Source: Fusobacterium sp. JB019 (GTDB taxonomy: Bacteria; Fusobacteriota; Fusobacteriia; Fusobacteriales; Fusobacteriaceae). Taken from it: 64,000 bases of DNA. The position numbers and the translations under genes are program-made. Of the stretch, positions 1 to 64,000 are shown piece after piece. The notes beneath the pieces are model-generated. The model did not search any database, was not told where the DNA came from, and saw nothing but the letters and a program-made list of their open reading frames with translations. The DNA is taken from NCBI GenBank assembly GCA_030673965.1, contig JAUTCN010000010.1, positions 1-64,000 of the forward strand, written 5' to 3'. Within the stretch, counting starts at the first letter, position 1. The number at the start of each line of letters is the position of its first letter.

Positions 1-1
1 G

Positions 2-145
2 TTAGGTTTTGATGATACAGGAGTAGCTTTAATGCTAACAGTTTTTGCTCTTCAAGATAGTTTTGGTACTGCCTGTAATGTAACAGGAGATGGAGCTTTA
101 ACAATGATATTAAATGGGTTATATGCACATACAATTAAAGAATAA
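2..145 (+). CDS. Dicarboxylate/amino acid:cation symporter, C-terminal fragment
   Basis: Last 47 residues of a protein whose start lies left of the window. The open frame carries a Gly-Phe-Asp-Asp-Thr-Gly stretch and then DSFGTACNVTGDGAL, which matches the conserved DxxxTAxNVTGD segment near the end of SLC1/DAACS-family sodium- or proton-coupled symporters for C4-dicarboxylates, glutamate or aspartate. In this family that segment helps bind substrate and cation in the last membrane helices. The frame stops at TAA and is followed directly by a terminator hairpin. Substrate cannot be told from the fragment. Confidence 0.75.
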   Translation, partial: LGFDDTGVALMLTVFALQDSFGTACNVTGDGALTMILNGLYAHTIKE

Positions 146-146
146 A

Positions 147-177
147 CAAAAAGAGCTGTTATTTACAGCTCTTTTTA
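147..177. terminator. Bidirectional intrinsic terminator
   Basis: A hairpin with arms AAAAAGAGCTGT and ACAGCTCTTTTT around a TATTT loop lies between two convergent genes. A-rich and T-rich flanks let it end transcription from either side. Confidence 0.8.
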
Positions 178-179
178 AT

Positions 180-548
180 TTAATCATTGTATAAGCTAGT
201 TAATGCTTCATTTATTTCGTTCCAATCAAATTCGTTACAGTAGAAAGTCATATCATCTGCATATGCTTTATAGATATCTTCAGGAGTAGTGTTTTCTAGT
301 TCGAGAGCTTTTAATTCGTCTGAAGTTAAACTGTTTAAATCTTCCATTCCTTCATCGGCATCTATTTTAAATAATAGAAGACCTGTAGCTTTTTCACTGT
401 GTATGAATTCTAAATTTCCATTTTCTAAATTTAATTGAGCTATTGTTGGTGTTCCGTAAGAATCATGTGCAGCAGTGTCCTTTATAATATCATAATAAGA
501 TAAAGATTTTACGATGTTTATTATCTTTTCTTTGTTTAAAAATGTCAT
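180..548 (-). CDS. Uncharacterised small acidic cytoplasmic protein
   Basis: A 122-residue protein that I do not recognise. It has no signal peptide or membrane segment, is acidic (many Asp/Glu), and ends in a run resembling amphipathic helices (EFDWNEINEALTSLYND). The gene stands alone, transcribed toward the symporter terminator. A good ribosome site (AAAGGAG) precedes the ATG and a promoter is visible upstream, so it is very likely expressed. Coding character is strong because the frame is long and no better frame competes. No function is proposed. Confidence 0.7.
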   Translation of the reverse strand: MTFLNKEKIINIVKSLSYYDIIKDTAAHDSYGTPTIAQLNLENGNLEFIHSEKATGLLLFKIDADEGMEDLNSLTSDELKALELENTTPEDIYKAYADDMTFYCNEFDWNEINEALTSLYND

Positions 549-587
549 AAATAAAACTCCTTTTAAATTGATATAAACTATAATTAG

Positions 588-616
588 ACTTTAATATAAA
601 AACAAATAAAAGTCAA
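588..616 (-). promoter_or_regulatory. Promoter for the 180-548 gene
   Basis: On the minus strand, TTGACT (611-616) and TAAAGT (588-593) are separated by 17 bases, about 40 bases before the start codon. Confidence 0.6.
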
Positions 617-730
617 TATGATTTTAAAAAGTACAGCATGCAAAAAACAAGGAATTTGTCAATAATAAAATATCCTGAAATATATTTTGAGTATTTATTA
701 ATCTAAATTTGATTTTTTTTTAATATTTTA

Positions 731-759
731 TTGCATTTTTCTCTAAATTGTCGTAGAAT
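731..759 (+). promoter_or_regulatory. Promoter for the PDRP-ppdK pair
   Basis: TTGCAT (731-736) and TAGAAT (754-759) are separated by 17 bases, about 35 bases before the chosen start codon at 795. The rest of 549-730 is AT-rich and shows nothing else clear. Confidence 0.6.
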
Positions 760-794
760 AAGTCTAGATAAAGAAAACTTGAGGGATGGTGAAA

Positions 795-1619
795 ATGGAA
801 AAGCTTAATATTCATATATTTTCAGATTCTTTTGGAGAATCTGGTGAACAAGTTGTAAGATGTGCTTTGAGTCAATTTGAACTAGAAAGTTCTAATTATA
901 ATTTAATAAAGCATAGACATGTTTCCGATTTAAAAGCTTTAAATAGAGAATTTGGGAAAATAAAAGAGTATTCTAATGTCTTTATGCTATTCACGTTGGT
1001 TAATTTAGAGGTTGTAGAAAAAGCTAAAGAATTTTGTGATTCTAAAGGAATTCAATATTCAGATTTATTAAATCCTCTTTTAAATTCTCTTAAAATACAA
1101 ATAGGAAAAGATCCTAAAAGAGAGTCTGGTAAGTTTAGAGTTTTAGATGAAGAATATTTTAATCGTGTGGATGCTATTGAGTTTGCTGTTAAGTTTGATG
1201 ATGGTAAAGATAGTAGAATGCTTCATGATGCAGATTTGATACTTATTGGAATATCAAGAACTTCAAAAACTCCTTTAAGTATTTATTTAGCGAATAAAGT
1301 TCATATAAAAGTTCTTAATATACCTTTGGTTCCAGAAGTGGAACCTCCAAAAGAATTATATGAAATTTCAAAAAAAAGGATAATAGGATTAACTAATTCT
1401 GTTGAAATGTTAAATAAAATAAGAAAAGAAAGAATAAAATGTATTGGAGTAAAAAATGGTTCTACTTATTCTTCTCTAGGTAGAATAATAGAAGAATTAG
1501 AATATGCTGAAAAGATTATGAAAAAGATAGGGTGTCCTATAATTGATGTTTCAGAAAAAGCTATAGAAGAGACAGCTCAAGTTATAGTTGAAATAATGAA
1601 GGAACAAGGTGTGCTTTAA
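795..1619 (+). CDS. Pyruvate, phosphate dikinase regulatory protein (PDRP, DUF299)
   Basis: Bifunctional serine/threonine kinase and phosphorylase that switches pyruvate phosphate dikinase (or PEP synthase) off and on by modifying a Thr next to its catalytic His. The 274-residue protein begins MEKLNIHIFSDSFGESGEQV, typical of the family, and carries the nucleotide-binding loop GISRTSKTPLS around residues 155-165. I chose the ATG at 795 rather than the one at 786 because GAGGG at 781-785 sits 9 bases before 795 but abuts 786. The target, ppdK, starts 38 bases after the stop, so the two are cotranscribed from the promoter at 731-759. PDRP beside a PPDK supports PPDK as the target. Confidence 0.92.
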   Translation: MEKLNIHIFSDSFGESGEQVVRCALSQFELESSNYNLIKHRHVSDLKALNREFGKIKEYSNVFMLFTLVNLEVVEKAKEFCDSKGIQYSDLLNPLLNSLKIQIGKDPKRESGKFRVLDEEYFNRVDAIEFAVKFDDGKDSRMLHDADLILIGISRTSKTPLSIYLANKVHIKVLNIPLVPEVEPPKELYEISKKRIIGLTNSVEMLNKIRKERIKCIGVKNGSTYSSLGRIIEELEYAEKIMKKIGCPIIDVSEKAIEETAQVIVEIMKEQGVL

Positions 1620-1657
1620 AATTTAATTTTATAATAAGCTTTAGGAGGCTAATACAA

Positions 1658-4261
1658 ATGAAAAAATTTATTTATTTTTTTAACGAAGGAAACAAGACAA
1701 TGAGGGATTTGTTAGGTGGTAAAGGAGCTAATTTAGCAGAAATGACTAATATAGGTCTTCCAGTACCTGGAGGATTTACAATTTCAACAGATGCATGTTC
1801 TGAATTTTATAATCAAGATCAAAAAATTTGGACGGAGTTAAAAGAAGAAATATTGTTAAATATAAAAAAATTAGAAAATGAAACAGGAAAAACATTTGGT
1901 TATGGAGAAAATCCTTTATTAGTTTCAGTTCGTTCTGGAGCAGCAGTATCAATGCCAGGAATGATGGATACAGTTTTAAATTTAGGACTTAATGATAAAA
2001 CAGTTGAAGCGCTTAGCGAAATGATAAATAATGAAAGAGCAGCTTGGGATTCTTATAGAAGATTTATTCAAATGTTTGGAGATGTTGTAAAAGAGGTTCC
2101 TAAATATAAGTTTGATATTATTATGGATAAAGTAAAAGAAGAAAAAAATATTATTACGGATTTGGAATTGACAACAGAAGATTTGAAAGACGTTGTAAAA
2201 AGATATAAAGATTTATATATTAGAGAAATAGGTGAAGAATTTCCTACAGAACCACTAGAACAATTATTAGATGCCGTTAGAGCAGTATTTAGTTCATGGA
2301 ATAATTCAAGAGCAATAATTTATAGAGAGTTAAATGAAATAAAAGGAATAAAAGGGACTGCTGTAAATGTTCAAGCAATGGTATTTGGTAATATGGGAGA
2401 TACTTCAGGAACAGGAGTCGCATTTACAAGAAATCCAGCTACGGGAACAAAAGAAATATTTGGAGAATACTTGATGAATGCTCAAGGAGAAGATGTAGTT
2501 GCAGGAATAAGAACTCCTCAAAAAATAGAAACATTGAAAGAAATAATGCCTGAAATATATGAGGAATTTTTAAATATTTGTAAAATATTAGAAAAGCACT
2601 ATAAAGATATGCAAGATATGGAATTTACAATAGAAAGAGGAAAATTTTATATGTTGCAAACTAGAAATGGTAAAAGAACTTCAAAAGCGAGTATAAATAT
2701 TGCAGTTGATATGGTTGAAGAAGGGTTGATAACTAAAGAAGAGGCTATTTTAAGAATTGATCCTAAGAATGTTGAACAATTATTACATAAAAATTTTTCT
2801 GAAGAAGGATTGAGAAATGCTAAATTAGTAGCTGAAGGTCTTGCTGCTTCTCCAGGAGCTGCATCAGGAAAAGTATGTTTTGATTGTGAATGTTTAAAAA
2901 AAGTTAAAAAGGGTATATTAGTAAGAATAGAAACCTCTCCAGAAGATATAGAAGGGATGAATATCGCAGAAGGAATTTTGACAATTCGTGGAGGGATGAC
3001 ATCTCATGCTGCTGTTGTTGCTAGAGGAATGGGGAAATGTTGCGTAAGTGGTTGTAGTGAAATTACTATAAATGAAGAAAAAAAAGAATTAGAGACAAGA
3101 GGATTAGTTATAAAAGAAGGAGATATTATTTCTATTGATGGTTCATCAGGAAAAGTTTATTTAGGAGATATTGAAAAAACAGATATAGAATTATCAGGTG
3201 CTTTTGAAAAATTTATTTCTTGGGTTGATGAAATAAGAAGACTACAAATTAGAATGAATGCAGATACTCCTAAAGATTGTGCTACAGGAATAAAATTTGG
3301 AGCAGAGGGAATAGGACTTTGTAGGACAGAACATATGTTTTTTGCTGAAGAAAAAATATGGTCAGTTAGAGAAATGATAGTTTCAAATACTTCTAAGGAA
3401 AGAAAGGTAGCTATTGATAAAATTTATCCTTTCCAAAAGAAAGATTTCTTTGAAATTTTTGAAATTATGGAAGGAAAACCAGTTACAGTTAGATTAATAG
3501 ATCCTCCTTTACATGAATTTTTACCAAAAACAGAAGAAGAAATGAAAAAATTATCAAAATTGATGAATATAGAATTAGAAGAAATAAAAGAAAGATTAGA
3601 ATCTCTTCATGAAGTAAACCCTATGTTAGGACATAGAGGATGTAGATTAGGAATAACTTATCCAGAATTGTATGAAATGCAGGCAAAAGCCATTATAGAT
3701 TCAGCTTTAGAAGTTAAATCAAATGGAATAGAAGTAAATCCTGAGATAATGATACCTTTAGTAGGTTCAGATAAAGAATTAGGATATTTAAGAGAAAGAA
3801 TAGAAAAGGTTATTGAGAATATTTTTAAAGAAAAGGGACAAAGATTAGATTATAAATTAGGAACCATGATAGAAGTTCCAAGAGCTTGTATTACAGCTGA
3901 TGAGATAGCTAAAAAAGCAGATTTCTTTAGTTTTGGAACTAATGATTTAACTCAGATAACTTTCGGTTTTTCAAGAGATGATGCGGGTAAATTTATTAAA
4001 GAGTATGTTGAAAAAGGAATATTTGAGAAAGATCCATTTGTAAGTCTTGATCAAGAAGGTGTCGGAGAATTAATGAAATTGGCTATAAAAAAAGCCAGAA
4101 CTATTAAAGAAAATATAAAACTTGGAATTTGTGGAGAACATGGTGGAGAGCCAAGTAGTGTAGAGTTTTGTAATAAAATAGGTCTTGATTATGTGTCTTG
4201 CTCTCCTTATAGAGTTTTAATTGCTAAAATAGCAGCAGCTCAAGGAGTTGTTAGAAAATAA
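1658..4261 (+). CDS. ppdK: Pyruvate, phosphate dikinase
   Basis: Reversibly converts pyruvate, ATP and phosphate to PEP, AMP and pyrophosphate in the cytoplasm; in anaerobes it can run in either glycolytic or gluconeogenic direction. The 867-residue length matches the family (about 870-880). Order: N-terminal ATP-grasp nucleotide domain with KGANLAEM near residue 24, central swivelling domain with GGMTSHAAVVARG where His450 is the phosphocarrier and Thr448 the expected PDRP target, and a C-terminal PEP/pyruvate TIM barrel ending with GICGEHGGEP, catalytic Cys825. Ribosome site TAGGAGG. It follows its regulator on one transcript and ends in a long terminator. Confidence 0.97.
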   Translation: MKKFIYFFNEGNKTMRDLLGGKGANLAEMTNIGLPVPGGFTISTDACSEFYNQDQKIWTELKEEILLNIKKLENETGKTFGYGENPLLVSVRSGAAVSMPGMMDTVLNLGLNDKTVEALSEMINNERAAWDSYRRFIQMFGDVVKEVPKYKFDIIMDKVKEEKNIITDLELTTEDLKDVVKRYKDLYIREIGEEFPTEPLEQLLDAVRAVFSSWNNSRAIIYRELNEIKGIKGTAVNVQAMVFGNMGDTSGTGVAFTRNPATGTKEIFGEYLMNAQGEDVVAGIRTPQKIETLKEIMPEIYEEFLNICKILEKHYKDMQDMEFTIERGKFYMLQTRNGKRTSKASINIAVDMVEEGLITKEEAILRIDPKNVEQLLHKNFSEEGLRNAKLVAEGLAASPGAASGKVCFDCECLKKVKKGILVRIETSPEDIEGMNIAEGILTIRGGMTSHAAVVARGMGKCCVSGCSEITINEEKKELETRGLVIKEGDIISIDGSSGKVYLGDIEKTDIELSGAFEKFISWVDEIRRLQIRMNADTPKDCATGIKFGAEGIGLCRTEHMFFAEEKIWSVREMIVSNTSKERKVAIDKIYPFQKKDFFEIFEIMEGKPVTVRLIDPPLHEFLPKTEEEMKKLSKLMNIELEEIKERLESLHEVNPMLGHRGCRLGITYPELYEMQAKAIIDSALEVKSNGIEVNPEIMIPLVGSDKELGYLRERIEKVIENIFKEKGQRLDYKLGTMIEVPRACITADEIAKKADFFSFGTNDLTQITFGFSRDDAGKFIKEYVEKGIFEKDPFVSLDQEGVGELMKLAIKKARTIKENIKLGICGEHGGEPSSVEFCNKIGLDYVSCSPYRVLIAKIAAAQGVVRK

Positions 4262-4282
4262 AAAGGTTAGGTATATTGAATT

Positions 4283-4334
4283 AAAATAAATAAAGAATAG
4301 CGAGGAGGTGTCCTCGCTATTCTTTATTTATTTT
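4283..4334. terminator. Bidirectional terminator between ppdK and the DUF4402 cluster
   Basis: Perfect 24-bp inverted repeat (4283-4306 and 4311-4334) with a GGTG loop. The GC-rich top (AGCGAGGA) sits on A/T tracts, so it can stop both the rightward ppdK transcript and the leftward operon. It overlaps the last bases of the minus-strand gene at 4333. Confidence 0.88.
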
Positions 4335-4776
4335 AATCATATTTTATTTTAAATGTAGCACTACCTTTATAAATTCCTTGGTTGTTATTTTCACTAGTAA
4401 TACTTCCTCTAACTATAATATCTCTAGAACCATTAGCGTTTATAAATTTAGCCATTTCTTCTGGAGAATTTAATTTAACTACCATTTTTTTATTTGTTTC
4501 TGTTTTTATTTCCGCTTCAGCAGGAAAAATAAATTGAATAGGAGCATTATATTTATCTGTTATAGTTATAATTTGGTCTTTTTCTACGGTCATATTAGAT
4601 AAAAGTTGTTTAAATTCAAGAGGTTTAGTTTGCTTTATATTGAAAATAGGAACAATTTTAGCATGAACTTCTACTTGGGAAGTTATAACAGGTTTTGTGT
4701 TAATTATTTCAATAGTATTTCTTGCTAATAGGTTAGTAGAAATTGTTAATAAAATAAAAATATAAAATTTTTTCAT
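4333..4776 (-). CDS. Secreted DUF4402-like protein (paralogue 1)
   Basis: A 147-residue exported protein: a short signal peptide (MKKFYIFILLTISTNLLA) is followed by a single beta-rich domain. Like its three neighbours it has an early segment of the type vxAkhvPiFnIkqtkPLeF and ends in a beta strand GSATFKIKYD, the pattern of DUF4402/fimbrillin-like domains, though it is the most divergent of the four. It starts 18 bases after the stop of the 4795-5220 gene and shares its promoter. Probable surface or periplasmic structural protein; no chaperone or usher gene is nearby. Confidence 0.65.
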   Translation of the reverse strand: MKKFYIFILLTISTNLLARNTIEIINTKPVITSQVEVHAKIVPIFNIKQTKPLEFKQLLSNMTVEKDQIITITDKYNAPIQFIFPAEAEIKTETNKKMVVKLNSPEEMAKFINANGSRDIIVRGSITSENNNQGIYKGSATFKIKYD

Positions 4777-4794
4777 AGTCCTCCCTTTAAAATA

Positions 4795-5220
4795 TTAATC
4801 ATATTTAACAGAAATATCAAAAGTTCCAGCATAATCTCCAATAACTGTAGTATCTGCAGCATGAAGGACACCTTTTATATTTATTTTAGCTTGACCATTT
4901 TCATCTAAAATTATTTTTTCAGTTTTTTCTGAAGAAAGGTTTAAAATCATAGTTTTTTCTCCATCTCTCATTGGAACTGTTTTAGGAATTTTAACAGTAA
5001 CAGTATTTTGAGATCCAACGGAGCCATTAATATTTACATTTGTAAAAGCAACAGCATCTGATGCAAGAGGAATATCATTAAATTCCATTCCATTATTAAC
5101 AATTGTTAAATTAGCAATAATATTTGCATTAATGTTTAAAGTATTAATAACGGAAGTTTTAGTATCTATATTTTTTGCAAAAATCAAGCTAGAAAATATA
5201 AAAAACATTATTTTTTTCAT
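4795..5220 (-). CDS. Secreted DUF4402-like protein (paralogue 2)
   Basis: A 141-residue exported protein with signal peptide MKKIMFFIFSSLIFA, then the shared pattern INANIIANLTIVNNGMEFND, a middle with a VTVKIP strand, and a closing GDYAGTFDISVKYD. The last motif (G-x-Y-x-G-T-F/V-x-h-S-V-x-Y) is typical of DUF4402, a beta-sandwich domain of bacterial surface proteins related in style to spore-coat-U and pilin domains. First gene of a two-gene leftward unit with the 4333-4776 gene; its own promoter lies at 5263-5291. Function is inferred only from fold-type resemblance. Confidence 0.68.
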   Translation of the reverse strand: MKKIMFFIFSSLIFAKNIDTKTSVINTLNINANIIANLTIVNNGMEFNDIPLASDAVAFTNVNINGSVGSQNTVTVKIPKTVPMRDGEKTMILNLSSEKTEKIILDENGQAKINIKGVLHAADTTVIGDYAGTFDISVKYD

Positions 5221-5262
5221 ATTAAAATTCCTCCTTAAGTAATATAAATATATAATAACATA

Positions 5263-5291
5263 ATTATATATTTATATAGAGAGTTTGTCAA
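5263..5291 (-). promoter_or_regulatory. Promoter for the 5220-4333 gene pair
   Basis: On the minus strand TTGACA (5286-5291) and TATAAT (5263-5268) are separated by exactly 17 bases, a full consensus housekeeping promoter. Confidence 0.8.
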
Positions 5292-5299
5292 TATTAATG

Positions 5300-5338
5300 A
5301 AAATAAAAAGGGTACAAAATATGTACCCTTTTTATTTT
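5300..5338. terminator. Terminator after the 5350-5802 gene
   Basis: A perfect 17-bp stem (arms AAAATAAAAAGGGTACA and its complement, 5300-5316 and 5322-5338) with a five-base loop. It lies just past the leftward gene ending at 5350 and overlaps the upstream edge of the next promoter's region. Confidence 0.85.
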
Positions 5339-5349
5339 CGTTAATATGA

Positions 5350-5802
5350 TTAATTATATTTAACAGAAATAGTCACAGAACCAGTATGTTCCCCAGCTTT
5401 AGTAGTTTCTCCTTCAGCTATATTTCCAGAAATAGTTTGAGTCAAATTACCATCTGCATCTAAAGTTTGAGCCACATCATTATGTTCAGACGTTAAAGTA
5501 ACAGTAGCAGTAGAACCACTAACTCCAACTCTTTCAATGGTAGTAGAGTCAGGAACAGTAACTATAACATTATTTCCTGGAGCTCCTTCAACAAGCATAC
5601 TACCATCAGTTGTAGAATCAGCTTGTTTACCTATGATAATATCTCCAAATTCCATAGATTGTGATTCTTTAATTGACAAAGGAGCAAGAACGTTAGCATT
5701 TATTTTCAAATCTCCTTTTACCTCAGTACCTACTTCAACTTCATTTGCTGCTAGAGTAAGAGCTGACAAGCTTAAAAATATTAATAACAAAGTCTTTTTC
5801 AT
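5350..5802 (-). CDS. Secreted DUF4402-like protein (paralogue 3)
   Basis: A 150-residue exported protein: signal peptide ending ALTLA-A, then INANVLAPLSIKESQSMEFG near residue 33, a Ser/Thr/Val-rich beta body and the C-terminal strand GEHTGSVTISVKYN. It is close to paralogue 4 along its whole length (shared LKINANVLAPLSI, MEFGDI, GNxVTV, RVGV, STATV and AQTLD blocks), so these two are a recent duplication. It is monocistronic: its own promoter at 5906-5934 and terminator at 5300-5338. Predicted surface or pilus-like subunit; this is inference from the domain pattern. Confidence 0.72.
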   Translation of the reverse strand: MKKTLLLIFLSLSALTLAANEVEVGTEVKGDLKINANVLAPLSIKESQSMEFGDIIIGKQADSTTDGSMLVEGAPGNNVIVTVPDSTTIERVGVSGSTATVTLTSEHNDVAQTLDADGNLTQTISGNIAEGETTKAGEHTGSVTISVKYN

Positions 5803-5905
5803 AATTAAACCTCCTGATTTTAAATAAATAGTGAGTAAAAACTATAAAAATATTGTTGTATAATTTTTTGTTTAAAGTAATTTTAACTTAATTCTTATAT
5901 ACTTA

Positions 5906-5934
5906 ATTTTAGTATATAAAAAGATATTTGTCAA
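5906..5934 (-). promoter_or_regulatory. Promoter for the 5350-5802 gene
   Basis: On the minus strand TTGACA (5929-5934) and TAAAAT (5906-5911) are 17 bases apart. The leader (about 100 bases) shows no riboswitch-like structure, unlike that of paralogue 4. Confidence 0.75.
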
Positions 5935-5962
5935 ATCTCAAGAAAAGGAAGTTGTTTTTTTT

Positions 5963-5997
5963 AAAAAAGAAAGAGGTGTATATTATACACCTCTTTC
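5963..5997 (-). terminator. Terminator after the 6033-6482 gene
   Basis: Hairpin with 13-bp arms (5969-5981 and 5985-5997, GAAAGAGGTGTAT and complement). Read leftward, the stem is followed by six T residues from the A run at 5963-5968. Confidence 0.85.
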
Positions 5998-6032
5998 AAG
6001 ATAATCTTTTACTAGTTTCTAAATTTAAAATT

Positions 6033-6482
6033 TTAGTTATACATAACAGAAACAGTAACAGTACCAGTATGGACACCAGTTTTAGTGGTTTGACCTTTAT
6101 CAATAACCCCATTGATAACTTCAGTTAAATGTCCCTCATCATCCAATGTTTGTGCGATACCATTTTTTAAAGAAGTTAAATTAACTGTAGCAGTGGAATT
6201 ATCAACACCAACTCTTGAAATAGTCGTTGTATCAGGAAAAGAAATAGTAACACTGTTTCCAGCAGCTCCTGTAACTGTCATTTTACCAGGTGTAGTAGAA
6301 GTAGCTTTTTCTCCTAAAACAATGTCTCCAAAATCCATAGCCTGTTCTTCTGCAATTGATAAAGGTGCGATAACATTAGCATTAATATTTAAATCTCCAC
6401 TAACATTTTCTCCTACTTTAACTTCTGCTGCCATCGACATAACTGATAATCCTAAAAATAGTCCTAATAATGTTTTTTTCAT
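6033..6482 (-). CDS. Secreted DUF4402-like protein under c-di-GMP riboswitch control (paralogue 4)
   Basis: A 149-residue exported protein: signal peptide MKKTLLGLFLGLSVMSMAA, then LNINANVIAPLSIAEEQAMDFGD, beta-rich body, and C-terminal strand GVHTGTVTVSVMYN. Very similar to paralogue 3. The ATG is preceded by TTAGGAGG. What sets it apart is a 200-base leader containing a c-di-GMP-I aptamer, so its synthesis should answer to the sessile/motile second messenger. That fits a role in surface attachment or matrix. Monocistronic: own promoter and terminator. Confidence 0.75.
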   Translation of the reverse strand: MKKTLLGLFLGLSVMSMAAEVKVGENVSGDLNINANVIAPLSIAEEQAMDFGDIVLGEKATSTTPGKMTVTGAAGNSVTISFPDTTTISRVGVDNSTATVNLTSLKNGIAQTLDDEGHLTEVINGVIDKGQTTKTGVHTGTVTVSVMYN

Positions 6483-6502
6483 TTTACAATCCTCCTAATT
6501 TT

Positions 6503-6534
6503 TTATAAAAAATTCTTAATAGTTAGTAAGAATT
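6503..6534 (-). terminator. Weak terminator-like hairpin in the riboswitch leader
   Basis: Read leftward, AATTCTTA (6527-6534) pairs with TAAGAATT (6511-6518) around an 8-base loop and runs into TTTTAT. It lies between the aptamer and the ribosome site of the 6033-6482 gene, the place of an expression platform. The stem is all A/T plus two G-C pairs, so strength is uncertain. Confidence 0.45.
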
Positions 6535-6595
6535 GCAACTGGCTATCGTATTACACCAGGAACATTATAGCCAATAATTTAGGTATAAACCTAAA

Positions 6596-6670
6596 GCAAC
6601 TGGCTGTCATATTACCTAAGTAACTTAGACCCTATAGCTTTGTGTCATCACTTTTCAATGATTTTACCGA
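6596..6670 (-). ncRNA. c-di-GMP-I (GEMM-I) riboswitch aptamer
   Basis: Read on the minus strand, the leader shows the GEMM-I order: 5' strand CGGTAA (6664-6669), hairpin ATCATT-GAAA-AGTGAT with the conserved GAAA tetraloop (6647-6662), then GACACAAAGC, TATAGGGTCTAAG, and closing GACAGCCAGTTGC. GGUAA can pair with UUGCU to close the outer helix. These are the hallmark positions of class I cyclic-di-GMP aptamers (consensus GACGCAAAGC, GGGUCUAA, CAGGUUGCC). The RNA sits between a perfect promoter and a DUF4402-like gene. Sign of regulation (on or off) cannot be read with certainty. Confidence 0.87.
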
Positions 6671-6685
6671 TTATCTTCTGTTCTC

Positions 6686-6714
6686 ATTATATAATGTAAT
6701 TTAATCTTTGTCAA
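6686..6714 (-). promoter_or_regulatory. Promoter of the c-di-GMP riboswitch transcript
   Basis: On the minus strand TTGACA (6709-6714) and TATAAT (6686-6691) are exactly 17 bases apart; transcription should begin some 15 bases before the aptamer. Confidence 0.85.
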
Positions 6715-6732
6715 TCAAAGAATAGTAAGGTT

Positions 6733-7638
6733 TTAGAAGCCATTTCTACTATATTTTAAATATTTTTCATTTCTTTTTCTGATATAGTCATTTGATAGAG
6801 CATAATTAATTTCTTCTAAAAGTTCTTCCTTATCTTCAGGAAGATTTCCTCTAAGATTTAAGTAGTTAGAAGCATGGTTTGATCTAAAAATAATTTTTTC
6901 ATTTTTAGGGATATTTATATTCTCAATAATCATCTTAATTTCTTCCATTATTTGATCTCCAGAAGCTTCTATAAATTCTCCTTTTTTACATCTAATATCG
7001 ATATCTGTTTCAGGGTGGACAACTAAACAAAGGATCCCTAAATATTCTGGAATGATTTTACTTATAACTTTTCCAGTATTAATAGCATGGTTAGTACTAT
7101 CCTGATTACCTAAAATTCCAGCAATTACAGTTACGGAAAGTTGGAATCCTAATTTTTTCATTTTTAAGGAAGCTTCTGTAATCTCTTCAGCAGTAGCTCC
7201 TTTTTTAATTTCTTTTAAAGTTTCATTATCTCCACTTTCAAGCCCTATATAAACGAGAGAAACGCCGAGTTCTCTAATTTGTTTTAATTCTTCTTCTGTT
7301 TTTAAAAGTATAGATCTAGGACTAGCATATAGAGAAATTCTTTTAACTTCTGGAAATTTTAAATTTATATATTTTAAAATTTTAACAAGACTTTCAGTTT
7401 TCATAATAAGAGCGTCTCCATCAGCTAAAAAGATTTTATCAATATAACTAATTTGTTTTCTAAAAAAATCAATTTCAGCTTTTATTTGATCAAAAGGTTT
7501 AATTATAAATTGTTTACCTTTGTACATGTTACAAAAAGTACATTTATTATGGGAACATCCTAAAGTAATTTGGATTATTAAACTATAAGCTTCACTAGGT
7601 GGTCTATAAAGTGGATAATTATACACGTCATCAATCAT
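6733..7638 (-). CDS. Radical SAM protein with CX4CX2C cluster motif
   Basis: A 301-residue radical SAM enzyme. Iron-sulfur ligands are in LGCSHNKCTFCNMYKG: Cys28, Cys33 and Cys36, giving CX4CX2C rather than the usual CX3CX2C. A Gly-rich SAM-contact stretch (GLESGDNETL) follows around residue 136. It lacks an N-terminal cobalamin-binding domain and any clear C-terminal accessory domain, so the reaction is unknown. ATG preceded by AAAGGAG. It stands alone, divergent from the thioesterase gene. Confidence 0.85.
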   Translation of the reverse strand: MIDDVYNYPLYRPPSEAYSLIIQITLGCSHNKCTFCNMYKGKQFIIKPFDQIKAEIDFFRKQISYIDKIFLADGDALIMKTESLVKILKYINLKFPEVKRISLYASPRSILLKTEEELKQIRELGVSLVYIGLESGDNETLKEIKKGATAEEITEASLKMKKLGFQLSVTVIAGILGNQDSTNHAINTGKVISKIIPEYLGILCLVVHPETDIDIRCKKGEFIEASGDQIMEEIKMIIENINIPKNEKIIFRSNHASNYLNLRGNLPEDKEELLEEINYALSNDYIRKRNEKYLKYSRNGF

Positions 7639-7722
7639 TTTAAATCTCCTTTTAAATTTATTTTATTTTAAAGATATCATAACATTTTTTTTTAAAAATT
7701 TAAAGAAAATAAAATAAAGTGT

Positions 7723-7728
7723 TATACT
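7723..7728 (+). promoter_or_regulatory. Probable -10 box for the thioesterase gene
   Basis: TATACT lies 31 bases before the start codon at 7759. The -35 region is not a good match, so the assignment is tentative. Confidence 0.4.
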
Positions 7729-7758
7729 ATAAAAAAAACAAAATAAGGAAGGTGTAAA

Positions 7759-8151
7759 ATGTTTAGTACTAATTATAAAGTGAGAATAGATGATATAAAT
7801 TATGGCGGTCATATGGGAAATGAAAGAGCTTTGGTAATATTTCAACAAACAAGAATGGAATGGCTAAATTATTTAGAGCTAGATGAAATTAATATTGGAG
7901 AAGGAAAAGGAACTATTCAATTAGAATCTCATGTTTACTATTTAAAAGAAGTAATTTTAGGAGAAGAGTTATTATGTTTTATTAAAGAAGTAAAATTAGG
8001 TAAAATTGATTTTGAAATATTTTACGAAATAAAAGATAAAAAAGAAGAAATAGTATTAAAAGGTTCTACTAAAATGATGGCATTTGATTATGAAAGAAAA
8101 AGAGTGAGTAGAATTCCTAAAAGTTTTAAAGAAAAAATCAACAAAAACTAG
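7759..8151 (+). CDS. Acyl-CoA thioesterase, 4HBT hotdog family
   Basis: A 130-residue single hotdog domain, the usual length for 4-hydroxybenzoyl-CoA-thioesterase-like enzymes that hydrolyse acyl-CoA or acyl-ACP thioesters in the cytoplasm. The segment VRIDDINYGGHMGNERALVI near residue 8 matches the family's Asp-x-x-x-xGH-x-x-N active-site loop (Asp12/13 and His18 region). ATG preceded by AAGGAAGG. Monocistronic. Substrate is not evident. Confidence 0.8.
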   Translation: MFSTNYKVRIDDINYGGHMGNERALVIFQQTRMEWLNYLELDEINIGEGKGTIQLESHVYYLKEVILGEELLCFIKEVKLGKIDFEIFYEIKDKKEEIVLKGSTKMMAFDYERKRVSRIPKSFKEKINKN

Positions 8152-8218
8152 AAAGTAGTCGTCTAAAATCTTGGATTTTAAAATCATATAAATTAAATAT
8201 ATTTTAGGAGGCATAAAA

Positions 8219-9157
8219 TTGGAGAATAAAGAAGCAATACTACTGTTAAGAAATGAAATAGGTAAAAAAGTTATAGGACAGAAAGGTATGATAGATAAAG
8301 TTTTAATTGGAATTTTAACAGAAAGTCATATTTTACTAGAGGGGTTACCAGGCCTAGCTAAGTCTTTGACGGTAAATACTATTTCTAAGACTTTAGGCTT
8401 GAAATTTTCAAGAATACAATTTACACCAGACTTATTGCCTAGTGATATTATTGGAACAGAAATCTACAATGAAAAGACAGGAGAATTTTATACTAAAAAA
8501 GGCCCATTGTTTGCTAATATAATTTTAGCTGATGAAATAAATAGAGCTCCTGCTAAGGTTCAAGCTGCTCTTTTAGAAGCGATGCAAGAAAAACAAGTAA
8601 CAATTTCAAATGAAACTTTTAAATTAGAAAAACCTTTTGTTGTTTTAGCTACACAAAATCCAATAGAACAGGACGGGACATATCCTTTACCAGAAGCTCA
8701 ACAAGATAGATTTTTAATGAAGGTTAAGGTGGAATATCCATCTAAAAATGAAGAGATGGCATTTTTAAATTTGATAACAGAAGATAAAGATTTTGATAAT
8801 ATAGAATTAAAAGAAATATTAACAAAAGAAAAATTAAAAGACTTGAAAGAACAAGTGAAAAAAATTCATATTGATGAAAAGTTAAAAGAATATATTTTAA
8901 ATCTTGTTTTTAAAACAAGAGAAAAATCAGAATATATTTTATGTGGAGCATCTCCTAGAGCAAGTATAGCTCTTGTAAAGGCTGCTAAGGCTAATGCTTT
9001 TTTAGAAGGAAGAGATTTTGTAATGCCAGGAGATATTAAAAAAGTTATATATGATGTACTTCGTCATAGAATATTATTATCTTATGAAGCAGAAGCTGAT
9101 GAGAAAACAGTTGAAGAAATAATTATGGGAATAATAGAATCAGTTGATCTTCCATAG
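8219..9157 (+). CDS. MoxR-family AAA+ ATPase
   Basis: First gene of the Bat operon. MoxR ATPases act as chaperones that help von Willebrand factor A proteins assemble or load metal. The 312-residue protein has Walker A GLPGLAKS (Lys48), Walker B with ILADEINRAPAKVQAALLEA, and the sensor ATQNPIEQDGTYPLPEAQQD, all typical. The start is a TTG at 8219: AGGAGG at 8206-8211 is 7 bases upstream and no ATG is suitably placed. The next gene begins 42 bases after the stop. Confidence 0.93.
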   Translation: MENKEAILLLRNEIGKKVIGQKGMIDKVLIGILTESHILLEGLPGLAKSLTVNTISKTLGLKFSRIQFTPDLLPSDIIGTEIYNEKTGEFYTKKGPLFANIILADEINRAPAKVQAALLEAMQEKQVTISNETFKLEKPFVVLATQNPIEQDGTYPLPEAQQDRFLMKVKVEYPSKNEEMAFLNLITEDKDFDNIELKEILTKEKLKDLKEQVKKIHIDEKLKEYILNLVFKTREKSEYILCGASPRASIALVKAAKANAFLEGRDFVMPGDIKKVIYDVLRHRILLSYEAEADEKTVEEIIMGIIESVDLP

Positions 9158-9199
9158 AAAATTTAAGAACTAAAAATATTAGTTTAAAAGGAGGGGAAG

Positions 9200-10021
9200 A
9201 TGACTAGAAAAGAACTTTTAAAAAAAATAAAAAAAATAGATGTAAAAACATCTGCTTTAGCAGAAGATTTATTTATAGGGAAATATCATTCTTGTTTTAA
9301 AGGTAACGGGATGGAATTTTCAGATATAAGAAAATATGAACTAGGGGATGATATAAAAAGAATAGATTGGAAAACAAGTGCAAGGCAAAGAAAAACTTAT
9401 GTTAAGGAATATCAAGAAGAAAGAGAGCTTTCTATGTATTTATTAATAGATATATCTTTTTCAAATAGTTTCACTTCTAAGAAAGATTTGATAACGCAAC
9501 TTATAGCAACTTTAGTTTTTAGTGCAGATAAAAATAATGATAGATTTGGAGCTATATTTTTTAGTGATAAAATTGAAAAAGTTATAAAGCTAGGAAAAGG
9601 GAAAAATCATGCTTTATCAATAATAGAGGAAATATTGAAAATAGAACCTAGTAGTAAGGGAACAAATATAATACAAGTTTTAAATTATTTTAATAAAATC
9701 CAAAAAAGAAGAGGAATAGTTTTTTTGATTTCTGATTTTTTAGATGATGATTATGAGAAAGTGATGAGAATAACTTCAAAAAAACATGATTTAATTTCAG
9801 TAAGGGTTTTAGATGAAAAATTAAAATTACTTCCTAAGGGAGTAGTATTTAATTTGAAAGATTCAGAAACAGATGAAATAATTACAGTAGGAAACTTTAA
9901 AAAAGATATTTTTCTTGAAGATAAGAAGATAAGAAATGTTTTAGATATTTATACAAACGAAGATTACATAAAGGCTTTAGTCAAATTTTTTAAAAAAAGA
10001 AATGGTAGGGGTAGACTATGA
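9200..10021 (+). CDS. DUF58 domain protein
   Basis: A 273-residue cytoplasmic protein carrying the DUF58 signature GxGxEFSDIRKYELGDDIKR (here from residue 36) and a DWKTSAR motif, followed by a degenerate von Willebrand A-like domain (LLIDISFSNSF, then VFLISDFLDDDY). Such proteins almost always sit between moxR and VWA genes, as here. Its TGA stop (10019-10021) overlaps the ATG of the next gene, indicating translational coupling. That TGA is also useful as proof that TGA is a normal stop codon in this genome. Confidence 0.92.
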   Translation: MTRKELLKKIKKIDVKTSALAEDLFIGKYHSCFKGNGMEFSDIRKYELGDDIKRIDWKTSARQRKTYVKEYQEERELSMYLLIDISFSNSFTSKKDLITQLIATLVFSADKNNDRFGAIFFSDKIEKVIKLGKGKNHALSIIEEILKIEPSSKGTNIIQVLNYFNKIQKRRGIVFLISDFLDDDYEKVMRITSKKHDLISVRVLDEKLKLLPKGVVFNLKDSETDEIITVGNFKKDIFLEDKKIRNVLDIYTNEDYIKALVKFFKKRNGRGRL

Positions 10022-10746
10022 TAAGTAGAAAGAAAAATATATTTATAATTTTTATATTTATTTTTAGTTTAGCTTTTTCAAAGGAAATATATGTAGGAGA
10101 TAAAATAAGTTTAAATATAAAAAATAGTAATATAAATGAAATAAAAGAAGCGTTTAAAGATTATCATGTAGATAAAATAGAAAAAGATAAAGAAGGATAT
10201 AATATATTTTTTAGAACATTTAAAGTAGGAGATAATATTATAAATATTGGAAATAATAAAATAATTTTAAAAATTAAAAGTTCATTAGGTAAGGAAGATA
10301 AAAATATTTATATGGATTTATCTGATAAAAGTAATAAAGAAGTAAAAAATCTTAAATTTCCAATTTTCACACTATTGAGTGGAATTATAGGGATTTTTCT
10401 TTTTATTTTCTCAATTTTAAAAATTATAAAGAGAAAAAAAATAATAAGAGAAATATCCTATGAAGAAATTTTTCAAAGAAAAATAAATAAACTAAGTTTA
10501 GATAAATTTCATTTTGAAATAAGCATAGCTTTGAGAGAATACATAGATAGTAAATATAATAGTAATTTTTTAGCAGGAAATTATAAAAAAATAGGAAATA
10601 TAACAGAAGATGATATTTATTTTATAAAATCTTTAGACTATTATAAATTTTCAAAAAATAAATTAAAAGAAGTGACTTATTATAAACAAAAAGCTTTAGA
10701 AATATTTAATAAAATAAAAGAGAAAGGAGAGATGAAAAATGTTTAA
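10018..10746 (+). CDS. Membrane protein of the Bat operon (DUF4381-like)
   Basis: A 242-residue protein with an N-terminal signal or anchor segment (IFIIFIFIFSLAFS), a beta-rich external part of about 90 residues, one membrane helix (LKFPIFTLLSGIIGIFLFIF, about residues 117-136), and a Lys-rich cytoplasmic tail. In Bat operons of other bacteria this slot between DUF58 and BatA is filled by a one-helix DUF4381-type protein; the resemblance here is in layout rather than a clear motif. Starts inside the DUF58 gene and overlaps batA by 8 bases. Confidence 0.75.
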   Translation: MISRKKNIFIIFIFIFSLAFSKEIYVGDKISLNIKNSNINEIKEAFKDYHVDKIEKDKEGYNIFFRTFKVGDNIINIGNNKIILKIKSSLGKEDKNIYMDLSDKSNKEVKNLKFPIFTLLSGIIGIFLFIFSILKIIKRKKIIREISYEEIFQRKINKLSLDKFHFEISIALREYIDSKYNSNFLAGNYKKIGNITEDDIYFIKSLDYYKFSKNKLKEVTYYKQKALEIFNKIKEKGEMKNV

Positions 10747-11698
10747 ATTTCAGAATCCTTATTTTTTTATTTTAATTCTTGTTATTATTTATTTGTTTTT
10801 TAAAAAGCGAAAAAAAATAGGAATAACAATACCCAGTGTAAAAAAAGTTAAAAAATATTCTTTATTTAATAAAAAATATTTAATTGGAAAGTATCTGATA
10901 TTTATTTCAATGATTTTAATGATAGCAGCTTTAGCCAGGCCGCAAATAGTATCAAAAGAAACTAAAATAAAAAAAGATGGTGTTGACATAGTTATTTCTT
11001 TAGATTTATCTTTATCCATGCTTCAAGAAGATTTTAAACCAAATAGATTAGAAAAATCTAAAGAAATGTTAAAAAAATTTATACAAAAAAGACCGAATGA
11101 TAGATTAGGGTTAGTTATTTTTGGTGGGGACGCCTATACCAAAATACCACTAACATTTGATAATCAAATGGTTAAAGAAACAGTTGATAAAATAACTATA
11201 GATGATATAACGAGTAATAAAAGGACAGCTATCGGAATGGGATTAGGAGTATCTTTAAATAGACTGAAGGATTCTAAGGCAAAATCCAAAGTTATTATTC
11301 TTATGACAGATGGAGAGAATAATGCGGGGAGTATTAGTCCTAAAGAAGCAACAAAACTTGCAAAGAAAATGGGGATAAAAATATATACAATAGGTATAGG
11401 TGCAAAAGAAATACAGGTTTCAACACTTTTAGGAAAAAGAACTTTAAGAAATACTCAATTAGATGAGAATTTACTTAAAAACATAGCTCAAGAAACTAAT
11501 GGTAAATACTTTAGAGCAAGTGATGCTGATGAATTTAATAAAATTTTTAATGAAATAAATAAATTAGAAAAAAGTAAAATAGAAGCAAGAGAATTTTATT
11601 CAAAAGAGGAATATTATATTCCACTATTAAAAGGAGCATTAATTTTACTTGCTTTAGGGATATTATTTGAATTTTTGCTATTTATAAGATTACCTTAA
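10739..11698 (+). CDS. batA: BatA-type von Willebrand factor A membrane protein
   Basis: A 319-residue inner-membrane protein with two N-terminal membrane helices, an external VWA domain and a C-terminal helix (LLKGALILLALGILFEFLLF). The metal-binding MIDAS motif DLSLSM is intact (Asp89), with the second loop TDGENNAGS. Named for Bacteroides aerotolerance; the Bat set is thought to help envelope integrity and oxidative stress survival, but the precise activity is unknown. Overlaps the preceding gene by 8 bases and batB starts 13 bases after it, so all are cotranscribed. Confidence 0.88.
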   Translation: MFKFQNPYFFILILVIIYLFFKKRKKIGITIPSVKKVKKYSLFNKKYLIGKYLIFISMILMIAALARPQIVSKETKIKKDGVDIVISLDLSLSMLQEDFKPNRLEKSKEMLKKFIQKRPNDRLGLVIFGGDAYTKIPLTFDNQMVKETVDKITIDDITSNKRTAIGMGLGVSLNRLKDSKAKSKVIILMTDGENNAGSISPKEATKLAKKMGIKIYTIGIGAKEIQVSTLLGKRTLRNTQLDENLLKNIAQETNGKYFRASDADEFNKIFNEINKLEKSKIEAREFYSKEEYYIPLLKGALILLALGILFEFLLFIRLP

Positions 11699-11711
11699 TT
11701 AAGGAGGAATA

Positions 11712-12680
11712 ATGAAATTTGGAAATTTGGAAAATATATATTATTTTATTTTTCCTATTTTAATTTTATTTTTGATGATATTAGGAATGAAAAAAAGGAA
11801 TAGTGTATTAAAAATATTAAGAATAGAAAGAGATAGAAAAATTTATTTTATAAAAATTATAAATATAATTTTTGGAAGTATTTTAATTTGTGTTGCATTA
11901 TTATCTCCTCAAAAATTATTAAAAGAAAAAGAAATAGAAGTAGAAGGGAACAATATATATATATTGGTAGATACATCACGTTCTATGTTAGTGGAAGATG
12001 TATACCCTAATAGGATAGAACTAGGGAAAAGAGTTATTAAAAAAATATTAAGAGGGATAAAGGGAGATAAAATAGGAATTATTCCTTTTTCAGATAGTGC
12101 TTATATTCAAATGCCATTAACAGAAGATTATTCAATAGGAGAAAATTATGTAAATGCAATAGATACAAATTTGATTTCTGGTGGAGGAACAAAGATAATA
12201 GATGCTTTGAAAATTGCAAATAATTCTTTTAAAGAGATAAATACGGAAAAAAAAATAGTCTTGATAGTTTCAGATGGTGGAGAAGAAGAAAAAGATGTAG
12301 CTGATTTTGTTAAAACTAATAATATAATTGTATATTCAATAGGAATAGGGACTGCTAAAGGAGAAGTTATACCAGATTATAAGAATGGCAAAAGAAATGG
12401 TTTTATTAAAAATAAAAAAGGAGCAATTGTTGTAAGTAAATTAAACACTTCTTTTTTGAAAAAATTGTCTAATTTAAGTAAAGGAAAATATTATGAAGTT
12501 AATAATTTGAATGATAATAGTAAGGAATTTGTTTCAGATATTAAAAATATTGATAAAGATAAACTGAGCAATGAAAAAATAAGCATTTATCAAAAATATT
12601 ATCAATATTTTACATTAATTGGAATAATTTTTATATTATTTGGATATTTTTTTAATAGGAGATTAAGTTATGAAGAATAA
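11712..12680 (+). CDS. batB: BatB-type von Willebrand factor A membrane protein
   Basis: A 322-residue paralogue of BatA: two N-terminal helices, VWA domain with intact MIDAS DTSRSM (Asp87) and second loop SDGGEEEKD, and a closing helix (YFTLIGIIFILFGYFF). Expected to partner with BatA and the TPR protein BatC in the inner membrane. Ribosome site AAGGAGG. The final codons overlap the start of batC (ATG at 12670), which suggests coupled translation. Confidence 0.87.
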   Translation: MKFGNLENIYYFIFPILILFLMILGMKKRNSVLKILRIERDRKIYFIKIINIIFGSILICVALLSPQKLLKEKEIEVEGNNIYILVDTSRSMLVEDVYPNRIELGKRVIKKILRGIKGDKIGIIPFSDSAYIQMPLTEDYSIGENYVNAIDTNLISGGGTKIIDALKIANNSFKEINTEKKIVLIVSDGGEEEKDVADFVKTNNIIVYSIGIGTAKGEVIPDYKNGKRNGFIKNKKGAIVVSKLNTSFLKKLSNLSKGKYYEVNNLNDNSKEFVSDIKNIDKDKLSNEKISIYQKYYQYFTLIGIIFILFGYFFNRRLSYEE

Positions 12681-13464
12681 AAATATGTATTCGTTAATTT
12701 CTGGGATAATTTTAATTTTAAGTTGTGGATATTTTTTTGATAATGTAAAAACATATTATTTTATAAATAAAGGAAATAAATATTATTATACAAAAGAATA
12801 TAAAAAAGCGAAAAAATATTATGAGAAGGCTTTTTTTATAAAAAAAAGTGAAGTAATAAAAAATAATTTAATAATAAATGATTATGAAGCAAAAAATTAT
12901 TTAGAAGTTTTAAAAAGAAAAGGGAATAAAAATTTTTTAAATGGAAATTCTTTTGTTAAATTATCTCAAAATAGAAATAATAAAGAAAAATTGAAAGAAG
13001 CTTTAGAATCTTATAAAAAAGAAATGATAAAAAATTCTGATATGAATATAAAGAAAAATTATGAAATTATTTTGAAGGAAGTCAATAAAAATAAACAAAA
13101 AAAAGATCAACAAAAAGAGCAAAAGAATCAAGAACAAAAAAATCAAAATCAAGAGAATAAGGATAGAAAAAATAAACAAAATCAGAGTCAAAAAAATGAG
13201 CAGAAAAATGAAAAAAAACAAGATTCGGAAAACAATAAAAATGAGCAGAAAAATCAAAGACAGCAAAAGCTAGATAAAAAAGATGACTCAAATAATAATA
13301 AACAAAAGAAGATTAATCAAAGTCAAAATAACAAAGATGAAAATAGGGAAAAAGAAGAAATTAATATGGTTTTAAAAAGATTAGAAGGAAGTGAAAAACA
13401 AGCTTTTAAAAATAATGAAAGATTAATAAATTTAACAAATAATAGAGAAGAAAATAGATGGTAA
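12670..13464 (+). CDS. batC: BatC-type TPR protein with Lys/Gln/Asn-rich tail
   Basis: A 264-residue protein: N-terminal membrane segment (YSLISGIILILSCGYFF), one to two tetratricopeptide-like units (GNKYYYTKEYKKAKKYYEKA near residue 35), then from about residue 140 a low-complexity stretch rich in Lys, Gln, Asn and Glu of roughly 85 residues. BatC proteins carry TPRs and sit between batB and batD, as here. The DNA for the tail is almost pure A with some G/C, and creates long false frames on the other strand. Overlaps batB by 11 bases. Confidence 0.82.
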   Translation: MKNKNMYSLISGIILILSCGYFFDNVKTYYFINKGNKYYYTKEYKKAKKYYEKAFFIKKSEVIKNNLIINDYEAKNYLEVLKRKGNKNFLNGNSFVKLSQNRNNKEKLKEALESYKKEMIKNSDMNIKKNYEIILKEVNKNKQKKDQQKEQKNQEQKNQNQENKDRKNKQNQSQKNEQKNEKKQDSENNKNEQKNQRQQKLDKKDDSNNNKQKKINQSQNNKDENREKEEINMVLKRLEGSEKQAFKNNERLINLTNNREENRW

Positions 13465-13484
13465 AATTAAGTAGGAGATGAATT

Positions 13485-15122
13485 ATGATTTTAAAAATAA
13501 TAATGTTTTTATTAATAAGTACTTTAAGTTTTTCAGAAATATTATTGACAACAGATAATGATAGTCCAGGTTTAAATAATCCTATAAAAGTTATAGTGGA
13601 ATTTAAAAATATGAAAAGAGAAAATTATTATTTAGATGGAATAAATAATTTTGAAGTTTTGTATAGGAGTAGTAGAAGTTCAACTTCTTGGATTAATGGT
13701 AAAAAGACATCAATAAAATCAGATATATATACAGTGATGCCTTCTAAATTAGGTAAATTTGATTTAAGTGTTTGGGTAAAAGGGCAATTAAAATCTAATA
13801 GATTAAGGATAGAAGTAAAAAAAGATTCTATAAATAATTCCAATAATAATTTAATAAGTAAGAAGGTATCTTTAAATATAAAAAAACTGAATAAGAATTA
13901 TTATTTTGGAGAAAAAATACCTTATTTTGAGAAACTTAATATAAGAACTTCATTAAGAAGTTATGGGTATATAGTTCAACCTAGTTTTGAGGGATTTACG
14001 GTAAAAGATATAACAAAAAGAGATAACAATGGATATCCTTTAACTAAAAGAGTTGTAGAAAATGGGAAAGAAAAAGTAGAAATAAAATTAATAGAAAATA
14101 TTTTAGAGGCAAATTCAACAGGAAAAAAAACAATAAAAGAGGGGAAAATAAAAGTTGAAGAATCAACAGATGATTTTTTTGGAATAGAACCTTCTAAGGC
14201 TATGTTTTTTGGTGGTAAAAAGATTAATGTCAATATTTTACCACTTCCAGAAAAAGGGAAACCTAAAAATTTTCAAATGGTTATTGGTGAACTAGAAGGA
14301 AAATATAAATGGAACAAAATTGATAAAGTTAAGTTAGGAGAAAGCTTTTCTTTAAAAATAAATTTTTCAGGAAATGTTAACTTAAATTATTTAGAAAAAA
14401 TAATTAATGAACAAAATAATAATTTTAATATTTATACAAGTGTTTCAAATGAAAGTGAGAAAATAATAAAAAATAAATATTATGCAACAAAAGATTTTGA
14501 AATTGCATTTATTCCTAAAAAAACAGGAAAATTAAAAATATCTGAAATTAGAATTCCATATTTTGATACGAAAGAAAAGAAGTACAAGGTTTTTAAAATT
14601 CCATCTAAAGAGATAGTGGTAACAGGTACTTATAATGACAAAGATTATGAAAAAAATATGATGTCTTTAAAAGAAAATAATTCTTTAATAAATCATAAAG
14701 ATTCTAATTTTGATAAAGAAATGAAAAAAGAAATTATAATTTCAAGTGTTTTAGAAAAAACTAAAAAGACTAAAGGTACTAAAAAAGATTTATTTTTAAT
14801 TATACTTTTTTTCATAGCTTTAGGAGAAGGAGGATATATATTAAAATTATCAATGGATAAGAAAACTAATAAAAAAGAATATAAAGATTTATATAGAAAA
14901 ATATTAAAAACAAATAACAATAAAGATTTTTATGAACAATATTGTTTATATATGAAAATCAGATATAATTTTAGTCCTAAAGCTCAATTTGAAGATATTT
15001 TAATAAAAAATGGTGGAAATGAAAATTTGATTAATTTAAATAGAAAAATAGATAAAAATATGTTTGAAAATATTGAAATAGATAAAAAAGAAGCTGTATC
15101 TATTTTGAAAAAAAATAAATAA
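13485..15122 (+). CDS. batD: BatD family protein
   Basis: A 545-residue exported membrane protein: signal peptide (MILKIIMFLLISTLSFS), several beta-sandwich modules over about 400 residues, one membrane helix (LFLIILFFIALGEGGYIL near residue 435) and a cytoplasmic Lys-rich tail. This layout and its place after BatA-BatB-BatC identify BatD (oxygen tolerance). Ribosome site GTAGGAG. Only ten bases separate its stop from the UGA-containing gene at 15133, which therefore belongs to the same transcript. Confidence 0.85.
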   Translation: MILKIIMFLLISTLSFSEILLTTDNDSPGLNNPIKVIVEFKNMKRENYYLDGINNFEVLYRSSRSSTSWINGKKTSIKSDIYTVMPSKLGKFDLSVWVKGQLKSNRLRIEVKKDSINNSNNNLISKKVSLNIKKLNKNYYFGEKIPYFEKLNIRTSLRSYGYIVQPSFEGFTVKDITKRDNNGYPLTKRVVENGKEKVEIKLIENILEANSTGKKTIKEGKIKVEESTDDFFGIEPSKAMFFGGKKINVNILPLPEKGKPKNFQMVIGELEGKYKWNKIDKVKLGESFSLKINFSGNVNLNYLEKIINEQNNNFNIYTSVSNESEKIIKNKYYATKDFEIAFIPKKTGKLKISEIRIPYFDTKEKKYKVFKIPSKEIVVTGTYNDKDYEKNMMSLKENNSLINHKDSNFDKEMKKEIIISSVLEKTKKTKGTKKDLFLIILFFIALGEGGYILKLSMDKKTNKKEYKDLYRKILKTNNNKDFYEQYCLYMKIRYNFSPKAQFEDILIKNGGNENLINLNRKIDKNMFENIEIDKKEAVSILKKNK

Positions 15123-15132
15123 GGAGGATTTT

Positions 15133-15426
15133 ATGGAAATAACAGGAAAAGTTTTAGAGTTTATGAAAAAGAAAAAATTTCAAGGAATTATTTTAAGTAA
15201 AGTTGAAGTAAAATTTGGCTGAGTTGGATGTCAAGAAGAAATTCAAGGAGAATTTTTAAAAGAAGAAGAGTTAAAAAAATATTCAGGAGTAGAAAATTTG
15301 ATAGTAGTTGAAAATAAAGGGATAAAAGTGTTTGTTCCTTTAAACATAAAATCAGTAGATAAACTAGTTGTTGATTCTCAATTTAGTTTTTTTGGTGTAA
15401 TGAAATTAAAAATATTCATAAAATAA
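15133..15426 (+). CDS. HesB-like selenoprotein with in-frame UGA (Sec30)
   Basis: A gene hidden by one in-frame TGA (15220-15222). Reading through it gives 97 residues from an ATG with a strong AAGGAGG site (15121-15127) to TAA at 15424. Around the UGA the protein reads VEVKFG-U-VGCQEEIQGEF, where U30 takes the place of the first conserved Cys of HesB/IscA proteins (GG-C-SGF) and forms a Sec-x-x-Cys pair with Cys33. Downstream, LIVVENKGIKVFVPL and DKLVVDSQ match the HesB domain's later strands. The reading frame and codon use stay intact on both sides, which argues against a decayed gene. HesB-like selenoproteins are an established bacterial family. A candidate SECIS lies 22 bases past the UGA. 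Role, if like the family: iron-sulfur or thiol redox handling. Alternative: point nonsense mutation of a Cys or Trp codon. Confidence 0.78.
15237..15257 (+). promoter_or_regulatory. Candidate bacterial SECIS hairpin
   Basis: Eight pairs (15237-15244 with 15250-15257, one G-U) close a five-base loop AAGGA. The loop begins 22 bases after the UGA, in the 16-37 base window seen for bacterial SECIS elements, and has the guanines expected in the apical loop for SelB. The stem is AT-rich, so this is a candidate only. Confidence 0.45.
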
Positions 15427-15455
15427 TTGTAATTTTAAAAAAAATATGGTAGAAT
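15427..15455 (+). promoter_or_regulatory. Promoter for glyA
   Basis: TTGTAA (15427-15432) and TAGAAT (15450-15455) are 17 bases apart, about 60 bases before glyA. No terminator is evident after the Bat operon, so some read-through into glyA is possible. Confidence 0.6.
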
Positions 15456-15516
15456 GCTTGAAATTTTATTAATTTAAAATTAAATATAAAAATAGGATAG
15501 AAACAAGGAGGAGCAA

Positions 15517-16767
15517 ATGAGAAACTTAGAAAACTTATTAAAAAATGACAAAGAAGTTTACAATGCTATTGAAGCAGAAAGAAAGAGACAGAATGAAGGT
15601 ATTGAGCTTATAGCTTCGGAGAACTTTGTTTCGGAATCCATTTTAGAAGCAGCAGGTTGTGTGATGACAAATAAGTATGCAGAGGGATATCCTGATAAAA
15701 GATATTATGGAGGGTGTGAATGTGTAGACATAGTAGAAAAATTAGCTATTGAAAGAGCTAAAAAATTATTTAATGTAAATTATGTGAATGTTCAACCACA
15801 TTCAGGATCTCAAGCAAATGCAGCGGTATACATGGCACTATTAAATTTAGGTGATAGAATTTTAGGGATGAAGCTAGATCAAGGCGGACATTTAAGCCAT
15901 GGAATGAAACTAAATTTTTCAGGAAAAAATTATGAAGTTTATTCTTATGGAGTAGATAAAAAGACTGAAACTATAGATTACGAAGAATTAGAAAGAATAG
16001 CTTTAGAAGTAAAACCTAAATTAATAGTTGCAGGAGCTAGTGCATATTCAAGAACTATAGATTTCAAGAAATTTAGAGAAGTGGCAGATAAAGTGGGAGC
16101 TTATTTAATGGTTGACATAGCTCATATTGCGGGACTTATAGCTACAGGAGAACATCCAACACCTATGCCTTATGCACATGTTGTTACAACAACAACTCAT
16201 AAGACGTTGAGAGGAACTCGTGGAGGTCTTGTAATGACCAACGATGAAGAGATAGCTAAAAAAATAAATAAAGCTGTTTTTCCAGGGCTTCAAGGTGGGC
16301 CATTAATGCATATCATAGCAGCTAAAGCTGTTGCGTTTGGTGAAGCATTAAAACCAGAATTTAAAGAATATCAAACTCAAGTAGTAAAAAATGCAAAAAT
16401 ATTAGCAAAAGTTTTAAATGATGGTGGATTAAGAGTTGTAAGTGGAGGAACAGATAATCATCTTGTACTTATAGACGTTAAATGTGAAAAAGGACTTACA
16501 GGAAAGATTGTAGAAAAAGCATTAGGAATAGCAGGAATAACAGTTAATAAAAATGGAATTCCTTTTGATACAGAGAAACCAATGGTGACAAGTGGTATTA
16601 GAATAGGATCTCCAGCAATGACTTCTAGAGGAATGAAAGAAAAAGAAATGGAAAGAATAGCTAACTTTATAATAGATGTAGTGAATAATATAAATGATGA
16701 AGTTAGATTAAAAGAAATTAGAGAAGAAGTTAGAGAACTTTGTTTAAAATTTCCTCTATATGAATAA
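15517..16767 (+). CDS. glyA: Serine hydroxymethyltransferase
   Basis: PLP enzyme that interconverts serine and glycine while charging tetrahydrofolate with a one-carbon unit in the cytoplasm. The 416-residue length is the normal bacterial size. Landmarks: IELIASENF near residue 27, and the PLP-lysine site [14 protein letters not shown] with Lys229. Start ATG follows AAGGAGGAG. Monocistronic: promoter at 15427-15455 and a strong terminator at 16793. No glycine riboswitch is visible upstream. Confidence 0.97.
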
Positions 16768-16792
16768 AAGTGATAAATAAAAATAGTTTTAG

Positions 16793-16827
16793 ACTACAGA
16801 CAATTGATTTTGTCTGTAGTTTTTTTA
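16793..16827 (+). terminator. glyA terminator
   Basis: Perfect 11-bp stem (ACTACAGACAA with its complement at 16810-16820) around TTGATT, followed by seven T residues. Confidence 0.9.
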
Positions 16828-16983
16828 TACAAAAAAGCAGAAGATATCATAAATTTAAAAAATTAAATTGGTATAATTTTATAGAAATATTTATAAAAAA
16901 CTTTTTGGAGTATAAAAAATTTTATGGAGTTGAAAAGATAGAATAATTTATATAAAATATGTAAGTGAAAAAATAAAAAAAAG

Positions 16984-17012
16984 TTGACTTACGGGTCATT
17001 CTGTTGTATACT
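16984..17012 (+). promoter_or_regulatory. Promoter of the tetR-RND efflux operon
   Basis: TTGACT (16984-16989) and TATACT (17007-17012), 17 bases apart. It is flanked by two copies of the dyad TGAC-N6-GTCA, the first overlapping the -35 box. Confidence 0.75.
16985..16998 (+). promoter_or_regulatory. TetR-type operator 1
   Basis: TGAC-TTACGG-GTCA. Overlaps the -35 box, so bound repressor would block polymerase. Confidence 0.6.
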
Positions 17013-17027
17013 ACCTTGAATAAAAAA

Positions 17028-17041
17028 TGACTGAATGGTCA
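17028..17041 (+). promoter_or_regulatory. TetR-type operator 2
   Basis: TGAC-TGAATG-GTCA, the same dyad as operator 1, 43 bases further on (about four helical turns), just past the transcription start. Confidence 0.6.
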
Positions 17042-17062
17042 ATTATGTTTTGAGGAGATTTT

Positions 17063-17698
17063 ATGAAAAGAGAGATAAGAAAAAAGGAAATTATGGCAGC
17101 AGCTAGAAAAATAATAATTGAAAGAGGTTATAAAAAGACTAGTGTTCAAGAAATAACAAATGAAGTGGGGATAGCTAAAGGAAGTTTTTATACTTATTTT
17201 AAATCAAAAAGTGAATTAGTTATAGCTTTAGTATTAGATAAAATATCAAATATTAAAGAAAAAAATCAGTTGATTTTAAAAAATGAAATTTCATTAACTA
17301 ATGCCTTTGAAAAATATTCTTACAATGTTACTAGAGTACCCATAGAAGATCCTGAATTTTTTATTATAATGATGAAATTATTTGAATGTAGAGAAGATTT
17401 AGAAAAAGAAGTTAGAGAAGAATTATTTTCTTTGCGTTTGAGACGAGGAAACTTTGTAAGATTAATTTTAAATAAATATAAAGAGCAAATAGATATAACT
17501 AAAGAAGAAGAAATAGAAAGATATGTAGGGATGATAAGTGGTTTAGTGGATACTTATTATGAAAATGTTGTTGTTCCAGCAGTTAGTAAGAGTGTAATTG
17601 TAAGTGTGGAAGAAACCGAAAAGTTAGTAAATAAAATAGATATAGATTATGAAGTTAACTTTATGAAAAAATGTATATTAAAATTAATATTAAAATAA
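17063..17698 (+). CDS. TetR/AcrR-family repressor of the efflux operon
   Basis: A 211-residue regulator. The N-terminal helix-turn-helix is clear: IMAAARKIIIERGYKKTSVQ, then EITNEVGIAKGSFYTYFKSK (about residues 9-50), followed by an all-helical ligand domain. It is the first gene of the operon that encodes a TolC-like channel, adaptor and RND pump, and two identical-pattern dyads flank its promoter. This points to autorepression relieved by a pump substrate. The next gene begins 10 bases after the stop. Confidence 0.92.
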   Translation: MKREIRKKEIMAAARKIIIERGYKKTSVQEITNEVGIAKGSFYTYFKSKSELVIALVLDKISNIKEKNQLILKNEISLTNAFEKYSYNVTRVPIEDPEFFIIMMKLFECREDLEKEVREELFSLRLRRGNFVRLILNKYKEQIDITKEEEIERYVGMISGLVDTYYENVVVPAVSKSVIVSVEETEKLVNKIDIDYEVNFMKKCILKLILK

Positions 17699-17708
17699 AG
17701 GAGGGATT

Positions 17709-19004
17709 ATGAAAAAATTAATGGGGATACTATTATTATTTAGCTCAACTATTTTTGCAAGAGAAATTGATTTACAAGAAGCTATCGATTTAGCTTTAAA
17801 TAATAGCAAAACCTTAGAAAAAGCTTCAAGAAATACAAAAATAGGTGAATTGAATTTAGGAAGAGCTTTTAAGTTAGCATTACCGACAGTAGCTTATCAA
17901 GGAAATTATACTCAAGCTGAACATACAACAAGAGAAATGTATTTTGGTGGTGATACAGCTATAAATAATTCAGGTGTAAATAAATACGATTCTAAAGATG
18001 GCTATACAAGCAAAGTTGTTGTAACTTGTCCTATTTTCCAAGGGGGAGCTATATTAGGAGGAATAAAAGGTGCAAAAGCTCAATCAAATATTTTAGATTA
18101 TAATTATTTAAAGGAAAAAGCTAATACTAGAGTAAATGTTATTGAAATTTATTCAAATATTTTAACAAAAGAAAAGAATTTAAAAGCTTTAGAGACTTCA
18201 AAATTACAACTTTCTTCAAAGTATAAAGAACAAGAAGAAAAATTAAAAATGGAACTAATAATTAAAGCAGATTTATTAAAAACTCAATATGCTCTTTTAA
18301 ACGTTGAATCTGAGATAGTTAAAATAAAAAATGAAATAAATATTGGAAAGAAAAGATTAAAAATTGAAACAGGGATTAATTTTTTAGAAGAAATTGAGTT
18401 AGAAAAAATAAATATTCCAATAGAATTAAGTAAAAGTATGAATTTAAAGGAAGATATGGAAATCGCTAAAAATTCTAGTTTAAATGCGTTGATTTCAAAA
18501 AATAGTTTAGAATATAAGAAGGCTGAAAAAATGGTAGCTTTTAGTGATAATTTACCTAAAGTTAATGTTTTTGCTGAATATGGTGGTATTGAGAAAAAAC
18601 ATTTTTCAGATACGATGAATAATGAAGAATGGCGTGGTGGAGTACAAGTTAATTGGGAGTTCTTTAGTTTTGGTAGTGGAATAGATAAATATAGAGTAGC
18701 TAAAGAAAATTATAAAATTGAAGAATTAAACGATAGTATTGTTCAAGATAATATAGAAATAGATATAACTACGGCATATAGTGAAGTTATAAGACTTGAA
18801 AAGTTAAGAAAAGCAAATAAAAGTTCTTTAAGAGCTTCTAGAGAGAATTTTAATATAGATAAAGAAAGATATAGTGCTGGCTTAATATCAACTCAGGATT
18901 TTTTAGATTCAGAAGTACAATACAGAGAAGCAAAAATAAATTATAATAAAGCTGAAAGCGATTATCTAATTGCCTTTGAGAAGTATAGAACGTTACTTAT
19001 ATAG
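17709..19004 (+). CDS. TolC-family outer membrane efflux protein
   Basis: A 431-residue outer-membrane channel protein with signal peptide (MKKLMGILLLFSSTIFA) and two repeats of the TolC alpha-barrel pattern: IDLQEAIDLALNNSKTLEKA at the mature N-terminus and long heptad-like helices near residues 140-215 and 350-425. No lipobox. It supplies the outer-membrane exit duct for the RND pump encoded two genes further on. Ribosome site AAGGAGG. Confidence 0.9.
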   Translation: MKKLMGILLLFSSTIFAREIDLQEAIDLALNNSKTLEKASRNTKIGELNLGRAFKLALPTVAYQGNYTQAEHTTREMYFGGDTAINNSGVNKYDSKDGYTSKVVVTCPIFQGGAILGGIKGAKAQSNILDYNYLKEKANTRVNVIEIYSNILTKEKNLKALETSKLQLSSKYKEQEEKLKMELIIKADLLKTQYALLNVESEIVKIKNEINIGKKRLKIETGINFLEEIELEKINIPIELSKSMNLKEDMEIAKNSSLNALISKNSLEYKKAEKMVAFSDNLPKVNVFAEYGGIEKKHFSDTMNNEEWRGGVQVNWEFFSFGSGIDKYRVAKENYKIEELNDSIVQDNIEIDITTAYSEVIRLEKLRKANKSSLRASRENFNIDKERYSAGLISTQDFLDSEVQYREAKINYNKAESDYLIAFEKYRTLLI

Positions 19005-19015
19005 GAGGATAGAAA

Positions 19016-20041
19016 ATGAAAAAAATAATATTAAGTTTATCTCTAATTTTAACATTTTTATTTGTAGGGTGTGGAGATAAAAAGAGTGAAAATAAACCAA
19101 AAGAGCAAATTAAATATGTTAAAACAGAAGAGGTTAAAGAAAGAGAAATAAGCAAAATATTTAAAAGTGATGCTGTTTTAGAAGCACACAAAATAGTAGA
19201 TCATAAAATAGAAAAAGGTGGAACAGTAGTAGAAATATTAAAAAAGAATGGGGAAAAAGTAAAAAAAGGCGAAATTATAATGAAATTAAAAGATACTTCA
19301 ACAGAGGAGGAATATTATTCTACAAAATCTTTATACAAAGTAGCAGAAAATAATTATAATAAATTTAAAAGATTATATAATAAAAAACTAATTTCTTATT
19401 TAGAATATGTAAATTATGAAAATAATTATGTGACAGCTAAAGCAAATTATGAAAAAGCTAAAGATAATTATGAAGATTTATTTAAAAAAGCAGAAATAAA
19501 TGGAATAGTTGGGAACTTGTTTAGTAAAATTGGAGATGAATTAGATTCAAATTCTGTATTATTTACAATTGTAGATGATAGTATAATAGAAGCATATGTT
19601 GGATTCCCAGCGGAGTGGTTAAACCAAATAAAAGTAAATGGATCTGTTAACATAAATATTCCTTCTATAAATAAAAAATATAATGGAAATATAGTAGAAA
19701 TTAATCCCATAGCAGATAAAACAACAAAAAAATATATGATAAAGGTAGCCATGAATAATGAAGATAATTTAATAAAAGATGGTATGTATTCTTATATTAC
19801 TGTTCCAGTGGGTAAAAACAAAACAATGACTGTATCTGATGAAAGTATTTTTATCAAAGATTTATTACATTATGTTTATATAGTTAGAGATGGAGTTGCT
19901 AGATTAGTAGAAGTTGAAATTGGATCTCAAAATACTCCATATACAGAAATTTCTTCAGATAAAATTAAATTAGGAGATAAAGTTGTAGTTAAAGGAATAT
20001 TTGGTTTAGAAGATGGAATGAAAGTTAAAGAGAATAAATAA
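19016..20041 (+). CDS. RND efflux periplasmic adaptor (HlyD/AcrA family lipoprotein)
   Basis: A 341-residue membrane fusion protein. The signal peptide ends in a lipobox (FVGC, lipidated Cys19), so it is anchored to the inner membrane. A split biotinyl-lipoyl-like domain (VVEILKKNGEKVKKGEII) flanks a short helical hairpin, followed by beta-barrel and membrane-proximal domains. It bridges the RND pump and the TolC-like duct. Starts 11 bases after the preceding gene and 15 bases before the pump gene. Confidence 0.93.
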   Translation: MKKIILSLSLILTFLFVGCGDKKSENKPKEQIKYVKTEEVKEREISKIFKSDAVLEAHKIVDHKIEKGGTVVEILKKNGEKVKKGEIIMKLKDTSTEEEYYSTKSLYKVAENNYNKFKRLYNKKLISYLEYVNYENNYVTAKANYEKAKDNYEDLFKKAEINGIVGNLFSKIGDELDSNSVLFTIVDDSIIEAYVGFPAEWLNQIKVNGSVNINIPSINKKYNGNIVEINPIADKTTKKYMIKVAMNNEDNLIKDGMYSYITVPVGKNKTMTVSDESIFIKDLLHYVYIVRDGVARLVEVEIGSQNTPYTEISSDKIKLGDKVVVKGIFGLEDGMKVKENK

Positions 20042-20056
20042 TAAGGGAGTGAGTAA

Positions 20057-23000
20057 ATGACATTAGCAGGATTATCAATAAAAAGACCAGTTGCCACTAC
20101 AATGCTGATGATATCGATGATATTTGTAGGAATAGTATCTATGATGACAATGAAGTCAGAGTTATTACCTAATATGAATATACCTGTTGTAACTATTTCA
20201 ACAACATGGACAGGATCAGTTCCAGAAGATGTAGAGACTCAAATTACAAAAGAAATAGAAGAAATATTGCCAAATGTAGAGGGAATAGATAAAATAAGTT
20301 CAACTTCTTCATTTGGACAATCAATAATAGTAGCAGAATTTGATTATGGAGTAGATGCAGATGATAAGGTAACAGAAATTCAAAGAGAAATTTCTAAAAT
20401 ATCAAATGAATTTCCAAGTGATGCAGATAATCCTTCAGTTGATAAGGTTGAAGCTGGAGCAGGAAATTTAACAATGGTTATGATGTTTTCATCAGATAAT
20501 AAGAAAGAATTAGCAACATTTGTAGAGCAGTATGCAAAGCCTAGATTTGAGAGAATTAGTGGTGTGGGTGAAATTAACGTATTTGGAAATCCAGACAAAC
20601 AAGTTCAAATTCAAATAGATACCGATAAATTAGCAAGTTTTAACATGTCACCAATGGAGTTATATAATCAACTTTCTTATTCTAGTTCTACAATACCTTT
20701 AGGAACTATAGAAACAGGAAAGAAGAATATAACTTTAAGATTTATGGGAGAATTAAATTATATTGATTCTATAAAAGATACAATTATAAAAAGTAATGGA
20801 AATACCTTGAGGTTAAAAGATGTAGCAGATGTTGTTTTAACTTCTGAAGATGATGCAAATAAAGGATTTTTAAATGGAAGAGAATCAGTAGCTGTAGTTG
20901 TAGAAAAATCAGCTGATGGAAGTTCAATAGATATTAATAATGGAGTATTAGAAGGTTTAAAAGAATTAAAGCCTATAATGCCTCCTAATTCAAATGTTGA
21001 GGTATTGATGAATACTTCAGACGATATAAATTCTTCTATTGCAGGAATATCTCAAAGTGCAATACAAGCTTTAATATTAGCAACAATAGTTTTATTAATA
21101 TTTTTAAAAAATATAAGAGCAACATTTTTAATCACATTAGCTTTACCAACGTCAATTTTATTTACATTTGCATTTCTATCTTTGAGTGGAACAACAATTA
21201 ATTTGATTTCGTTGATGGGACTTTCTTTAGGAGTAGGAATGTTAACTGATAACTCAGTTGTTGTTATAGATAATATATATCGTCATATGACAGAAATGAA
21301 ATCTCCAGTAAAAGAAGCTGCTGATGATGGAACAACAGAAGTAACGATGTCAGTTATAGCTTCTTCTTTGACAACAATGGTTGTTTTTATACCGATATTA
21401 TTTATACCAGGGATTGCAAGAGAAATTTTTAAAGATATGTCATTTTCTATAATATTTTCAAATTTATCAGCATTAATAGTATCGTTAACACTTATGCCAA
21501 TGGTTGCAAGTAAGTTTTTGAAATCTGATGTTAACATAACAAGTGAAGGAAAAGTTTTTGCAAAAATTAAAGAAAAATATTTGAAATTAATAACATACGC
21601 AGTTAATCATAGAATAAAAATTGTTTTAGTAACAATAGCAACTTTTGTTATAGTTTTAGCATTAGGAGGACCTAAGTTGAAAGTTCAATTTATGCCAAAA
21701 CAAGATAAAGGAAGATATTCTATAGTAGCAGAATTAGGAAGTGGTATAGATATAGAAAAAGCAATAGAAGTAGGAAGAGAAATAGAATATATTGTAAAAA
21801 AAGAAGAAAATACTAAAATTTATAATACTTTACTTTCGGGCAACACTGTTGCAGTTAATGTTGATATTGGGAAAAAGAGCACAAGAAAAACATCAGTTTT
21901 CGATATAATGAATAAGGTGAGACCTGAAGTGGAAAGAATACCTGGTGTAAGACTAACTTTATCTGAAAATTTTGCAATGAGACCTCCTGAAAAAGATGTT
22001 CAATTTCAATTAGTAGGAACAGACTATAAAGCTATAAAATCATTTGGGAAACAAATATCAGATGAATTAAAAAAATTTCCAGGAGCGGTGGATATTGGTA
22101 CAAACTTTGATGCAGGTGGACCAGAAGCGAGAATAGTTTTAAAAAGAGATAAAATAAAAGCTTATGGTATTAACCCATCAACTGTTGGTCAAACTATTTC
22201 TTATGCATTTTTAGGAGGAAATAGAGGAGATACAGTTACAGTTAAAACTGGAATTGAAGAATTAGATGTATTATTAAGATTACCGAAAGAACAAAGAAGA
22301 GATATAAATACTTTAAGAAATTTAAATATTAAAATAGCTGATAATAAGTTTGTAAAAGTTTCAGATGTTGCGGATATTGTTATGGCAGAGGGAACTTCAG
22401 AAATAAATAAAACAGATAGAATTTATAGTGTATCCATTTCAGCTAATGATGGTGGAGTAGGAGTAGGAGCAATACAACAACAGTTAATTAAAGAATTTAA
22501 AGAATTAAATCCTCCAAAATCTATAAGTTATAGATGGGGAGGAAATGCAGAAAATTTAAAAGATTCATCAAGTCAATTAGGTAAATCTTTAGCAATAGCA
22601 GTATTTTTAATTTATGCTTTATTAGCAGCTCAATTTGAAAATTTTGTATTACCATTTGTTATATTAGGATCAGTACCATTAGCTTTAATTGGAGTAGTAA
22701 TAGGATTATTATTGACTGGTGAGTCAATAAGTGTTATGGTAATGGTTGGAATTATTATGCTAGCAGGGATAGTTGTTAATAATGCAATAGTTTTAATAGA
22801 TTTTATAAAATTAACTAGAGAAAGAGGCTTAAAGAGAAGTGATGCTATAATAGAATCTTGTAAAACTAGACTTAGACCTATATTGATGACTACTATGACA
22901 ACAGTATTAGGGATGTTACCTTTATCTTTAGGATTAGGAGAAGGAGCAGAAGTCTATAAAGGGATGGCTATAACAGTAATGTTTGGATTAGCTTTTTCTA

Positions 23001-23152
23001 CATTATTAACATTAGTGGTTATTCCAATAACTTTAACATTAGTAGAAGATGCTACAGATTTTGTGTTGAAATATATTGTTAAATTATTTAGATTCATATC
23101 AAATGAAATTACAAAATTAATAACATCTAAAAATCCTAGATATAAAAAATAA
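20057..23152 (+). CDS. RND-family multidrug/solute efflux pump (AcrB-like)
   Basis: A 1031-residue inner-membrane proton-driven pump, the normal length of hydrophobe/amphiphile RND transporters. Layout: helix 1 (PVATTMLMISMIFVGIVSMM), first large periplasmic loop, helices 2-6 with LGVGMLTDNSVVVIDNIYRH (the relay Asp in helix 4, one Asp rather than the Asp-Asp pair of AcrB), helix 7, second loop and the last helix bundle with GIVVNNAIVLIDF. Forms a tripartite pump with the two preceding genes. Substrates are not evident. Confidence 0.93.
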   Translation: MTLAGLSIKRPVATTMLMISMIFVGIVSMMTMKSELLPNMNIPVVTISTTWTGSVPEDVETQITKEIEEILPNVEGIDKISSTSSFGQSIIVAEFDYGVDADDKVTEIQREISKISNEFPSDADNPSVDKVEAGAGNLTMVMMFSSDNKKELATFVEQYAKPRFERISGVGEINVFGNPDKQVQIQIDTDKLASFNMSPMELYNQLSYSSSTIPLGTIETGKKNITLRFMGELNYIDSIKDTIIKSNGNTLRLKDVADVVLTSEDDANKGFLNGRESVAVVVEKSADGSSIDINNGVLEGLKELKPIMPPNSNVEVLMNTSDDINSSIAGISQSAIQALILATIVLLIFLKNIRATFLITLALPTSILFTFAFLSLSGTTINLISLMGLSLGVGMLTDNSVVVIDNIYRHMTEMKSPVKEAADDGTTEVTMSVIASSLTTMVVFIPILFIPGIAREIFKDMSFSIIFSNLSALIVSLTLMPMVASKFLKSDVNITSEGKVFAKIKEKYLKLITYAVNHRIKIVLVTIATFVIVLALGGPKLKVQFMPKQDKGRYSIVAELGSGIDIEKAIEVGREIEYIVKKEENTKIYNTLLSGNTVAVNVDIGKKSTRKTSVFDIMNKVRPEVERIPGVRLTLSENFAMRPPEKDVQFQLVGTDYKAIKSFGKQISDELKKFPGAVDIGTNFDAGGPEARIVLKRDKIKAYGINPSTVGQTISYAFLGGNRGDTVTVKTGIEELDVLLRLPKEQRRDINTLRNLNIKIADNKFVKVSDVADIVMAEGTSEINKTDRIYSVSISANDGGVGVGAIQQQLIKEFKELNPPKSISYRWGGNAENLKDSSSQLGKSLAIAVFLIYALLAAQFENFVLPFVILGSVPLALIGVVIGLLLTGESISVMVMVGIIMLAGIVVNNAIVLIDFIKLTRERGLKRSDAIIESCKTRLRPILMTTMTTVLGMLPLSLGLGEGAEVYKGMAITVMFGLAFSTLLTLVVIPITLTLVEDATDFVLKYIVKLFRFISNEITKLITSKNPRYKK

Positions 23153-23172
23153 GTTATAAAGAGGGGTGGAGT

Positions 23173-23637
23173 ATGTCAAAAAATAAAAACTTATGTGACG
23201 GAAACAAGGAAAAGATTTTTTGTAAAATGCAATCAGAAGAAAATAATACTTATGCAGACTTATTTGATTTTAAAATGTTAATTGTTTATATTAATGGAGC
23301 TCAAAAAAGTAGACTAGAAAATTTTTTTGAAGATATTGGATTTTATTATTATGCTTGTACAAGTAAGGTTGAAACTGTTTGGAGTGAAAGATTAAAACAT
23401 AAAAATACAAATGTTTGGCCAGGTTCAGATTGTATATTTATGTTAACAGTTCCAGGAAAACATTTAGATTTTATGCTTAAAATGCTTAAAACATTCAGAA
23501 TGTCTCTTCCAGAAGGAATTGCAATGGGATTAGGAGTGATTCCAATGGATAGAGTGATTCCAAGAGTTTATGATGATGAAAGTATTCCAGTAGATGAAGA
23601 ATTATTAAAGAGGTTAAAAGAAAAACATAGCAAATAA
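23173..23637 (+). CDS. RND-operon accessory protein, PG0541/PII-like
   Basis: A 154-residue soluble protein closing the efflux operon, 20 bases after the pump gene. It has no signal peptide; the core (FKMLIVYINGAQKSRLENFF, then DCIFMLTVPGKHLDFMLKML) resembles ferredoxin-like PII-style folds and the PG0541 'transporter-associated' family found beside RND pumps in Bacteroidetes and Fusobacteria. The N-terminus holds two Cys (residues 8 and 17) in a 25-residue extension. A regulatory role on the pump is inference from place and fold. Confidence 0.6.
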   Translation: MSKNKNLCDGNKEKIFCKMQSEENNTYADLFDFKMLIVYINGAQKSRLENFFEDIGFYYYACTSKVETVWSERLKHKNTNVWPGSDCIFMLTVPGKHLDFMLKMLKTFRMSLPEGIAMGLGVIPMDRVIPRVYDDESIPVDEELLKRLKEKHSK

Positions 23638-23652
23638 TAAATTAATTTTAGA

Positions 23653-23684
23653 AATACACCTTAAAAAATTAAGGTGTATTTTTT
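23653..23684 (+). terminator. Terminator of the efflux operon
   Basis: Perfect 12-bp stem AATACACCTTAA / TTAAGGTGTATT with an AAAA loop and a trailing T run. Confidence 0.88.
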
Positions 23685-23694
23685 AAATTTATGA

Positions 23695-23700
23695 TATAAT
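23695..23700 (+). promoter_or_regulatory. Probable -10 box for hemA-hemB-hemL
   Basis: TATAAT in the context ATGATATAAT, 50 bases before the hemA start. The -35 region would fall in the preceding terminator and is a poor match. Confidence 0.45.
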
Positions 23701-23749
23701 ACTAGATAGTTAAATTAATGGAAGTTTTATCATTTTGGAAGGAAAGATT

Positions 23750-24766
23750 ATGAATTTAAAAAATATTTTTGTTATAGGGTTATCTTATAATGAACTTGAT
23801 ATGGTTCAACGGGAAAGATTTGTTTTAAATAATCCAGAGCAAATAATAGAAAAATTAAAGAAAGAAAATAAAATAATTGGATATATTAAATTATTTACTT
23901 GCTTGAGAGTAGAATTTTATTTAGAGATTAAAAATATTGAAAGTATAGATGAAATTATAAAACAATGGGGATATGATGATAAAATTTATATTTATAAAGG
24001 AATTGAAGCTGTAGAATATATTTTTAAAATTTCATGTGGGTATTATTCAGTTATTAAAGGTGAAGATCAAATTTTATCTCAGATAAAAAAATCATATTTA
24101 AGTTTTTTAGAAAATAAAAAGACAAGTAAAATATTAAATGTTATCTTTAATAAAGCAATTGAAATTGGCAAAAGATTTAGAACAAAAACTAAAATTTCTC
24201 ATAATGCTCTTTCTTTAGAAGCTTTAGCTTATAAAGTTATAAAAAAATATGTGAAAAATATTGAAAATAAAAATATTCTTATTCTAGGAATTGGTGATTT
24301 AGCTAAATCAATTCTTTATGTTTTGGTAAAACAAAACATAAAAGATATAACTATAACCAATAGAACTAAACATAAAGCTTTAGAAATGAAAGAAACTTTT
24401 AATGTTAATGTTATAGATTTTGAAGATAAAGATAAAGAAGTGGCAAAGGCAGATATTATTATAAGTGTTACTTCAGCTCCTCATTTGGTTTTAAAGAAAA
24501 AAAATATTGAAAAATATTTACAAAAAAATAAAGAATATATATTCTTAGACTTAGCAGTTCCAAGAGATATAGAGGAATCTATAGAAGAAATAGAGGGGAT
24601 AACTTTAATAAATATAGATTATGTTTGGAGTATTTATAATATTAATGTTAAAAAAAGAAATGAAATTTTAGAAAATTATGAATATTTAATAAAAAAACAA
24701 ATTAATAATTTTAAAAAATGGTATGATTTTTATACTAAAGGAGAAAACAATGTTTACGAGAACTAG
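23750..24766 (+). CDS. hemA: Glutamyl-tRNA reductase
   Basis: First committed step of C5 tetrapyrrole synthesis: reduces glutamyl-tRNA to glutamate-1-semialdehyde. The catalytic Cys is Cys51 in FTCLRVEFY (family TCNRxE pattern, with the Asn replaced by Leu), and the NADPH-binding domain shows NILILGIGDLAKSI near residue 180. At 338 residues it is shorter than the usual 400-450, with a trimmed C-terminal dimerisation part. I chose ATG 23750 because GGAAGG lies 8 bases upstream; a TTG at 23735 is in frame but less likely. The end overlaps hemB by 17 bases. Confidence 0.88.
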   Translation: MNLKNIFVIGLSYNELDMVQRERFVLNNPEQIIEKLKKENKIIGYIKLFTCLRVEFYLEIKNIESIDEIIKQWGYDDKIYIYKGIEAVEYIFKISCGYYSVIKGEDQILSQIKKSYLSFLENKKTSKILNVIFNKAIEIGKRFRTKTKISHNALSLEALAYKVIKKYVKNIENKNILILGIGDLAKSILYVLVKQNIKDITITNRTKHKALEMKETFNVNVIDFEDKDKEVAKADIIISVTSAPHLVLKKKNIEKYLQKNKEYIFLDLAVPRDIEESIEEIEGITLINIDYVWSIYNINVKKRNEILENYEYLIKKQINNFKKWYDFYTKGENNVYEN

Positions 24767-25727
24767 AAGATTAAGAAGAACTAAATTATTAAGGGAAATG
24801 GTTAAAAATGTAACAGTTGATTTAAATGAACTAATTTATCCTATTTTCATAGAAGAAGGAGAAAATATAAAAGAAGAAATCAAATCTATGCCAGGGCAAT
24901 ATAGATTTTCTTTAGATAAATTATATGAGGAATTAAAAGAATTAAAAGAGTTAGGAATAAAATCTTTACTTATTTTTGGAATTCCAAAAAATAAAGATGA
25001 AAAGGGAAGTCAAGCATATTACGAAAAAGGTATAGTTCAAGAAGGGGTTAGATTAATAAAAGATAAATTTCCTGAATTTTTAGTTATAACTGATGTATGT
25101 ATGTGTGAGTACACAAGTCATGGACATTGTGGAATATTAAATAATGAGAATGTAGATAATGATGAGACTTTAGAATATATATCAAAAATAGCTTTGTCAC
25201 ATGCTAAAGCAGGAGCAGATATAGTAGCACCTTCTGATATGATGGATGGTAGGGTGCTTGCTATTAGAGAAGAGCTAGATAAAAATGGATTTAAAGAACT
25301 TCCAATTATGTCATATAGTGTTAAATATGCTTCTAGTTTTTATGGTCCTTTTAGGGATGCAGCAGATTCAGCTCCTAGTTTTGGAGATAGAAAAACTTAT
25401 CAAATGGATTTTAGAAATTCTAAAGATTTTTATAGGGAAGTTGAAGCTGATATTAAAGAAGGAGCTGATTTTATAATGGTTAAACCAGCTTTAGTTTATT
25501 TAGATGTAATAAAATCTATCTCTAATATTAATTTGCCAATTGTAGCGTATAATGTAAGTGCAGAGTATTCAATGATAAAAGCAGCATCTTCTAATGGATG
25601 GATAGATGAAAAAGGAATAGTAATGGAGACGATGTATTCTATAAAAAGATCTGGAGCAGATATAATAATTACTTATCATGCAAAAGATATTGCTACATGG
25701 ATAAAAAATAAAGAGATTTCACTTTAA
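24750..25727 (+). CDS. hemB: Delta-aminolevulinic acid dehydratase (porphobilinogen synthase)
   Basis: Condenses two aminolevulinate molecules to porphobilinogen. The 325-residue length is standard. Zinc-site cysteines appear in DVCMCEYTSHGHCG (around residue 120) and Schiff-base lysines in YSVKYASSFYGPFR and MVKPALVYLD (near residues 192 and 245). Start ATG 24750 has AAAGGAG 7 bases upstream, inside the end of hemA, so translation is probably coupled. hemL follows 16 bases later. Confidence 0.96.
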   Translation: MFTRTRRLRRTKLLREMVKNVTVDLNELIYPIFIEEGENIKEEIKSMPGQYRFSLDKLYEELKELKELGIKSLLIFGIPKNKDEKGSQAYYEKGIVQEGVRLIKDKFPEFLVITDVCMCEYTSHGHCGILNNENVDNDETLEYISKIALSHAKAGADIVAPSDMMDGRVLAIREELDKNGFKELPIMSYSVKYASSFYGPFRDAADSAPSFGDRKTYQMDFRNSKDFYREVEADIKEGADFIMVKPALVYLDVIKSISNINLPIVAYNVSAEYSMIKAASSNGWIDEKGIVMETMYSIKRSGADIIITYHAKDIATWIKNKEISL

Positions 25728-25743
25728 AATTTAAGGGGGAAAA

Positions 25744-27045
25744 ATGAATAATAATAATTCAATTGAAATATTTAAAAAAGCTGAAAAATATATACCAGGT
25801 GGTGTAAACAGTCCTGTAAGGGCTTTTCAATCTGTAAAAAGGGAAGCACCTATTTTTATAAAAAAAGCTTTAGGATCAAAAATATGGGATGAAGATGATA
25901 ATGAATATGTTGATTTCATATGTTCCTGGGGACCTATCATATTGGGGCATAATTTTAAAAATGTAATAAATGGAGTTAGAGAAGCTATAGAACTAGGAAG
26001 TTCTTATGGTTTACCAACAAAATTAGAAGTGAAACTTGCACAATTAATAGTAAAATGTTGTCCTTCTATGGATAAAGTTAGATTAACGACTTCTGGAACA
26101 GAAGCTACTATGTCAGCTGTTAGATTGGCTAGAGCTTATACAAATAGAAATAAAATTTTGAAATTTCAAGGATGTTATCATGGACATTCAGATTCTTTAT
26201 TAGTTAAATCTGGTTCAGGACTTTTAACAGAAGGATATCAAGATAGTAATGGAATTACACAAGGAGTTTTAAAAGATACTTTGACTATTCCTTTTGGAGA
26301 TATTGAAAATTTAAGAAAAATATTAGAAACAAAAGAAATAGCGTGTTTAATTATGGAAGTAATTCCAGCTAATATGGGAGTAATAAAAACAAAAGTAAAA
26401 TTTTTAAAAGAAATTAGAAAAATTTGTAATGAGACAAAAACAGTTTTAATTTTTGATGAAGTTATTACAGGATTTAGAATTTCTCTAGGAGGAGCACAAG
26501 AATATTTTGAAGTAACTCCAGATATAACAACTATAGGAAAAATAATTGGTGGAGGTTACCCTGTGGGAGCTTTTGGAGGAAAAGAAGAGATAATGAATTT
26601 AGTTGCACCAGTGGGAAGAGTTTATCATGCTGGGACATTATCAGGGAATCCTATATCTGTTAGAGCTGGTTTTGAGACAATAAATTATTTGTATAAAAAT
26701 AAAGATACTATTTATAAAAAATTAGAAGATAAAACTAAGTATATAACATCTGAATTAAAAAAATTAATAGACAAGTATAAAATTTCAGCTTGTGTAAATA
26801 GTATAGGTTCGTTATTTACAATTTTCTTTACAGAAAATAAAAAAGTAGAAAATTTAAATGATGCATTAACTTCAAATATAGATATTTATGCAAAGTATTT
26901 TAATGTTATGCTAGATGAAGGAATAGTAATTCCACCTTCACAATTTGAAGCTAATTTTATTTCATTAGCTCATGATAATGAGGATGTTTATAGGTATTTA
27001 AAAGCAGCTGAACAAGCATTTAAGATTATTTCAGAAAGTAAATAG
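25744..27045 (+). CDS. hemL: Glutamate-1-semialdehyde 2,1-aminomutase
   Basis: PLP enzyme that isomerises glutamate-1-semialdehyde to aminolevulinate, supplying HemB. The 433-residue length is normal. Opening motif YIPGGVNSPVRAF is characteristic, and the PLP lysine is Lys266 in IGKIIGGGYPVGAFGG. Third gene of the hemA-hemB-hemL unit, which takes glutamyl-tRNA to porphobilinogen; hemC, hemD and later steps are not in the window, so whether the end product is haem, sirohaem or cobalamin cannot be told. Confidence 0.97.
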   Translation: MNNNNSIEIFKKAEKYIPGGVNSPVRAFQSVKREAPIFIKKALGSKIWDEDDNEYVDFICSWGPIILGHNFKNVINGVREAIELGSSYGLPTKLEVKLAQLIVKCCPSMDKVRLTTSGTEATMSAVRLARAYTNRNKILKFQGCYHGHSDSLLVKSGSGLLTEGYQDSNGITQGVLKDTLTIPFGDIENLRKILETKEIACLIMEVIPANMGVIKTKVKFLKEIRKICNETKTVLIFDEVITGFRISLGGAQEYFEVTPDITTIGKIIGGGYPVGAFGGKEEIMNLVAPVGRVYHAGTLSGNPISVRAGFETINYLYKNKDTIYKKLEDKTKYITSELKKLIDKYKISACVNSIGSLFTIFFTENKKVENLNDALTSNIDIYAKYFNVMLDEGIVIPPSQFEANFISLAHDNEDVYRYLKAAEQAFKIISESK

Positions 27046-27050
27046 AGAAG

Positions 27051-27081
27051 ATGGTAAAGAATTAATTCTTTACCATTTTTA
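27051..27081 (+). terminator. Terminator of hemA-hemB-hemL
   Basis: ATGGTAAAGAATT and its exact complement abut (27051-27076), so the loop forms from the centre of the palindrome; a T run follows. Confidence 0.85.
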
Positions 27082-27096
27082 ATATAAGTGTGTTAG

Positions 27097-27112
27097 TACA
27101 ATTTCAATTGTA
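27097..27112 (+). promoter_or_regulatory. Dyad upstream of the phnD-like promoter
   Basis: TACAATT-TC-AATTGTA, a perfect 7-2-7 dyad ending four bases before the -35 box. Possible regulator site; no family assigned. Confidence 0.35.
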
Positions 27113-27116
27113 ATAG

Positions 27117-27145
27117 TTTACAGCAAAAATTTCTCATGCTATACT
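27117..27145 (+). promoter_or_regulatory. Promoter of the PhnD/C/E-type importer operon
   Basis: TTTACA (27117-27122) and TATACT (27140-27145), 17 bases apart, about 50 bases before the start codon. Confidence 0.65.
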
Positions 27146-27194
27146 TCTTTAAAAGAGGCAAGTGTAATATAAAATACATATTAGGGGGGATTTT

Positions 27195-28070
27195 ATGAAA
27201 AGAAAATATATAAGTTTATGGGTACTAATATTCACAATGGTGACAATATTAGTAGGTTGTGGGCCAAAAAAAGAAAAAGATACTTTAGTTATGGGATTTG
27301 TTCCTCTTATTGATGGAGATAAGTTGGTTGATTCAGTAAAGCCACTTTCAGAAATATTAACAAAAGCAATTGGTAAAAAAGTAGAAGTATTTACAGCGAC
27401 AAATTATGTAGGAGTAGTTGAAGCAATGGGATCATCGAAAGTAGATTTTGGAATTATTCCACCTTTTGCTTATATTCTTGCAAATAAAGAAAGCGGAGCT
27501 CAAGTTATACTTAAAGCTTTAAATAAGCATAATAAGTCATTTTATCGTTCTGAATTTGTAGTTAGAAAAGAAAGTAAAATAAATTCTTTAGAAGATTTAA
27601 AAGGGAAAATAGTGGCCTTTGTAGATCCTTCATCGTCTTCAGGGTATTTATATCCTGGTGCTTATTTAAAGAAAAATGGGATAGATATTGAAAAAGATAT
27701 TCAGATTGTTTATAGTGGTGGGCATGACAAATCTATTCAACTTCTTTTAAATGGGGATGTAGATTTAATAGCAATATTTGAAGGAGCGAGAAAGAAGTAT
27801 CAAAAAGAGTTTACTAATGTATTGGAAGATACAAAAATTTTTGGATATTCTGAAAATATTCCATATATAAGCGTTACTGTTCGTGGGGATATGGATGAAA
27901 AAACTAAAAAAGAAATAAAAGAAGGATTGTTGAAGGGATTGAATAGTAAAGAGGCAAAAGAAATAACATCTAAATTATTTAGTATTTATGGTTTTGAGGA
28001 AGCTACAGATTCAGATTTTGATAGTATAAGAACAACAGCAAAATTAATGAATATAAATCTTGAAAAATAG
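27195..28070 (+). CDS. PhnD-like substrate-binding lipoprotein of an ABC importer
   Basis: A 291-residue lipoprotein (lipobox LVGC, Cys22) of the phosphate/phosphite/phosphonate-binding PhnD family. Family marks: DTLVMGFVPLIDGDKL at the mature N-terminus, DFGIIPPFAYILANKE near residue 90, and DPSSSSGYLYPGAYLKKNGI near residue 150, where the Ser-rich loop contacts the oxyanion. It begins the three-gene importer operon. Because no phosphonate-lyase genes are near, the substrate could be phosphonate, phosphite or another oxyanion. Confidence 0.88.
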   Translation: MKRKYISLWVLIFTMVTILVGCGPKKEKDTLVMGFVPLIDGDKLVDSVKPLSEILTKAIGKKVEVFTATNYVGVVEAMGSSKVDFGIIPPFAYILANKESGAQVILKALNKHNKSFYRSEFVVRKESKINSLEDLKGKIVAFVDPSSSSGYLYPGAYLKKNGIDIEKDIQIVYSGGHDKSIQLLLNGDVDLIAIFEGARKKYQKEFTNVLEDTKIFGYSENIPYISVTVRGDMDEKTKKEIKEGLLKGLNSKEAKEITSKLFSIYGFEEATDSDFDSIRTTAKLMNINLEK

Positions 28071-28079
28071 GAGAAAAAT

Positions 28080-28808
28080 ATGTTGAAAATTGAAAATTTA
28101 AAAGTTACCTATGATAAATTTGAGGCTATAGAAAATTTGAGCTTGAAAGTGGATGATGGAGAATTTGTTGCAATCATAGGATCTTCAGGTAGTGGAAAAT
28201 CTTCACTAATAAAATCAATAAATTTATTAGTAAAACCTAAAGCAGGGCATATATTTATTGGAAAAGAAGATATAACTTTAGCAAATTCAAAAGAACTAAA
28301 AAAATTAAGAAGAGAAATAGGATTTATTTTTCAAGATTATAATTTAATAGATAGATTAAGTGTAATTGAAAATGTATTAATAGGAAGACTTGGATATAAG
28401 TCTTCCTTAGAGTCTTTATTAGGAATATTTAAAAAAGAAGAATATAAAAATGCTATGGATGCTTTAGAAAAAGTAGGATTAAAAGAGAAAGCTTTTGTTC
28501 GAGCTGATGAATTAAGCGGTGGACAAAAGCAAAGAGTATCCATAGCAAAAGTTTTTATACAAAATCCTAAATTAATTTTAGCAGATGAGCCAGTAGCTAG
28601 TCTAGATATAGCTACTTCTCAAAATATAATGAAATATTTTGAAAGGATTAACAAAAAATATAAAATTTCAATAATTATAAATTTACATGATGTTAACTTA
28701 GCTAAAAAATATGCTAAAAGGATAGTAGCTTTAAAGAATGGAAAAATTATATTTGATGGACATGGAGGTGAATTAACGAATGATGTCCTTAGAAAAATAT
28801 ATACATAA
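28080..28808 (+). CDS. PhnC-like ABC transporter ATPase
   Basis: A 242-residue ATP-binding subunit for the PhnD/E-type importer. Complete motor motifs: Walker A GSSGSGKSS (near residue 37), Q-loop IFQDYNL, signature LSGGQKQR and Walker B LILADEPVASLD, with the switch His in NLHDVNLAKKY. It lies 9 bases after phnD and its end overlaps the permease gene by 29 bases. Confidence 0.93.
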   Translation: MLKIENLKVTYDKFEAIENLSLKVDDGEFVAIIGSSGSGKSSLIKSINLLVKPKAGHIFIGKEDITLANSKELKKLRREIGFIFQDYNLIDRLSVIENVLIGRLGYKSSLESLLGIFKKEEYKNAMDALEKVGLKEKAFVRADELSGGQKQRVSIAKVFIQNPKLILADEPVASLDIATSQNIMKYFERINKKYKISIIINLHDVNLAKKYAKRIVALKNGKIIFDGHGGELTNDVLRKIYT

Positions 28809-30357
28809 ACAAAATAAAAATAAAATAAAGATTTGCATTTATTTTGTTTTTTTAACAGTAGCATTATTTTATTTTATAGGTTTTGATTTTTTTACTTTTT
28901 TTGAAGGTATTCCAGATATGATTTCTTTATTAAAAAGAATTTTAAAACCTAATATTTCATATAGTGATATTGTTTGGAAAGCTATTTTAGATACAATACA
29001 AATGAGTTTAGTAGGGTCTTTTTTAGGAGTTATATGTTCTATTCCTTGGATATTTTTAACAGCTTCAAATATATCATTTTCTAAGAAAATAGCATCAATA
29101 TTAAATAGGATATTTGCTATATTAAGAACAATACCTAGTTTAATTTGGGCAGCTATTTTGGTAAGTGTTTTTAGTATTGGAAAATTTTCAGGTACAGTAG
29201 CTTTAATAATCATAGCTTTTTTGATATCTCAAAAATTATTAAGAGAAAGAGTAGAAGAAATAGGAGAAAATAAATTAAATTCTACGTTATCTATAGGAGC
29301 TTCAAAAATTCAATTAATGAAATATTCAGTTATGCCAGAAATAAAAAAACATATAATATCTGTTTTTTTTATAGTATTAGAAAGTAACATAAGAAGTGCT
29401 ACAATATTAGGATTTGTAGGAGCTGGTGGGATAGGGCAAATAATGTGGAGAGATTTAAATCATTTGAGATTTGATAATTTAGCAACAATTATATTAATTT
29501 TATTTATAGTAATTTTAAGTATAGATTTTTTAAGTTTATTAATAAGAAGTGATAAAAAAATAATTAATTATAAAATAAAGACATATGGTGGTTTTAGAAT
29601 TTATAAATTTTTAAAAAAAATATTAATTGTCTGTTTAATTTTAACAATAATAGTAATTTTAAAAAATTATTTTAATATTACTGTAGAAAGATTTATAAAA
29701 GGTCTTGTTCAAGGGAAATTAATTTTAATAAGGATGTGTCATTTAAATATTAAATATTTTCCTAAAATAATAAAAGGCATTTGGGATAGTTTTGTTATTG
29801 CTTTATTTTCTACTTTTTTTTCAGGGATATTAGGATTTATATTGAGCTTTTTAACAGCTTACAATAGTTCTCCTAATAAATTTATTTCAGTTATATTTAA
29901 AGGGTTAATAAATATAATGAGGACTATACCTCCAATGATAGTTGCAATTATATTTTTTAGAGGTGTTGGACCAGGAAAAGTTGCAGGAGCTTTAGCATTA
30001 ACGGTTTATACTTCAGGAACTTTAACTAAAATGTATAGTGAAATAATTGAAAATGTAAATAAAAATATTGAAGATAGTATAAAATCAACAGGCGCTAAAA
30101 AGATAGCGGTTTATATTTCAGGTTTATTTAGGGAAACTTATCCATCTTTTATTGGGGTTCTATTATATAGGTTAGAATCTAATATAAGAAATTCTACAGT
30201 ATTAGGAATAATTGGGGCGGGAGGAATAGGGACTCTATTAAATATGAATATTGTGTGGAGAAATTGGGAAAATGTAGGGTTAATTGTTTTAGCAATAGGA
30301 ATAATGATAGGATCTATTGATGTGTTAAGTAGAAAAATAAGAATGTTTATAAAATAA
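28780..30357 (+). CDS. Fused tandem PhnE-type ABC permease
   Basis: A 525-residue permease that is two PhnE units in one chain. Each half has about six membrane helices and its own coupling loop: SKIQLMKYSVMPE with ESNIRSATILGFVGAGGIGQ in the first half, and a matching RLESNIRNSTVLGIIGAGGIGT in the second. Most PhnE proteins are about 260 residues and form dimers; here the dimer is covalently fused. The start at 28780 (ATGATG) follows GGAGGTG. A second ATG is one codon on. Confidence 0.9.
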   Translation: MMSLEKYIHKQNKNKIKICIYFVFLTVALFYFIGFDFFTFFEGIPDMISLLKRILKPNISYSDIVWKAILDTIQMSLVGSFLGVICSIPWIFLTASNISFSKKIASILNRIFAILRTIPSLIWAAILVSVFSIGKFSGTVALIIIAFLISQKLLRERVEEIGENKLNSTLSIGASKIQLMKYSVMPEIKKHIISVFFIVLESNIRSATILGFVGAGGIGQIMWRDLNHLRFDNLATIILILFIVILSIDFLSLLIRSDKKIINYKIKTYGGFRIYKFLKKILIVCLILTIIVILKNYFNITVERFIKGLVQGKLILIRMCHLNIKYFPKIIKGIWDSFVIALFSTFFSGILGFILSFLTAYNSSPNKFISVIFKGLINIMRTIPPMIVAIIFFRGVGPGKVAGALALTVYTSGTLTKMYSEIIENVNKNIEDSIKSTGAKKIAVYISGLFRETYPSFIGVLLYRLESNIRNSTVLGIIGAGGIGTLLNMNIVWRNWENVGLIVLAIGIMIGSIDVLSRKIRMFIK

Positions 30358-30400
30358 AAATATACTTTTATCTTAAATAACTCAGATAAAAGTATATTTT
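30357..30400. terminator. Bidirectional terminator, importer operon and rubrerythrin
   Basis: A 17-bp stem (30357-30373 with 30384-30400) and ten-base loop between convergent genes. The stem is AT-rich apart from a few G-C pairs, with A and T tracts at its ends. Confidence 0.75.
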
Positions 30401-30420
30401 AAAGTAAATATTTTTATTTT

Positions 30421-30960
30421 TTAATAATTTTCTTTTCTAACTTCAAAATAAGATTTAGGATGATCACAGACAGGACAAACGTCAGGAGCACTTTCTCCAA
30501 TATGAAGATGACCACAATTACCACATTCCCAAACTACGGCAACTTTTTTAGTGAAAACAGAGTCATCCATAATATTTTTAAGAAGCTTTCTATATCTTTC
30601 TTCATGTTCTTTTTCTATTTTTCCAACTCCTTCTAGAAGTTTAGCAATATCTTCAAACCCTTCTTCTCTAGCAATATTAGCAAATTCATCATACATATCA
30701 GTCCATTCGTAATTTTCTCCATTAGCAGCATCTTTTAAATTCTCTATTGTAGAAGGAACAGAACCTTCGTGAAGAAGTTTAAACCAAAGTTTAGCATGCT
30801 CTTTTTCATTAGCAGCAGTTTTTTCAAAAATATTAGCAATTTGTACATAACCTTCTTTTTTTGCTTTAGAAGCATAATAAGAATATTTGTTTCTAGCTTG
30901 TGATTCTCCAGCAAAAGCGGTCATTAGATTTTGTTCAGTTTTACTTCCTTTTAAATTCAT
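30421..30960 (-). CDS. Rubrerythrin
   Basis: A 179-residue non-haem iron peroxidase that detoxifies hydrogen peroxide in anaerobes. N-terminal ferritin-like di-iron domain with ligands in [16 protein letters not shown] and [10 protein letters not shown], a second helix pair with the IEKEHEERY motif, and a C-terminal rubredoxin domain with two CxxC pairs (ECGNCGH and VCPVCDHP). Monocistronic: promoter at 31013-31041, ribosome site GGGAGG. No PerR box is apparent. Confidence 0.95.
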
Positions 30961-31012
30961 AAAAATCCTCCCTTAACTTTAAGTAAAATGTAATGATTTC
31001 AAATATGTTTTT

Positions 31013-31041
31013 ATTGTACTATTCTTTTGTTTTAAAGTCAA
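31013..31041 (-). promoter_or_regulatory. Rubrerythrin promoter
   Basis: On the minus strand TTGACT (31036-31041) and TACAAT (31013-31018) are 17 bases apart. Confidence 0.75.
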
Positions 31042-31056
31042 TAGTTAAAAATAAAA

Positions 31057-32334
31057 TTAATATCTAATATTTATATAAATAAGACTTAATATAATAGATT
31101 GGATGACGATAATAATTCCCCATTTAAAAAATTCTTTGAAGCTGATTTCTATTCCTACTTTTTTAGAAACAGAAGTACCTACCATATTAGCGGCAGCCCC
31201 AACTATTGTCATATTTCCTCCTAGACAACATCCTAATGATAAAGCCCACCATAAAGATTCCGTATTTCCTGTATAATTAGGAAGAATTTCTAAAACTAAT
31301 TTTCCAAAGGATAAGCTTAAAGGGATAGACCCAACAATTGGAGATAAGATTCCAGAAACTAAAACAAGAAGAGAAGAAGTTAACTTTAAATTTCCTTGAG
31401 TAAAAGTAACTACATAAGAACCAATAAATTCTATTATTCCTAGCTCTTCTAATCCTTGAATTAAAACAAATAAAGCTCCAAAGAAAAATAAAGTATCCCA
31501 TTCTATTTTGCTAAATATCTCTTCTGGTTTTTTTTTAGAAATAAGTACAAGGATAGAAGAACCTAAAATAGAGATTATTGCAAGTCCTATTTGTGAAAAA
31601 GAATTGGTTAAAAACCCTAAAATAACTAAAATAAAGATTAGACTAGATTTGAATAATAAATTTTTATCTTTAATAATTCTGGAAGAATCAAGTTCCATTA
31701 TACTAGCTTTTAATTCTCTAGAGACAATTAGTTTTTCTTTTAAAAATAAGCTGGCGGTAATTAAAAGAACAATAATATTAATAATAATAATGGGAGTTAA
31801 ATTTATAATAAAATCATTAAAACCTCTGTTTGAAAGAGCTGCAATAATTAAATTAGGAGGATCTCCTATCATAGTAGCGGTACCTCCAATATTAGACATA
31901 AAAATTTGCATTAAGACAAAGGGTTTTGGATCTAATTGTAATTTTTGAGCTAAAAATATGGTAATAGGAACGATTAATAAAATAGTAGTAACGTTATCTA
32001 AAAGAGCTGAGAAAAAAGCAGTAACAAGTGATAATAAGATAAGGATTTTGATAGGATTTCCCTTTGATACTTGAGCTAATTTAATTGCAATCCATTGAAA
32101 AATACCAGTTTCTGACATAATTTCAACAATCATCATCATTCCCATCAATAAAATAAGAACTTCTAAATTATATCCAATTGTTTTTAAAGCAGTTTCCTCA
32201 TTTAAAATATTAATAATAATCATTAAGGAAGCTCCAATAATAGTAACAAGTGATTTAGGGTATTTTTCTGTAATGATAAAATAAAAGGTTAATATAAATA
32301 TTAAAAATCCGAGTATCATGTATAAATTTTCCAT
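31057..32334 (-). CDS. ArsB/NhaD-type anion or Na+/H+ permease
   Basis: A 425-residue inner-membrane transporter with about eleven helices, of the ion-transporter superfamily that includes ArsB, NhaD and CitMHS. Typical marks: LLDNVTTILLIVPIT near residue 115, NIGGTATMIGDPPNLIIA near residue 150, and a repeat of the same pattern in the second half (SLGCCLGGNMTIVGAAANMV). I chose ATG 32334, with AGGAGG six bases upstream, over a longer frame reaching into the leader hairpin. It has its own promoter (32481-32509) and a pseudoknot/terminator leader, so expression is probably controlled by attenuation. The transported ion cannot be told from the sequence. Confidence 0.85.
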   Translation of the reverse strand: MENLYMILGFLIFILTFYFIITEKYPKSLVTIIGASLMIIINILNEETALKTIGYNLEVLILLMGMMMIVEIMSETGIFQWIAIKLAQVSKGNPIKILILLSLVTAFFSALLDNVTTILLIVPITIFLAQKLQLDPKPFVLMQIFMSNIGGTATMIGDPPNLIIAALSNRGFNDFIINLTPIIIINIIVLLITASLFLKEKLIVSRELKASIMELDSSRIIKDKNLLFKSSLIFILVILGFLTNSFSQIGLAIISILGSSILVLISKKKPEEIFSKIEWDTLFFFGALFVLIQGLEELGIIEFIGSYVVTFTQGNLKLTSSLLVLVSGILSPIVGSIPLSLSFGKLVLEILPNYTGNTESLWWALSLGCCLGGNMTIVGAAANMVGTSVSKKVGIEISFKEFFKWGIIIVIQSIILSLIYINIRY

Positions 32335-32363
32335 AGTAAGCCTCCTAAATGTAGTGTAAAAAC

Positions 32364-32405
32364 AAAAAAACTCTATGAACCTTTTAAGGATGTTCATAGA
32401 GTTTT
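32364..32405 (-). terminator. Leader terminator before the ArsB/NhaD-type gene
   Basis: Read leftward, a 14-bp stem (right arm 32392-32405, left arm 32367-32380) with an 11-base loop is followed by a seven-base T run. It lies between the promoter and the start codon, so it can only act as an attenuator. Confidence 0.85.
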
Positions 32406-32462
32406 ATATTAACTTCAAGCATTTAACAAGTTAGTTGAATGTTTGGAGAACTCTATCTCCAA
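32397..32462 (-). ncRNA. Pseudoknot leader RNA, candidate fluoride-type (crcB) riboswitch
   Basis: Read on the minus strand, a hairpin TTGGAGA...TCTCCAA encloses a loop containing TAGAGTT, which is complementary to AACTCTA (32397-32403) further on, forming an H-type pseudoknot. That same AACTCTA is the 5' arm of the leader terminator, so pseudoknot and terminator exclude each other. The 5' part GGAGATAGAGTTCTCCAAAC is close to the fluoride aptamer pattern GGNGAUGGNGUNCNCC-AAAC. The 3' conserved UGAUG and CUCCUAC parts are only partly matched (TTAATA, CTCTATG, with three extra bases between). A pseudoknot attenuator is well supported; fluoride as ligand is a guess. Confidence 0.55.
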
Positions 32463-32480
32463 GGTATTACTTATGTTAAC

Positions 32481-32509
32481 ATTATACTAAAAATTTATAA
32501 AATATTCAA
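32481..32509 (-). promoter_or_regulatory. Promoter of the ArsB/NhaD-type gene
   Basis: On the minus strand TTGAAT (32504-32509) and TATAAT (32481-32486) are 17 bases apart, immediately past the end of pyrG and about 20 bases before the pseudoknot. Confidence 0.75.
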
Positions 32510-32517
32510 ATTATAAA

Positions 32518-34131
32518 TTATTTGTTTCTATTATGGATAGCTTTTACAAATCCTACAAATAAAGGATGAGGATTATTAGGTCTAGTTTTAAATTCTGGAT
32601 GGAATTGTCCAGCTATAAAGAAAGGGTGCTCTTTTTTAGGTAATTCAACAATTTCAGCTAAAATACCGCTTGGAGAAGTACCTGTTATTTTTAATCCAGA
32701 TTTTTCAATTTCTTCCTTAAATATATTATTAAATTCATATCTATGTCTATGTCTTTCTGAAATTTCAGTTTGTCCATATAATTCTTTGGCAATACTATTA
32801 TCTTTTAAAATACAAGGATATGCTCCAAGTCTCATAGTTCCACCCATATTTTCTATATTTTTTTGATTTTCTAATATATCGATAACTGGATAAGAAGTAT
32901 TTGGATTAAATTCAGTTGAATCAGCATCTTTATAATTTAAAACATTTCTAGCATATTCGATAACAGCAAGTTGCATTCCAAGACAAATTCCTAAGAAAGG
33001 GATTTTGTTTATTCTAGCAAAATTAATAGCTTGTATTTTTCCTAAGATTCCTCTATCGCCGAATCCTCCAGGAACAAGAATACCGTCAAAATTTTCAAGA
33101 ATTTTTGAGTCTAAATTTTCAGATTGAATATAACTAATATCAGCCTTAAGACCTTGAGCAAAAGCTGCGTGTTCAATTGATTCAGTAATACTAATATAAG
33201 CATCTTTTAATTCAACATATTTTCCAACTACAGCAACTTTAATTTTTTCTTTAGGATTTTTAATGTTATACACAACTTTTTCCCAATTGCTTAAATCAAA
33301 ATCTTTTTCTTCTAAGTTTAATTTTTTACAAACAGTTTTAGCTAAACCTTCTTTTTCCATAACTAAAGGAACTTCATAAATAGTTTCAGCATCAGCAGCT
33401 TCAATAACAGCTTCCTTTTCAATATTGCAGAACATTGAAAGTTTTTCTTTGATACTATTATTTATAGGATGTTCAGTTCTACAAACAAGTATATCCGGTC
33501 TTATTCCTAGACTCATAAGAAGTTTCACAGAGTGTTGAGAAGGTTTTGATTTTAATTCTTTAGCAGCTTTTAAATATGGTAATAAAGTAACATGAATATA
33601 AATGGCATTGTTTTCTCCGATATCATATTTAAATTGTCTGATTGCTTCTAAAAAAGGTGTAGATTCAATATCTCCAACAGTACCTCCTATTTCAGTAATA
33701 ACTATATCTGCTTCAACTTCTTTGGTAACAGCAATAATTTTTGATTTAATTTCATTTGTAATATGAGGAATAACTTGAACAGTTTTCCCAAGATACTTTC
33801 CTTCTCTTTCTTTATTAATAACAGATTGGTAAATTTTACCAGTGGTTATATTACTACTTTTAGAAAGGTTTCTATCGATAAATCTTTCGTAGTGACCTAA
33901 ATCTAAATCTGTTTCAGCTCCATCTTCAGTTACAAAAACTTCTCCATGTTCATAAGGATTCATAGTTCCAGGATCGACATTTAAATAAGGATCAAATTTT
34001 TGCAAAACAACTTTATATCCTCTTTCTTTTAATAATCTTCCTAATGAAGCTGCAGTAATTCCTTTTCCAAGTGAAGACACAACTCCTCCAGTAACAAAAA
34101 TAAATTTAGTTTCTTTGTTAACGCTTTCCAT
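32518..34131 (-). CDS. pyrG: CTP synthase
   Basis: Aminates UTP to CTP using ATP and glutamine. The 537-residue length is standard. N-terminal synthase domain opens with [20 protein letters not shown]; the C-terminal glutaminase domain has the nucleophile Cys in [12 protein letters not shown] and the catalytic His-x-Glu in [11 protein letters not shown]. Start ATG follows GGAGGT. A hairpin plus T run in the leader suggests attenuation control, as known for pyrG in Gram-positive bacteria, though the details differ. Confidence 0.97.
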
Positions 34132-34170
34132 TTATTACCTCCAATAAAATTAACTTTTTTTATTTTACAC

Positions 34171-34208
34171 AAAAAAATAAATCAGGTGAAAAAAAAAATA
34201 CCTGATTT
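34171..34208 (-). terminator. Leader terminator/attenuator before pyrG
   Basis: Read leftward, AAATCAGGT (34200-34208) pairs with ACCTGATTT (34179-34187) around a T-rich 12-base loop, followed by a seven-base T run. It stands some 40 bases upstream of the start codon and after a plausible start of transcription. Confidence 0.65.
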
Positions 34209-34267
34209 TTGTTTACGTTATTTAGTTTTGATGAGTAAAAATTTACTACGAGATATATTGTATCATA

Positions 34268-34309
34268 AAAAAAGAAAAAAGCAAATAAAAATTTGCTTTT
34301 TTCTTTTTT
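34268..34309. terminator. BCCT transporter terminator
   Basis: A 19-bp inverted repeat (34268-34286 and 34291-34309) with an AAAA loop; A/T-rich flanks make it work in the leftward direction after the BCCT gene. A likely -10 box for pyrG (TACAAT on the minus strand) lies just beyond it. Confidence 0.75.
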
Positions 34310-34314
34310 CATAT

Positions 34315-36051
34315 TTATTTTTTATTTTTTTTATTTTTACCTTTAATTTTGTCTTTGAGTTTTCTTTTTTGAGTGATTACGATTCCGCCTATTTCTTCTA
34401 AAGTTTGTTTATCGATGTCATTTTCAATATCAATATATTTATCCATAAGAGTTTCAAATCTAGTGGTAGCTTTCTTAAATTCTTGTTTTTTATGAGCTTG
34501 TCGTAAACTTTCAATAAGGACAAAAGCTACAAGTAATAGAATAATTGCAAATGGTAATCCAGTAGTTATAACAGCAGTTTGTAAAGCTTTTAAAGCTTTT
34601 TCTCCTCCTATAAGAAGTAAAACTATAGCTGTTAATCCTTCCATAGCAGCCCAAAACACTCTTTGAGGTACAGGAGAATCTAATTTTCCACCAGAAGTAA
34701 TTTGATCAACAACAAGAGAACCAGAATCACTAGATGTAACGAAAAAAGAAATGACTAAAATAGTACTAAATATAGACAAGAATGTTCTTATAATTCCTTG
34801 GAATAAAGGAATATTTAAATGTCTTATCATTTCAAATAAAGCAACAGAAACGTCATTTTGAACTACATTAAATAATTGTCCATTAGTTATTGCGTTTATA
34901 TTAAAAGCAGTAACACCAAAGATACTTAACCATATAAATGAAAGTAAAGAAGGGACAATCATTACAGCTAAAACAAATTCTCTAATGGTTCTTCCTTTAG
35001 AAATTTTAGCAATAAACATTCCAACAAAAGGTGACCAAGAAATCCACCAAGCAAGGTAGAAAACAGTCCAAGATCCTTGCCAAGTACTATCGGTAACATT
35101 TATATAAAATGTAGTTGTAAGGAAATCATTTAAATAAAGACCAATAGAATTGCTAAAAGTTCTAACTATAAGACCTGTAGGACCTAAAAGGAATATAACC
35201 ACCATTAAAAAGCCAGCAAAAATAATATTTAATTGAGAAAGAAATTTAACTCCTTTATCTACTCCAGAAACAACACTCATAGTTGCAATAGCAGTAATAA
35301 TAGCAATTAAAATAACTTGAACAAAAACTGAAATTTCGATTCCAAATACATAATTAAGTCCACTATTTATTTGTTGGACACCTAATCCTAGAGAAGTTGC
35401 TAATCCGAAAAGACAAGAAACAACAGCTAATATATCAATTAAATCTCCCCAAAATCCGAATATTTTATTTTTTAAAAGAGGATAAAAAACTGATCTTAAA
35501 GATAGAGGTAATTTTTTGTTATATGCAAAAAATGCTAAAGCTAATGAAATTAATGCATATATTCCCCAAGGGTGGACTCCCCAATGAAAAAAAGTAGTAG
35601 CAAGAGCTTGTGTTAAAGAATTAGGATTTGAATAAATAGGAGGAACAATTTGTTGATGATAAAGGGGTTCTCCAACAGACCAAAACATAAGTCCAATTCC
35701 CATTCCTGCAGATATTAACATAGAATACCAAGCAAAATTGCTAAATTCAGGTTTAGCATTAACCCCTCCTATTCTAACTTTTCCTAATTTTGAAAAAGCA
35801 AAAATAAGACAAACTAATATAAAAATATTACTAGTTATAATAAATAACCAGTCTAAATTCTGAACAACATAATGATTTATAAAATTAAAAACTTGGTTAG
35901 CTCTATTTAAATCTAAAAAAGCAAATAGAGAAAATCCTAATATTATAAATCCAGTACCGATTGAAACAACTGGATTTAAATCCATTCCAAAGCCTGTGAA
36001 ATTACGGCTAAACAGTTTATCTTCAGCTGTTTTTTTTAAAAGTTTACTCAT
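34315..36051 (-). CDS. BCCT-family (betaine/carnitine/choline) transporter
   Basis: A 578-residue inner-membrane transporter with twelve helices. Family marks: FWSVGEPLYH near residue 120, HWGVHPWGIYALISLALAFF around residue 155, and the Trp-rich substrate helix VFYLAWWISWSPFVGMFIAK near residue 335. It takes up trimethylammonium compounds such as glycine betaine or carnitine, for osmoprotection or as fermentation substrates. I chose ATG 36051, preceded by GGAGGTG, over a 13-codon longer frame. The C-terminal tail is very Lys-rich. Monocistronic. Confidence 0.93.
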   Translation of the reverse strand: MSKLLKKTAEDKLFSRNFTGFGMDLNPVVSIGTGFIILGFSLFAFLDLNRANQVFNFINHYVVQNLDWLFIITSNIFILVCLIFAFSKLGKVRIGGVNAKPEFSNFAWYSMLISAGMGIGLMFWSVGEPLYHQQIVPPIYSNPNSLTQALATTFFHWGVHPWGIYALISLALAFFAYNKKLPLSLRSVFYPLLKNKIFGFWGDLIDILAVVSCLFGLATSLGLGVQQINSGLNYVFGIEISVFVQVILIAIITAIATMSVVSGVDKGVKFLSQLNIIFAGFLMVVIFLLGPTGLIVRTFSNSIGLYLNDFLTTTFYINVTDSTWQGSWTVFYLAWWISWSPFVGMFIAKISKGRTIREFVLAVMIVPSLLSFIWLSIFGVTAFNINAITNGQLFNVVQNDVSVALFEMIRHLNIPLFQGIIRTFLSIFSTILVISFFVTSSDSGSLVVDQITSGGKLDSPVPQRVFWAAMEGLTAIVLLLIGGEKALKALQTAVITTGLPFAIILLLVAFVLIESLRQAHKKQEFKKATTRFETLMDKYIDIENDIDKQTLEEIGGIVITQKRKLKDKIKGKNKKNKK

Positions 36052-36199
36052 AACACCTCCGTAAGTATTTCGTAGTAAATAATTTTGCAAAAAAATGCAC
36101 CCTTCTAGTATATCACATGTAGCAAATTATTTCAAATCATCTACTTTTAGTGCAAAAATATAGTGCCTAAATTAGCTAAAAAAAATATTGAAAAAAAAG

Positions 36200-36228
36200 T
36201 TGAAAAATGTGCGTAAATAGAATATATT
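36200..36228 (+). promoter_or_regulatory. Promoter for rfbD
   Basis: TTGAAA (36200-36205) and TATATT (36223-36228), 17 bases apart, 37 bases before the start codon. Confidence 0.55.
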
Positions 36229-36264
36229 AAATGTATAAACATTGAATATAAAAAAGGGGAAAAA

Positions 36265-37104
36265 ATGATTTTAATAACAGGAGCAAATGGACAATTAGGT
36301 AATGATTTTAAAAGGTTATTTAGTAGTAATGATATTAAATACATAGGAACTGATGTTAGAGAACTAGACATAACTAAAGAAGATGAAATTAGGGAATTTT
36401 TAAAAGGAAAAAATATAAATTTAATAATTAATTGTGCAGCATACAATAATGTAGACAAAGCAGAAGAGGAACAAGAATTATGTAAAAAATTAAATAGAGA
36501 TTCTCCAGTTATGTTGGCTAAAATAGCAAAAGAAATTGATGCAGAACTAATTACTTATTCAACAGATTTTGTGTTTGATGGGAAAAAAAGTAAACCTTAC
36601 ACAGAAGAAGATGAACCAAATCCTCTGTCTGTTTATGGGAAGACTAAGTTACAAGGAGAAAAAGAAACTCTAAATTGCTATGACAAAGTTTTTGTAGTAA
36701 GGACATCTTGGGTTTTTGGAATGGGAAATAATAACTTTAATAAGCAGCTTATTAGTTGGAGTAAAGAAAAGAATAAATTATTTATAGTAGATGATCAAAT
36801 TTCTTCACCTACTTATTCAAAAGATTTGGCAGAATTTACATGGGAGCTTATAAGAACTAAAAAGTATGGTTTGTATCATTTTTCAAACTCTGGAGAAGCT
36901 TCAAAGTTTGATCAAGCTAAATATTTATTAAATAAAATAGGCTGGAGGGGAGAGTTATTAAGAGCAAAAACTAAGGATTTTAATCTTAAAGCAAAAAGAG
37001 CAAATTATACAAAATTATCTAGTAATAAAATAGAAAAATTATTGGGTATATCAATTCCTAATTGGCAATCAGGGATTGATAGATTTTTAGAAGAATTGAT
37101 ATAA
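36265..37104 (+). CDS. rfbD: dTDP-4-dehydrorhamnose reductase
   Basis: A 279-residue short-chain dehydrogenase/reductase of the RmlD type, which makes dTDP-L-rhamnose for surface polysaccharide. NADPH loop ITGANGQLGNDF at the N-terminus, catalytic Tyr-x-x-x-Lys in SVYGKTKLQGE (near residue 128), and the STDFVFDG motif typical of RmlD. Unlike most genomes, rfbA, rfbB and rfbC are not adjacent, so it is either a separated gene or a related sugar-nucleotide reductase. Ends within a shared terminator. Confidence 0.9.
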   Translation: MILITGANGQLGNDFKRLFSSNDIKYIGTDVRELDITKEDEIREFLKGKNINLIINCAAYNNVDKAEEEQELCKKLNRDSPVMLAKIAKEIDAELITYSTDFVFDGKKSKPYTEEDEPNPLSVYGKTKLQGEKETLNCYDKVFVVRTSWVFGMGNNNFNKQLISWSKEKNKLFIVDDQISSPTYSKDLAEFTWELIRTKKYGLYHFSNSGEASKFDQAKYLLNKIGWRGELLRAKTKDFNLKAKRANYTKLSSNKIEKLLGISIPNWQSGIDRFLEELI

Positions 37105-37131
37105 AAAAAGGATGTTAAACATCCTTTTTTT
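37103..37131. terminator. Bidirectional terminator between rfbD and pssA
   Basis: AAAAAAAGGATGTT and its complement separated by one A (37103-37131), between convergent genes and overlapping both stop codons. Confidence 0.85.
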
Positions 37132-37852
37132 AATCTTCATATGAACTTGTAAATTTCATTTCTTTTCTATAACGATGATATTGTAGTAAATTATAAATGA
37201 TATAATAAAAAGAAATTAAAAACATACTATATTTTAAAGTTAGAAAAATTAAAATAATGAAAACAGGCGTAAATTTTTTAGGTACAAATTTAAATGCTTT
37301 ATCAGGTGTGACAAAAGGGATAGTAGAAACCATTAAAGCAGCTGAAATAACAGTTATTCCCATAAAAATTTCTACACTAAATAAATTATGTCCAAATTTA
37401 TCAGCTTGTTGACAAATTAAAAGATAAGAGATAATAGTTGCGGCTCCATTTGGTATAGGCATACCACTAAAATCATCTTTTTCATCTGAAGCGATTGTAA
37501 CGACGTTAAATTTAACTAATCTCATAACTCCACAAAGAGCATATATAAAGGCAACTGGAATTACAAAAGATACAAATTTAGGAAAATTAGAAAGAATAGA
37601 GTAAACTAGAATACTAGGTGCTATACCAAAAGATATTGCATCAGCAAAAGAATCAAATTCTTTACCAAATTCACTAAAAGCATCTAATTTTCGAGCTGTT
37701 TTTCCATCTAATCCATCACATACCATAGCTAAAAAAATAAACCAAATAGCATAACTAATATTTCCTTTTATAGATGATGTAATACTAAGATAACCAAGAA
37801 GCATATTAGCAGCAGTAATTGCATTAGGTGCTATATATTTCTTTTCAACCAT
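37130..37852 (-). CDS. pssA: CDP-diacylglycerol-serine O-phosphatidyltransferase
   Basis: Makes phosphatidylserine, the precursor of phosphatidylethanolamine, in the inner membrane. The 240-residue protein has about six to seven helices and the complete CDP-alcohol phosphotransferase signature DGLDGKTARKLDAFSEFGKE followed by FDSFAD. Opening PNAITAANMLLGY is characteristic of the subtype. ATG 37852 follows GGAAGTG; a 22-codon longer frame reaches into the promoter and is unlikely. Promoter at 37890-37918. Confidence 0.93.
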   Translation of the reverse strand: MVEKKYIAPNAITAANMLLGYLSITSSIKGNISYAIWFIFLAMVCDGLDGKTARKLDAFSEFGKEFDSFADAISFGIAPSILVYSILSNFPKFVSFVIPVAFIYALCGVMRLVKFNVVTIASDEKDDFSGMPIPNGAATIISYLLICQQADKFGHNLFSVEIFMGITVISAALMVSTIPFVTPDKAFKFVPKKFTPVFIILIFLTLKYSMFLISFYYIIYNLLQYHRYRKEMKFTSSYED

Positions 37853-37889
37853 TTTAATCACTTCCTTGTTTTTAATTAATGTACATAGA

Positions 37890-37918
37890 ATTCTAACATA
37901 AAAAGCAATAAAATTCAA
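37890..37918 (-). promoter_or_regulatory. pssA promoter
   Basis: On the minus strand TTGAAT (37913-37918) and TAGAAT (37890-37895) are 17 bases apart. Confidence 0.65.
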
Positions 37919-37950
37919 TTTTATTTCTTTTTATGCGAGGACATAAAAAA

Positions 37951-37961
37951 TATGGTATAAT
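37951..37961 (+). promoter_or_regulatory. Extended -10 promoter for the 38014 gene
   Basis: TATGGTATAAT: a TG extension (one base off) before TATAAT at 37956-37961, 52 bases before the start codon. The -35 region is weak. Confidence 0.5.
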
Positions 37962-38013
37962 TAATCTAAAGAAGGAATGATAACATAATTTATTTTTTAT
38001 TGGAGGTATTGTT

Positions 38014-38586
38014 ATGAAAAAAATATTTAATATGATTGCAGTTTTTCTTTTGGTTTTTTTAGTTGCAATATTCGGATTAAAAGATACCATTATAAAAAAT
38101 ACAATAGAAAAAGAAATGACTAAAGGACTAGGTGCAAATGTTAAGGTTTATGGCGTTGATTATTCTGTTTTTAAAAATTTTTTAGAATTGAAAAAAATAG
38201 ATATAGAGGATATAGCTACTATAGAAAAAGTAGACACTAAGTTAGATTTTTCTAAGGTCTTTAGTAAACAAATACAAATAAACAAAATAGATGTAAAAGA
38301 GTTAGAATTTTCTGAAAATAAGATGGAAATGCTTTTAAAATTAGGAAAATTATCTTCTGATAAAGTAAAGTCTAAGTTAGCAAAGAAAACTTCAGAAGAA
38401 AATATAAAGTCTGAAGTAAGCAATAAATCTAAAGATTGGTCTATAGAAGTTCAAGAAATAAATATACATTCTAAGCTATTTGGGAAAAATATTGATATTA
38501 AGATGAGAGCTCCTGGAGATTCTAAAATAGATTTCAAAAAGTTTATTAATTTTGTAAAAAATAATGTTATTGACGAAAAAAATTAG
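38014..38586 (+). CDS. Membrane-anchored protein with AsmA/DUF748-like N-terminal pattern
   Basis: A 190-residue protein with one N-terminal membrane helix (MIAVFLLVFLVAIFG) and a periplasmic domain of alternating strands (NVKVYGVDYSVFKNFLELKK, TKLDFSKVFSKQIQINKIDV). The pattern of short repeated strands recalls the N-terminus of AsmA or DUF748 proteins, which help lipid transport or assembly, but no definite motif is present and it is much shorter. Good TTGGAGGT ribosome site. The 3' end carries the promoter of the SRP RNA. Confidence 0.6.
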   Translation: MKKIFNMIAVFLLVFLVAIFGLKDTIIKNTIEKEMTKGLGANVKVYGVDYSVFKNFLELKKIDIEDIATIEKVDTKLDFSKVFSKQIQINKIDVKELEFSENKMEMLLKLGKLSSDKVKSKLAKKTSEENIKSEVSNKSKDWSIEVQEINIHSKLFGKNIDIKMRAPGDSKIDFKKFINFVKNNVIDEKN

Positions 38587-38598
38587 ATATGTTATAAT
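38570..38598 (+). promoter_or_regulatory. SRP RNA promoter
   Basis: TTGACG (38570-38575) and TATAAT (38593-38598), 17 bases apart; the predicted start falls at about 38605, the first base of the terminal stem. Confidence 0.8.
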
Positions 38599-38604
38599 TA
38601 TTAA

Positions 38605-38724
38605 GTCATGAGTAGAAATGGTGGAGGTTTGCGGCGTAGTCGTATTGAACCGTGTCAGATTCGAGAGGAAGCAGCACTAAGGTATAGTTGCGGGTGCAGA
38701 TTCGAAATGTTTTTGCTCATGGCA
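38605..38724 (+). ncRNA. ffs: Small signal recognition particle RNA (4.5S-type)
   Basis: A roughly 120-base RNA that binds Ffh and guides membrane proteins. The conserved domain IV tip is present: GTCAG (38654-38658), a GAGA tetraloop closed by C-G, and GGAAGCAGCA, matching the universal GUCAG...GGAAGCAGC internal loop. The 5' end GTCATGAG pairs with CTCATGGC at 38716-38723 (eight pairs, one wobble). It has its own promoter and a terminator at 38747. Not a tRNA: no acceptor or TPsiC arm. Confidence 0.88.
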
Positions 38725-38746
38725 CTATTATTTTATAGATATATCT

Positions 38747-38774
38747 AAGGAGAGAGAGAACTCTCCTTTTTTTT
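38747..38774 (+). terminator. SRP RNA terminator
   Basis: AAGGAGAG pairs with CTCTCCTT (38761-38768) around AGAGAA and is followed by a T run. Confidence 0.85.
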
Positions 38775-38813
38775 GTAAATATTATAATTTAAAATCACAG
38801 AGGTGATAATTGA

Positions 38814-40043
38814 ATGTATAAAATATTAGATTGTAGACAAATAGAAAAAGCATTAGAAAAATTTGTAAAATTAGATAAAGACATTCCAATAATAGAAAAA
38901 GCATTATACATAGTTTTAACAGATGAAAATCAGGAAATAGGTTATATTGTTGCAAGGGTATTACCTAAAAAATATATTTTAGAGAGAATATTTATAAAAG
39001 AAGATGAACGATATAAATCTTATGGAATGAAACTTTTAATATTCTTTATAGAACATGGAATAAAAAAGAAAAAAGAAACTATTGAATATGAAAAAGAAGA
39101 TATTGATAATTTTTTAAAAAAAGCAAGATTCGAAAAAAGAAACGATAATAGATTAGTTTTGGATATAAGAGAAGAAAGAAAAAGAAAAAAAGAAGGAAGT
39201 TTAGTAGCTATAAAAGCAGTATTTTTAAATATATTTTTAGCAGTGATAAAGATATTTGGAGGGATATATGGTCATTCAAGAGCACTGGTTGCAGATGGTA
39301 TAAATTCTCTCTCAGATGTTTTTACGTCTTTTGGGATTCTTTTAGGTATATATTTTAGTAACATTCCGAGTGACGAAGAGCATCCCTATGGGCATGAAAA
39401 AATAGAAAGTATTATAGGTACTATTATGGGAGTAATAATAATATTAACATCTTTTGAAATAGCAAGAAATGCTGTAGGAAATTTATTAAGAAAGCAAGTT
39501 GATTATGAAATAAACCTTAATATTATTTGGTTTGCAGGTATATCTGTAGTTGTAAAATATATGATGTATTTAAATAAAATGAAAGTAGGGAAGAAGACAA
39601 ATAATATTGCTTTGATAGCAGCAGCAAGAGATAGTAAAAGTGATTCTATCTCATCTTTTAGTGTTATAATAGGTATTCTTTTATCCTATTATATTTCTAA
39701 TATATTTGATGTTATTTTAACAATACTAGTTTCAATATTGATTTTTAAAGAAGGAGTTGTAACTGTATTAGAAACTTCAAATTCTCTTTTAGACAAACAA
39801 GAGGAGAGTTTTATAAAAAAAATAGAAGAATATGTTTATAAAAATACAAATATAAAGAATGTTCATGAAATATATATGAGAAGGTATGGAGATAAAATAT
39901 ATTTAAGTATGCATATAAGATTAGATAAAAATATGACTGTCTACGAGGCACATAGTTTAACAGATAGTTTGAGTGAATCTATTGTGATAGATTTTAAAGA
40001 AGTAAAAGATGTAATGATACATATAGATTGTTTGATAGATTAA
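38814..40043 (+). CDS. GNAT-domain/cation diffusion facilitator fusion, probably Mn2+ exporter
   Basis: A 409-residue protein in two parts. Residues 1-118 follow an N-acetyltransferase (GNAT) pattern: EIGYIVARVLPKKYILERIF strand pair, then ERYKSYGMKLLIFF in place of the acetyl-CoA loop RGxGxGxxLL, and a closing FLKKARFEKRNDN. Residues 125-409 are a cation diffusion facilitator with six helices and a cytoplasmic C-terminal domain. Metal sites: NSLSD in helix 2 (Asn-x3-Asp), DSKSD in helix 5 (Asp-x3-Asp) and HPYGHEKIES between, the pattern of the manganese CDF group. Whether the GNAT part is catalytic is unclear: the first loop Gly is a Ser. Confidence 0.83.
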   Translation: MYKILDCRQIEKALEKFVKLDKDIPIIEKALYIVLTDENQEIGYIVARVLPKKYILERIFIKEDERYKSYGMKLLIFFIEHGIKKKKETIEYEKEDIDNFLKKARFEKRNDNRLVLDIREERKRKKEGSLVAIKAVFLNIFLAVIKIFGGIYGHSRALVADGINSLSDVFTSFGILLGIYFSNIPSDEEHPYGHEKIESIIGTIMGVIIILTSFEIARNAVGNLLRKQVDYEINLNIIWFAGISVVVKYMMYLNKMKVGKKTNNIALIAAARDSKSDSISSFSVIIGILLSYYISNIFDVILTILVSILIFKEGVVTVLETSNSLLDKQEESFIKKIEEYVYKNTNIKNVHEIYMRRYGDKIYLSMHIRLDKNMTVYEAHSLTDSLSESIVIDFKEVKDVMIHIDCLID

Positions 40044-40058
40044 TGTAAGGAGAGTTAA

Positions 40059-42281
40059 ATGGAAAGTATATTATCAAAATTAAATGAACAACAAAAAATA
40101 GCTGGGGAAAAAATAGAGGGTCCTTTGTTAATTTTAGCTGGTGCGGGATCAGGGAAAACGAGAACAATAACTTATAGGATAGCACATATGATAATGGAAT
40201 TAGGAATTTCTCCTTATTCTATTTTAGCTGTAACTTTTACAAATAAAGCAGCAAAAGAAATGAAGGAAAGGGTGGAAAGTTTAGTTGGTGAAAATGGGAA
40301 AAGAGTAATGATTTCAACGTTCCATTCTTTTGGGTTAAAGTTATTAAGAATATATTCAAATGTAATAGGATATGATGCTAACTTTACTATTTATGATGTT
40401 GATGATCAAAAAAAAATAGTTAAGGCAATATTAAAAAAATTAGTAGTAAAAGATAGTGAATTAACAGAAGGAAAAATAGTTTCAAGAATATCAAAATTAA
40501 AAGAAGATGGAGTGGATCCTGAAGATTATGAAAAAAATCATAAATTTGAACCAAATGCAAATATAATTAGTGAAGTTTATAAAAGATATAATACGGAATT
40601 AAAAATAAATAATAGCATGGACTTTTCGGATATATTAGTTAATACTTATAAATTACTTGAAGGTGAGGAAATTTTAAAAAAAGTTCAAGAAAAATATAAA
40701 TATATAATGGTTGATGAGTATCAAGATACAAATAATATTCAATATAATATTGTAAATAAAATAGCAGGAAAATATAAAAATATTTGTGTGGTTGGAGATG
40801 AAAATCAGAGCATTTATGGATTTAGAGGAGCGAATATAAGAAATATTTTAGACTTTGAAAAAGATTACCCAAATGCTACAATTATAAAATTAGAAGAAAA
40901 TTATAGATCAACAAAGACAATATTACAAGCAGCAAATTCAGTTATAAAAAATAATAAGACTTCTAAAAATAAAAAATTATGGACTAGTAAGGCTAGTGGA
41001 GAAAAAATTTTTGTTAAACCTTGTATAACAGCAAGAGAAGAAGTGAATTATGTTATTGAAAAAATAGTAGAAATGAAATCTCAAGGGAAAAGATATAATG
41101 ATTTTACTATTTTATATAGAACGAATGCACAATCTAGATTATTTGAGGAAGGATTTTTGAGATATGGTATTCCTTATAAAATTTTTGGAGGAATGCAATT
41201 TTATCAAAGAATGGAAGTAAAGGATATTTTAGCTTATTTATCTGTGATCAATAACCAAAAAGATGGAATAAATTTAAATAGAATAATTAATATCCCAAAA
41301 AGAAAAATAGGAAGTAAAACATTAGAGAAAATTAATTTATATGGTGAAGAGAATAATTTAACTTTTTACGAAACACTAGGAGAGATTGATAATGTTTTAG
41401 GCATTGGCAAATCTACTTTGATTAAATTGAAAGAGTTTTATTCAATAATGGAAGAATTAATTTCATTTTCCTTTGAATTACCAGTTTCAGAAATTTTTGA
41501 TTTGTTAATTTCTAAAATTTCTTATAAAGAATATTTAAAAACGTTAAATGATAATGTTGAGTCAAGAATAGAAAATATAGATGAATTAAAAAATTCTATT
41601 GTTGAATTGGAAAAAATATTAGAGAATTTAACCTTAAGAGAATACTTAGAAAATGTCTCTCTAATTAGTGCAACAGATGATTTAGAAGAAGAAAAAGAAT
41701 ATATAAAATTAATGACAATACATAATGCTAAAGGACTTGAGTTTCCAGTTGTATTTTTAGTTGGGATGGAAGATGAATTGTTTCCAAATGCCGGAAAAGT
41801 ATTAGTTGATGAAGATGCACTTGAAGAAGAAAGAAGAGTTTGCTATGTTGCAATAACAAGAGCAGAAGAGAAGTTGTTTATGAGTTATTCAGTAAGTAGA
41901 TATGTTTATGGCCGTGAAGAATATAGAACAGCATCTAGATTTATAGAAGAAATTTCTCCAGAGCTTATAAAAAAAGAGAAAAATCCTCAGTTAGAATATA
42001 GAAAAAAACAAGCTGAAAAGGATATTGCTGAAAAAATATTAGAAAGACATTCTAAAAGAAAAATAAATACAAGAAACACTATAGATAATATAGAAGAACT
42101 TAAAGCAAATATAGAAATAATGAAAAATTTACCTTATAGAGTAGGGGAGAAGGTAAGTCATTCTAAGTTTGGATTAGGAAAAATTATAGGAGTAAATGAA
42201 AAGAAGGTAACTGTTCAATTTGTAACAGGAAAGAAAAATATAGCCATGGTATTAGCAGGAAAATTTTTAACAAAAGAATAG
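40059..42281 (+). CDS. pcrA: UvrD/PcrA-type DNA helicase
   Basis: A 740-residue superfamily 1A 3'-5' helicase for nucleotide excision and mismatch repair and replication conflict removal. Motifs in order: LNEQQKIA with Walker A LAGAGSGKTRTI, AVTFTNKAAKEM, MVDEYQDTN, VVGDENQSIYGFRGA, LEENYRSTKTI, MTIHNAKGLEFPVVFL, and VAITRAEEKL. The C-terminus has the Tudor-like tail VGEKVSHSKFGLGKIIGV, typical of PcrA. It lies 15 bases after the fusion gene and 13 bases before lpxC. Confidence 0.95.
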   Translation: MESILSKLNEQQKIAGEKIEGPLLILAGAGSGKTRTITYRIAHMIMELGISPYSILAVTFTNKAAKEMKERVESLVGENGKRVMISTFHSFGLKLLRIYSNVIGYDANFTIYDVDDQKKIVKAILKKLVVKDSELTEGKIVSRISKLKEDGVDPEDYEKNHKFEPNANIISEVYKRYNTELKINNSMDFSDILVNTYKLLEGEEILKKVQEKYKYIMVDEYQDTNNIQYNIVNKIAGKYKNICVVGDENQSIYGFRGANIRNILDFEKDYPNATIIKLEENYRSTKTILQAANSVIKNNKTSKNKKLWTSKASGEKIFVKPCITAREEVNYVIEKIVEMKSQGKRYNDFTILYRTNAQSRLFEEGFLRYGIPYKIFGGMQFYQRMEVKDILAYLSVINNQKDGINLNRIINIPKRKIGSKTLEKINLYGEENNLTFYETLGEIDNVLGIGKSTLIKLKEFYSIMEELISFSFELPVSEIFDLLISKISYKEYLKTLNDNVESRIENIDELKNSIVELEKILENLTLREYLENVSLISATDDLEEEKEYIKLMTIHNAKGLEFPVVFLVGMEDELFPNAGKVLVDEDALEEERRVCYVAITRAEEKLFMSYSVSRYVYGREEYRTASRFIEEISPELIKKEKNPQLEYRKKQAEKDIAEKILERHSKRKINTRNTIDNIEELKANIEIMKNLPYRVGEKVSHSKFGLGKIIGVNEKKVTVQFVTGKKNIAMVLAGKFLTKE

Positions 42282-42294
42282 AATAGGAGAAAAG

Positions 42295-43128
42295 ATGAAT
42301 AGAAAAACTATAAAAACAGATATATTTTATGAAGGAATTGGACTTCATAAAGGAAATAAAATAAAATTACATTTAATACCAGCAAAAGAAGGTGGGATTG
42401 TTTTTAGAAGAGTTGATTTGGAAGAAGGAAAAAATGAAATAAGACTAAGCTTGGAAAACACTTTTGATTTAACAAGAGGAACAAATTTAAAAAATAAATT
42501 TGGAGCTTCAGTTTATACAATAGAACATTTTTTATCAGCTTTGTATATTTTAGGTATAACAGATTTGATTGTAGAATTAGAAGACAACGAATTGCCAATT
42601 TGTGATGGGAGTGCAAGAGTTTTCATAGAAAAAATAGAAGAAGTGGGAATAGAAGATTTACAAACTGAAATAGAAGAATTAGAAATAAGCAATCCGGTTT
42701 ATTTAACTAAAGGAGATAAACATATAATAGCTTTACCTTATGATGGTTACAAGATAACATATACGATAAAATTTGATCATACTTTTTTAAAGAGTCAAAT
42801 GTTAGAATTAGATATAACTTTAGATAATTATAAAAAAAATATAGCTAATGCAAGAACTTTTGGATTTGATTATGAAATTGAATATTTGAAAAAAAATAAT
42901 TTAGCATTAGGAGGAACTTTAGACAATGCTATTGTTATAGAAAAAGATGGAGTAATGAATCCTGGAGGTCTTAGATATGAAGACGAATTTGTAAGACATA
43001 AAATATTAGATTTAATAGGAGATTTAAAGGTTTTAAATAAGCCTATAAGAGGTCATATTATAGCTATAAAAGCTGGGCATGCTCTTGATATTGAGTTTGC
43101 AAATTTAATCAAAAATATAAAAAAATAA
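42295..43128 (+). CDS. lpxC: UDP-3-O-acyl-N-acetylglucosamine deacetylase
   Basis: Committed zinc-dependent step of lipid A synthesis. The 277-residue protein has the expected zinc and catalytic residues: IEHFLSALYILGI (His), the FDHTF segment, and VRHKILDLIGDL with GHAL near the C-terminus. Slightly shorter than the usual 300. The first gene of the lipid A run; its presence shows an outer membrane with lipopolysaccharide or lipooligosaccharide. A 70-base gap with an extended -10 box (TGGTATAAT, 43155-43163) separates it from fabZ. Confidence 0.95.
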   Translation: MNRKTIKTDIFYEGIGLHKGNKIKLHLIPAKEGGIVFRRVDLEEGKNEIRLSLENTFDLTRGTNLKNKFGASVYTIEHFLSALYILGITDLIVELEDNELPICDGSARVFIEKIEEVGIEDLQTEIEELEISNPVYLTKGDKHIIALPYDGYKITYTIKFDHTFLKSQMLELDITLDNYKKNIANARTFGFDYEIEYLKKNNLALGGTLDNAIVIEKDGVMNPGGLRYEDEFVRHKILDLIGDLKVLNKPIRGHIIAIKAGHALDIEFANLIKNIKK

Positions 43129-43154
43129 AAAAATATACAAAAAATATAAAAATT

Positions 43155-43163
43155 TGGTATAAT
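43155..43163 (+). promoter_or_regulatory. Extended -10 promoter for fabZ-lpxA-lpxI-lpxB
   Basis: TGGTATAAT in the lpxC-fabZ gap, 36 bases before fabZ. The -35 region is weak. Confidence 0.45.
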
Positions 43164-43198
43164 ATATTGATACAATATTAAGGAGGAAATATAAAATT

Positions 43199-43636
43199 AT
43201 GTTAGATACTTTAGAAATAATGAAGAGAATACCACATAGATATCCATTTTTATTAGTGGATAGAATATTAGAAGTTAACTTAGAGGAAAAAACAGTAGTA
43301 GGATTAAAAAATGTAACAATAAATGAAGAATTTTTTAATGGTCATTTTCCAGGACATCCAATAGTTCCAGGGGTAATGATTGTTGAAGGATTAGCTCAAG
43401 CTCTAGGAGTTTTAGTGTTTGAACAATATGGAGAAGAAGGGAAAGGAAAAGTACCTTATTTTGCAGCATTTGAGTCAGTTAAATTTAAAGCTCCAGTAAG
43501 ACCTGGAGATCAAATGATATATGAGGCTAAAATTTTAAAACAAAGAAGAAATATTATAAAAGCAGAAGGTGTTGCTAAAGTAGATGGAAAGGTTGTAACA
43601 GAAGCAAAATTTACATTTTCAATTATGGAAAAATAA
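43199..43636 (+). CDS. fabZ: 3-hydroxyacyl-[acyl-carrier-protein] dehydratase
   Basis: Dehydrates beta-hydroxyacyl-ACP in fatty acid elongation, at the branch to lipid A. The 145-residue hotdog protein has the catalytic pair: His in FNGHFPGHPIVPGVM (residue 49 region) and Glu in IVEGLAQALG. AAGGAGG site upstream. Placed next to lpxA, as in many Gram-negative genomes, because both compete for 3-hydroxyacyl-ACP. Confidence 0.96.
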   Translation: MLDTLEIMKRIPHRYPFLLVDRILEVNLEEKTVVGLKNVTINEEFFNGHFPGHPIVPGVMIVEGLAQALGVLVFEQYGEEGKGKVPYFAAFESVKFKAPVRPGDQMIYEAKILKQRRNIIKAEGVAKVDGKVVTEAKFTFSIMEK

Positions 43637-43654
43637 TGTGTTAGGGGGAATAAA

Positions 43655-44428
43655 GTGGTTGAAATACATAGTACTTCTATAGTTGAAGAGGGCGCTTTAA
43701 TTGGAGATAATGTAAAAATAGGACCTTTTTGCATTATTGGAAAAGATGTTAAAATTGGAGAAGGGACAACAATTCAGTCTCATACTGTTATAGAGGGAAT
43801 TACTGAAATAGGAAAAAATAATACAATTTATTCTTTTGCTTCAATAGGAAAAGCATCTCAAGATTTAAAATATAAAGGAGAACCTACCAAAACTATAATA
43901 GGAGATAATAATACTATTAGAGAGTTTGTGACTATACACAGAGGAACAGATGATAGATGGGAAACAAGAATAGGAGATAACAATTTACTAATGTCTTATG
44001 TTCATGTAGCTCATGATGTTATTGTCGGTAATAATTGTATATTTTCTAATAATGCAACCCTAGCAGGTCATGTTGTAATAGGAAATTTTGTTATTGTAGG
44101 TGGATTAACTCCTGTTCATCAATTTTGTAAAATTGGTGATCATGCAATGGTTGGAGGAGCGTCTGCAGTGACCCAAGATATTTGTCCATTTATATTGGCT
44201 GATGGAAACAAAGCTGTTCCAGTAGGATTAAATAGTGTTGGTCTTAGAAGAAGAGGATTTACAGATGACGATTTAAGAACTTTAAAAAGAGCTTATAGAA
44301 TTATTTTTAGAAAAAAACTTCCTTTAAAAGGAGCTTTAGCTGAATTAGAAGAAAATTATAAGGGAAATAAATCTGTTGAAAAGTTAGTTGATTTTATAAG
44401 AAATAGTAATCGGGGGATAGCTAAATAA
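43655..44428 (+). CDS. lpxA: UDP-N-acetylglucosamine acyltransferase
   Basis: Adds a 3-hydroxyacyl chain to UDP-GlcNAc, the first lipid A step. The 257-residue protein has the left-handed beta-helix hexapeptide repeats (for example IGDNVKIGPFCIIGKDVKIG) and catalytic His in YVHVAHDVIVGNN. Start codon is GTG, preceded by AGGGGG. Its stop codon TAA overlaps the lpxI ATG by one base (TAATG), so translation is coupled. Confidence 0.96.
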   Translation: MVEIHSTSIVEEGALIGDNVKIGPFCIIGKDVKIGEGTTIQSHTVIEGITEIGKNNTIYSFASIGKASQDLKYKGEPTKTIIGDNNTIREFVTIHRGTDDRWETRIGDNNLLMSYVHVAHDVIVGNNCIFSNNATLAGHVVIGNFVIVGGLTPVHQFCKIGDHAMVGGASAVTQDICPFILADGNKAVPVGLNSVGLRRRGFTDDDLRTLKRAYRIIFRKKLPLKGALAELEENYKGNKSVEKLVDFIRNSNRGIAK

Positions 44429-45237
44429 TGGAAAAAATAGGTGTAATAGTCGGAAATGGAAAATTACCTATTTGCTTTATGAAAGAAATAAAAGATATAA
44501 ATAAAGATATAGAATTTTTTCCAATAGGCTTATTTGAAAGCATAGAGGAAGAGATAAAACAGCATAAAAATTTTATTAAATTTAATATAGGCCAAGTTGG
44601 TGAGATTACTAAATATTTTATAAAAAATAATATATCTAAAATTATATTTTTAGGTAAAGTAGAAAAAGAAATAATGTTCAAAGAGATACAATTAGATCAA
44701 TATGGTAAAGCTATAATAGAGAGTCTTCCAGATAGGAAAGATGAGACTCTCCTTTTTGGCGTTATAAGCTTTTTTAGATTAAATAAAATAAAGGTATTGC
44801 CCCAAAATTATCTTTTGAAAGAAATATTATTTCAAGAAAAATTATACACAAAAAGTTCACCGGATAAGAATGATTTAAAAACGATTAGAGTAGGAATAGA
44901 GGCAGCTAAAAAATTAAGTGAAGTAGATGCAGGGCAAACTGTAGTATGTAAAGATTATTCAGTAATTGCATTAGAGGGAATAGAAGGAACAGATAAAGCT
45001 ATTTTAAGAGGCGGAGAGTTAGGTGGTGATAATTGTATTGTTGTAAAAATGGCAAGACCTCAACAAGATATGAGAGTAGATATTCCAACAGTAGGAATAG
45101 ATACAATAAAAACGCTTATAAAAATAAAAGCTAAAGGAATAGTTGGAGAAGCTGGGAAAATGATATTTATAGATAAAAATGAATCTATAAAATTAGCAAA
45201 TGAAAATAATATATTTATTATGGGAATTAAACCTTAA
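44428..45237 (+). CDS. lpxI: UDP-2,3-diacylglucosamine pyrophosphatase, LpxI type
   Basis: Cleaves UDP-2,3-diacylglucosamine to lipid X. The 269-residue protein begins IGVIVGNGKLPICFMKEIKD and ends with the DUF1009 C-terminal block (GIEGTDKAILRGGELGG, VKMARPQQDMRVDIPTVG). It is the LpxI type rather than LpxH, with the gene in place between lpxA and lpxB as in alphaproteobacteria and Fusobacteria. ATP is not needed; a divalent metal is. Confidence 0.95.
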   Translation: MEKIGVIVGNGKLPICFMKEIKDINKDIEFFPIGLFESIEEEIKQHKNFIKFNIGQVGEITKYFIKNNISKIIFLGKVEKEIMFKEIQLDQYGKAIIESLPDRKDETLLFGVISFFRLNKIKVLPQNYLLKEILFQEKLYTKSSPDKNDLKTIRVGIEAAKKLSEVDAGQTVVCKDYSVIALEGIEGTDKAILRGGELGGDNCIVVKMARPQQDMRVDIPTVGIDTIKTLIKIKAKGIVGEAGKMIFIDKNESIKLANENNIFIMGIKP

Positions 45238-45247
45238 GAGGAGAATT

Positions 45248-46324
45248 ATGAAAATATTTGTATCTACTGGTGAGGTATCTGGAGATTTGCACCTTTCTTA
45301 TTTAATAAAGAATATGTTAAAAATAGATAAAACTATTAAGTTTTATGGAGTGGCAGGGGAACATAGTAGAAAACTAGGGGTTAATATTATATATGATATT
45401 AAAGATCTAGCTGTTATGGGATTTGTAGAAGCTTTAAAAAAATATAGATTTTTAAAAGCAAAAGCAAAAGAATATTTAGAATTTATAATTGTTAATAAAG
45501 TTGATAAAGTAATCTTAGTTGATTATGGAGGATTTAACTTAGCTTTTTTAAAATTATTAAAAAGATATGCTCCTGATGTAGAAGTTTTTTATTATATTCC
45601 TCCTAAAATTTGGATTTGGGGAGAAAAAAGGATAAAGAAATTAAAGTTAGCAGATCATATTTTAGTGATTTTTCCATGGGAAGTTGAATTTTATAGATCT
45701 CATGGAGTGGAAGTTATTTATTATGGAAATCCTTTTTTTGAAAAATATTCTTACATAGAAGAAAAAGGAAAAAATATTTTATTACTTCCAGGAAGCAGGA
45801 AGCAAGAAATAGAATCTCTTTTACCAATTATGTTAGAAATAGTTGAAGAAAAAAAAGAAAGTAATTTTATTTTAAAATTACCAAACAAGAAAATTTTAGA
45901 ATGGATTCATGAGGATTTGAGAAAGTATGTTAATTTAGTAATAGAATATGGTAGCTTAGAAGATAATGTGAAAAAATCTAAATTAGCAATAGCTGCTTCA
46001 GGAACAGTAACTTTAGAACTTTCTATTATGGGAATTCCTACAATAGTTTTATATAAAGTTGGAGCTATAAATGCATTTATTGCAAAGAAAATCTTAAAAG
46101 TCGGGCTAGTATCTCTTCCTAATATAGCTTTAAATGAAGAGGTGTATCCAGAATTACTTCAAGAAAGATGTGAAAAAAATGAAATTTTAAAATATATGAA
46201 TATTCTTGAAAAAAATAAAGAAGAATATTATAGAAAAATAAAAAAGGTAAGAAAAAAGTTATCAGGAAGAGATATAGTTAAAAATTATGGTGACTACATA
46301 TTGAGAGGGAAAATTAATGATTAA
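45248..46324 (+). CDS. lpxB: Lipid-A-disaccharide synthase
   Basis: Joins lipid X with UDP-diacylglucosamine to give the lipid A disaccharide. The 358-residue glycosyltransferase opens with KIFVSTGEVSGDLHLSYL, a family mark, and has YIPPKIWIWGEKRIKKLK near residue 115 and LPGSRKQEIESLLP near residue 180. I chose ATG 45248 (AGAGGAG upstream) over a longer frame starting inside lpxI. The end overlaps the ABC transporter gene by 8 bases. Confidence 0.96.
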   Translation: MKIFVSTGEVSGDLHLSYLIKNMLKIDKTIKFYGVAGEHSRKLGVNIIYDIKDLAVMGFVEALKKYRFLKAKAKEYLEFIIVNKVDKVILVDYGGFNLAFLKLLKRYAPDVEVFYYIPPKIWIWGEKRIKKLKLADHILVIFPWEVEFYRSHGVEVIYYGNPFFEKYSYIEEKGKNILLLPGSRKQEIESLLPIMLEIVEEKKESNFILKLPNKKILEWIHEDLRKYVNLVIEYGSLEDNVKKSKLAIAASGTVTLELSIMGIPTIVLYKVGAINAFIAKKILKVGLVSLPNIALNEEVYPELLQERCEKNEILKYMNILEKNKEEYYRKIKKVRKKLSGRDIVKNYGDYILRGKIND

Positions 46325-48101
46325 AGAAAAAATAGGACAAGTCTATAAAAGTGACTCTTTAGCAGGGTTCTTAAAATATAGTTTAAAATATAAAAAATGG
46401 TTAATGATAACGGTTTTATTATCTATTGTATCATCAGGATTAGGAACAGCTCCAGCTTGGCTTTCTAAATATTTAATAGATGATGTTTTAATTTCAAAAA
46501 ATGGAAGAATGATGATGATTGTTGGTGCAGCAATTTTTATAACAACGATTTTAAAATTAATTTCAGCTTACTATGCTGAAATAACTTCTACTTATTTAAC
46601 AGAAAAGATAAGAAGAGATATTAAAATAGATATATTTCAGTATTTAGAACATTTACCAATATCTTACTTTAATAAAAATAAATTAGGAGATATTATGGCA
46701 AGACTTTCAGGAGATTCATCGAGTCTTGGAAGAATAGGGTTCTTGATGTTTGATATGCTAAGAGAAGGAATAACGGTTTTAGCTTTTTTAGTCAGAATGT
46801 TTCAAGTTGATTTTTTATTAGCAACAATATCAATTACAGTTGTACCAGCTATGATAGGTATTATTAAAAAATATACTAAAAAGTTAAGAAAGTCTGGAAG
46901 AAGAAGACAGGATACCATTGGAGATGCAACAGCTTTTATGCAAGAATCTTTAGCAGGGATACAAGTTATAAAAGGATTTAATAAAATAGATGAGATAGTG
47001 GAAAAGTATAAAGGAGTAACTCAGGGTGAGATGGATAGGATATATCGTGCTAAAAAAATAAAGGCGAAGATATCACCATTAAATGAATTGTTAGCAACAA
47101 TAATGATATTACTTGTTGCAGCTTACGGAGGCTACTCAATAGTTTATACTAAAAGTTTTACAGCTGGAGAGTTAGTCTCATTTATAACTGCAATAGGACT
47201 TATGCAGCAACCTTTAAAGAGGCTAGTTAAAAGAAATAGTGAATTATATGAAATATTGCCGTCAGGAGACAGGGTAATGGAAATATTTAATGAAAGTAAA
47301 GAAGTAGATACTTATTCTGATAAACCAGCAGTATTTACAGGAGAAGTAGATAAAATTTCTTTTGAGAATGTTAATTTTACATATCCAGAAAGTGAAACAA
47401 AAGTATTAAAAGATATATCTTTTGAAGTTGGCAAGGGGGAAGTAGTTGCTTTTGTAGGAAGTAGTGGCAGTGGGAAAACTACTTTAGTGAATATGATTCC
47501 TAGATTTTATGATGTTGATTCAGGAAAGATAAAAATTAATGAAGTAAATGTTAAAGATTATTCATTAAAACAGTATAGATCTCATATAGGAATGGTTCCT
47601 CAAGATACATTTTTATTTAGTGGAACAATAGCTGAAAATATTGCTTTTGGAAAAGAAAATATAGGGATGGAAAAAATTATGGAAGCTGCAAAAATGGCAA
47701 ATGCTTATGAATTTATTTGTAGTTTAGAGAAAGGCTTTGAAACTGAAGTAGGAGAGCGTGGAGTATTACTTTCAGGAGGTCAAAAGCAGAGGATAGCTAT
47801 AGCAAGAGCCTTAATTCAAAATCCATCTATAATGATATTGGACGAAGCAACTTCAGCATTAGATACTGAATCTGAAAAATTGGTCCAAGAAGCATTGGAT
47901 AAGTTAATGATAGGAAGAACTACTTTTGTTATAGCTCATAGACTTTCTACAATTATTTCTTCAGATAAAATAATTGTTATGAATAAAGGAAAAATAGTTG
48001 AGATTGGGAAACATGAGGAATTATTATCTAAAAATGGAGTATACACAAATTTATACAATATACAATTTAAAGGGAGAAAAGTAAATGGAAAGAATAGTTA
48101 G
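46317..48101 (+). CDS. msbA: MsbA-type lipid flippase ABC transporter
   Basis: A 594-residue half-transporter: six helices in residues 1-320 and a nucleotide-binding domain with Walker [10 protein letters not shown], signature LLSGGQKQR and Walker [13 protein letters not shown]. Placed directly after lpxB, it most likely flips lipid A core across the inner membrane, although drug or peptide export is not excluded by sequence. Overlaps both neighbours. Confidence 0.88.
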
Positions 48102-48831
48102 AGAAGATGGAAGAGAAGTTGATAATACTAGAAAAGTTAATGTAATAAGAAATTATACAATGCATGCAGAAGGATCAGTTTTAATTTCATTTGGAAATAC
48201 AAAAGTAATATGTACAGCTTCTATTTCTGATAGAGTTCCACCTTTTTTAAGAAATCAAGGAAAAGGATGGATAACTGCAGAGTATTCTATGCTGCCTAGA
48301 GCAACAGGAGAAAGAAATAATAGAGAGTCAGCTAGAGGAAAACTTACTGGAAGAACAATGGAAATACAAAGATTAATAGGAAGAGCTTTAAGAGCATGTA
48401 TAGATTTAGATAAAATTGGAGAAAGAACAATAACTATCGATTGTGATGTTATTCAAGCTGATGGAGGAACAAGAACAGCATCAATTACTGGGGGATATAT
48501 TGCTTTAGCTATGGCTATAGAAAGAATGCTCAAAGCTGGGAAATTAAAACAAAATCCTTTGAAGTCTAAGATAGCAGCAATTAGTGTAGGAGTTGTAAGT
48601 GGGATACCTATGCTAGATTTGAAATATACTGAAGATTCAGCAGCAGAAGTAGATATGAATGTTGTTATGAATGACAAAGGTGAATTTATAGAAGTTCAAG
48701 GAACAGGAGAAGAAGCAACTTATTCTAGAAAAGAATTAAATCAACTTTTAGATTTAGCAGAAATAGGTTTAAAAGAGTTATTTGAAGTTCAAACTCAAAC
48801 ATTACATGATGAATTTTCTATATTTGAGTAG
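48085..48831 (+). CDS. rph: Ribonuclease PH
   Basis: A 248-residue phosphorolytic 3'-5' exoribonuclease that trims tRNA ends. Marks: [18 protein letters not shown] near residue 27, the phosphate-binding segment [20 protein letters not shown], and the [20 protein letters not shown] motif near residue 118. Begins inside the end of msbA and is followed 9 bases later by the nucleoside-triphosphatase gene, a common pairing. Confidence 0.96.
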
Positions 48832-48840
48832 GAGGAAAAT

Positions 48841-49425
48841 ATGAGAATATTTTTAGCTACAGGAAATAAAAATAAAATAAAAGAAATTGAAAAAATATTT
48901 AATGTTGAAGGAATTGAGATTTTATCTATAAATGATGGTATTAATATTCCTGATGTTAAAGAAGATGGAGATACTTTTGAAAAAAATTCCCAGAAAAAAG
49001 CTTTAGAAATTGCTAAATTTACTAATATGATTACAATTGCTGATGATTCAGGGCTTTGTGTGGAGGCTTTAAATGGAGAACCAGGAGTTTTTTCAGCTAG
49101 ATATGCTGGAGAAAAAGCTACAGATGAAGAGAATAATAAAAAATTAATCTATGTACTTAAGGGAATAAAAAATAGAAAGGCTAAATTTGTTTGCGTTATA
49201 ACATTAGCTAAACCTACAGGAGAGACTTATAGTTTTAAAGGAGAAGTTTGTGGGGAAATCATAGATGAACCTAGAGGAGAATATGGATTTGGTTATGACC
49301 CGTATTTTTATATAAAAGAATATGGAAAAACAACTGCAGAGATGCCAGATAAAAAAAATGAAATAAGTCATAGATCAATTGCATTAAAATTATTAAAAGA
49401 AAATTTATTTGAAATTTTAAAATAA
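48841..49425 (+). CDS. rdgB: dITP/XTP pyrophosphatase, RdgB/HAM1 family
   Basis: House-cleaning enzyme that hydrolyses ITP, dITP and XTP to keep deaminated purines out of nucleic acids. The 194-residue protein opens with FLATGNKNKIKEIEKIF and has the catalytic/metal motif ITIADDSGLCVEALNGEPGV and the purine loop GFGYDPYFYI. Last gene of the lipid A-rph-rdgB run, with a strong terminator after it. Confidence 0.96.
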   Translation: MRIFLATGNKNKIKEIEKIFNVEGIEILSINDGINIPDVKEDGDTFEKNSQKKALEIAKFTNMITIADDSGLCVEALNGEPGVFSARYAGEKATDEENNKKLIYVLKGIKNRKAKFVCVITLAKPTGETYSFKGEVCGEIIDEPRGEYGFGYDPYFYIKEYGKTTAEMPDKKNEISHRSIALKLLKENLFEILK

Positions 49426-49434
49426 AGAGTAATT

Positions 49435-49486
49435 AAAACTGGTCTACTAAAATTAGAAATAATTTTAGTAGACCAGTTTTTTATTT
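49435..49486 (+). terminator. Terminator after rdgB
   Basis: A perfect 20-bp stem (49435-49454 with 49461-49480) with loop AGAAAT and a T run after it. Confidence 0.92.
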
Positions 49487-49776
49487 TTGAATACACTAAA
49501 ATACATTGTAATATCTTATAATACAAGGGTAAAAGAGCATATAAAAAATAAATGAGTAAAAATAAAATATAGAAAATAAAAGGAGAATAGGCTTAGAAAA
49601 AAAGATTAATATACCAAAAAAATAGACACATATAAATTATATATATGTATTATCATTTGTTGAAAAAAAGCTGACTTTACAAAATAAAGAAAAGATACTA
49701 TCCTTATATCAAATGAAAGCAAACCTTATATAAATATAATTAATTAAAAATTTTATATAAATAAAAGGGGGGATTT
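49487..49776 (+). promoter_or_regulatory. Leader and promoter region of the AbgT operon
   Basis: About 290 bases without a gene. A weak promoter candidate CTGACT (49671-49676) and GATACT (49694-49699), 17 bases apart, lies 80 bases before the start codon. A near-dyad TTGTAATAT...ATAATACAA sits further upstream. I see no riboswitch, small frame or repeat here. Confidence 0.35.
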
Positions 49777-51378
49777 ATGAAAGCAAAAAGCAAAAAAAAA
49801 TCGTTTATGGGAAAATTTATTGATCTCATTGAAAAAGGAGGGAATAAATTACCACATCCATTTATTCTTTTTACTTGGTTAATTTTGATCACAATGGTAG
49901 CATCTTTTTTGTTAAGTAAAATGGGATTTGAAGTTACTTATTTTGGTGTTTCTAAAAAATTAGGGGAGGCAAGTAAAGAAACAACAATTAAAGTTGTTAA
50001 TTTATTGTCTAGAGAAAATTTACAGTATTTAGTTAGAGAAATTCCAACAATATTTGTTTCATATGCGCCTTTAAAATTAGTTATGATTATGATGGTGGCG
50101 AGTGCATTTATCGAAAAAACAGGTTTTTTCGAAACTTTTATGAAAAAATATTTATTAAAGGCACCTAAATCTCTAATAACTTTTGCATTAGTATTCATAG
50201 CTATAAACGCTAATTTAATGTCTGATGCAGGAACTATTTTTGCTATATCAATAGGAGGGGTAGTATTTGTTGCTTTAGGTAGAAATCCATTAATTGGAAT
50301 AATATTGGGGTATGTAGGTGCTAGTGGAGGATTTACAGCTAATTTATTTTTGGCAGGAACAGATGCCTTGTTGGCAGGAATAACAGAAAATGCAGTAAGA
50401 AGTATGGGCCTAGATGTAGCAATAAATCCAGTTGTAAATTATTTTTTTATGGCAAGTGCAACTTTCATAATGGCAATAACTGTGACTTTGTTTACTGAGA
50501 AAGTTATAGTTCCTATGGTTGGAGATGGTGATGGAGTTATCGATAATGAACTTTTATCAAAGCATAAATTGACTTTAGAGCAAGAAAAAGGTTTAAAATA
50601 TGCATTGTATGGATTTATATTTTTTATAGTAGTTATGTTAATGTTGACAGTTCCTCAAGGAGCTTTTTTTAGAAATTCTTCAGGTAATTTTTTACCTAAG
50701 TCACCTTTATTTAAATCAATTATCGTTATAATAGCTTTTTTATTTATGTCAACAGGGATTCCTTATGGAATAGCTACTAAATATATAAAAACTTCTAGAG
50801 ATATTCCTAGAATAATTAGTTTAGGAATAACTCAGTCAGTACCATTTTTAACAACAACATTAGCAGCAGCAATATTTATAGATTTAGTAAATAAATCTAA
50901 TATATTTAAAATTATAGCAATAAAAGGAGCTGAGATATTAAAAGAAGGAGATGTAGGATTAATTGCTCTATGTCTGACAGTAATACTAATCACAACTTTT
51001 GTTAATCCATTTATGACTAGTGGATCTTCAAAATGGTTATTGATAGCTCCTATGGTAGTTCCTATGTTTACAGTATTGAATGTTCACCCTGCTTATGCAC
51101 AATTAGCTTATAGAATAGGAGATTCTTGTACAAATATAATTTCTCCTTTACATTCAGCTCTACCTATTTTACTTGGTTTGTTAGCTGAATATCAGATGCA
51201 AGGAAAGATACCTTTAAGACCAGGAGAAACAGAACAAAGAGAAATGGGAATGGGAACTATATTTTCATTAACGATACCTTATTCTATGGTTTTGTTATTA
51301 ACAATGACAGTTATGTTTATAGTTTGGATTATATTTAAACTTCCAATTGGACCAGGAGTAACAATGAATTTATTATAA
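49777..51378 (+). CDS. AbgT-family transporter
   Basis: A 533-residue inner-membrane carrier of the AbgT family (p-aminobenzoyl-glutamate import, or antimetabolite export in some members). About eleven helices with the family's opening GKFIDLIEKGGNKLPHPF and the repeated motif TDALLAGITENAV, plus NPFMTSGSSKWLLIAP and DSCTNIISPLHSALPILL near the end. Cotranscribed with an amidohydrolase and an M20 peptidase, so uptake of a dipeptide-like or aminobenzoyl-glutamate-like compound followed by hydrolysis is likely. Confidence 0.9.
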   Translation: MKAKSKKKSFMGKFIDLIEKGGNKLPHPFILFTWLILITMVASFLLSKMGFEVTYFGVSKKLGEASKETTIKVVNLLSRENLQYLVREIPTIFVSYAPLKLVMIMMVASAFIEKTGFFETFMKKYLLKAPKSLITFALVFIAINANLMSDAGTIFAISIGGVVFVALGRNPLIGIILGYVGASGGFTANLFLAGTDALLAGITENAVRSMGLDVAINPVVNYFFMASATFIMAITVTLFTEKVIVPMVGDGDGVIDNELLSKHKLTLEQEKGLKYALYGFIFFIVVMLMLTVPQGAFFRNSSGNFLPKSPLFKSIIVIIAFLFMSTGIPYGIATKYIKTSRDIPRIISLGITQSVPFLTTTLAAAIFIDLVNKSNIFKIIAIKGAEILKEGDVGLIALCLTVILITTFVNPFMTSGSSKWLLIAPMVVPMFTVLNVHPAYAQLAYRIGDSCTNIISPLHSALPILLGLLAEYQMQGKIPLRPGETEQREMGMGTIFSLTIPYSMVLLLTMTVMFIVWIIFKLPIGPGVTMNLL

Positions 51379-51399
51379 TATTTATTTTGGAGGAGAATT

Positions 51400-52503
51400 A
51401 TGCTTATAAAGAATGCGAAAATATTAAGTTATGGAGTGAAAGAAGATATATATGATATTTTTATAGAAAAAGGAAAAATAAAAAGTATTAAAAAGAATAT
51501 TTTAGGTTTAGAAAATGAAAAAATAATTGATGCTAAAGGAATGTATGTAACCCCTGGTTTAATAGATGCACATACTCATTTAGGTTTAAAGGGAGATTCG
51601 TTAGGAGAATTTTATTCAGAACATAATGAAAAAAATAGCAAAATATCTCCACATTTAAGAGCAATAGATGCTATAAATCCTCAGGATAGAACTTTTAAAG
51701 AGGCTGTAAATGCAGGGATAACTACTTGTGCTAGTGGACCAGGATCGGCAAATATTATAGGTGGACAATTTGCATGTATAAAGACTTATGGCGGTGTGAT
51801 AGATAGTATGGTTATAAATCCTTATATTGGTATGAAAGCAGCTTTAGGAGAAAATCCTAAAAAAAGATATGAAACAACAAGAATGGGAATTGCGTCAGAG
51901 TTAAGAGAATTTTTATTAAAGTGCCAAAAATATTTAACTACAGATGGAGAATATGATAAAAAATGTGAGGCAATGATTCCTATAATGAAAAGAGAAAAGC
52001 CTTTAAAAATTCATGTTCATAGAGCAGACGATATAGCTACTGCTATAAGAATTTCAGAAGAGTTTAATATTAAATATACATTGGATCATGTTACAGGAGG
52101 AGTAGAAATCTTAGAATATATACAAAGTAAAAAGGAAGTTCCCCTTTTACTTGGACCAAGTTTAGGAGGAAGAGGGAAAGTAGAATTGCTAGGAAAAAGT
52201 TTTGAAAATGTTGTTAAATTATCTGTGGGAAGGGATGTTTGCTTGATTACAGATGCCCCGGTAATTCCTTTACAATATCTTCCAGTTTGTGCAGGATTAG
52301 CAATTTCTAAGGGAATGGATTATAAAAAAGCTTTTGAAGCAGTTACGATTAATCCTGCTAAAGTAATGGGAATAGAAAATAGGTTAGGAAGTTTAGAAGA
52401 AGGAAAGGATGGGGATGTTGTTATTTGGAAAGATAAACCACTAGTAACTATACAGGATCCAATTTATGTTATAGTCGATGGAAAAATAATTAAAGGTGAT
52501 TAA
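51400..52503 (+). CDS. Metal-dependent amidohydrolase
   Basis: A 367-residue amidohydrolase-fold enzyme. Metal ligands visible: TPGLIDAHTHLG (His-x-His near residue 57), a His-x-His in KIHVHRADD near residue 203, a later His in YTLDHVTGG and an Asp in LITDAPVIP. The ending IENRLGSLEEGKDGDVVIW is typical of imidazolonepropionase and isoaspartyl-dipeptidase relatives. Between the AbgT transporter and the M20 peptidase (one operon); exact substrate unknown. Confidence 0.88.
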   Translation: MLIKNAKILSYGVKEDIYDIFIEKGKIKSIKKNILGLENEKIIDAKGMYVTPGLIDAHTHLGLKGDSLGEFYSEHNEKNSKISPHLRAIDAINPQDRTFKEAVNAGITTCASGPGSANIIGGQFACIKTYGGVIDSMVINPYIGMKAALGENPKKRYETTRMGIASELREFLLKCQKYLTTDGEYDKKCEAMIPIMKREKPLKIHVHRADDIATAIRISEEFNIKYTLDHVTGGVEILEYIQSKKEVPLLLGPSLGGRGKVELLGKSFENVVKLSVGRDVCLITDAPVIPLQYLPVCAGLAISKGMDYKKAFEAVTINPAKVMGIENRLGSLEEGKDGDVVIWKDKPLVTIQDPIYVIVDGKIIKGD

Positions 52504-53685
52504 ATGGAAAAAATAGAAAGACTAAGAGAATTAGATAATTATTTACATTCAATACCAGAATTAGGACTTCAAGAGTATGAAACTGCAAATTTTATAAGAA
52601 AAACTTTAGAAAATAAAAAAATTTTATACGAGAAGATTGCAAATACAGGAACGTTAGTATATTTTGAAGGGGAGGAGAAAAGTATTATTGCTTTTAGAGC
52701 GGATATTGACGCATTGCCTTTAGGAGATAATTCTAATCACGGTTCTCCTTCTAAAAAAGAAGGATATTCTCATGCTTGTGGACACTCAGGACATACTTCG
52801 GCTTTATTAGAAACTATTTTAGAGGTTAAAGAACTTATAAATTCAGGGATAAAATTAAAAAAATCATTATTATTTATCTTTCAACCAGGAGAAGAGGGAT
52901 TTGCAGGAGCTAAAGTTGTGATAAGTGATAAAAATTTTAAAAAATATTCTAACGATATAGTAGGCTTTTATGCGACACATTTAAGACCTGAACTAAAAGA
53001 AGGGGTAATAGGTGTTAATACAGGATTTATGACAGCCCAAAATATTAATATAAAATGGGATATAGAAGGAAAGGGTGGTCATGGAGCATATCCTCATAAA
53101 GGAATAGACATTGTTGTTATAACTTCTGAATTGATAGGAGCCTATCAAACTATTCGTTCAAGAAATATTCATCCAGGAGATATGTATTTATTTACTATAG
53201 GGAAATTTTTTACAGGTTCTAAAATAAATGGTAAATTTAAACCTGGTGGAGCAAGAAATATAATTCCAAATAATATTCAATTAGAGGGAACAATAAGAAT
53301 GTATGATAAAAAATATATTGAAGTTTCCAGAGAAAGAATAGAAAAAATTAATAAAGGTTTTGAAGAAGCATATGATATAAAGATAAATATGTATTTTGAA
53401 CCAAAATATCCTCCAATGTTAAATGATGAAAAATTATCAAAAAATATTAAAAAGGCAGCACAGAATTTAAAGATTCAGGTAATAGAAGAAAACAAAAGTA
53501 CAGGATCTGAAGATTTTTCGTTTTTTGGAGATATAGCACCTATTTTTATGTTTGCCACAGGGATTAGGAATGAAAAAAAAGGTCATATTTTTGGTTTACA
53601 TAATCCAAAATTTGGTTATGATGTGAATGCTTTGCAAAGTATAGTTAAAATTTATTTGAAAGTAATAGAAAATTGTTGTATATAA
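52504..53685 (+). CDS. M20-family amidohydrolase (AbgB/HipO-like)
   Basis: A 393-residue zinc peptidase-like amidohydrolase. Marks: ALPLGDNSNHGSPSKKEGYS, then the metal motif HACGHSGHTSALL, and the catalytic FQPGEEGFAGAKVV; the dimerisation insertion (GKGGHGAYPHKG) follows, and GSEDFSFFGD near the end. Starts right after the preceding stop codon (TAAATG). With AbgT and the amidohydrolase it completes an uptake-and-cleavage unit for an N-acyl or aminobenzoyl amino acid. Confidence 0.92.
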   Translation: MEKIERLRELDNYLHSIPELGLQEYETANFIRKTLENKKILYEKIANTGTLVYFEGEEKSIIAFRADIDALPLGDNSNHGSPSKKEGYSHACGHSGHTSALLETILEVKELINSGIKLKKSLLFIFQPGEEGFAGAKVVISDKNFKKYSNDIVGFYATHLRPELKEGVIGVNTGFMTAQNINIKWDIEGKGGHGAYPHKGIDIVVITSELIGAYQTIRSRNIHPGDMYLFTIGKFFTGSKINGKFKPGGARNIIPNNIQLEGTIRMYDKKYIEVSRERIEKINKGFEEAYDIKINMYFEPKYPPMLNDEKLSKNIKKAAQNLKIQVIEENKSTGSEDFSFFGDIAPIFMFATGIRNEKKGHIFGLHNPKFGYDVNALQSIVKIYLKVIENCCI

Positions 53686-53704
53686 AATTTTTATAAGAAT
53701 TAAT

Positions 53705-53743
53705 AAAAAAGGATTGATTTATTTTTATAATCAATCCTTTTTT
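53705..53743. terminator. Bidirectional terminator, AbgT operon and FadR-family gene
   Basis: A 15-bp stem (AAAAAAGGATTGATT with its complement at 53729-53743) between convergent genes. Confidence 0.88.
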
Positions 53744-53748
53744 ATTTT

Positions 53749-54435
53749 TTATTTAGTCATATATTTGTAAATATATTCAAAATGTTTATTTAGAGCTTTT
53801 CTTGATTTTTCAAGATTTTTTTCATATAATCCCTCAACTATTTCTTCGTGTGATTTAAATAATTTTTCTTTATTTTCTTCATCTGTAAAAATTTTAGCTC
53901 TTATGTTTTCAATAAAAGTATTTAGTAATGTATCAAAGGCTTTTAAATTATCAATAATATATCTATTTTCTGAAAGTTCAGCTATATAAAAGTGCAATTT
54001 TTTATCATAAAAAGATTTCATTTCTTCTGTTTGACAATTTTTAAGCATATTTAAGAAAATAGAAATTTCTTTTAATTGACTAGGAGTTATTTTATTAATT
54101 GTAAGGGTTAATGCCTCTAATTCTAGAGCGTATCTAAAATCTATTATTTCCTTTAAACTAGAATGCCCTTCCAGAGAAGCCATTAAAATTATAAGTTCTT
54201 CCAAAGGTTTTAAAAAATTATTATGTATATAATTTCCAGAACCTTGTATTACTTTTAAAGCTCCCATTCTATTTAAAATACGAATCCCTTCTCTTACAGA
54301 ATTTCTACTGATATTTAAACTTTCAGCAAGTTGTCTTTCTGGAGGAAGTTTATCTCCGAGCTTATAATGACCACTTTTAATATTATCTTTTACAAAATTA
54401 ATTAAAATTTCGTAAGACTTTTCATTTTTTTCCAT
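53749..54435 (-). CDS. FadR-family (GntR) regulator, probably of lactate use
   Basis: A 228-residue regulator: winged helix with KLPPERQLAESLNISRNSVR near residue 27, followed by a seven-helix FCD ligand domain with metal-site histidines (HFYIAEL near residue 146 and KSHEEI near residue 197). The ATG at 54435 has AAAGGAG at suitable distance; an in-frame TTG closer to that site is unlikely. It faces away from the lactate permease operon, whose promoter carries a dyad TTGGT-N3-ACCAA of the kind bound by PdhR/LldR proteins. Confidence 0.88.
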   Translation of the reverse strand: MEKNEKSYEILINFVKDNIKSGHYKLGDKLPPERQLAESLNISRNSVREGIRILNRMGALKVIQGSGNYIHNNFLKPLEELIILMASLEGHSSLKEIIDFRYALELEALTLTINKITPSQLKEISIFLNMLKNCQTEEMKSFYDKKLHFYIAELSENRYIIDNLKAFDTLLNTFIENIRAKIFTDEENKEKLFKSHEEIVEGLYEKNLEKSRKALNKHFEYIYKYMTK

Positions 54436-54444
54436 TTGAATCAA

Positions 54445-54729
54445 ACTCCTTTTAATCTATTAGAACTAATTATATCATTAAATAGCTATTTTATAAAGAA
54501 AAAACAATGTTTTCTAATGAAAAAATAATTTTATCTTTTTTTATATAAAAAACCAGATTAAATTTTAATCAAAAAAGAATAAAAAATAAATCTAAAAGAA
54601 CATTGAAAATAAATAATTCAAATGTAAAAAAAGCTCGCTTGCTAAGCGTCTCTGTAAAAAAATAGTTCAAAAAATTCTAAAATAATAGAAAAAGAGTTAT
54701 AATTGCTCGAATTTAAGCCGACTTTAAAT
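54445..54729. other. Intergenic region between regulator and lactate permease
   Basis: AT-rich, with a few structures. A probable -10 (TATAAT on the minus strand, near 54472) serves the regulator; AAATAGCTATTT is a perfect palindrome (54480-54491); GATTAAATTTTAATC (54556-54570) is a 7-1-7 dyad; a small GC-richer patch CGCTTGCTAAGCG near 54640 could form a short hairpin. No gene is visible. Confidence 0.4.
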
Positions 54730-54758
54730 TTGACAAAAAATAATAAAAAGGATAGAAT
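54730..54758 (+). promoter_or_regulatory. Promoter of the lactate/Etf operon
   Basis: TTGACA (54730-54735) and TAGAAT (54753-54758) separated by 17 bases; start of transcription expected near 54765. Confidence 0.8.
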
Positions 54759-54769
54759 TACCCTATAAC

Positions 54770-54782
54770 TTGGTAGGACCAA
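54770..54782 (+). promoter_or_regulatory. PdhR/LldR-like operator
   Basis: TTGGT-AGG-ACCAA, a 5-3-5 dyad matching the ATTGGTNNNACCAAT pattern of FadR-subfamily regulators, located about ten bases past the predicted transcription start, where a bound repressor would block elongation or initiation. Confidence 0.7.
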
Positions 54783-54890
54783 TTAAAGAAAATAAAAGAG
54801 CTTAAATATATAAAATAAAAAAATAGTTACTAATGATTCTTTACTTAACAATAAATTACAGGGGTTTAATTTTTTAGGGAGGTGCATTTG

Positions 54891-56441
54891 ATGTTTTTTA
54901 AATTTATTTTAGCGGTTCTACCAATTATCTGGCTTATAATTGGTTTAAGTTGGTTTAAAATGTCTGGACATAAAGCTTGTCCGATAGCGTTATTAATTAC
55001 AACTATTTTATCACTTATTTTTTGGAAGATGCCTTTTATAGGAGCATTAACAGCAGCATTAGAAGGAGTGGCTTTAGCTATTTGGCCAATCTGTTTAACC
55101 ATAGTATCAGCAGTTTTTGTTTATAATATTATAGTTCATACAAAAAATATGGAGATAATAAAGGCGATGTTAACAAAAGTTTCTGTAGATAAGAGAGTTC
55201 TTGTGCTTATTATTGCATGGGGATTTGGAGGATTTATGGAAGGAATGGCAGGGTTTGGTACTGCAGTAGCTATTCCAGCAAGTATTTTATACGGATTAGG
55301 AGTTAATCCAGTATATGCAGCAGCAGTTTGTATGTTATCTAATACTACACCGACTATTTGTGGATCAATTGGAATTCCAGCAATAACAGCAGGTTCTATA
55401 ATTGGAGTTCCAGCAGGAAAAGTTGCTTTAACAGCAATAATGCAATCTTCTCCAATAGTTATATTAACTCCATTTATTTTGGTAATAACAATAGGAAGAT
55501 CATTTAAAGCTTTGAAAGGAATGTTTTGGGTAACATTAATATCTGGAGTAGCATTTTTAATACCAGAATATTTTGTAGCTAAATTTATAGGTCCAGAATT
55601 ACCAGTAGTAATAGGAGCATTAGTTTCTATGGCAGCAACAATATTAGCGGGAAGAATTTTTGTTAAAGAAACAGAAGAAAATAAACAATATCACGTAATT
55701 AGAGATATAAATAAGATAGAAAAGAAAGAGATTTCTTTTTCTAGAGGTATTCTAGCGTGGTTACCTTTTATATTGATTCTTTGCTTATTATTATTAACTT
55801 CAACTTTATTTCCTATGATTCATAATCCATTAGCAAAAATAAAAACAGCAGTACAGATATATAAGGGTGTTGGAGCAAGTAAATATGTATTTACGTGGAT
55901 AGCAACTCCAGGAATAATAATATTAATTGCAGGTTTTATAGGTGGAAGTATTCAAAAAGCTTCTTTTGGAGAAATGTTTGAAGTTTTAATAAAAACTTTA
56001 ATAGAAATGAAAAAAACAATTATAACAATAGTATCTGTAATAGCAACAGCTAAGATTATGGGATATAGTGGAATGATTGGAGATATAGCTACTTTAGCAG
56101 TAGCAGTAACAGGAAGTTTTTATCCTTTGATTGCTCCATTTGTAGGATCTATAGTTACATTTGTAGCAGGAAGTGCAACTCCTTCAGTAGTATTATTTAC
56201 AGGTCTTCAAGCTCAAACTGCAAAAACTTTAGGAATACCAGAAGTGTGGTTGGCGGCTATAAATATTTGTGGGGCTGTTTCTGCTAAGGCGGTTTCTCCT
56301 CAAAGTATTGCAATAGGAGTTGCGGCAGTTGGAATAGCAGGAGAAGAAAGTAGAATATTCAATATAGTCATAAAGTACTATTTCTTCTTTATGATTATAT
56401 TAGGAGTAATAGCTTATGTTTTTAAAGGAATAGCAATTTAA
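54891..56441 (+). CDS. lldP: L-lactate permease family transporter
   Basis: A 516-residue inner-membrane proton symporter for lactate (and often glycolate) with about twelve helices. Family marks: IIAWGFGGFMEGMAGFGTAVAIPAS near residue 108 (reported in parts), NTTPTICGSIGIP near residue 150, and the closing KAVSPQSIAIGVAAVG. I chose ATG 54891, six bases after GGGAGGTG, over an in-frame GTG nine bases earlier. First gene of the operon with the FAD-linked dehydrogenase, acyl-CoA dehydrogenase and Etf. Confidence 0.93.
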   Translation: MFFKFILAVLPIIWLIIGLSWFKMSGHKACPIALLITTILSLIFWKMPFIGALTAALEGVALAIWPICLTIVSAVFVYNIIVHTKNMEIIKAMLTKVSVDKRVLVLIIAWGFGGFMEGMAGFGTAVAIPASILYGLGVNPVYAAAVCMLSNTTPTICGSIGIPAITAGSIIGVPAGKVALTAIMQSSPIVILTPFILVITIGRSFKALKGMFWVTLISGVAFLIPEYFVAKFIGPELPVVIGALVSMAATILAGRIFVKETEENKQYHVIRDINKIEKKEISFSRGILAWLPFILILCLLLLTSTLFPMIHNPLAKIKTAVQIYKGVGASKYVFTWIATPGIIILIAGFIGGSIQKASFGEMFEVLIKTLIEMKKTIITIVSVIATAKIMGYSGMIGDIATLAVAVTGSFYPLIAPFVGSIVTFVAGSATPSVVLFTGLQAQTAKTLGIPEVWLAAINICGAVSAKAVSPQSIAIGVAAVGIAGEESRIFNIVIKYYFFFMIILGVIAYVFKGIAI

Positions 56442-56481
56442 GAAAATAAAAATTTAAAGATAATAAATTTAAGGAGGAATT

Positions 56482-57903
56482 ATGAAAACTTATAATAAAA
56501 TTACACCAGAAATAATTGAAAAATTTAAGGGGATAGCTCCTAAAAGAGTTTATTTTGGAAAAGAAGTCAATGAAGATTATTCTCATGATGAAATGTCCAT
56601 TTATGGTAAAGCTATACCAGAAGCTGTTATAGAGGTATTATCGACAGAGGAAGTTTCAGAAATCATGAAGATCTGCAATGAAAATTCAATACCAGTAACT
56701 CCAAGAGGTGCAGGAACAGGACTTGCAGGAGGAGCTGTTTGTATACATGGTGGAATAGTTATTTCTACAGTTAAAATGAATAAAGTTTTAGAGTGGGATT
56801 TAGAAAATTTTATAGTTAAAGTTGAGCCAGGAGTTTTACTTAACGATTTAGCTGAGGCTGCAAACAAAAAACATTTATTATATCCGCCAGATCCCGGTGA
56901 AAAATTTGCTACATTAGGTGGAAATGTTTCAACTAATGCAGGGGGAATGAGAGCAGTAAAGTATGGAACAACTAGAGATTATGTAAAGGCAATGACAGTT
57001 GTTTTACCTACAGGTGAAATTGTAAAATTTGGAGCAAATGTTTCTAAAACAAGTTCAGGTTATAGTTTACTAAATTTAATGATAGGATCAGAAGGAACTT
57101 TAGGAATAATAACAGAGCTTACTTTAAAACTAATTCCTCAACCAAAAGAAGTTGTTAGTTTAATAATTCCATATGTTGATTTAGATGAATGTATTTCAAC
57201 TGTTCCTAAATTTAAAATGAATCATTTAGCACCGCAAGCTTTAGAATTTATGGAAAGAGAGATAGTATTATCTTCAGAAAATTATTTGGGGAAATCAGTA
57301 TTCCCAAAAGAAGTTGAAGGAGAAAAAGTAGGAGCTTATTTATTAGTTACTTTTGATGGTAATTCTGAAGAAGAGTTAGAAGATATTATAGAAAAAGCTT
57401 CAGAAGTTGTTCTAGAAGCTGGTGCTCTAGATGTTTTAGTTGCAGATACTCCAGCACTTAAAAGAGATGCTTGGGCAGCAAGAGGATCATTTCTTGAAGC
57501 AATAATTGCAGATACAAAATTATTAGATGAATGTGATGTAGTAGTGCCAATTACTAAAATACCTGAATATTTAAAATATATTAATTCATTAGAAGGAGAA
57601 GTTGGATTAAAAATTAAAAGTTTTGGACATGCAGGTGATGGTAATTTACATATTTATGCTTGCAGTAATGAATTAGAAAAAGAAGAATTTATAAAAAGAG
57701 CAGATAACTTTATGGAGAAAGCTTATAGCAGAGCAACTAAATTAGGAGGACAAATTTCAGGAGAACATGGTATTGGACATGGAAAGGTAGATTTTTTAGT
57801 AGAATCACTAGGAGATACTAATATGAGATTAATGAAAGAAATAAAGAATGTGTTTGATCCTAATATGGTATTAAATCCAGGAAAAGTTTGTTATAAATTG
57901 TAA
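56482..57903 (+). CDS. FAD-linked lactate/glycolate-type dehydrogenase (GlcD family)
   Basis: A 473-residue flavoprotein of the GlcD/D-lactate dehydrogenase family, like the LctD subunit of confurcating lactate dehydrogenase. FAD loop TPRGAGTGLAGGAVCIHGG near residue 75 and GSEGTLGIITELTLKL near residue 203; catalytic C-terminal motifs SFGHAGDGNLHIYAC and SGEHGIGHGKVDF. It probably oxidises lactate to pyruvate, passing electrons to the EtfBA encoded downstream. Ribosome site AAGGAGG. Confidence 0.9.
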   Translation: MKTYNKITPEIIEKFKGIAPKRVYFGKEVNEDYSHDEMSIYGKAIPEAVIEVLSTEEVSEIMKICNENSIPVTPRGAGTGLAGGAVCIHGGIVISTVKMNKVLEWDLENFIVKVEPGVLLNDLAEAANKKHLLYPPDPGEKFATLGGNVSTNAGGMRAVKYGTTRDYVKAMTVVLPTGEIVKFGANVSKTSSGYSLLNLMIGSEGTLGIITELTLKLIPQPKEVVSLIIPYVDLDECISTVPKFKMNHLAPQALEFMEREIVLSSENYLGKSVFPKEVEGEKVGAYLLVTFDGNSEEELEDIIEKASEVVLEAGALDVLVADTPALKRDAWAARGSFLEAIIADTKLLDECDVVVPITKIPEYLKYINSLEGEVGLKIKSFGHAGDGNLHIYACSNELEKEEFIKRADNFMEKAYSRATKLGGQISGEHGIGHGKVDFLVESLGDTNMRLMKEIKNVFDPNMVLNPGKVCYKL

Positions 57904-57941
57904 AAAGTAGCTAAAAATAAAATAAAATGGAGGATATAATT

Positions 57942-59081
57942 ATGGCTTATATAATTTCAGATGATGCTAAAGATTTATTAGAAGATGTTAAGGATTTTTG
58001 TGAAAATGAAGTAAAAGAACAATGTAAAGAATATGATAAAAGTGGAGAATGGCCAAAAGAGATGTATGATAAGGCAATTGAAATGCAACTACATATGTTA
58101 GAAGTTCCAGAAGAATATGGTGGAATGGGACTTAGCAGAATAGATGTAGCTGCTTTAATGGAGGAGATGGCAATTGCAGATGCAGGTTTTGCAACAACAA
58201 TATCAGCTAGTGGATTAGGAATGAAACCAGTATTAATTGCAGGAAATGAAGAACAAAAGAAAAGAGTTTGTGATTTGGTTATCGAAGGTGGTTTTGGAGC
58301 TTTTTGTTTAACAGAACCAGCTGCAGGATCTGATGCAAGCGCAGGTAAAACTACAGCAGTTAAAGATGGAGATGAATATGTACTTAATGGAAGAAAATGT
58401 TTTATTACTAATGCAGGAGTAGCTTCTTTTTATTGTGTAACTGCAATGACAGATAAAACAAAAGGAGTTAAAGGAATTTCAATGTTTTTAATTGAAGCAG
58501 GAACTCCAGGATTAAGTACAGGAAATCATGAAAATAAAATGGGAATAAGAACTTCTAATACTTGTGATGTTGTATTTGAGGATTGTAGAGTACCAGCATC
58601 AGCTTTAATAGGAGTCGAAGGAAAAGGATTTGGAATAGCAATGAAAACTCTAGATCAAGCTAGAACTTGGATGGGTTGTATTGCAACAGGAATAGCTCAA
58701 AGAGGTATAGATGAAGCTATAGCTTATGGAAAAGAAAGAATTCAATTTGGGAAACCAGTTATAAAAAATCAAGCTATGCAGTTTAAGATAGCAGATATGG
58801 AAATAAAAACAGAAACAGCTCGTCAAATGGTAGCTCATGCATTAACATTAATGGATATGGGTCTTCCTTATGCTAAAGAATCTGCAATAGCTAAATGTTA
58901 TGCAGGAGATATAGCAATGGAGGTTGCTTCAGAAGCTATACAAGTATTTGGAGGATATGGATATAGTAGAGAATATCCAGTGGAAAAATTAATAAGAGAT
59001 GCTAAAATTTTCCAAATTTTTGAAGGAACAAACGAAATTCAAAGAATAGTAATAGCAAATAATATAATAGGAAGAATTTAA
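57942..59081 (+). CDS. Acyl-CoA dehydrogenase, short-chain type
   Basis: A 379-residue flavoenzyme with the usual order: N-terminal helices, FCLTEPAAGSDASAGKT (near residue 125), and the C-terminal FQIFEGTNEIQRIVIANNI that includes the catalytic Glu and the FAD contact. Similar to butyryl-CoA dehydrogenase and acryloyl-CoA reductase, which use EtfBA as electron partner. ATG 57942 lies 7 bases after GGAGGA; an earlier in-frame ATG overlaps that site. Which direction it works in (oxidising or reducing) is not evident. Confidence 0.93.
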   Translation: MAYIISDDAKDLLEDVKDFCENEVKEQCKEYDKSGEWPKEMYDKAIEMQLHMLEVPEEYGGMGLSRIDVAALMEEMAIADAGFATTISASGLGMKPVLIAGNEEQKKRVCDLVIEGGFGAFCLTEPAAGSDASAGKTTAVKDGDEYVLNGRKCFITNAGVASFYCVTAMTDKTKGVKGISMFLIEAGTPGLSTGNHENKMGIRTSNTCDVVFEDCRVPASALIGVEGKGFGIAMKTLDQARTWMGCIATGIAQRGIDEAIAYGKERIQFGKPVIKNQAMQFKIADMEIKTETARQMVAHALTLMDMGLPYAKESAIAKCYAGDIAMEVASEAIQVFGGYGYSREYPVEKLIRDAKIFQIFEGTNEIQRIVIANNIIGRI

Positions 59082-59100
59082 GAATACTAGGAGGAAAGTA

Positions 59101-59886
59101 ATGAATATTTTAGTTTGTATAAAACAAGTTCCAGATGATTCTGTGGAAGTTTCAGTAAAAGATAATAGACCAGCATTAGAAGATATAGGAAAAGTTGTTA
59201 ATGCTTTTGATACATACGCTTTAGAAATGGCAACAAGATTTAAAGAAGCTAATGATGGAGAAATAACTGTATTAAGTATAGGGGATAAAAGTACAGAAAA
59301 ATCTTTAAAAAATTGTTTAGCAGTAGGAGGAAATAAAGCGGTATTAATAAATGATAAAGAATTTAAAGAATCAGATGCATTAGGAACAGCCTATATATTA
59401 GCAAGCGGAATAAGAAAACTAGAAGAAGAAAATGGGAAAGAATTTGATATAATTTTTTGTGGAAAAGAATCAACAGATACAGGTTGCGGACAAGTAGGAG
59501 CTCAAATATCTGAAATATTAGGAAGAGGTTTTGTTACAGATATAATAGAGGTTTCAAATAAAGAAGATATATTTTCTTTTAATCAAGAAACAGAAGAAGG
59601 TTATAATGTAGTAGAGACAAGTTGTCCTTGTGTAGTAACAGTTACTAAACCAAATTATGATCCAAGATATCCAACAATAAAAAATAAAATGAAAGCAAGA
59701 AGAATGCCTATTGATGATTTAGAAATTTCTAATGTTGAAAAAGTTGTGGAAAAAGGAGCATATGTTAAGATTATAAATTTCTATGAACCTCCTAAAAAAG
59801 AAGCAGGAATAAAAATTCAAGAAGAAAAATGTGAAGATTCAACATTAAAAGCAATTCAAATAATGTCTGAAGCTAAAGTATTTTAA
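59101..59886 (+). CDS. etfB: Electron transfer flavoprotein beta subunit
   Basis: A 261-residue subunit. Opening NILVCIKQVPDDSVEVSVKD is a clear EtfB mark; KVVNAFDTYALEMA and GKESTDTGCGQVGAQISEIL near residue 120 form the nucleotide-binding core; PRYPTIKNKMKARR near residue 193 is the conserved partner-recognition segment. AGGAGG site. Carries electrons between the dehydrogenases encoded just upstream. Confidence 0.96.
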   Translation: MNILVCIKQVPDDSVEVSVKDNRPALEDIGKVVNAFDTYALEMATRFKEANDGEITVLSIGDKSTEKSLKNCLAVGGNKAVLINDKEFKESDALGTAYILASGIRKLEEENGKEFDIIFCGKESTDTGCGQVGAQISEILGRGFVTDIIEVSNKEDIFSFNQETEEGYNVVETSCPCVVTVTKPNYDPRYPTIKNKMKARRMPIDDLEISNVEKVVEKGAYVKIINFYEPPKKEAGIKIQEEKCEDSTLKAIQIMSEAKVF

Positions 59887-59897
59887 GGGGGATTAAA

Positions 59898-60869
59898 ATG
59901 AAAAATATATTAACATTTGTAGAAATAAAAGAGGGAAATATCTTAAAAAATAGTTTAGAAGCTATTTCTGCTGGAAAAAAAATAGGAGATAAAGTTATAG
60001 CAGCTATATTAAAAAATGATGAAAAATTAATAAAAGAACTAATAAATAGTGGTGCTGATGAAGTAATGGTATTAAAATCATCAAAATTAGAAAAAATAAA
60101 CTTAGATATATATGTTGAAGCTTTTGAAAAAATCTTGAAAGATAAAGAGTTTTCAGCTTTTATATTAGGAGGTACTTTAGTAGGTAAAGAATTAGCATCA
60201 AGATTAGCATCAAGATTAGAGGTTGGATGTGTAACAGATGCAATAGGTTTAAAATTAGATGAGAAAGAAAATGTAATATGGACTTGCCCAGCATATGGAG
60301 GAACTTTATTTTCTGATATGATGATGGATAATTCACAATTACAAATAGGAACTATTCGTTCTGGAGCTTTTAAAAAATTAGAAGAAGAGGAAAGAAAAGG
60401 TGAAGTAGTTTCTGTAGAATTAGAGTTAGAAGAAAATAATATAAAAACAAGAATAGTAAATGTGGTTAAAGAAATAGCTGAAACAGTAGATTTAGAGTCA
60501 GCTGAAGTTATTATAGCTGGTGGAAGAGGAATGGGAAATGCAGATAACTTCAAGTTAGTAGAAGAGTTAGCTGGTCTATTAGGAGGAGTTGTAGGGGCAA
60601 CAAGGCCAGCTATTGAAGCGGGATGGATATCAAAAAATCATCAAGTTGGACAATCAGGGAAAATAGTTGGTCCTAAATTATATATAGCTTGTGGAATATC
60701 GGGAGCAGTGCAACATGTTTCAGGAATGGTTGGTTCTGATTATATAGTTGCTATTAACAAAGATGAAGATGCTCCAATTTTTGAAGTAGCCAATGTAGGG
60801 ATAGTAGGAAATGTTATGGAAGCTTTACCGATTATGATAAATGAAATAAAGCAAATGAGAGAAAATTAA
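59898..60869 (+). CDS. etfA: Electron transfer flavoprotein alpha subunit
   Basis: A 323-residue subunit, FAD-binding in its C-terminal domain: GGRGMGNADNFKLVEELA near residue 210 and VGQSGKIVGPKLYIACGISG with GAVQHVSGM near residue 250-275. Follows etfB by 11 bases. Closes the lactate operon; whether this Etf can bifurcate electrons with NADH and ferredoxin cannot be judged from reading alone. Confidence 0.96.
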   Translation: MKNILTFVEIKEGNILKNSLEAISAGKKIGDKVIAAILKNDEKLIKELINSGADEVMVLKSSKLEKINLDIYVEAFEKILKDKEFSAFILGGTLVGKELASRLASRLEVGCVTDAIGLKLDEKENVIWTCPAYGGTLFSDMMMDNSQLQIGTIRSGAFKKLEEEERKGEVVSVELELEENNIKTRIVNVVKEIAETVDLESAEVIIAGGRGMGNADNFKLVEELAGLLGGVVGATRPAIEAGWISKNHQVGQSGKIVGPKLYIACGISGAVQHVSGMVGSDYIVAINKDEDAPIFEVANVGIVGNVMEALPIMINEIKQMREN

Positions 60870-60900
60870 ATAGAGTTTTAGGTATATGTTTTTATAGTTT

Positions 60901-60936
60901 AAATGGATGGTAACTTTTTAAGTTAGCATCCATTTT
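60901..60936 (+). terminator. Terminator of the lactate/Etf operon
   Basis: AAATGGATG and CATCCATTT form the base and AACTT/AAGTT the top of an imperfect stem (one G-G mismatch), followed by a T run. Confidence 0.75.
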
Positions 60937-60985
60937 TTATTATGGGAAATGTATAATTTCAGATGTTTTTATTTAAAAATTATGG

Positions 60986-60991
60986 TACAAT
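60986..60991 (+). promoter_or_regulatory. Probable -10 box for hslU-smc
   Basis: TACAAT, 58 bases before the hslU start; the -35 region is a poor match. Confidence 0.4.
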
Positions 60992-61049
60992 AATATGTCA
61001 GTAAACTAAGAAAATAAAAAAATTATTATAGAAGAAAGGAGATACAATA

Positions 61050-62375
61050 ATGATAGAGAAAAATTTAGTTCCTAAAATAATAGTCAAAGAATTAGATAAA
61101 TATATTGTTTCTCAAGATGAAGCAAAAAAAAATGTAGCAGTATCTTTAAGAAATAGATATAGAAGAAAGTTAATAAAAAATGAAATAATGAAAAAAGAAA
61201 TAACTCCTAAAAATATAATTTTAATGGGGTCTACAGGTGTAGGAAAGACAGAAATAGCAAGAAGATTAGCTAAAATAACAAATTCTCCCTTTATAAAAGT
61301 AGAAGCAACAAAATATACAGAGGTTGGTTATGTGGGGAAAGATGTTGAAAGCATTATTAAAGATTTAGTGGCTATAACAATTAGAAAATTAAGAAAAGAA
61401 AAAATAGATAGTTTGAAAGATAAATATATGGATTTTGCTATAGAAAAAGTAGCTAAGAAACTTGATAAGTTATCAACAATTAATGACGAAAGTAAAGAAA
61501 AATTAATAAATGAAATAAAAGAAGGGATTTATGATGATAGGGAGGTTGAAATAAATAAACCTATAAAAAGAGGAAATACAGATGGAGCTGTAGTTGAAGT
61601 TATAGGAAATAAGCCAGATGGAGATATGGGACCTATAATAGAAAGTATAATGTCAAATTTTGACGGAAAAAAGTCAAAAAAAGTAAAAGTGACAGTAAAA
61701 GATGCTATTGATATTATAATAAATGAAGAAATAGAAAAGAATATCAATATGGATGAAATAAACATAGAAGCAGTAAGAGCAGCAGAGGAAGATGGAATAA
61801 TTTTTATTGATGAGATTGATAAAATTGCTGGAAGTGGAAATGTAGGGAGAAGTGAAGTTTCTAGGCAAGGAGTGCAAAGAGATATATTGCCAATAGTTGA
61901 AGGGACAACAGTTATGACTAAATATGGTCCAGTTAAAACAGATCATATATTATTTATAGCTGCAGGAGCTTTTTCAGAATCTAGTTTTTCAGATCTTATG
62001 CCAGAATTGCAAGGGAGATTTCCAATAGTAACAGAGATGCAAGATTTAAATGAGCAAGATTTTAAAAAAATATTAACAAATATAGACTATAATTTAATAG
62101 ATCAATATAGAGAAATGCTTTTAATTGATAATGTAGAACTAAAGGTAACTAAAGGAGCTATAGAAAAAATATCCGAATATGCAATATATTTAAATGAAAA
62201 TATTGAGAATATAGGAGCTAGAAGACTTTCTACAATATTGGAATTTTTACTTAAAGATATTATGTTTGAGGCACCTTATGAAGGAAAAGAAAAAATTACA
62301 ATTGATAAAAAATATGTTGAAAAAATATTTAAAGGAAAATTTAAAGAAGAGAATTTAGACAAATATATATTATAA
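61050..62375 (+). CDS. hslU: ATP-dependent protease ATPase subunit HslU
   Basis: A 441-residue AAA+ unfoldase that normally feeds the HslV peptidase. Family opening IVKELDKYIVSQDEAKKNVA, Walker A GSTGVGKTEIARRLA, pore loop VGYVGKDVES, the intermediate I domain (about residues 110-230), Walker B IIFIDEIDKIA and sensor GAFSESSFSDLMPELQGRFP. hslV, usually directly upstream, is not in the window; etfA is there instead. So HslU either works with an HslV encoded elsewhere or alone. The smc gene follows 12 bases later. Confidence 0.96.
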   Translation: MIEKNLVPKIIVKELDKYIVSQDEAKKNVAVSLRNRYRRKLIKNEIMKKEITPKNIILMGSTGVGKTEIARRLAKITNSPFIKVEATKYTEVGYVGKDVESIIKDLVAITIRKLRKEKIDSLKDKYMDFAIEKVAKKLDKLSTINDESKEKLINEIKEGIYDDREVEINKPIKRGNTDGAVVEVIGNKPDGDMGPIIESIMSNFDGKKSKKVKVTVKDAIDIIINEEIEKNINMDEINIEAVRAAEEDGIIFIDEIDKIAGSGNVGRSEVSRQGVQRDILPIVEGTTVMTKYGPVKTDHILFIAAGAFSESSFSDLMPELQGRFPIVTEMQDLNEQDFKKILTNIDYNLIDQYREMLLIDNVELKVTKGAIEKISEYAIYLNENIENIGARRLSTILEFLLKDIMFEAPYEGKEKITIDKKYVEKIFKGKFKEENLDKYIL

Positions 62376-62387
62376 GAGAGGTATTGG

Positions 62388-64000
62388 ATGTATTTGAAAA
62401 GTGTTGAAATATATGGGTTTAAATCATTTGGTGAAAGAGTGAAAATAGATTTTGATGGTGGTATTACCTCTATTGTAGGACCTAATGGATCTGGGAAGTC
62501 AAATATATTAGATTCTATATTATGGGTTTTAGGAGAGCAATCATATAAGAATATAAGAGCTAAAGAAAGTAAGGATATTATTTTTTCAGGTGAAGCGAAG
62601 AAAAATGGAGCTTCTTATGCTGAGGTGTCTTTAAGTATAGATAATAAAGATAGGTTTTTTCCAATAGAAGAAGAAGTTGTAAAAATAACTAGAAAGCTTT
62701 ATAAAACAGGAGAAAATGAATATTTAATAAATGATAAAAAATCGAGATTAAGAGATATTAGTAATTTATTTATGGATACAGGAGTTGGAAAATCAGCTTA
62801 TTCTGTTATAGGACAAGGAAAAGTAGAAAGAATTATTTCATCATCTAAAAAAGAAATAAAAGAAATAATAGAAGAAGCAGCAGGAGTAAAAAAATATCAA
62901 ATAAGAAAACTAGAATCTGAAAAAAAATTAGTTAATGTAACAAATGAAGTAGAAAAGATAGAATTGATATTGAATGAGACTTATGAAAATAGATCTAAAA
63001 TAAAGAAACAGGCTGATAAAGCTTTAGCTTTTTTAGAATTAAAAAAAGAAAGAGATTCTTTGAATAAAGGAATAATAATTTATGAAATAGAAAATAATAA
63101 AGATAATATAGAAATTTCAAGAGAAAAAGTTTTAAATATTTCAAAAAATAGAGATAATTTAAAAGAAGATAAAATAATTAAAGAAAATTCTTTATCTCAA
63201 ACAATTTTAGATAAAGAAAAAATAAAAGAAGAAATAAAAAATTCTTTAAATAAAAATGAAGAGCTTAAAAATTTGATTAATAATTTTGAAAATGAAGAAA
63301 CTAAATTATTAGAGAGAAAAGAATCCTATAATAGGGAAATCTCTGAAAAAAAAGAAGCTTTAGATAAATTAATTAATAAAAAAGATGAAAATTTAAAAAC
63401 TTTTGAAATATTAAAAGAAGAAAAGAAAAAATTAGAGATAAATATAATTTCTGGAGAAAAAAACTATTCTAAATTTGAAGAAAAAATTAAAATAAAAGAT
63501 AAAAATAAAATAGAAATTGAAAAAATAATAGAAGATAATCAGAGAAAAATATTGGACTATGAGGTTATAAAATTACAACAATCTAATGATATTGAAAATT
63601 CAGAGAAAAGAATGAAAGGTAGTAACTCAAGAATAAAAAATATAAATAGTGATATAACTGAAATAGAAGAAAAAATTAAGTCAAATAAAGAATTTAAAGA
63701 AATAGCTAGGAAAAATGGATTATCAAAAAAAGAACAATTGGTAGAAGTAACGAAAAAACAAGAAATTTGTGAAGAAAAAATTTCAAAAATAAGTATTGAA
63801 TCTAATAAAATTGCAGAACAATTAAGAAGAGATGAAAGAGAAGAAATTAGTAATAGAAGAAAATATGAACAAATATTAAGATTTGAAGGGAATAATGAGG
63901 GCTTTTATAAAGGAGTAAAAGAAATATTAAATGAAGGAATAAGAGGAGTTGAAGGGGCACTTATTTCAATTATTAAGGTTCCAGAAAAATATGAAAAAGC
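62388..64000 (+). CDS. smc: Chromosome segregation ATPase SMC, N-terminal part
   Basis: The first 537 codons of a long SMC protein, cut by the window end. N-terminal Walker A half: SIVGPNGSGKSNILDSILWV near residue 24, then GQGKVERIISSSKKEIKEII with EEAAGVKKY near residue 165, the start of the long coiled coil rich in Lys and Glu, and the beginning of the hinge (FYKGVKEILNEGIRGVEGAL). SMC with ScpA/ScpB compacts and separates chromosomes. ATG 62388 follows GAGAGG. No terminator separates it from hslU. Confidence 0.95.
   Translation, partial: MYLKSVEIYGFKSFGERVKIDFDGGITSIVGPNGSGKSNILDSILWVLGEQSYKNIRAKESKDIIFSGEAKKNGASYAEVSLSIDNKDRFFPIEEEVVKITRKLYKTGENEYLINDKKSRLRDISNLFMDTGVGKSAYSVIGQGKVERIISSSKKEIKEIIEEAAGVKKYQIRKLESEKKLVNVTNEVEKIELILNETYENRSKIKKQADKALAFLELKKERDSLNKGIIIYEIENNKDNIEISREKVLNISKNRDNLKEDKIIKENSLSQTILDKEKIKEEIKNSLNKNEELKNLINNFENEETKLLERKESYNREISEKKEALDKLINKKDENLKTFEILKEEKKKLEINIISGEKNYSKFEEKIKIKDKNKIEIEKIIEDNQRKILDYEVIKLQQSNDIENSEKRMKGSNSRIKNINSDITEIEEKIKSNKEFKEIARKNGLSKKEQLVEVTKKQEICEEKISKISIESNKIAEQLRRDEREEISNRRKYEQILRFEGNNEGFYKGVKEILNEGIRGVEGALISIIKVPEKYEK

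Follow-up and report, generated by a model that had tools for sequence, protein, structure and literature searches.

A short reading frame on the plus strand of the window, i.e., the whole 64,000-nucleotide stretch of Fusobacterium sp. JB019 DNA that was analysed, raises the question of whether a TGA codon in its interior ends the gene or encodes selenocysteine (Sec). The frame runs from an ATG at 15133 to a TAA at 15424–15426 and contains a single in-frame TGA at 15220–15222. Read through, it yields 97 residues with one Sec (U30) in the context ...VKFG-U-VGCQEE..., in which Cys33 (15229–15231) is the second residue of a Sec-x-x-Cys pair. An AGGAGG ribosome-binding site at 15122–15127 is located 5 nt upstream of the ATG and over the stop codon of batD (13485–15122, plus strand, Pfam BatD PF13584), which ends 10 bases before the ATG. 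Both the otherwise intact frame with its one TGA and the strong ribosome site directly behind batD had been pointed out in the original prediction, which was made from the window's letters, and both were found as described. Ordinary gene finders end this gene at the UGA, leaving a 29-residue product. The comparative sequence evidence strongly supports the selenoprotein reading of 15133–15426, and we are highly confident that this is a genuine selenoprotein gene, with a product of predicted IscA/SufA/DsrR fold, which occurs in two Fusobacteriaceae genera and follows batD in only some genomes of the window's genus.

Among the 98 Fusobacteriota genomes searched, the gene was found in all seven genomes of the same genus (the window's own included), with one TGA inside each match, and in 11 of the 12 genomes of a second Fusobacteriaceae genus, the twelfth genome being 71% complete. 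These relatives share 32–61% identity with the window protein, and the UGA occupies the same alignment column in all 18 family members, window included, always in the context G-U-[AV]-G in the read-through translations. The motif is UVGC in the window, UAGC in relatives and UAGP only in L012, so that the second Cys is retained in 17/18 members and the Sec-Cys pair is not universal. After the UGA, dN was lower than dS in each of the eight pairs compared, and the downstream frame is under purifying selection; together with the invariant position of the TGA in all 18 sequences, this argues for more than chance. Two distant homologues with approximately 20% identity (L020 and L023, motif GCSCVG, in genomes G037 and G038 of genus g6) carry a sense Cys at the Sec site. 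The relatives thus have either UGA (18/18 close members) or Cys (distant g6 homologues) at this position, as the original prediction would have it, and the frame decay that it named as the opposing outcome was not seen. Three weak tblastn matches (L021, L022 and L024) were rejected, two being unrelated long ORFs and one containing five stops. In one member, L008 (G006), a second in-frame TGA is present three codons before the TAA (VEAD-TGA-KI) and is probably the true stop. A profile search of genome contigs with alignment A2 returned one locus, on a Fusobacterium sp. MAG contig, and a search of plasmids gave no match.

The sel genes on which the original prediction hinged were all found in the genome, which encodes selD, selA and selB consecutively and possesses a tRNA-Sec with anticodon TCA. 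The selD gene (L001:234-1259; G000:C8, about 74133–75158) carries its own in-frame UGA near the start (L001:270-272, RCSIGG-U-SSKIGP) and, once translated through it, is recognised as SelD at 391.8 bits. Standard ORF calling begins selD 201 bases too late. Based on the sel genes, the tRNA-Sec and the UGA-bearing selD, it is very probable that UGA is decoded as Sec in this organism, which is the usual inference from such machinery. Every genome that encodes the FGUxGC form also has SelB over its cut-off; in genus g6, to which G037 and G038 belong, no selB was found over the curated cut-off.

A putative bacterial SECIS hairpin was located at 15237–15257 of the plus strand, with the core AATTC at 15240–15244, the loop AAGGA at 15245–15249 and the complementary GAATT at 15250–15254. 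The element AATTC-N5-GAATT begins 17 nt after the UGA in 18/18 sequences, including L005, in which one A is changed to G and a G-U pair is still formed. The stem is retained while the loop-side residue varies among Gln, Arg and Leu, which is as expected of a bacterial SECIS. Arg at this place is encoded by CGG or CGA, although no more than 4–6% of the Arg codons here are CGN. A simulation in which the residues were fixed and the codons were drawn from genus usage gave a stem probability of 0.006–0.39 per sequence, against which the stem is present in 17/17 distinct sequences; these come from related lineages and are not independent, so the product of the probabilities is not a p-value. The hairpin is not explained by codon usage. 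In addition, 95.6% of cells pair in the extended helix, compared with at most 55% in slid controls, and compensatory changes affect the two strands of this helix at two to three of its pairs.

The bSECIS model describes a stem of 4–16 bp, a loop of 3–9 nt and a distance of 16–37 nt from UGA to loop, together with a G within the first two bases of the loop and an energy of −7.5 kcal/mol or lower (PMC13188914). The window hairpin has this layout (5 bp core, 5 nt loop and 22 nt from UGA to loop) but fails on energy, at −4.8 kcal/mol, and on the loop G, as the first G of AAGGA is the third base. According to the same review, a subset of bSECIS elements fails this model (PMC13188914). RNAfold on the window hairpin alone gave a z of −0.66 at that energy, which is not significant by itself, and the case for the hairpin is a comparative one. 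We take it as a putative AT-rich, weak SECIS. From established knowledge of Sec insertion, SelB with Sec-tRNA(Sec) would bind this hairpin and insert Sec at the UGA.

The fold of the product was addressed by structure prediction. For the window protein, AlphaFold gave a confident model (pLDDT 88.8, pTM 0.80), against which IscA, SufA, DsrR and AQ_1857 rank first with Foldseek and VIA-align. The best structural match is IscA 1x0g (Z 8.2, rmsd 2.9, 85 residues aligned). The IscA-fold entries range from Z 8.2 to 4.7 and the next structure follows at Z 2.6, showing that only the IscA fold stands above background; a Z of 8 alone is modest, and it is this gap together with the full-length cover that makes an IscA/SufA/DsrR fold likely for the modelled protein. 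In an hhalign comparison, U30 aligns with IscA Cys35, weakly (probability 20%, E 0.001). The original prediction had placed the UGA at the first conserved Cys of HesB/IscA proteins, and both this alignment and the predicted fold agree with it: of the three conserved Cys of E. coli IscA (C35, C99 and C101), only the first has a counterpart, which is Sec. Pfam and NCBIfam searches with the window protein alone returned nothing of use, and a sequence-profile search of the PDB gave no match.

If the UGA were a true stop followed by decay, or were read as Trp, the relatives should have lost the downstream frame or carry Trp codons, and neither is seen. UGA can act as a stop in the window, as the DUF58 gene was confirmed to end in it, and it terminates only 1 of the 43 ORFs of ≥200 aa there. 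However, its retention in 18 genomes, the purifying selection after it and the Sec machinery of the genome all argue against both versions, and the distant homologues have Cys rather than Trp at the site, which bears out the earlier claim that TGA is not reassigned to Trp. This explanation is thus considered extremely improbable. The original prediction paired the product with the MoxR/Bat oxidative-stress operon, and a further explanation is that the gene works with the MoxR/Bat system in oxidative stress or protein maturation. The position of the gene 10 bases after batD, with the ribosome site over the batD stop, is consistent with this pairing, and so is the order bat operon–selenoprotein gene–glyA, which is the same in the window and in the sister genome G002. 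In G005, batD alone is directly upstream of the selenoprotein gene. At this locus (L091), the bat operon seems reduced: a thioesterase gene and a diverged batD adjoin the selenoprotein gene, and MoxR to BatC were not found in the stretch examined. However, no bat gene was found around the other 15 UGA-form genes, in stretches of about 11–16 kb each, where the neighbours are instead a PF01996 (F420-ligase-like) gene and/or two AMP-binding/acyltransferase genes. The pairing therefore holds as a complete operon in the window and G002, and as batD in G005, but not in the other 15 genomes. Since G002 groups with the window in a supported clade, the arrangement fits a local move of the selenoprotein gene, which we infer to have been in the direction of the bat operon. 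batD is accordingly an upstream neighbour rather than a conserved context, a joint function with Bat finds no support outside this lineage, and a role with the MoxR/Bat system appears improbable. Elsewhere in the window, the minus strand at 4795–6482 carries a tandem array of three paralogues, which contain DUF4402 domains and begin like signal peptides.

The gene product might also truly belong to the established family of HesB-like selenoproteins and work as a selenium version of an Fe–S A-type carrier. The predicted IscA fold, the alignment of Sec with IscA Cys35 and the UxGP of L012 are in line with such a membership, and so is the fact that no canonical IscA/HesB protein (PF01521) was found over cut-off in the 98 Fusobacteriota genomes, a place that this gene might fill. 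However, the model of the established family, TIGR01911, has no match at the gene or in its own genome and none over cut-off among the 98 genomes of the phylum, and none of the FGUxGC members has the C-terminal Cys-x-Cys. The window family is also nearer to another curated family, NF041239 (Moor_selen_rel, CC/Se motif), which 14/19 members match, with a best E of 3.9e-5 and a top member at 23.7 bits, all of them short of the curated 40-bit cut-off; the window protein itself is unmatched. Fusobacteriota CC/Se-like proteins score up to 36.3 bits on the same model, again under the 40-bit cut-off, and hhalign of the window family against them gave a probability of 98.5% (E 3e-15). Membership of the established family is thus unlikely. 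In the original prediction, the product had been called a HesB-like selenoprotein; the selenoprotein gene and the IscA/HesB-like predicted fold stand, while its UxGC motif and the lack of a TIGR01911 match place it outside that established family.

The selenoprotein reading leads to a proposal for what the 97-residue product may do. Its Sec would occupy the position of the first cluster-ligand Cys of IscA within the predicted fold, and such a Sec, with a Cys following at the third residue, points to redox or soft-metal chemistry; the same general conclusion has been drawn for UxxC selenoproteins in a review (PMC13188914). Most likely, the pair would cycle between selenol/thiol and selenenylsulfide, or bind a soft metal or a transient Fe–S intermediate, in either case as a redox or metal-handling protein of an anaerobe. 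A selenol–thiol redox function is somewhat favoured, and metal or Fe–S handling is less likely. The g6 Cys homologues (L106 and L107) lie directly after nrdA and nrdB, which encode class I ribonucleotide reductase, and this neighbourhood hints at a thiol-redox role in that genus.

Related CC/Se-type genes in the phylum also occur in UGA forms, GGUCxG in genus g14 and KGSKUCP in g3, and in Cys forms, GCCTPY in g8 and PPCSMCNG in g6. The g14 loci (L041, L042, L047, L048, L050, L051 and L052) are small genes with an in-frame UGA in GG-U-C-[SA]-G that score just under the NF041239 cut-off, and the model of L041 has the IscA fold. The g3 loci (L054, L057 and L061) are of similar size with a third UGA motif, KGSK-U-CPV, with weak PF01521 matches for two of the three (5e-4 and 9e-4). 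It is conceivable, though doubtful at present, that Fusobacteriota use an IscA-fold (seleno)protein clan instead of the canonical PF01521 carrier, with at least three Sec motifs (FGUxGC, GGUCxG and KGSKUCP) and Cys forms, in redox or Fe–S/metal handling, the chemistry having shifted from that of a cluster carrier with three Cys to that of a Sec-Cys pair. Across two groups of Fusobacteriaceae, standard gene calling truncates this conserved selenoprotein gene at residue 29, and neither curated model of its nearest families recognises it. One small fold exists naturally with Sec and with Cys, in species that have the Sec trait and in species that lack it, which makes the question open to testing.

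An IscA-like fold is already known among selenoproteins; what is new here is the UxGC branch with its own putative SECIS, which the curated models do not pick up. No combination of a UxGC motif with the IscA fold was found among the 119 families and subfamilies of a 2026 inventory of prokaryotic selenoproteins (PMC13188914), and no report of a UxGC IscA-fold branch in Fusobacteriota was found in the open-licence literature. The A-type Fe–S carriers IscA, SufA and ErpA (PF01521) and DsrR resemble the window protein in its predicted fold, and they differ from it in that the window protein has neither the C-terminal Cys-x-Cys nor a Pfam match. The HesB-like selenoproteins of TIGR01911 are likewise small IscA-like proteins with Sec in a U-x-G motif; however, their family motif is UxGP (PMC13188914), whereas that of the window branch is UxGC, except in L012. 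The NF041239 proteins, of about 91–100 residues, carry Sec or Cys at the corresponding place, and the window family and the CC/Se-like proteins both model as the IscA fold. The nearer CC/Se-like members show an adjacent CC/UC type (GGUCxG, GCCTPY), in contrast to the FG-U-x-G-C of the window family. With its UxGC motif, the window family forms a divergent branch that is linked to the CC/Se-motif family NF041239 but scores below its cut-off.
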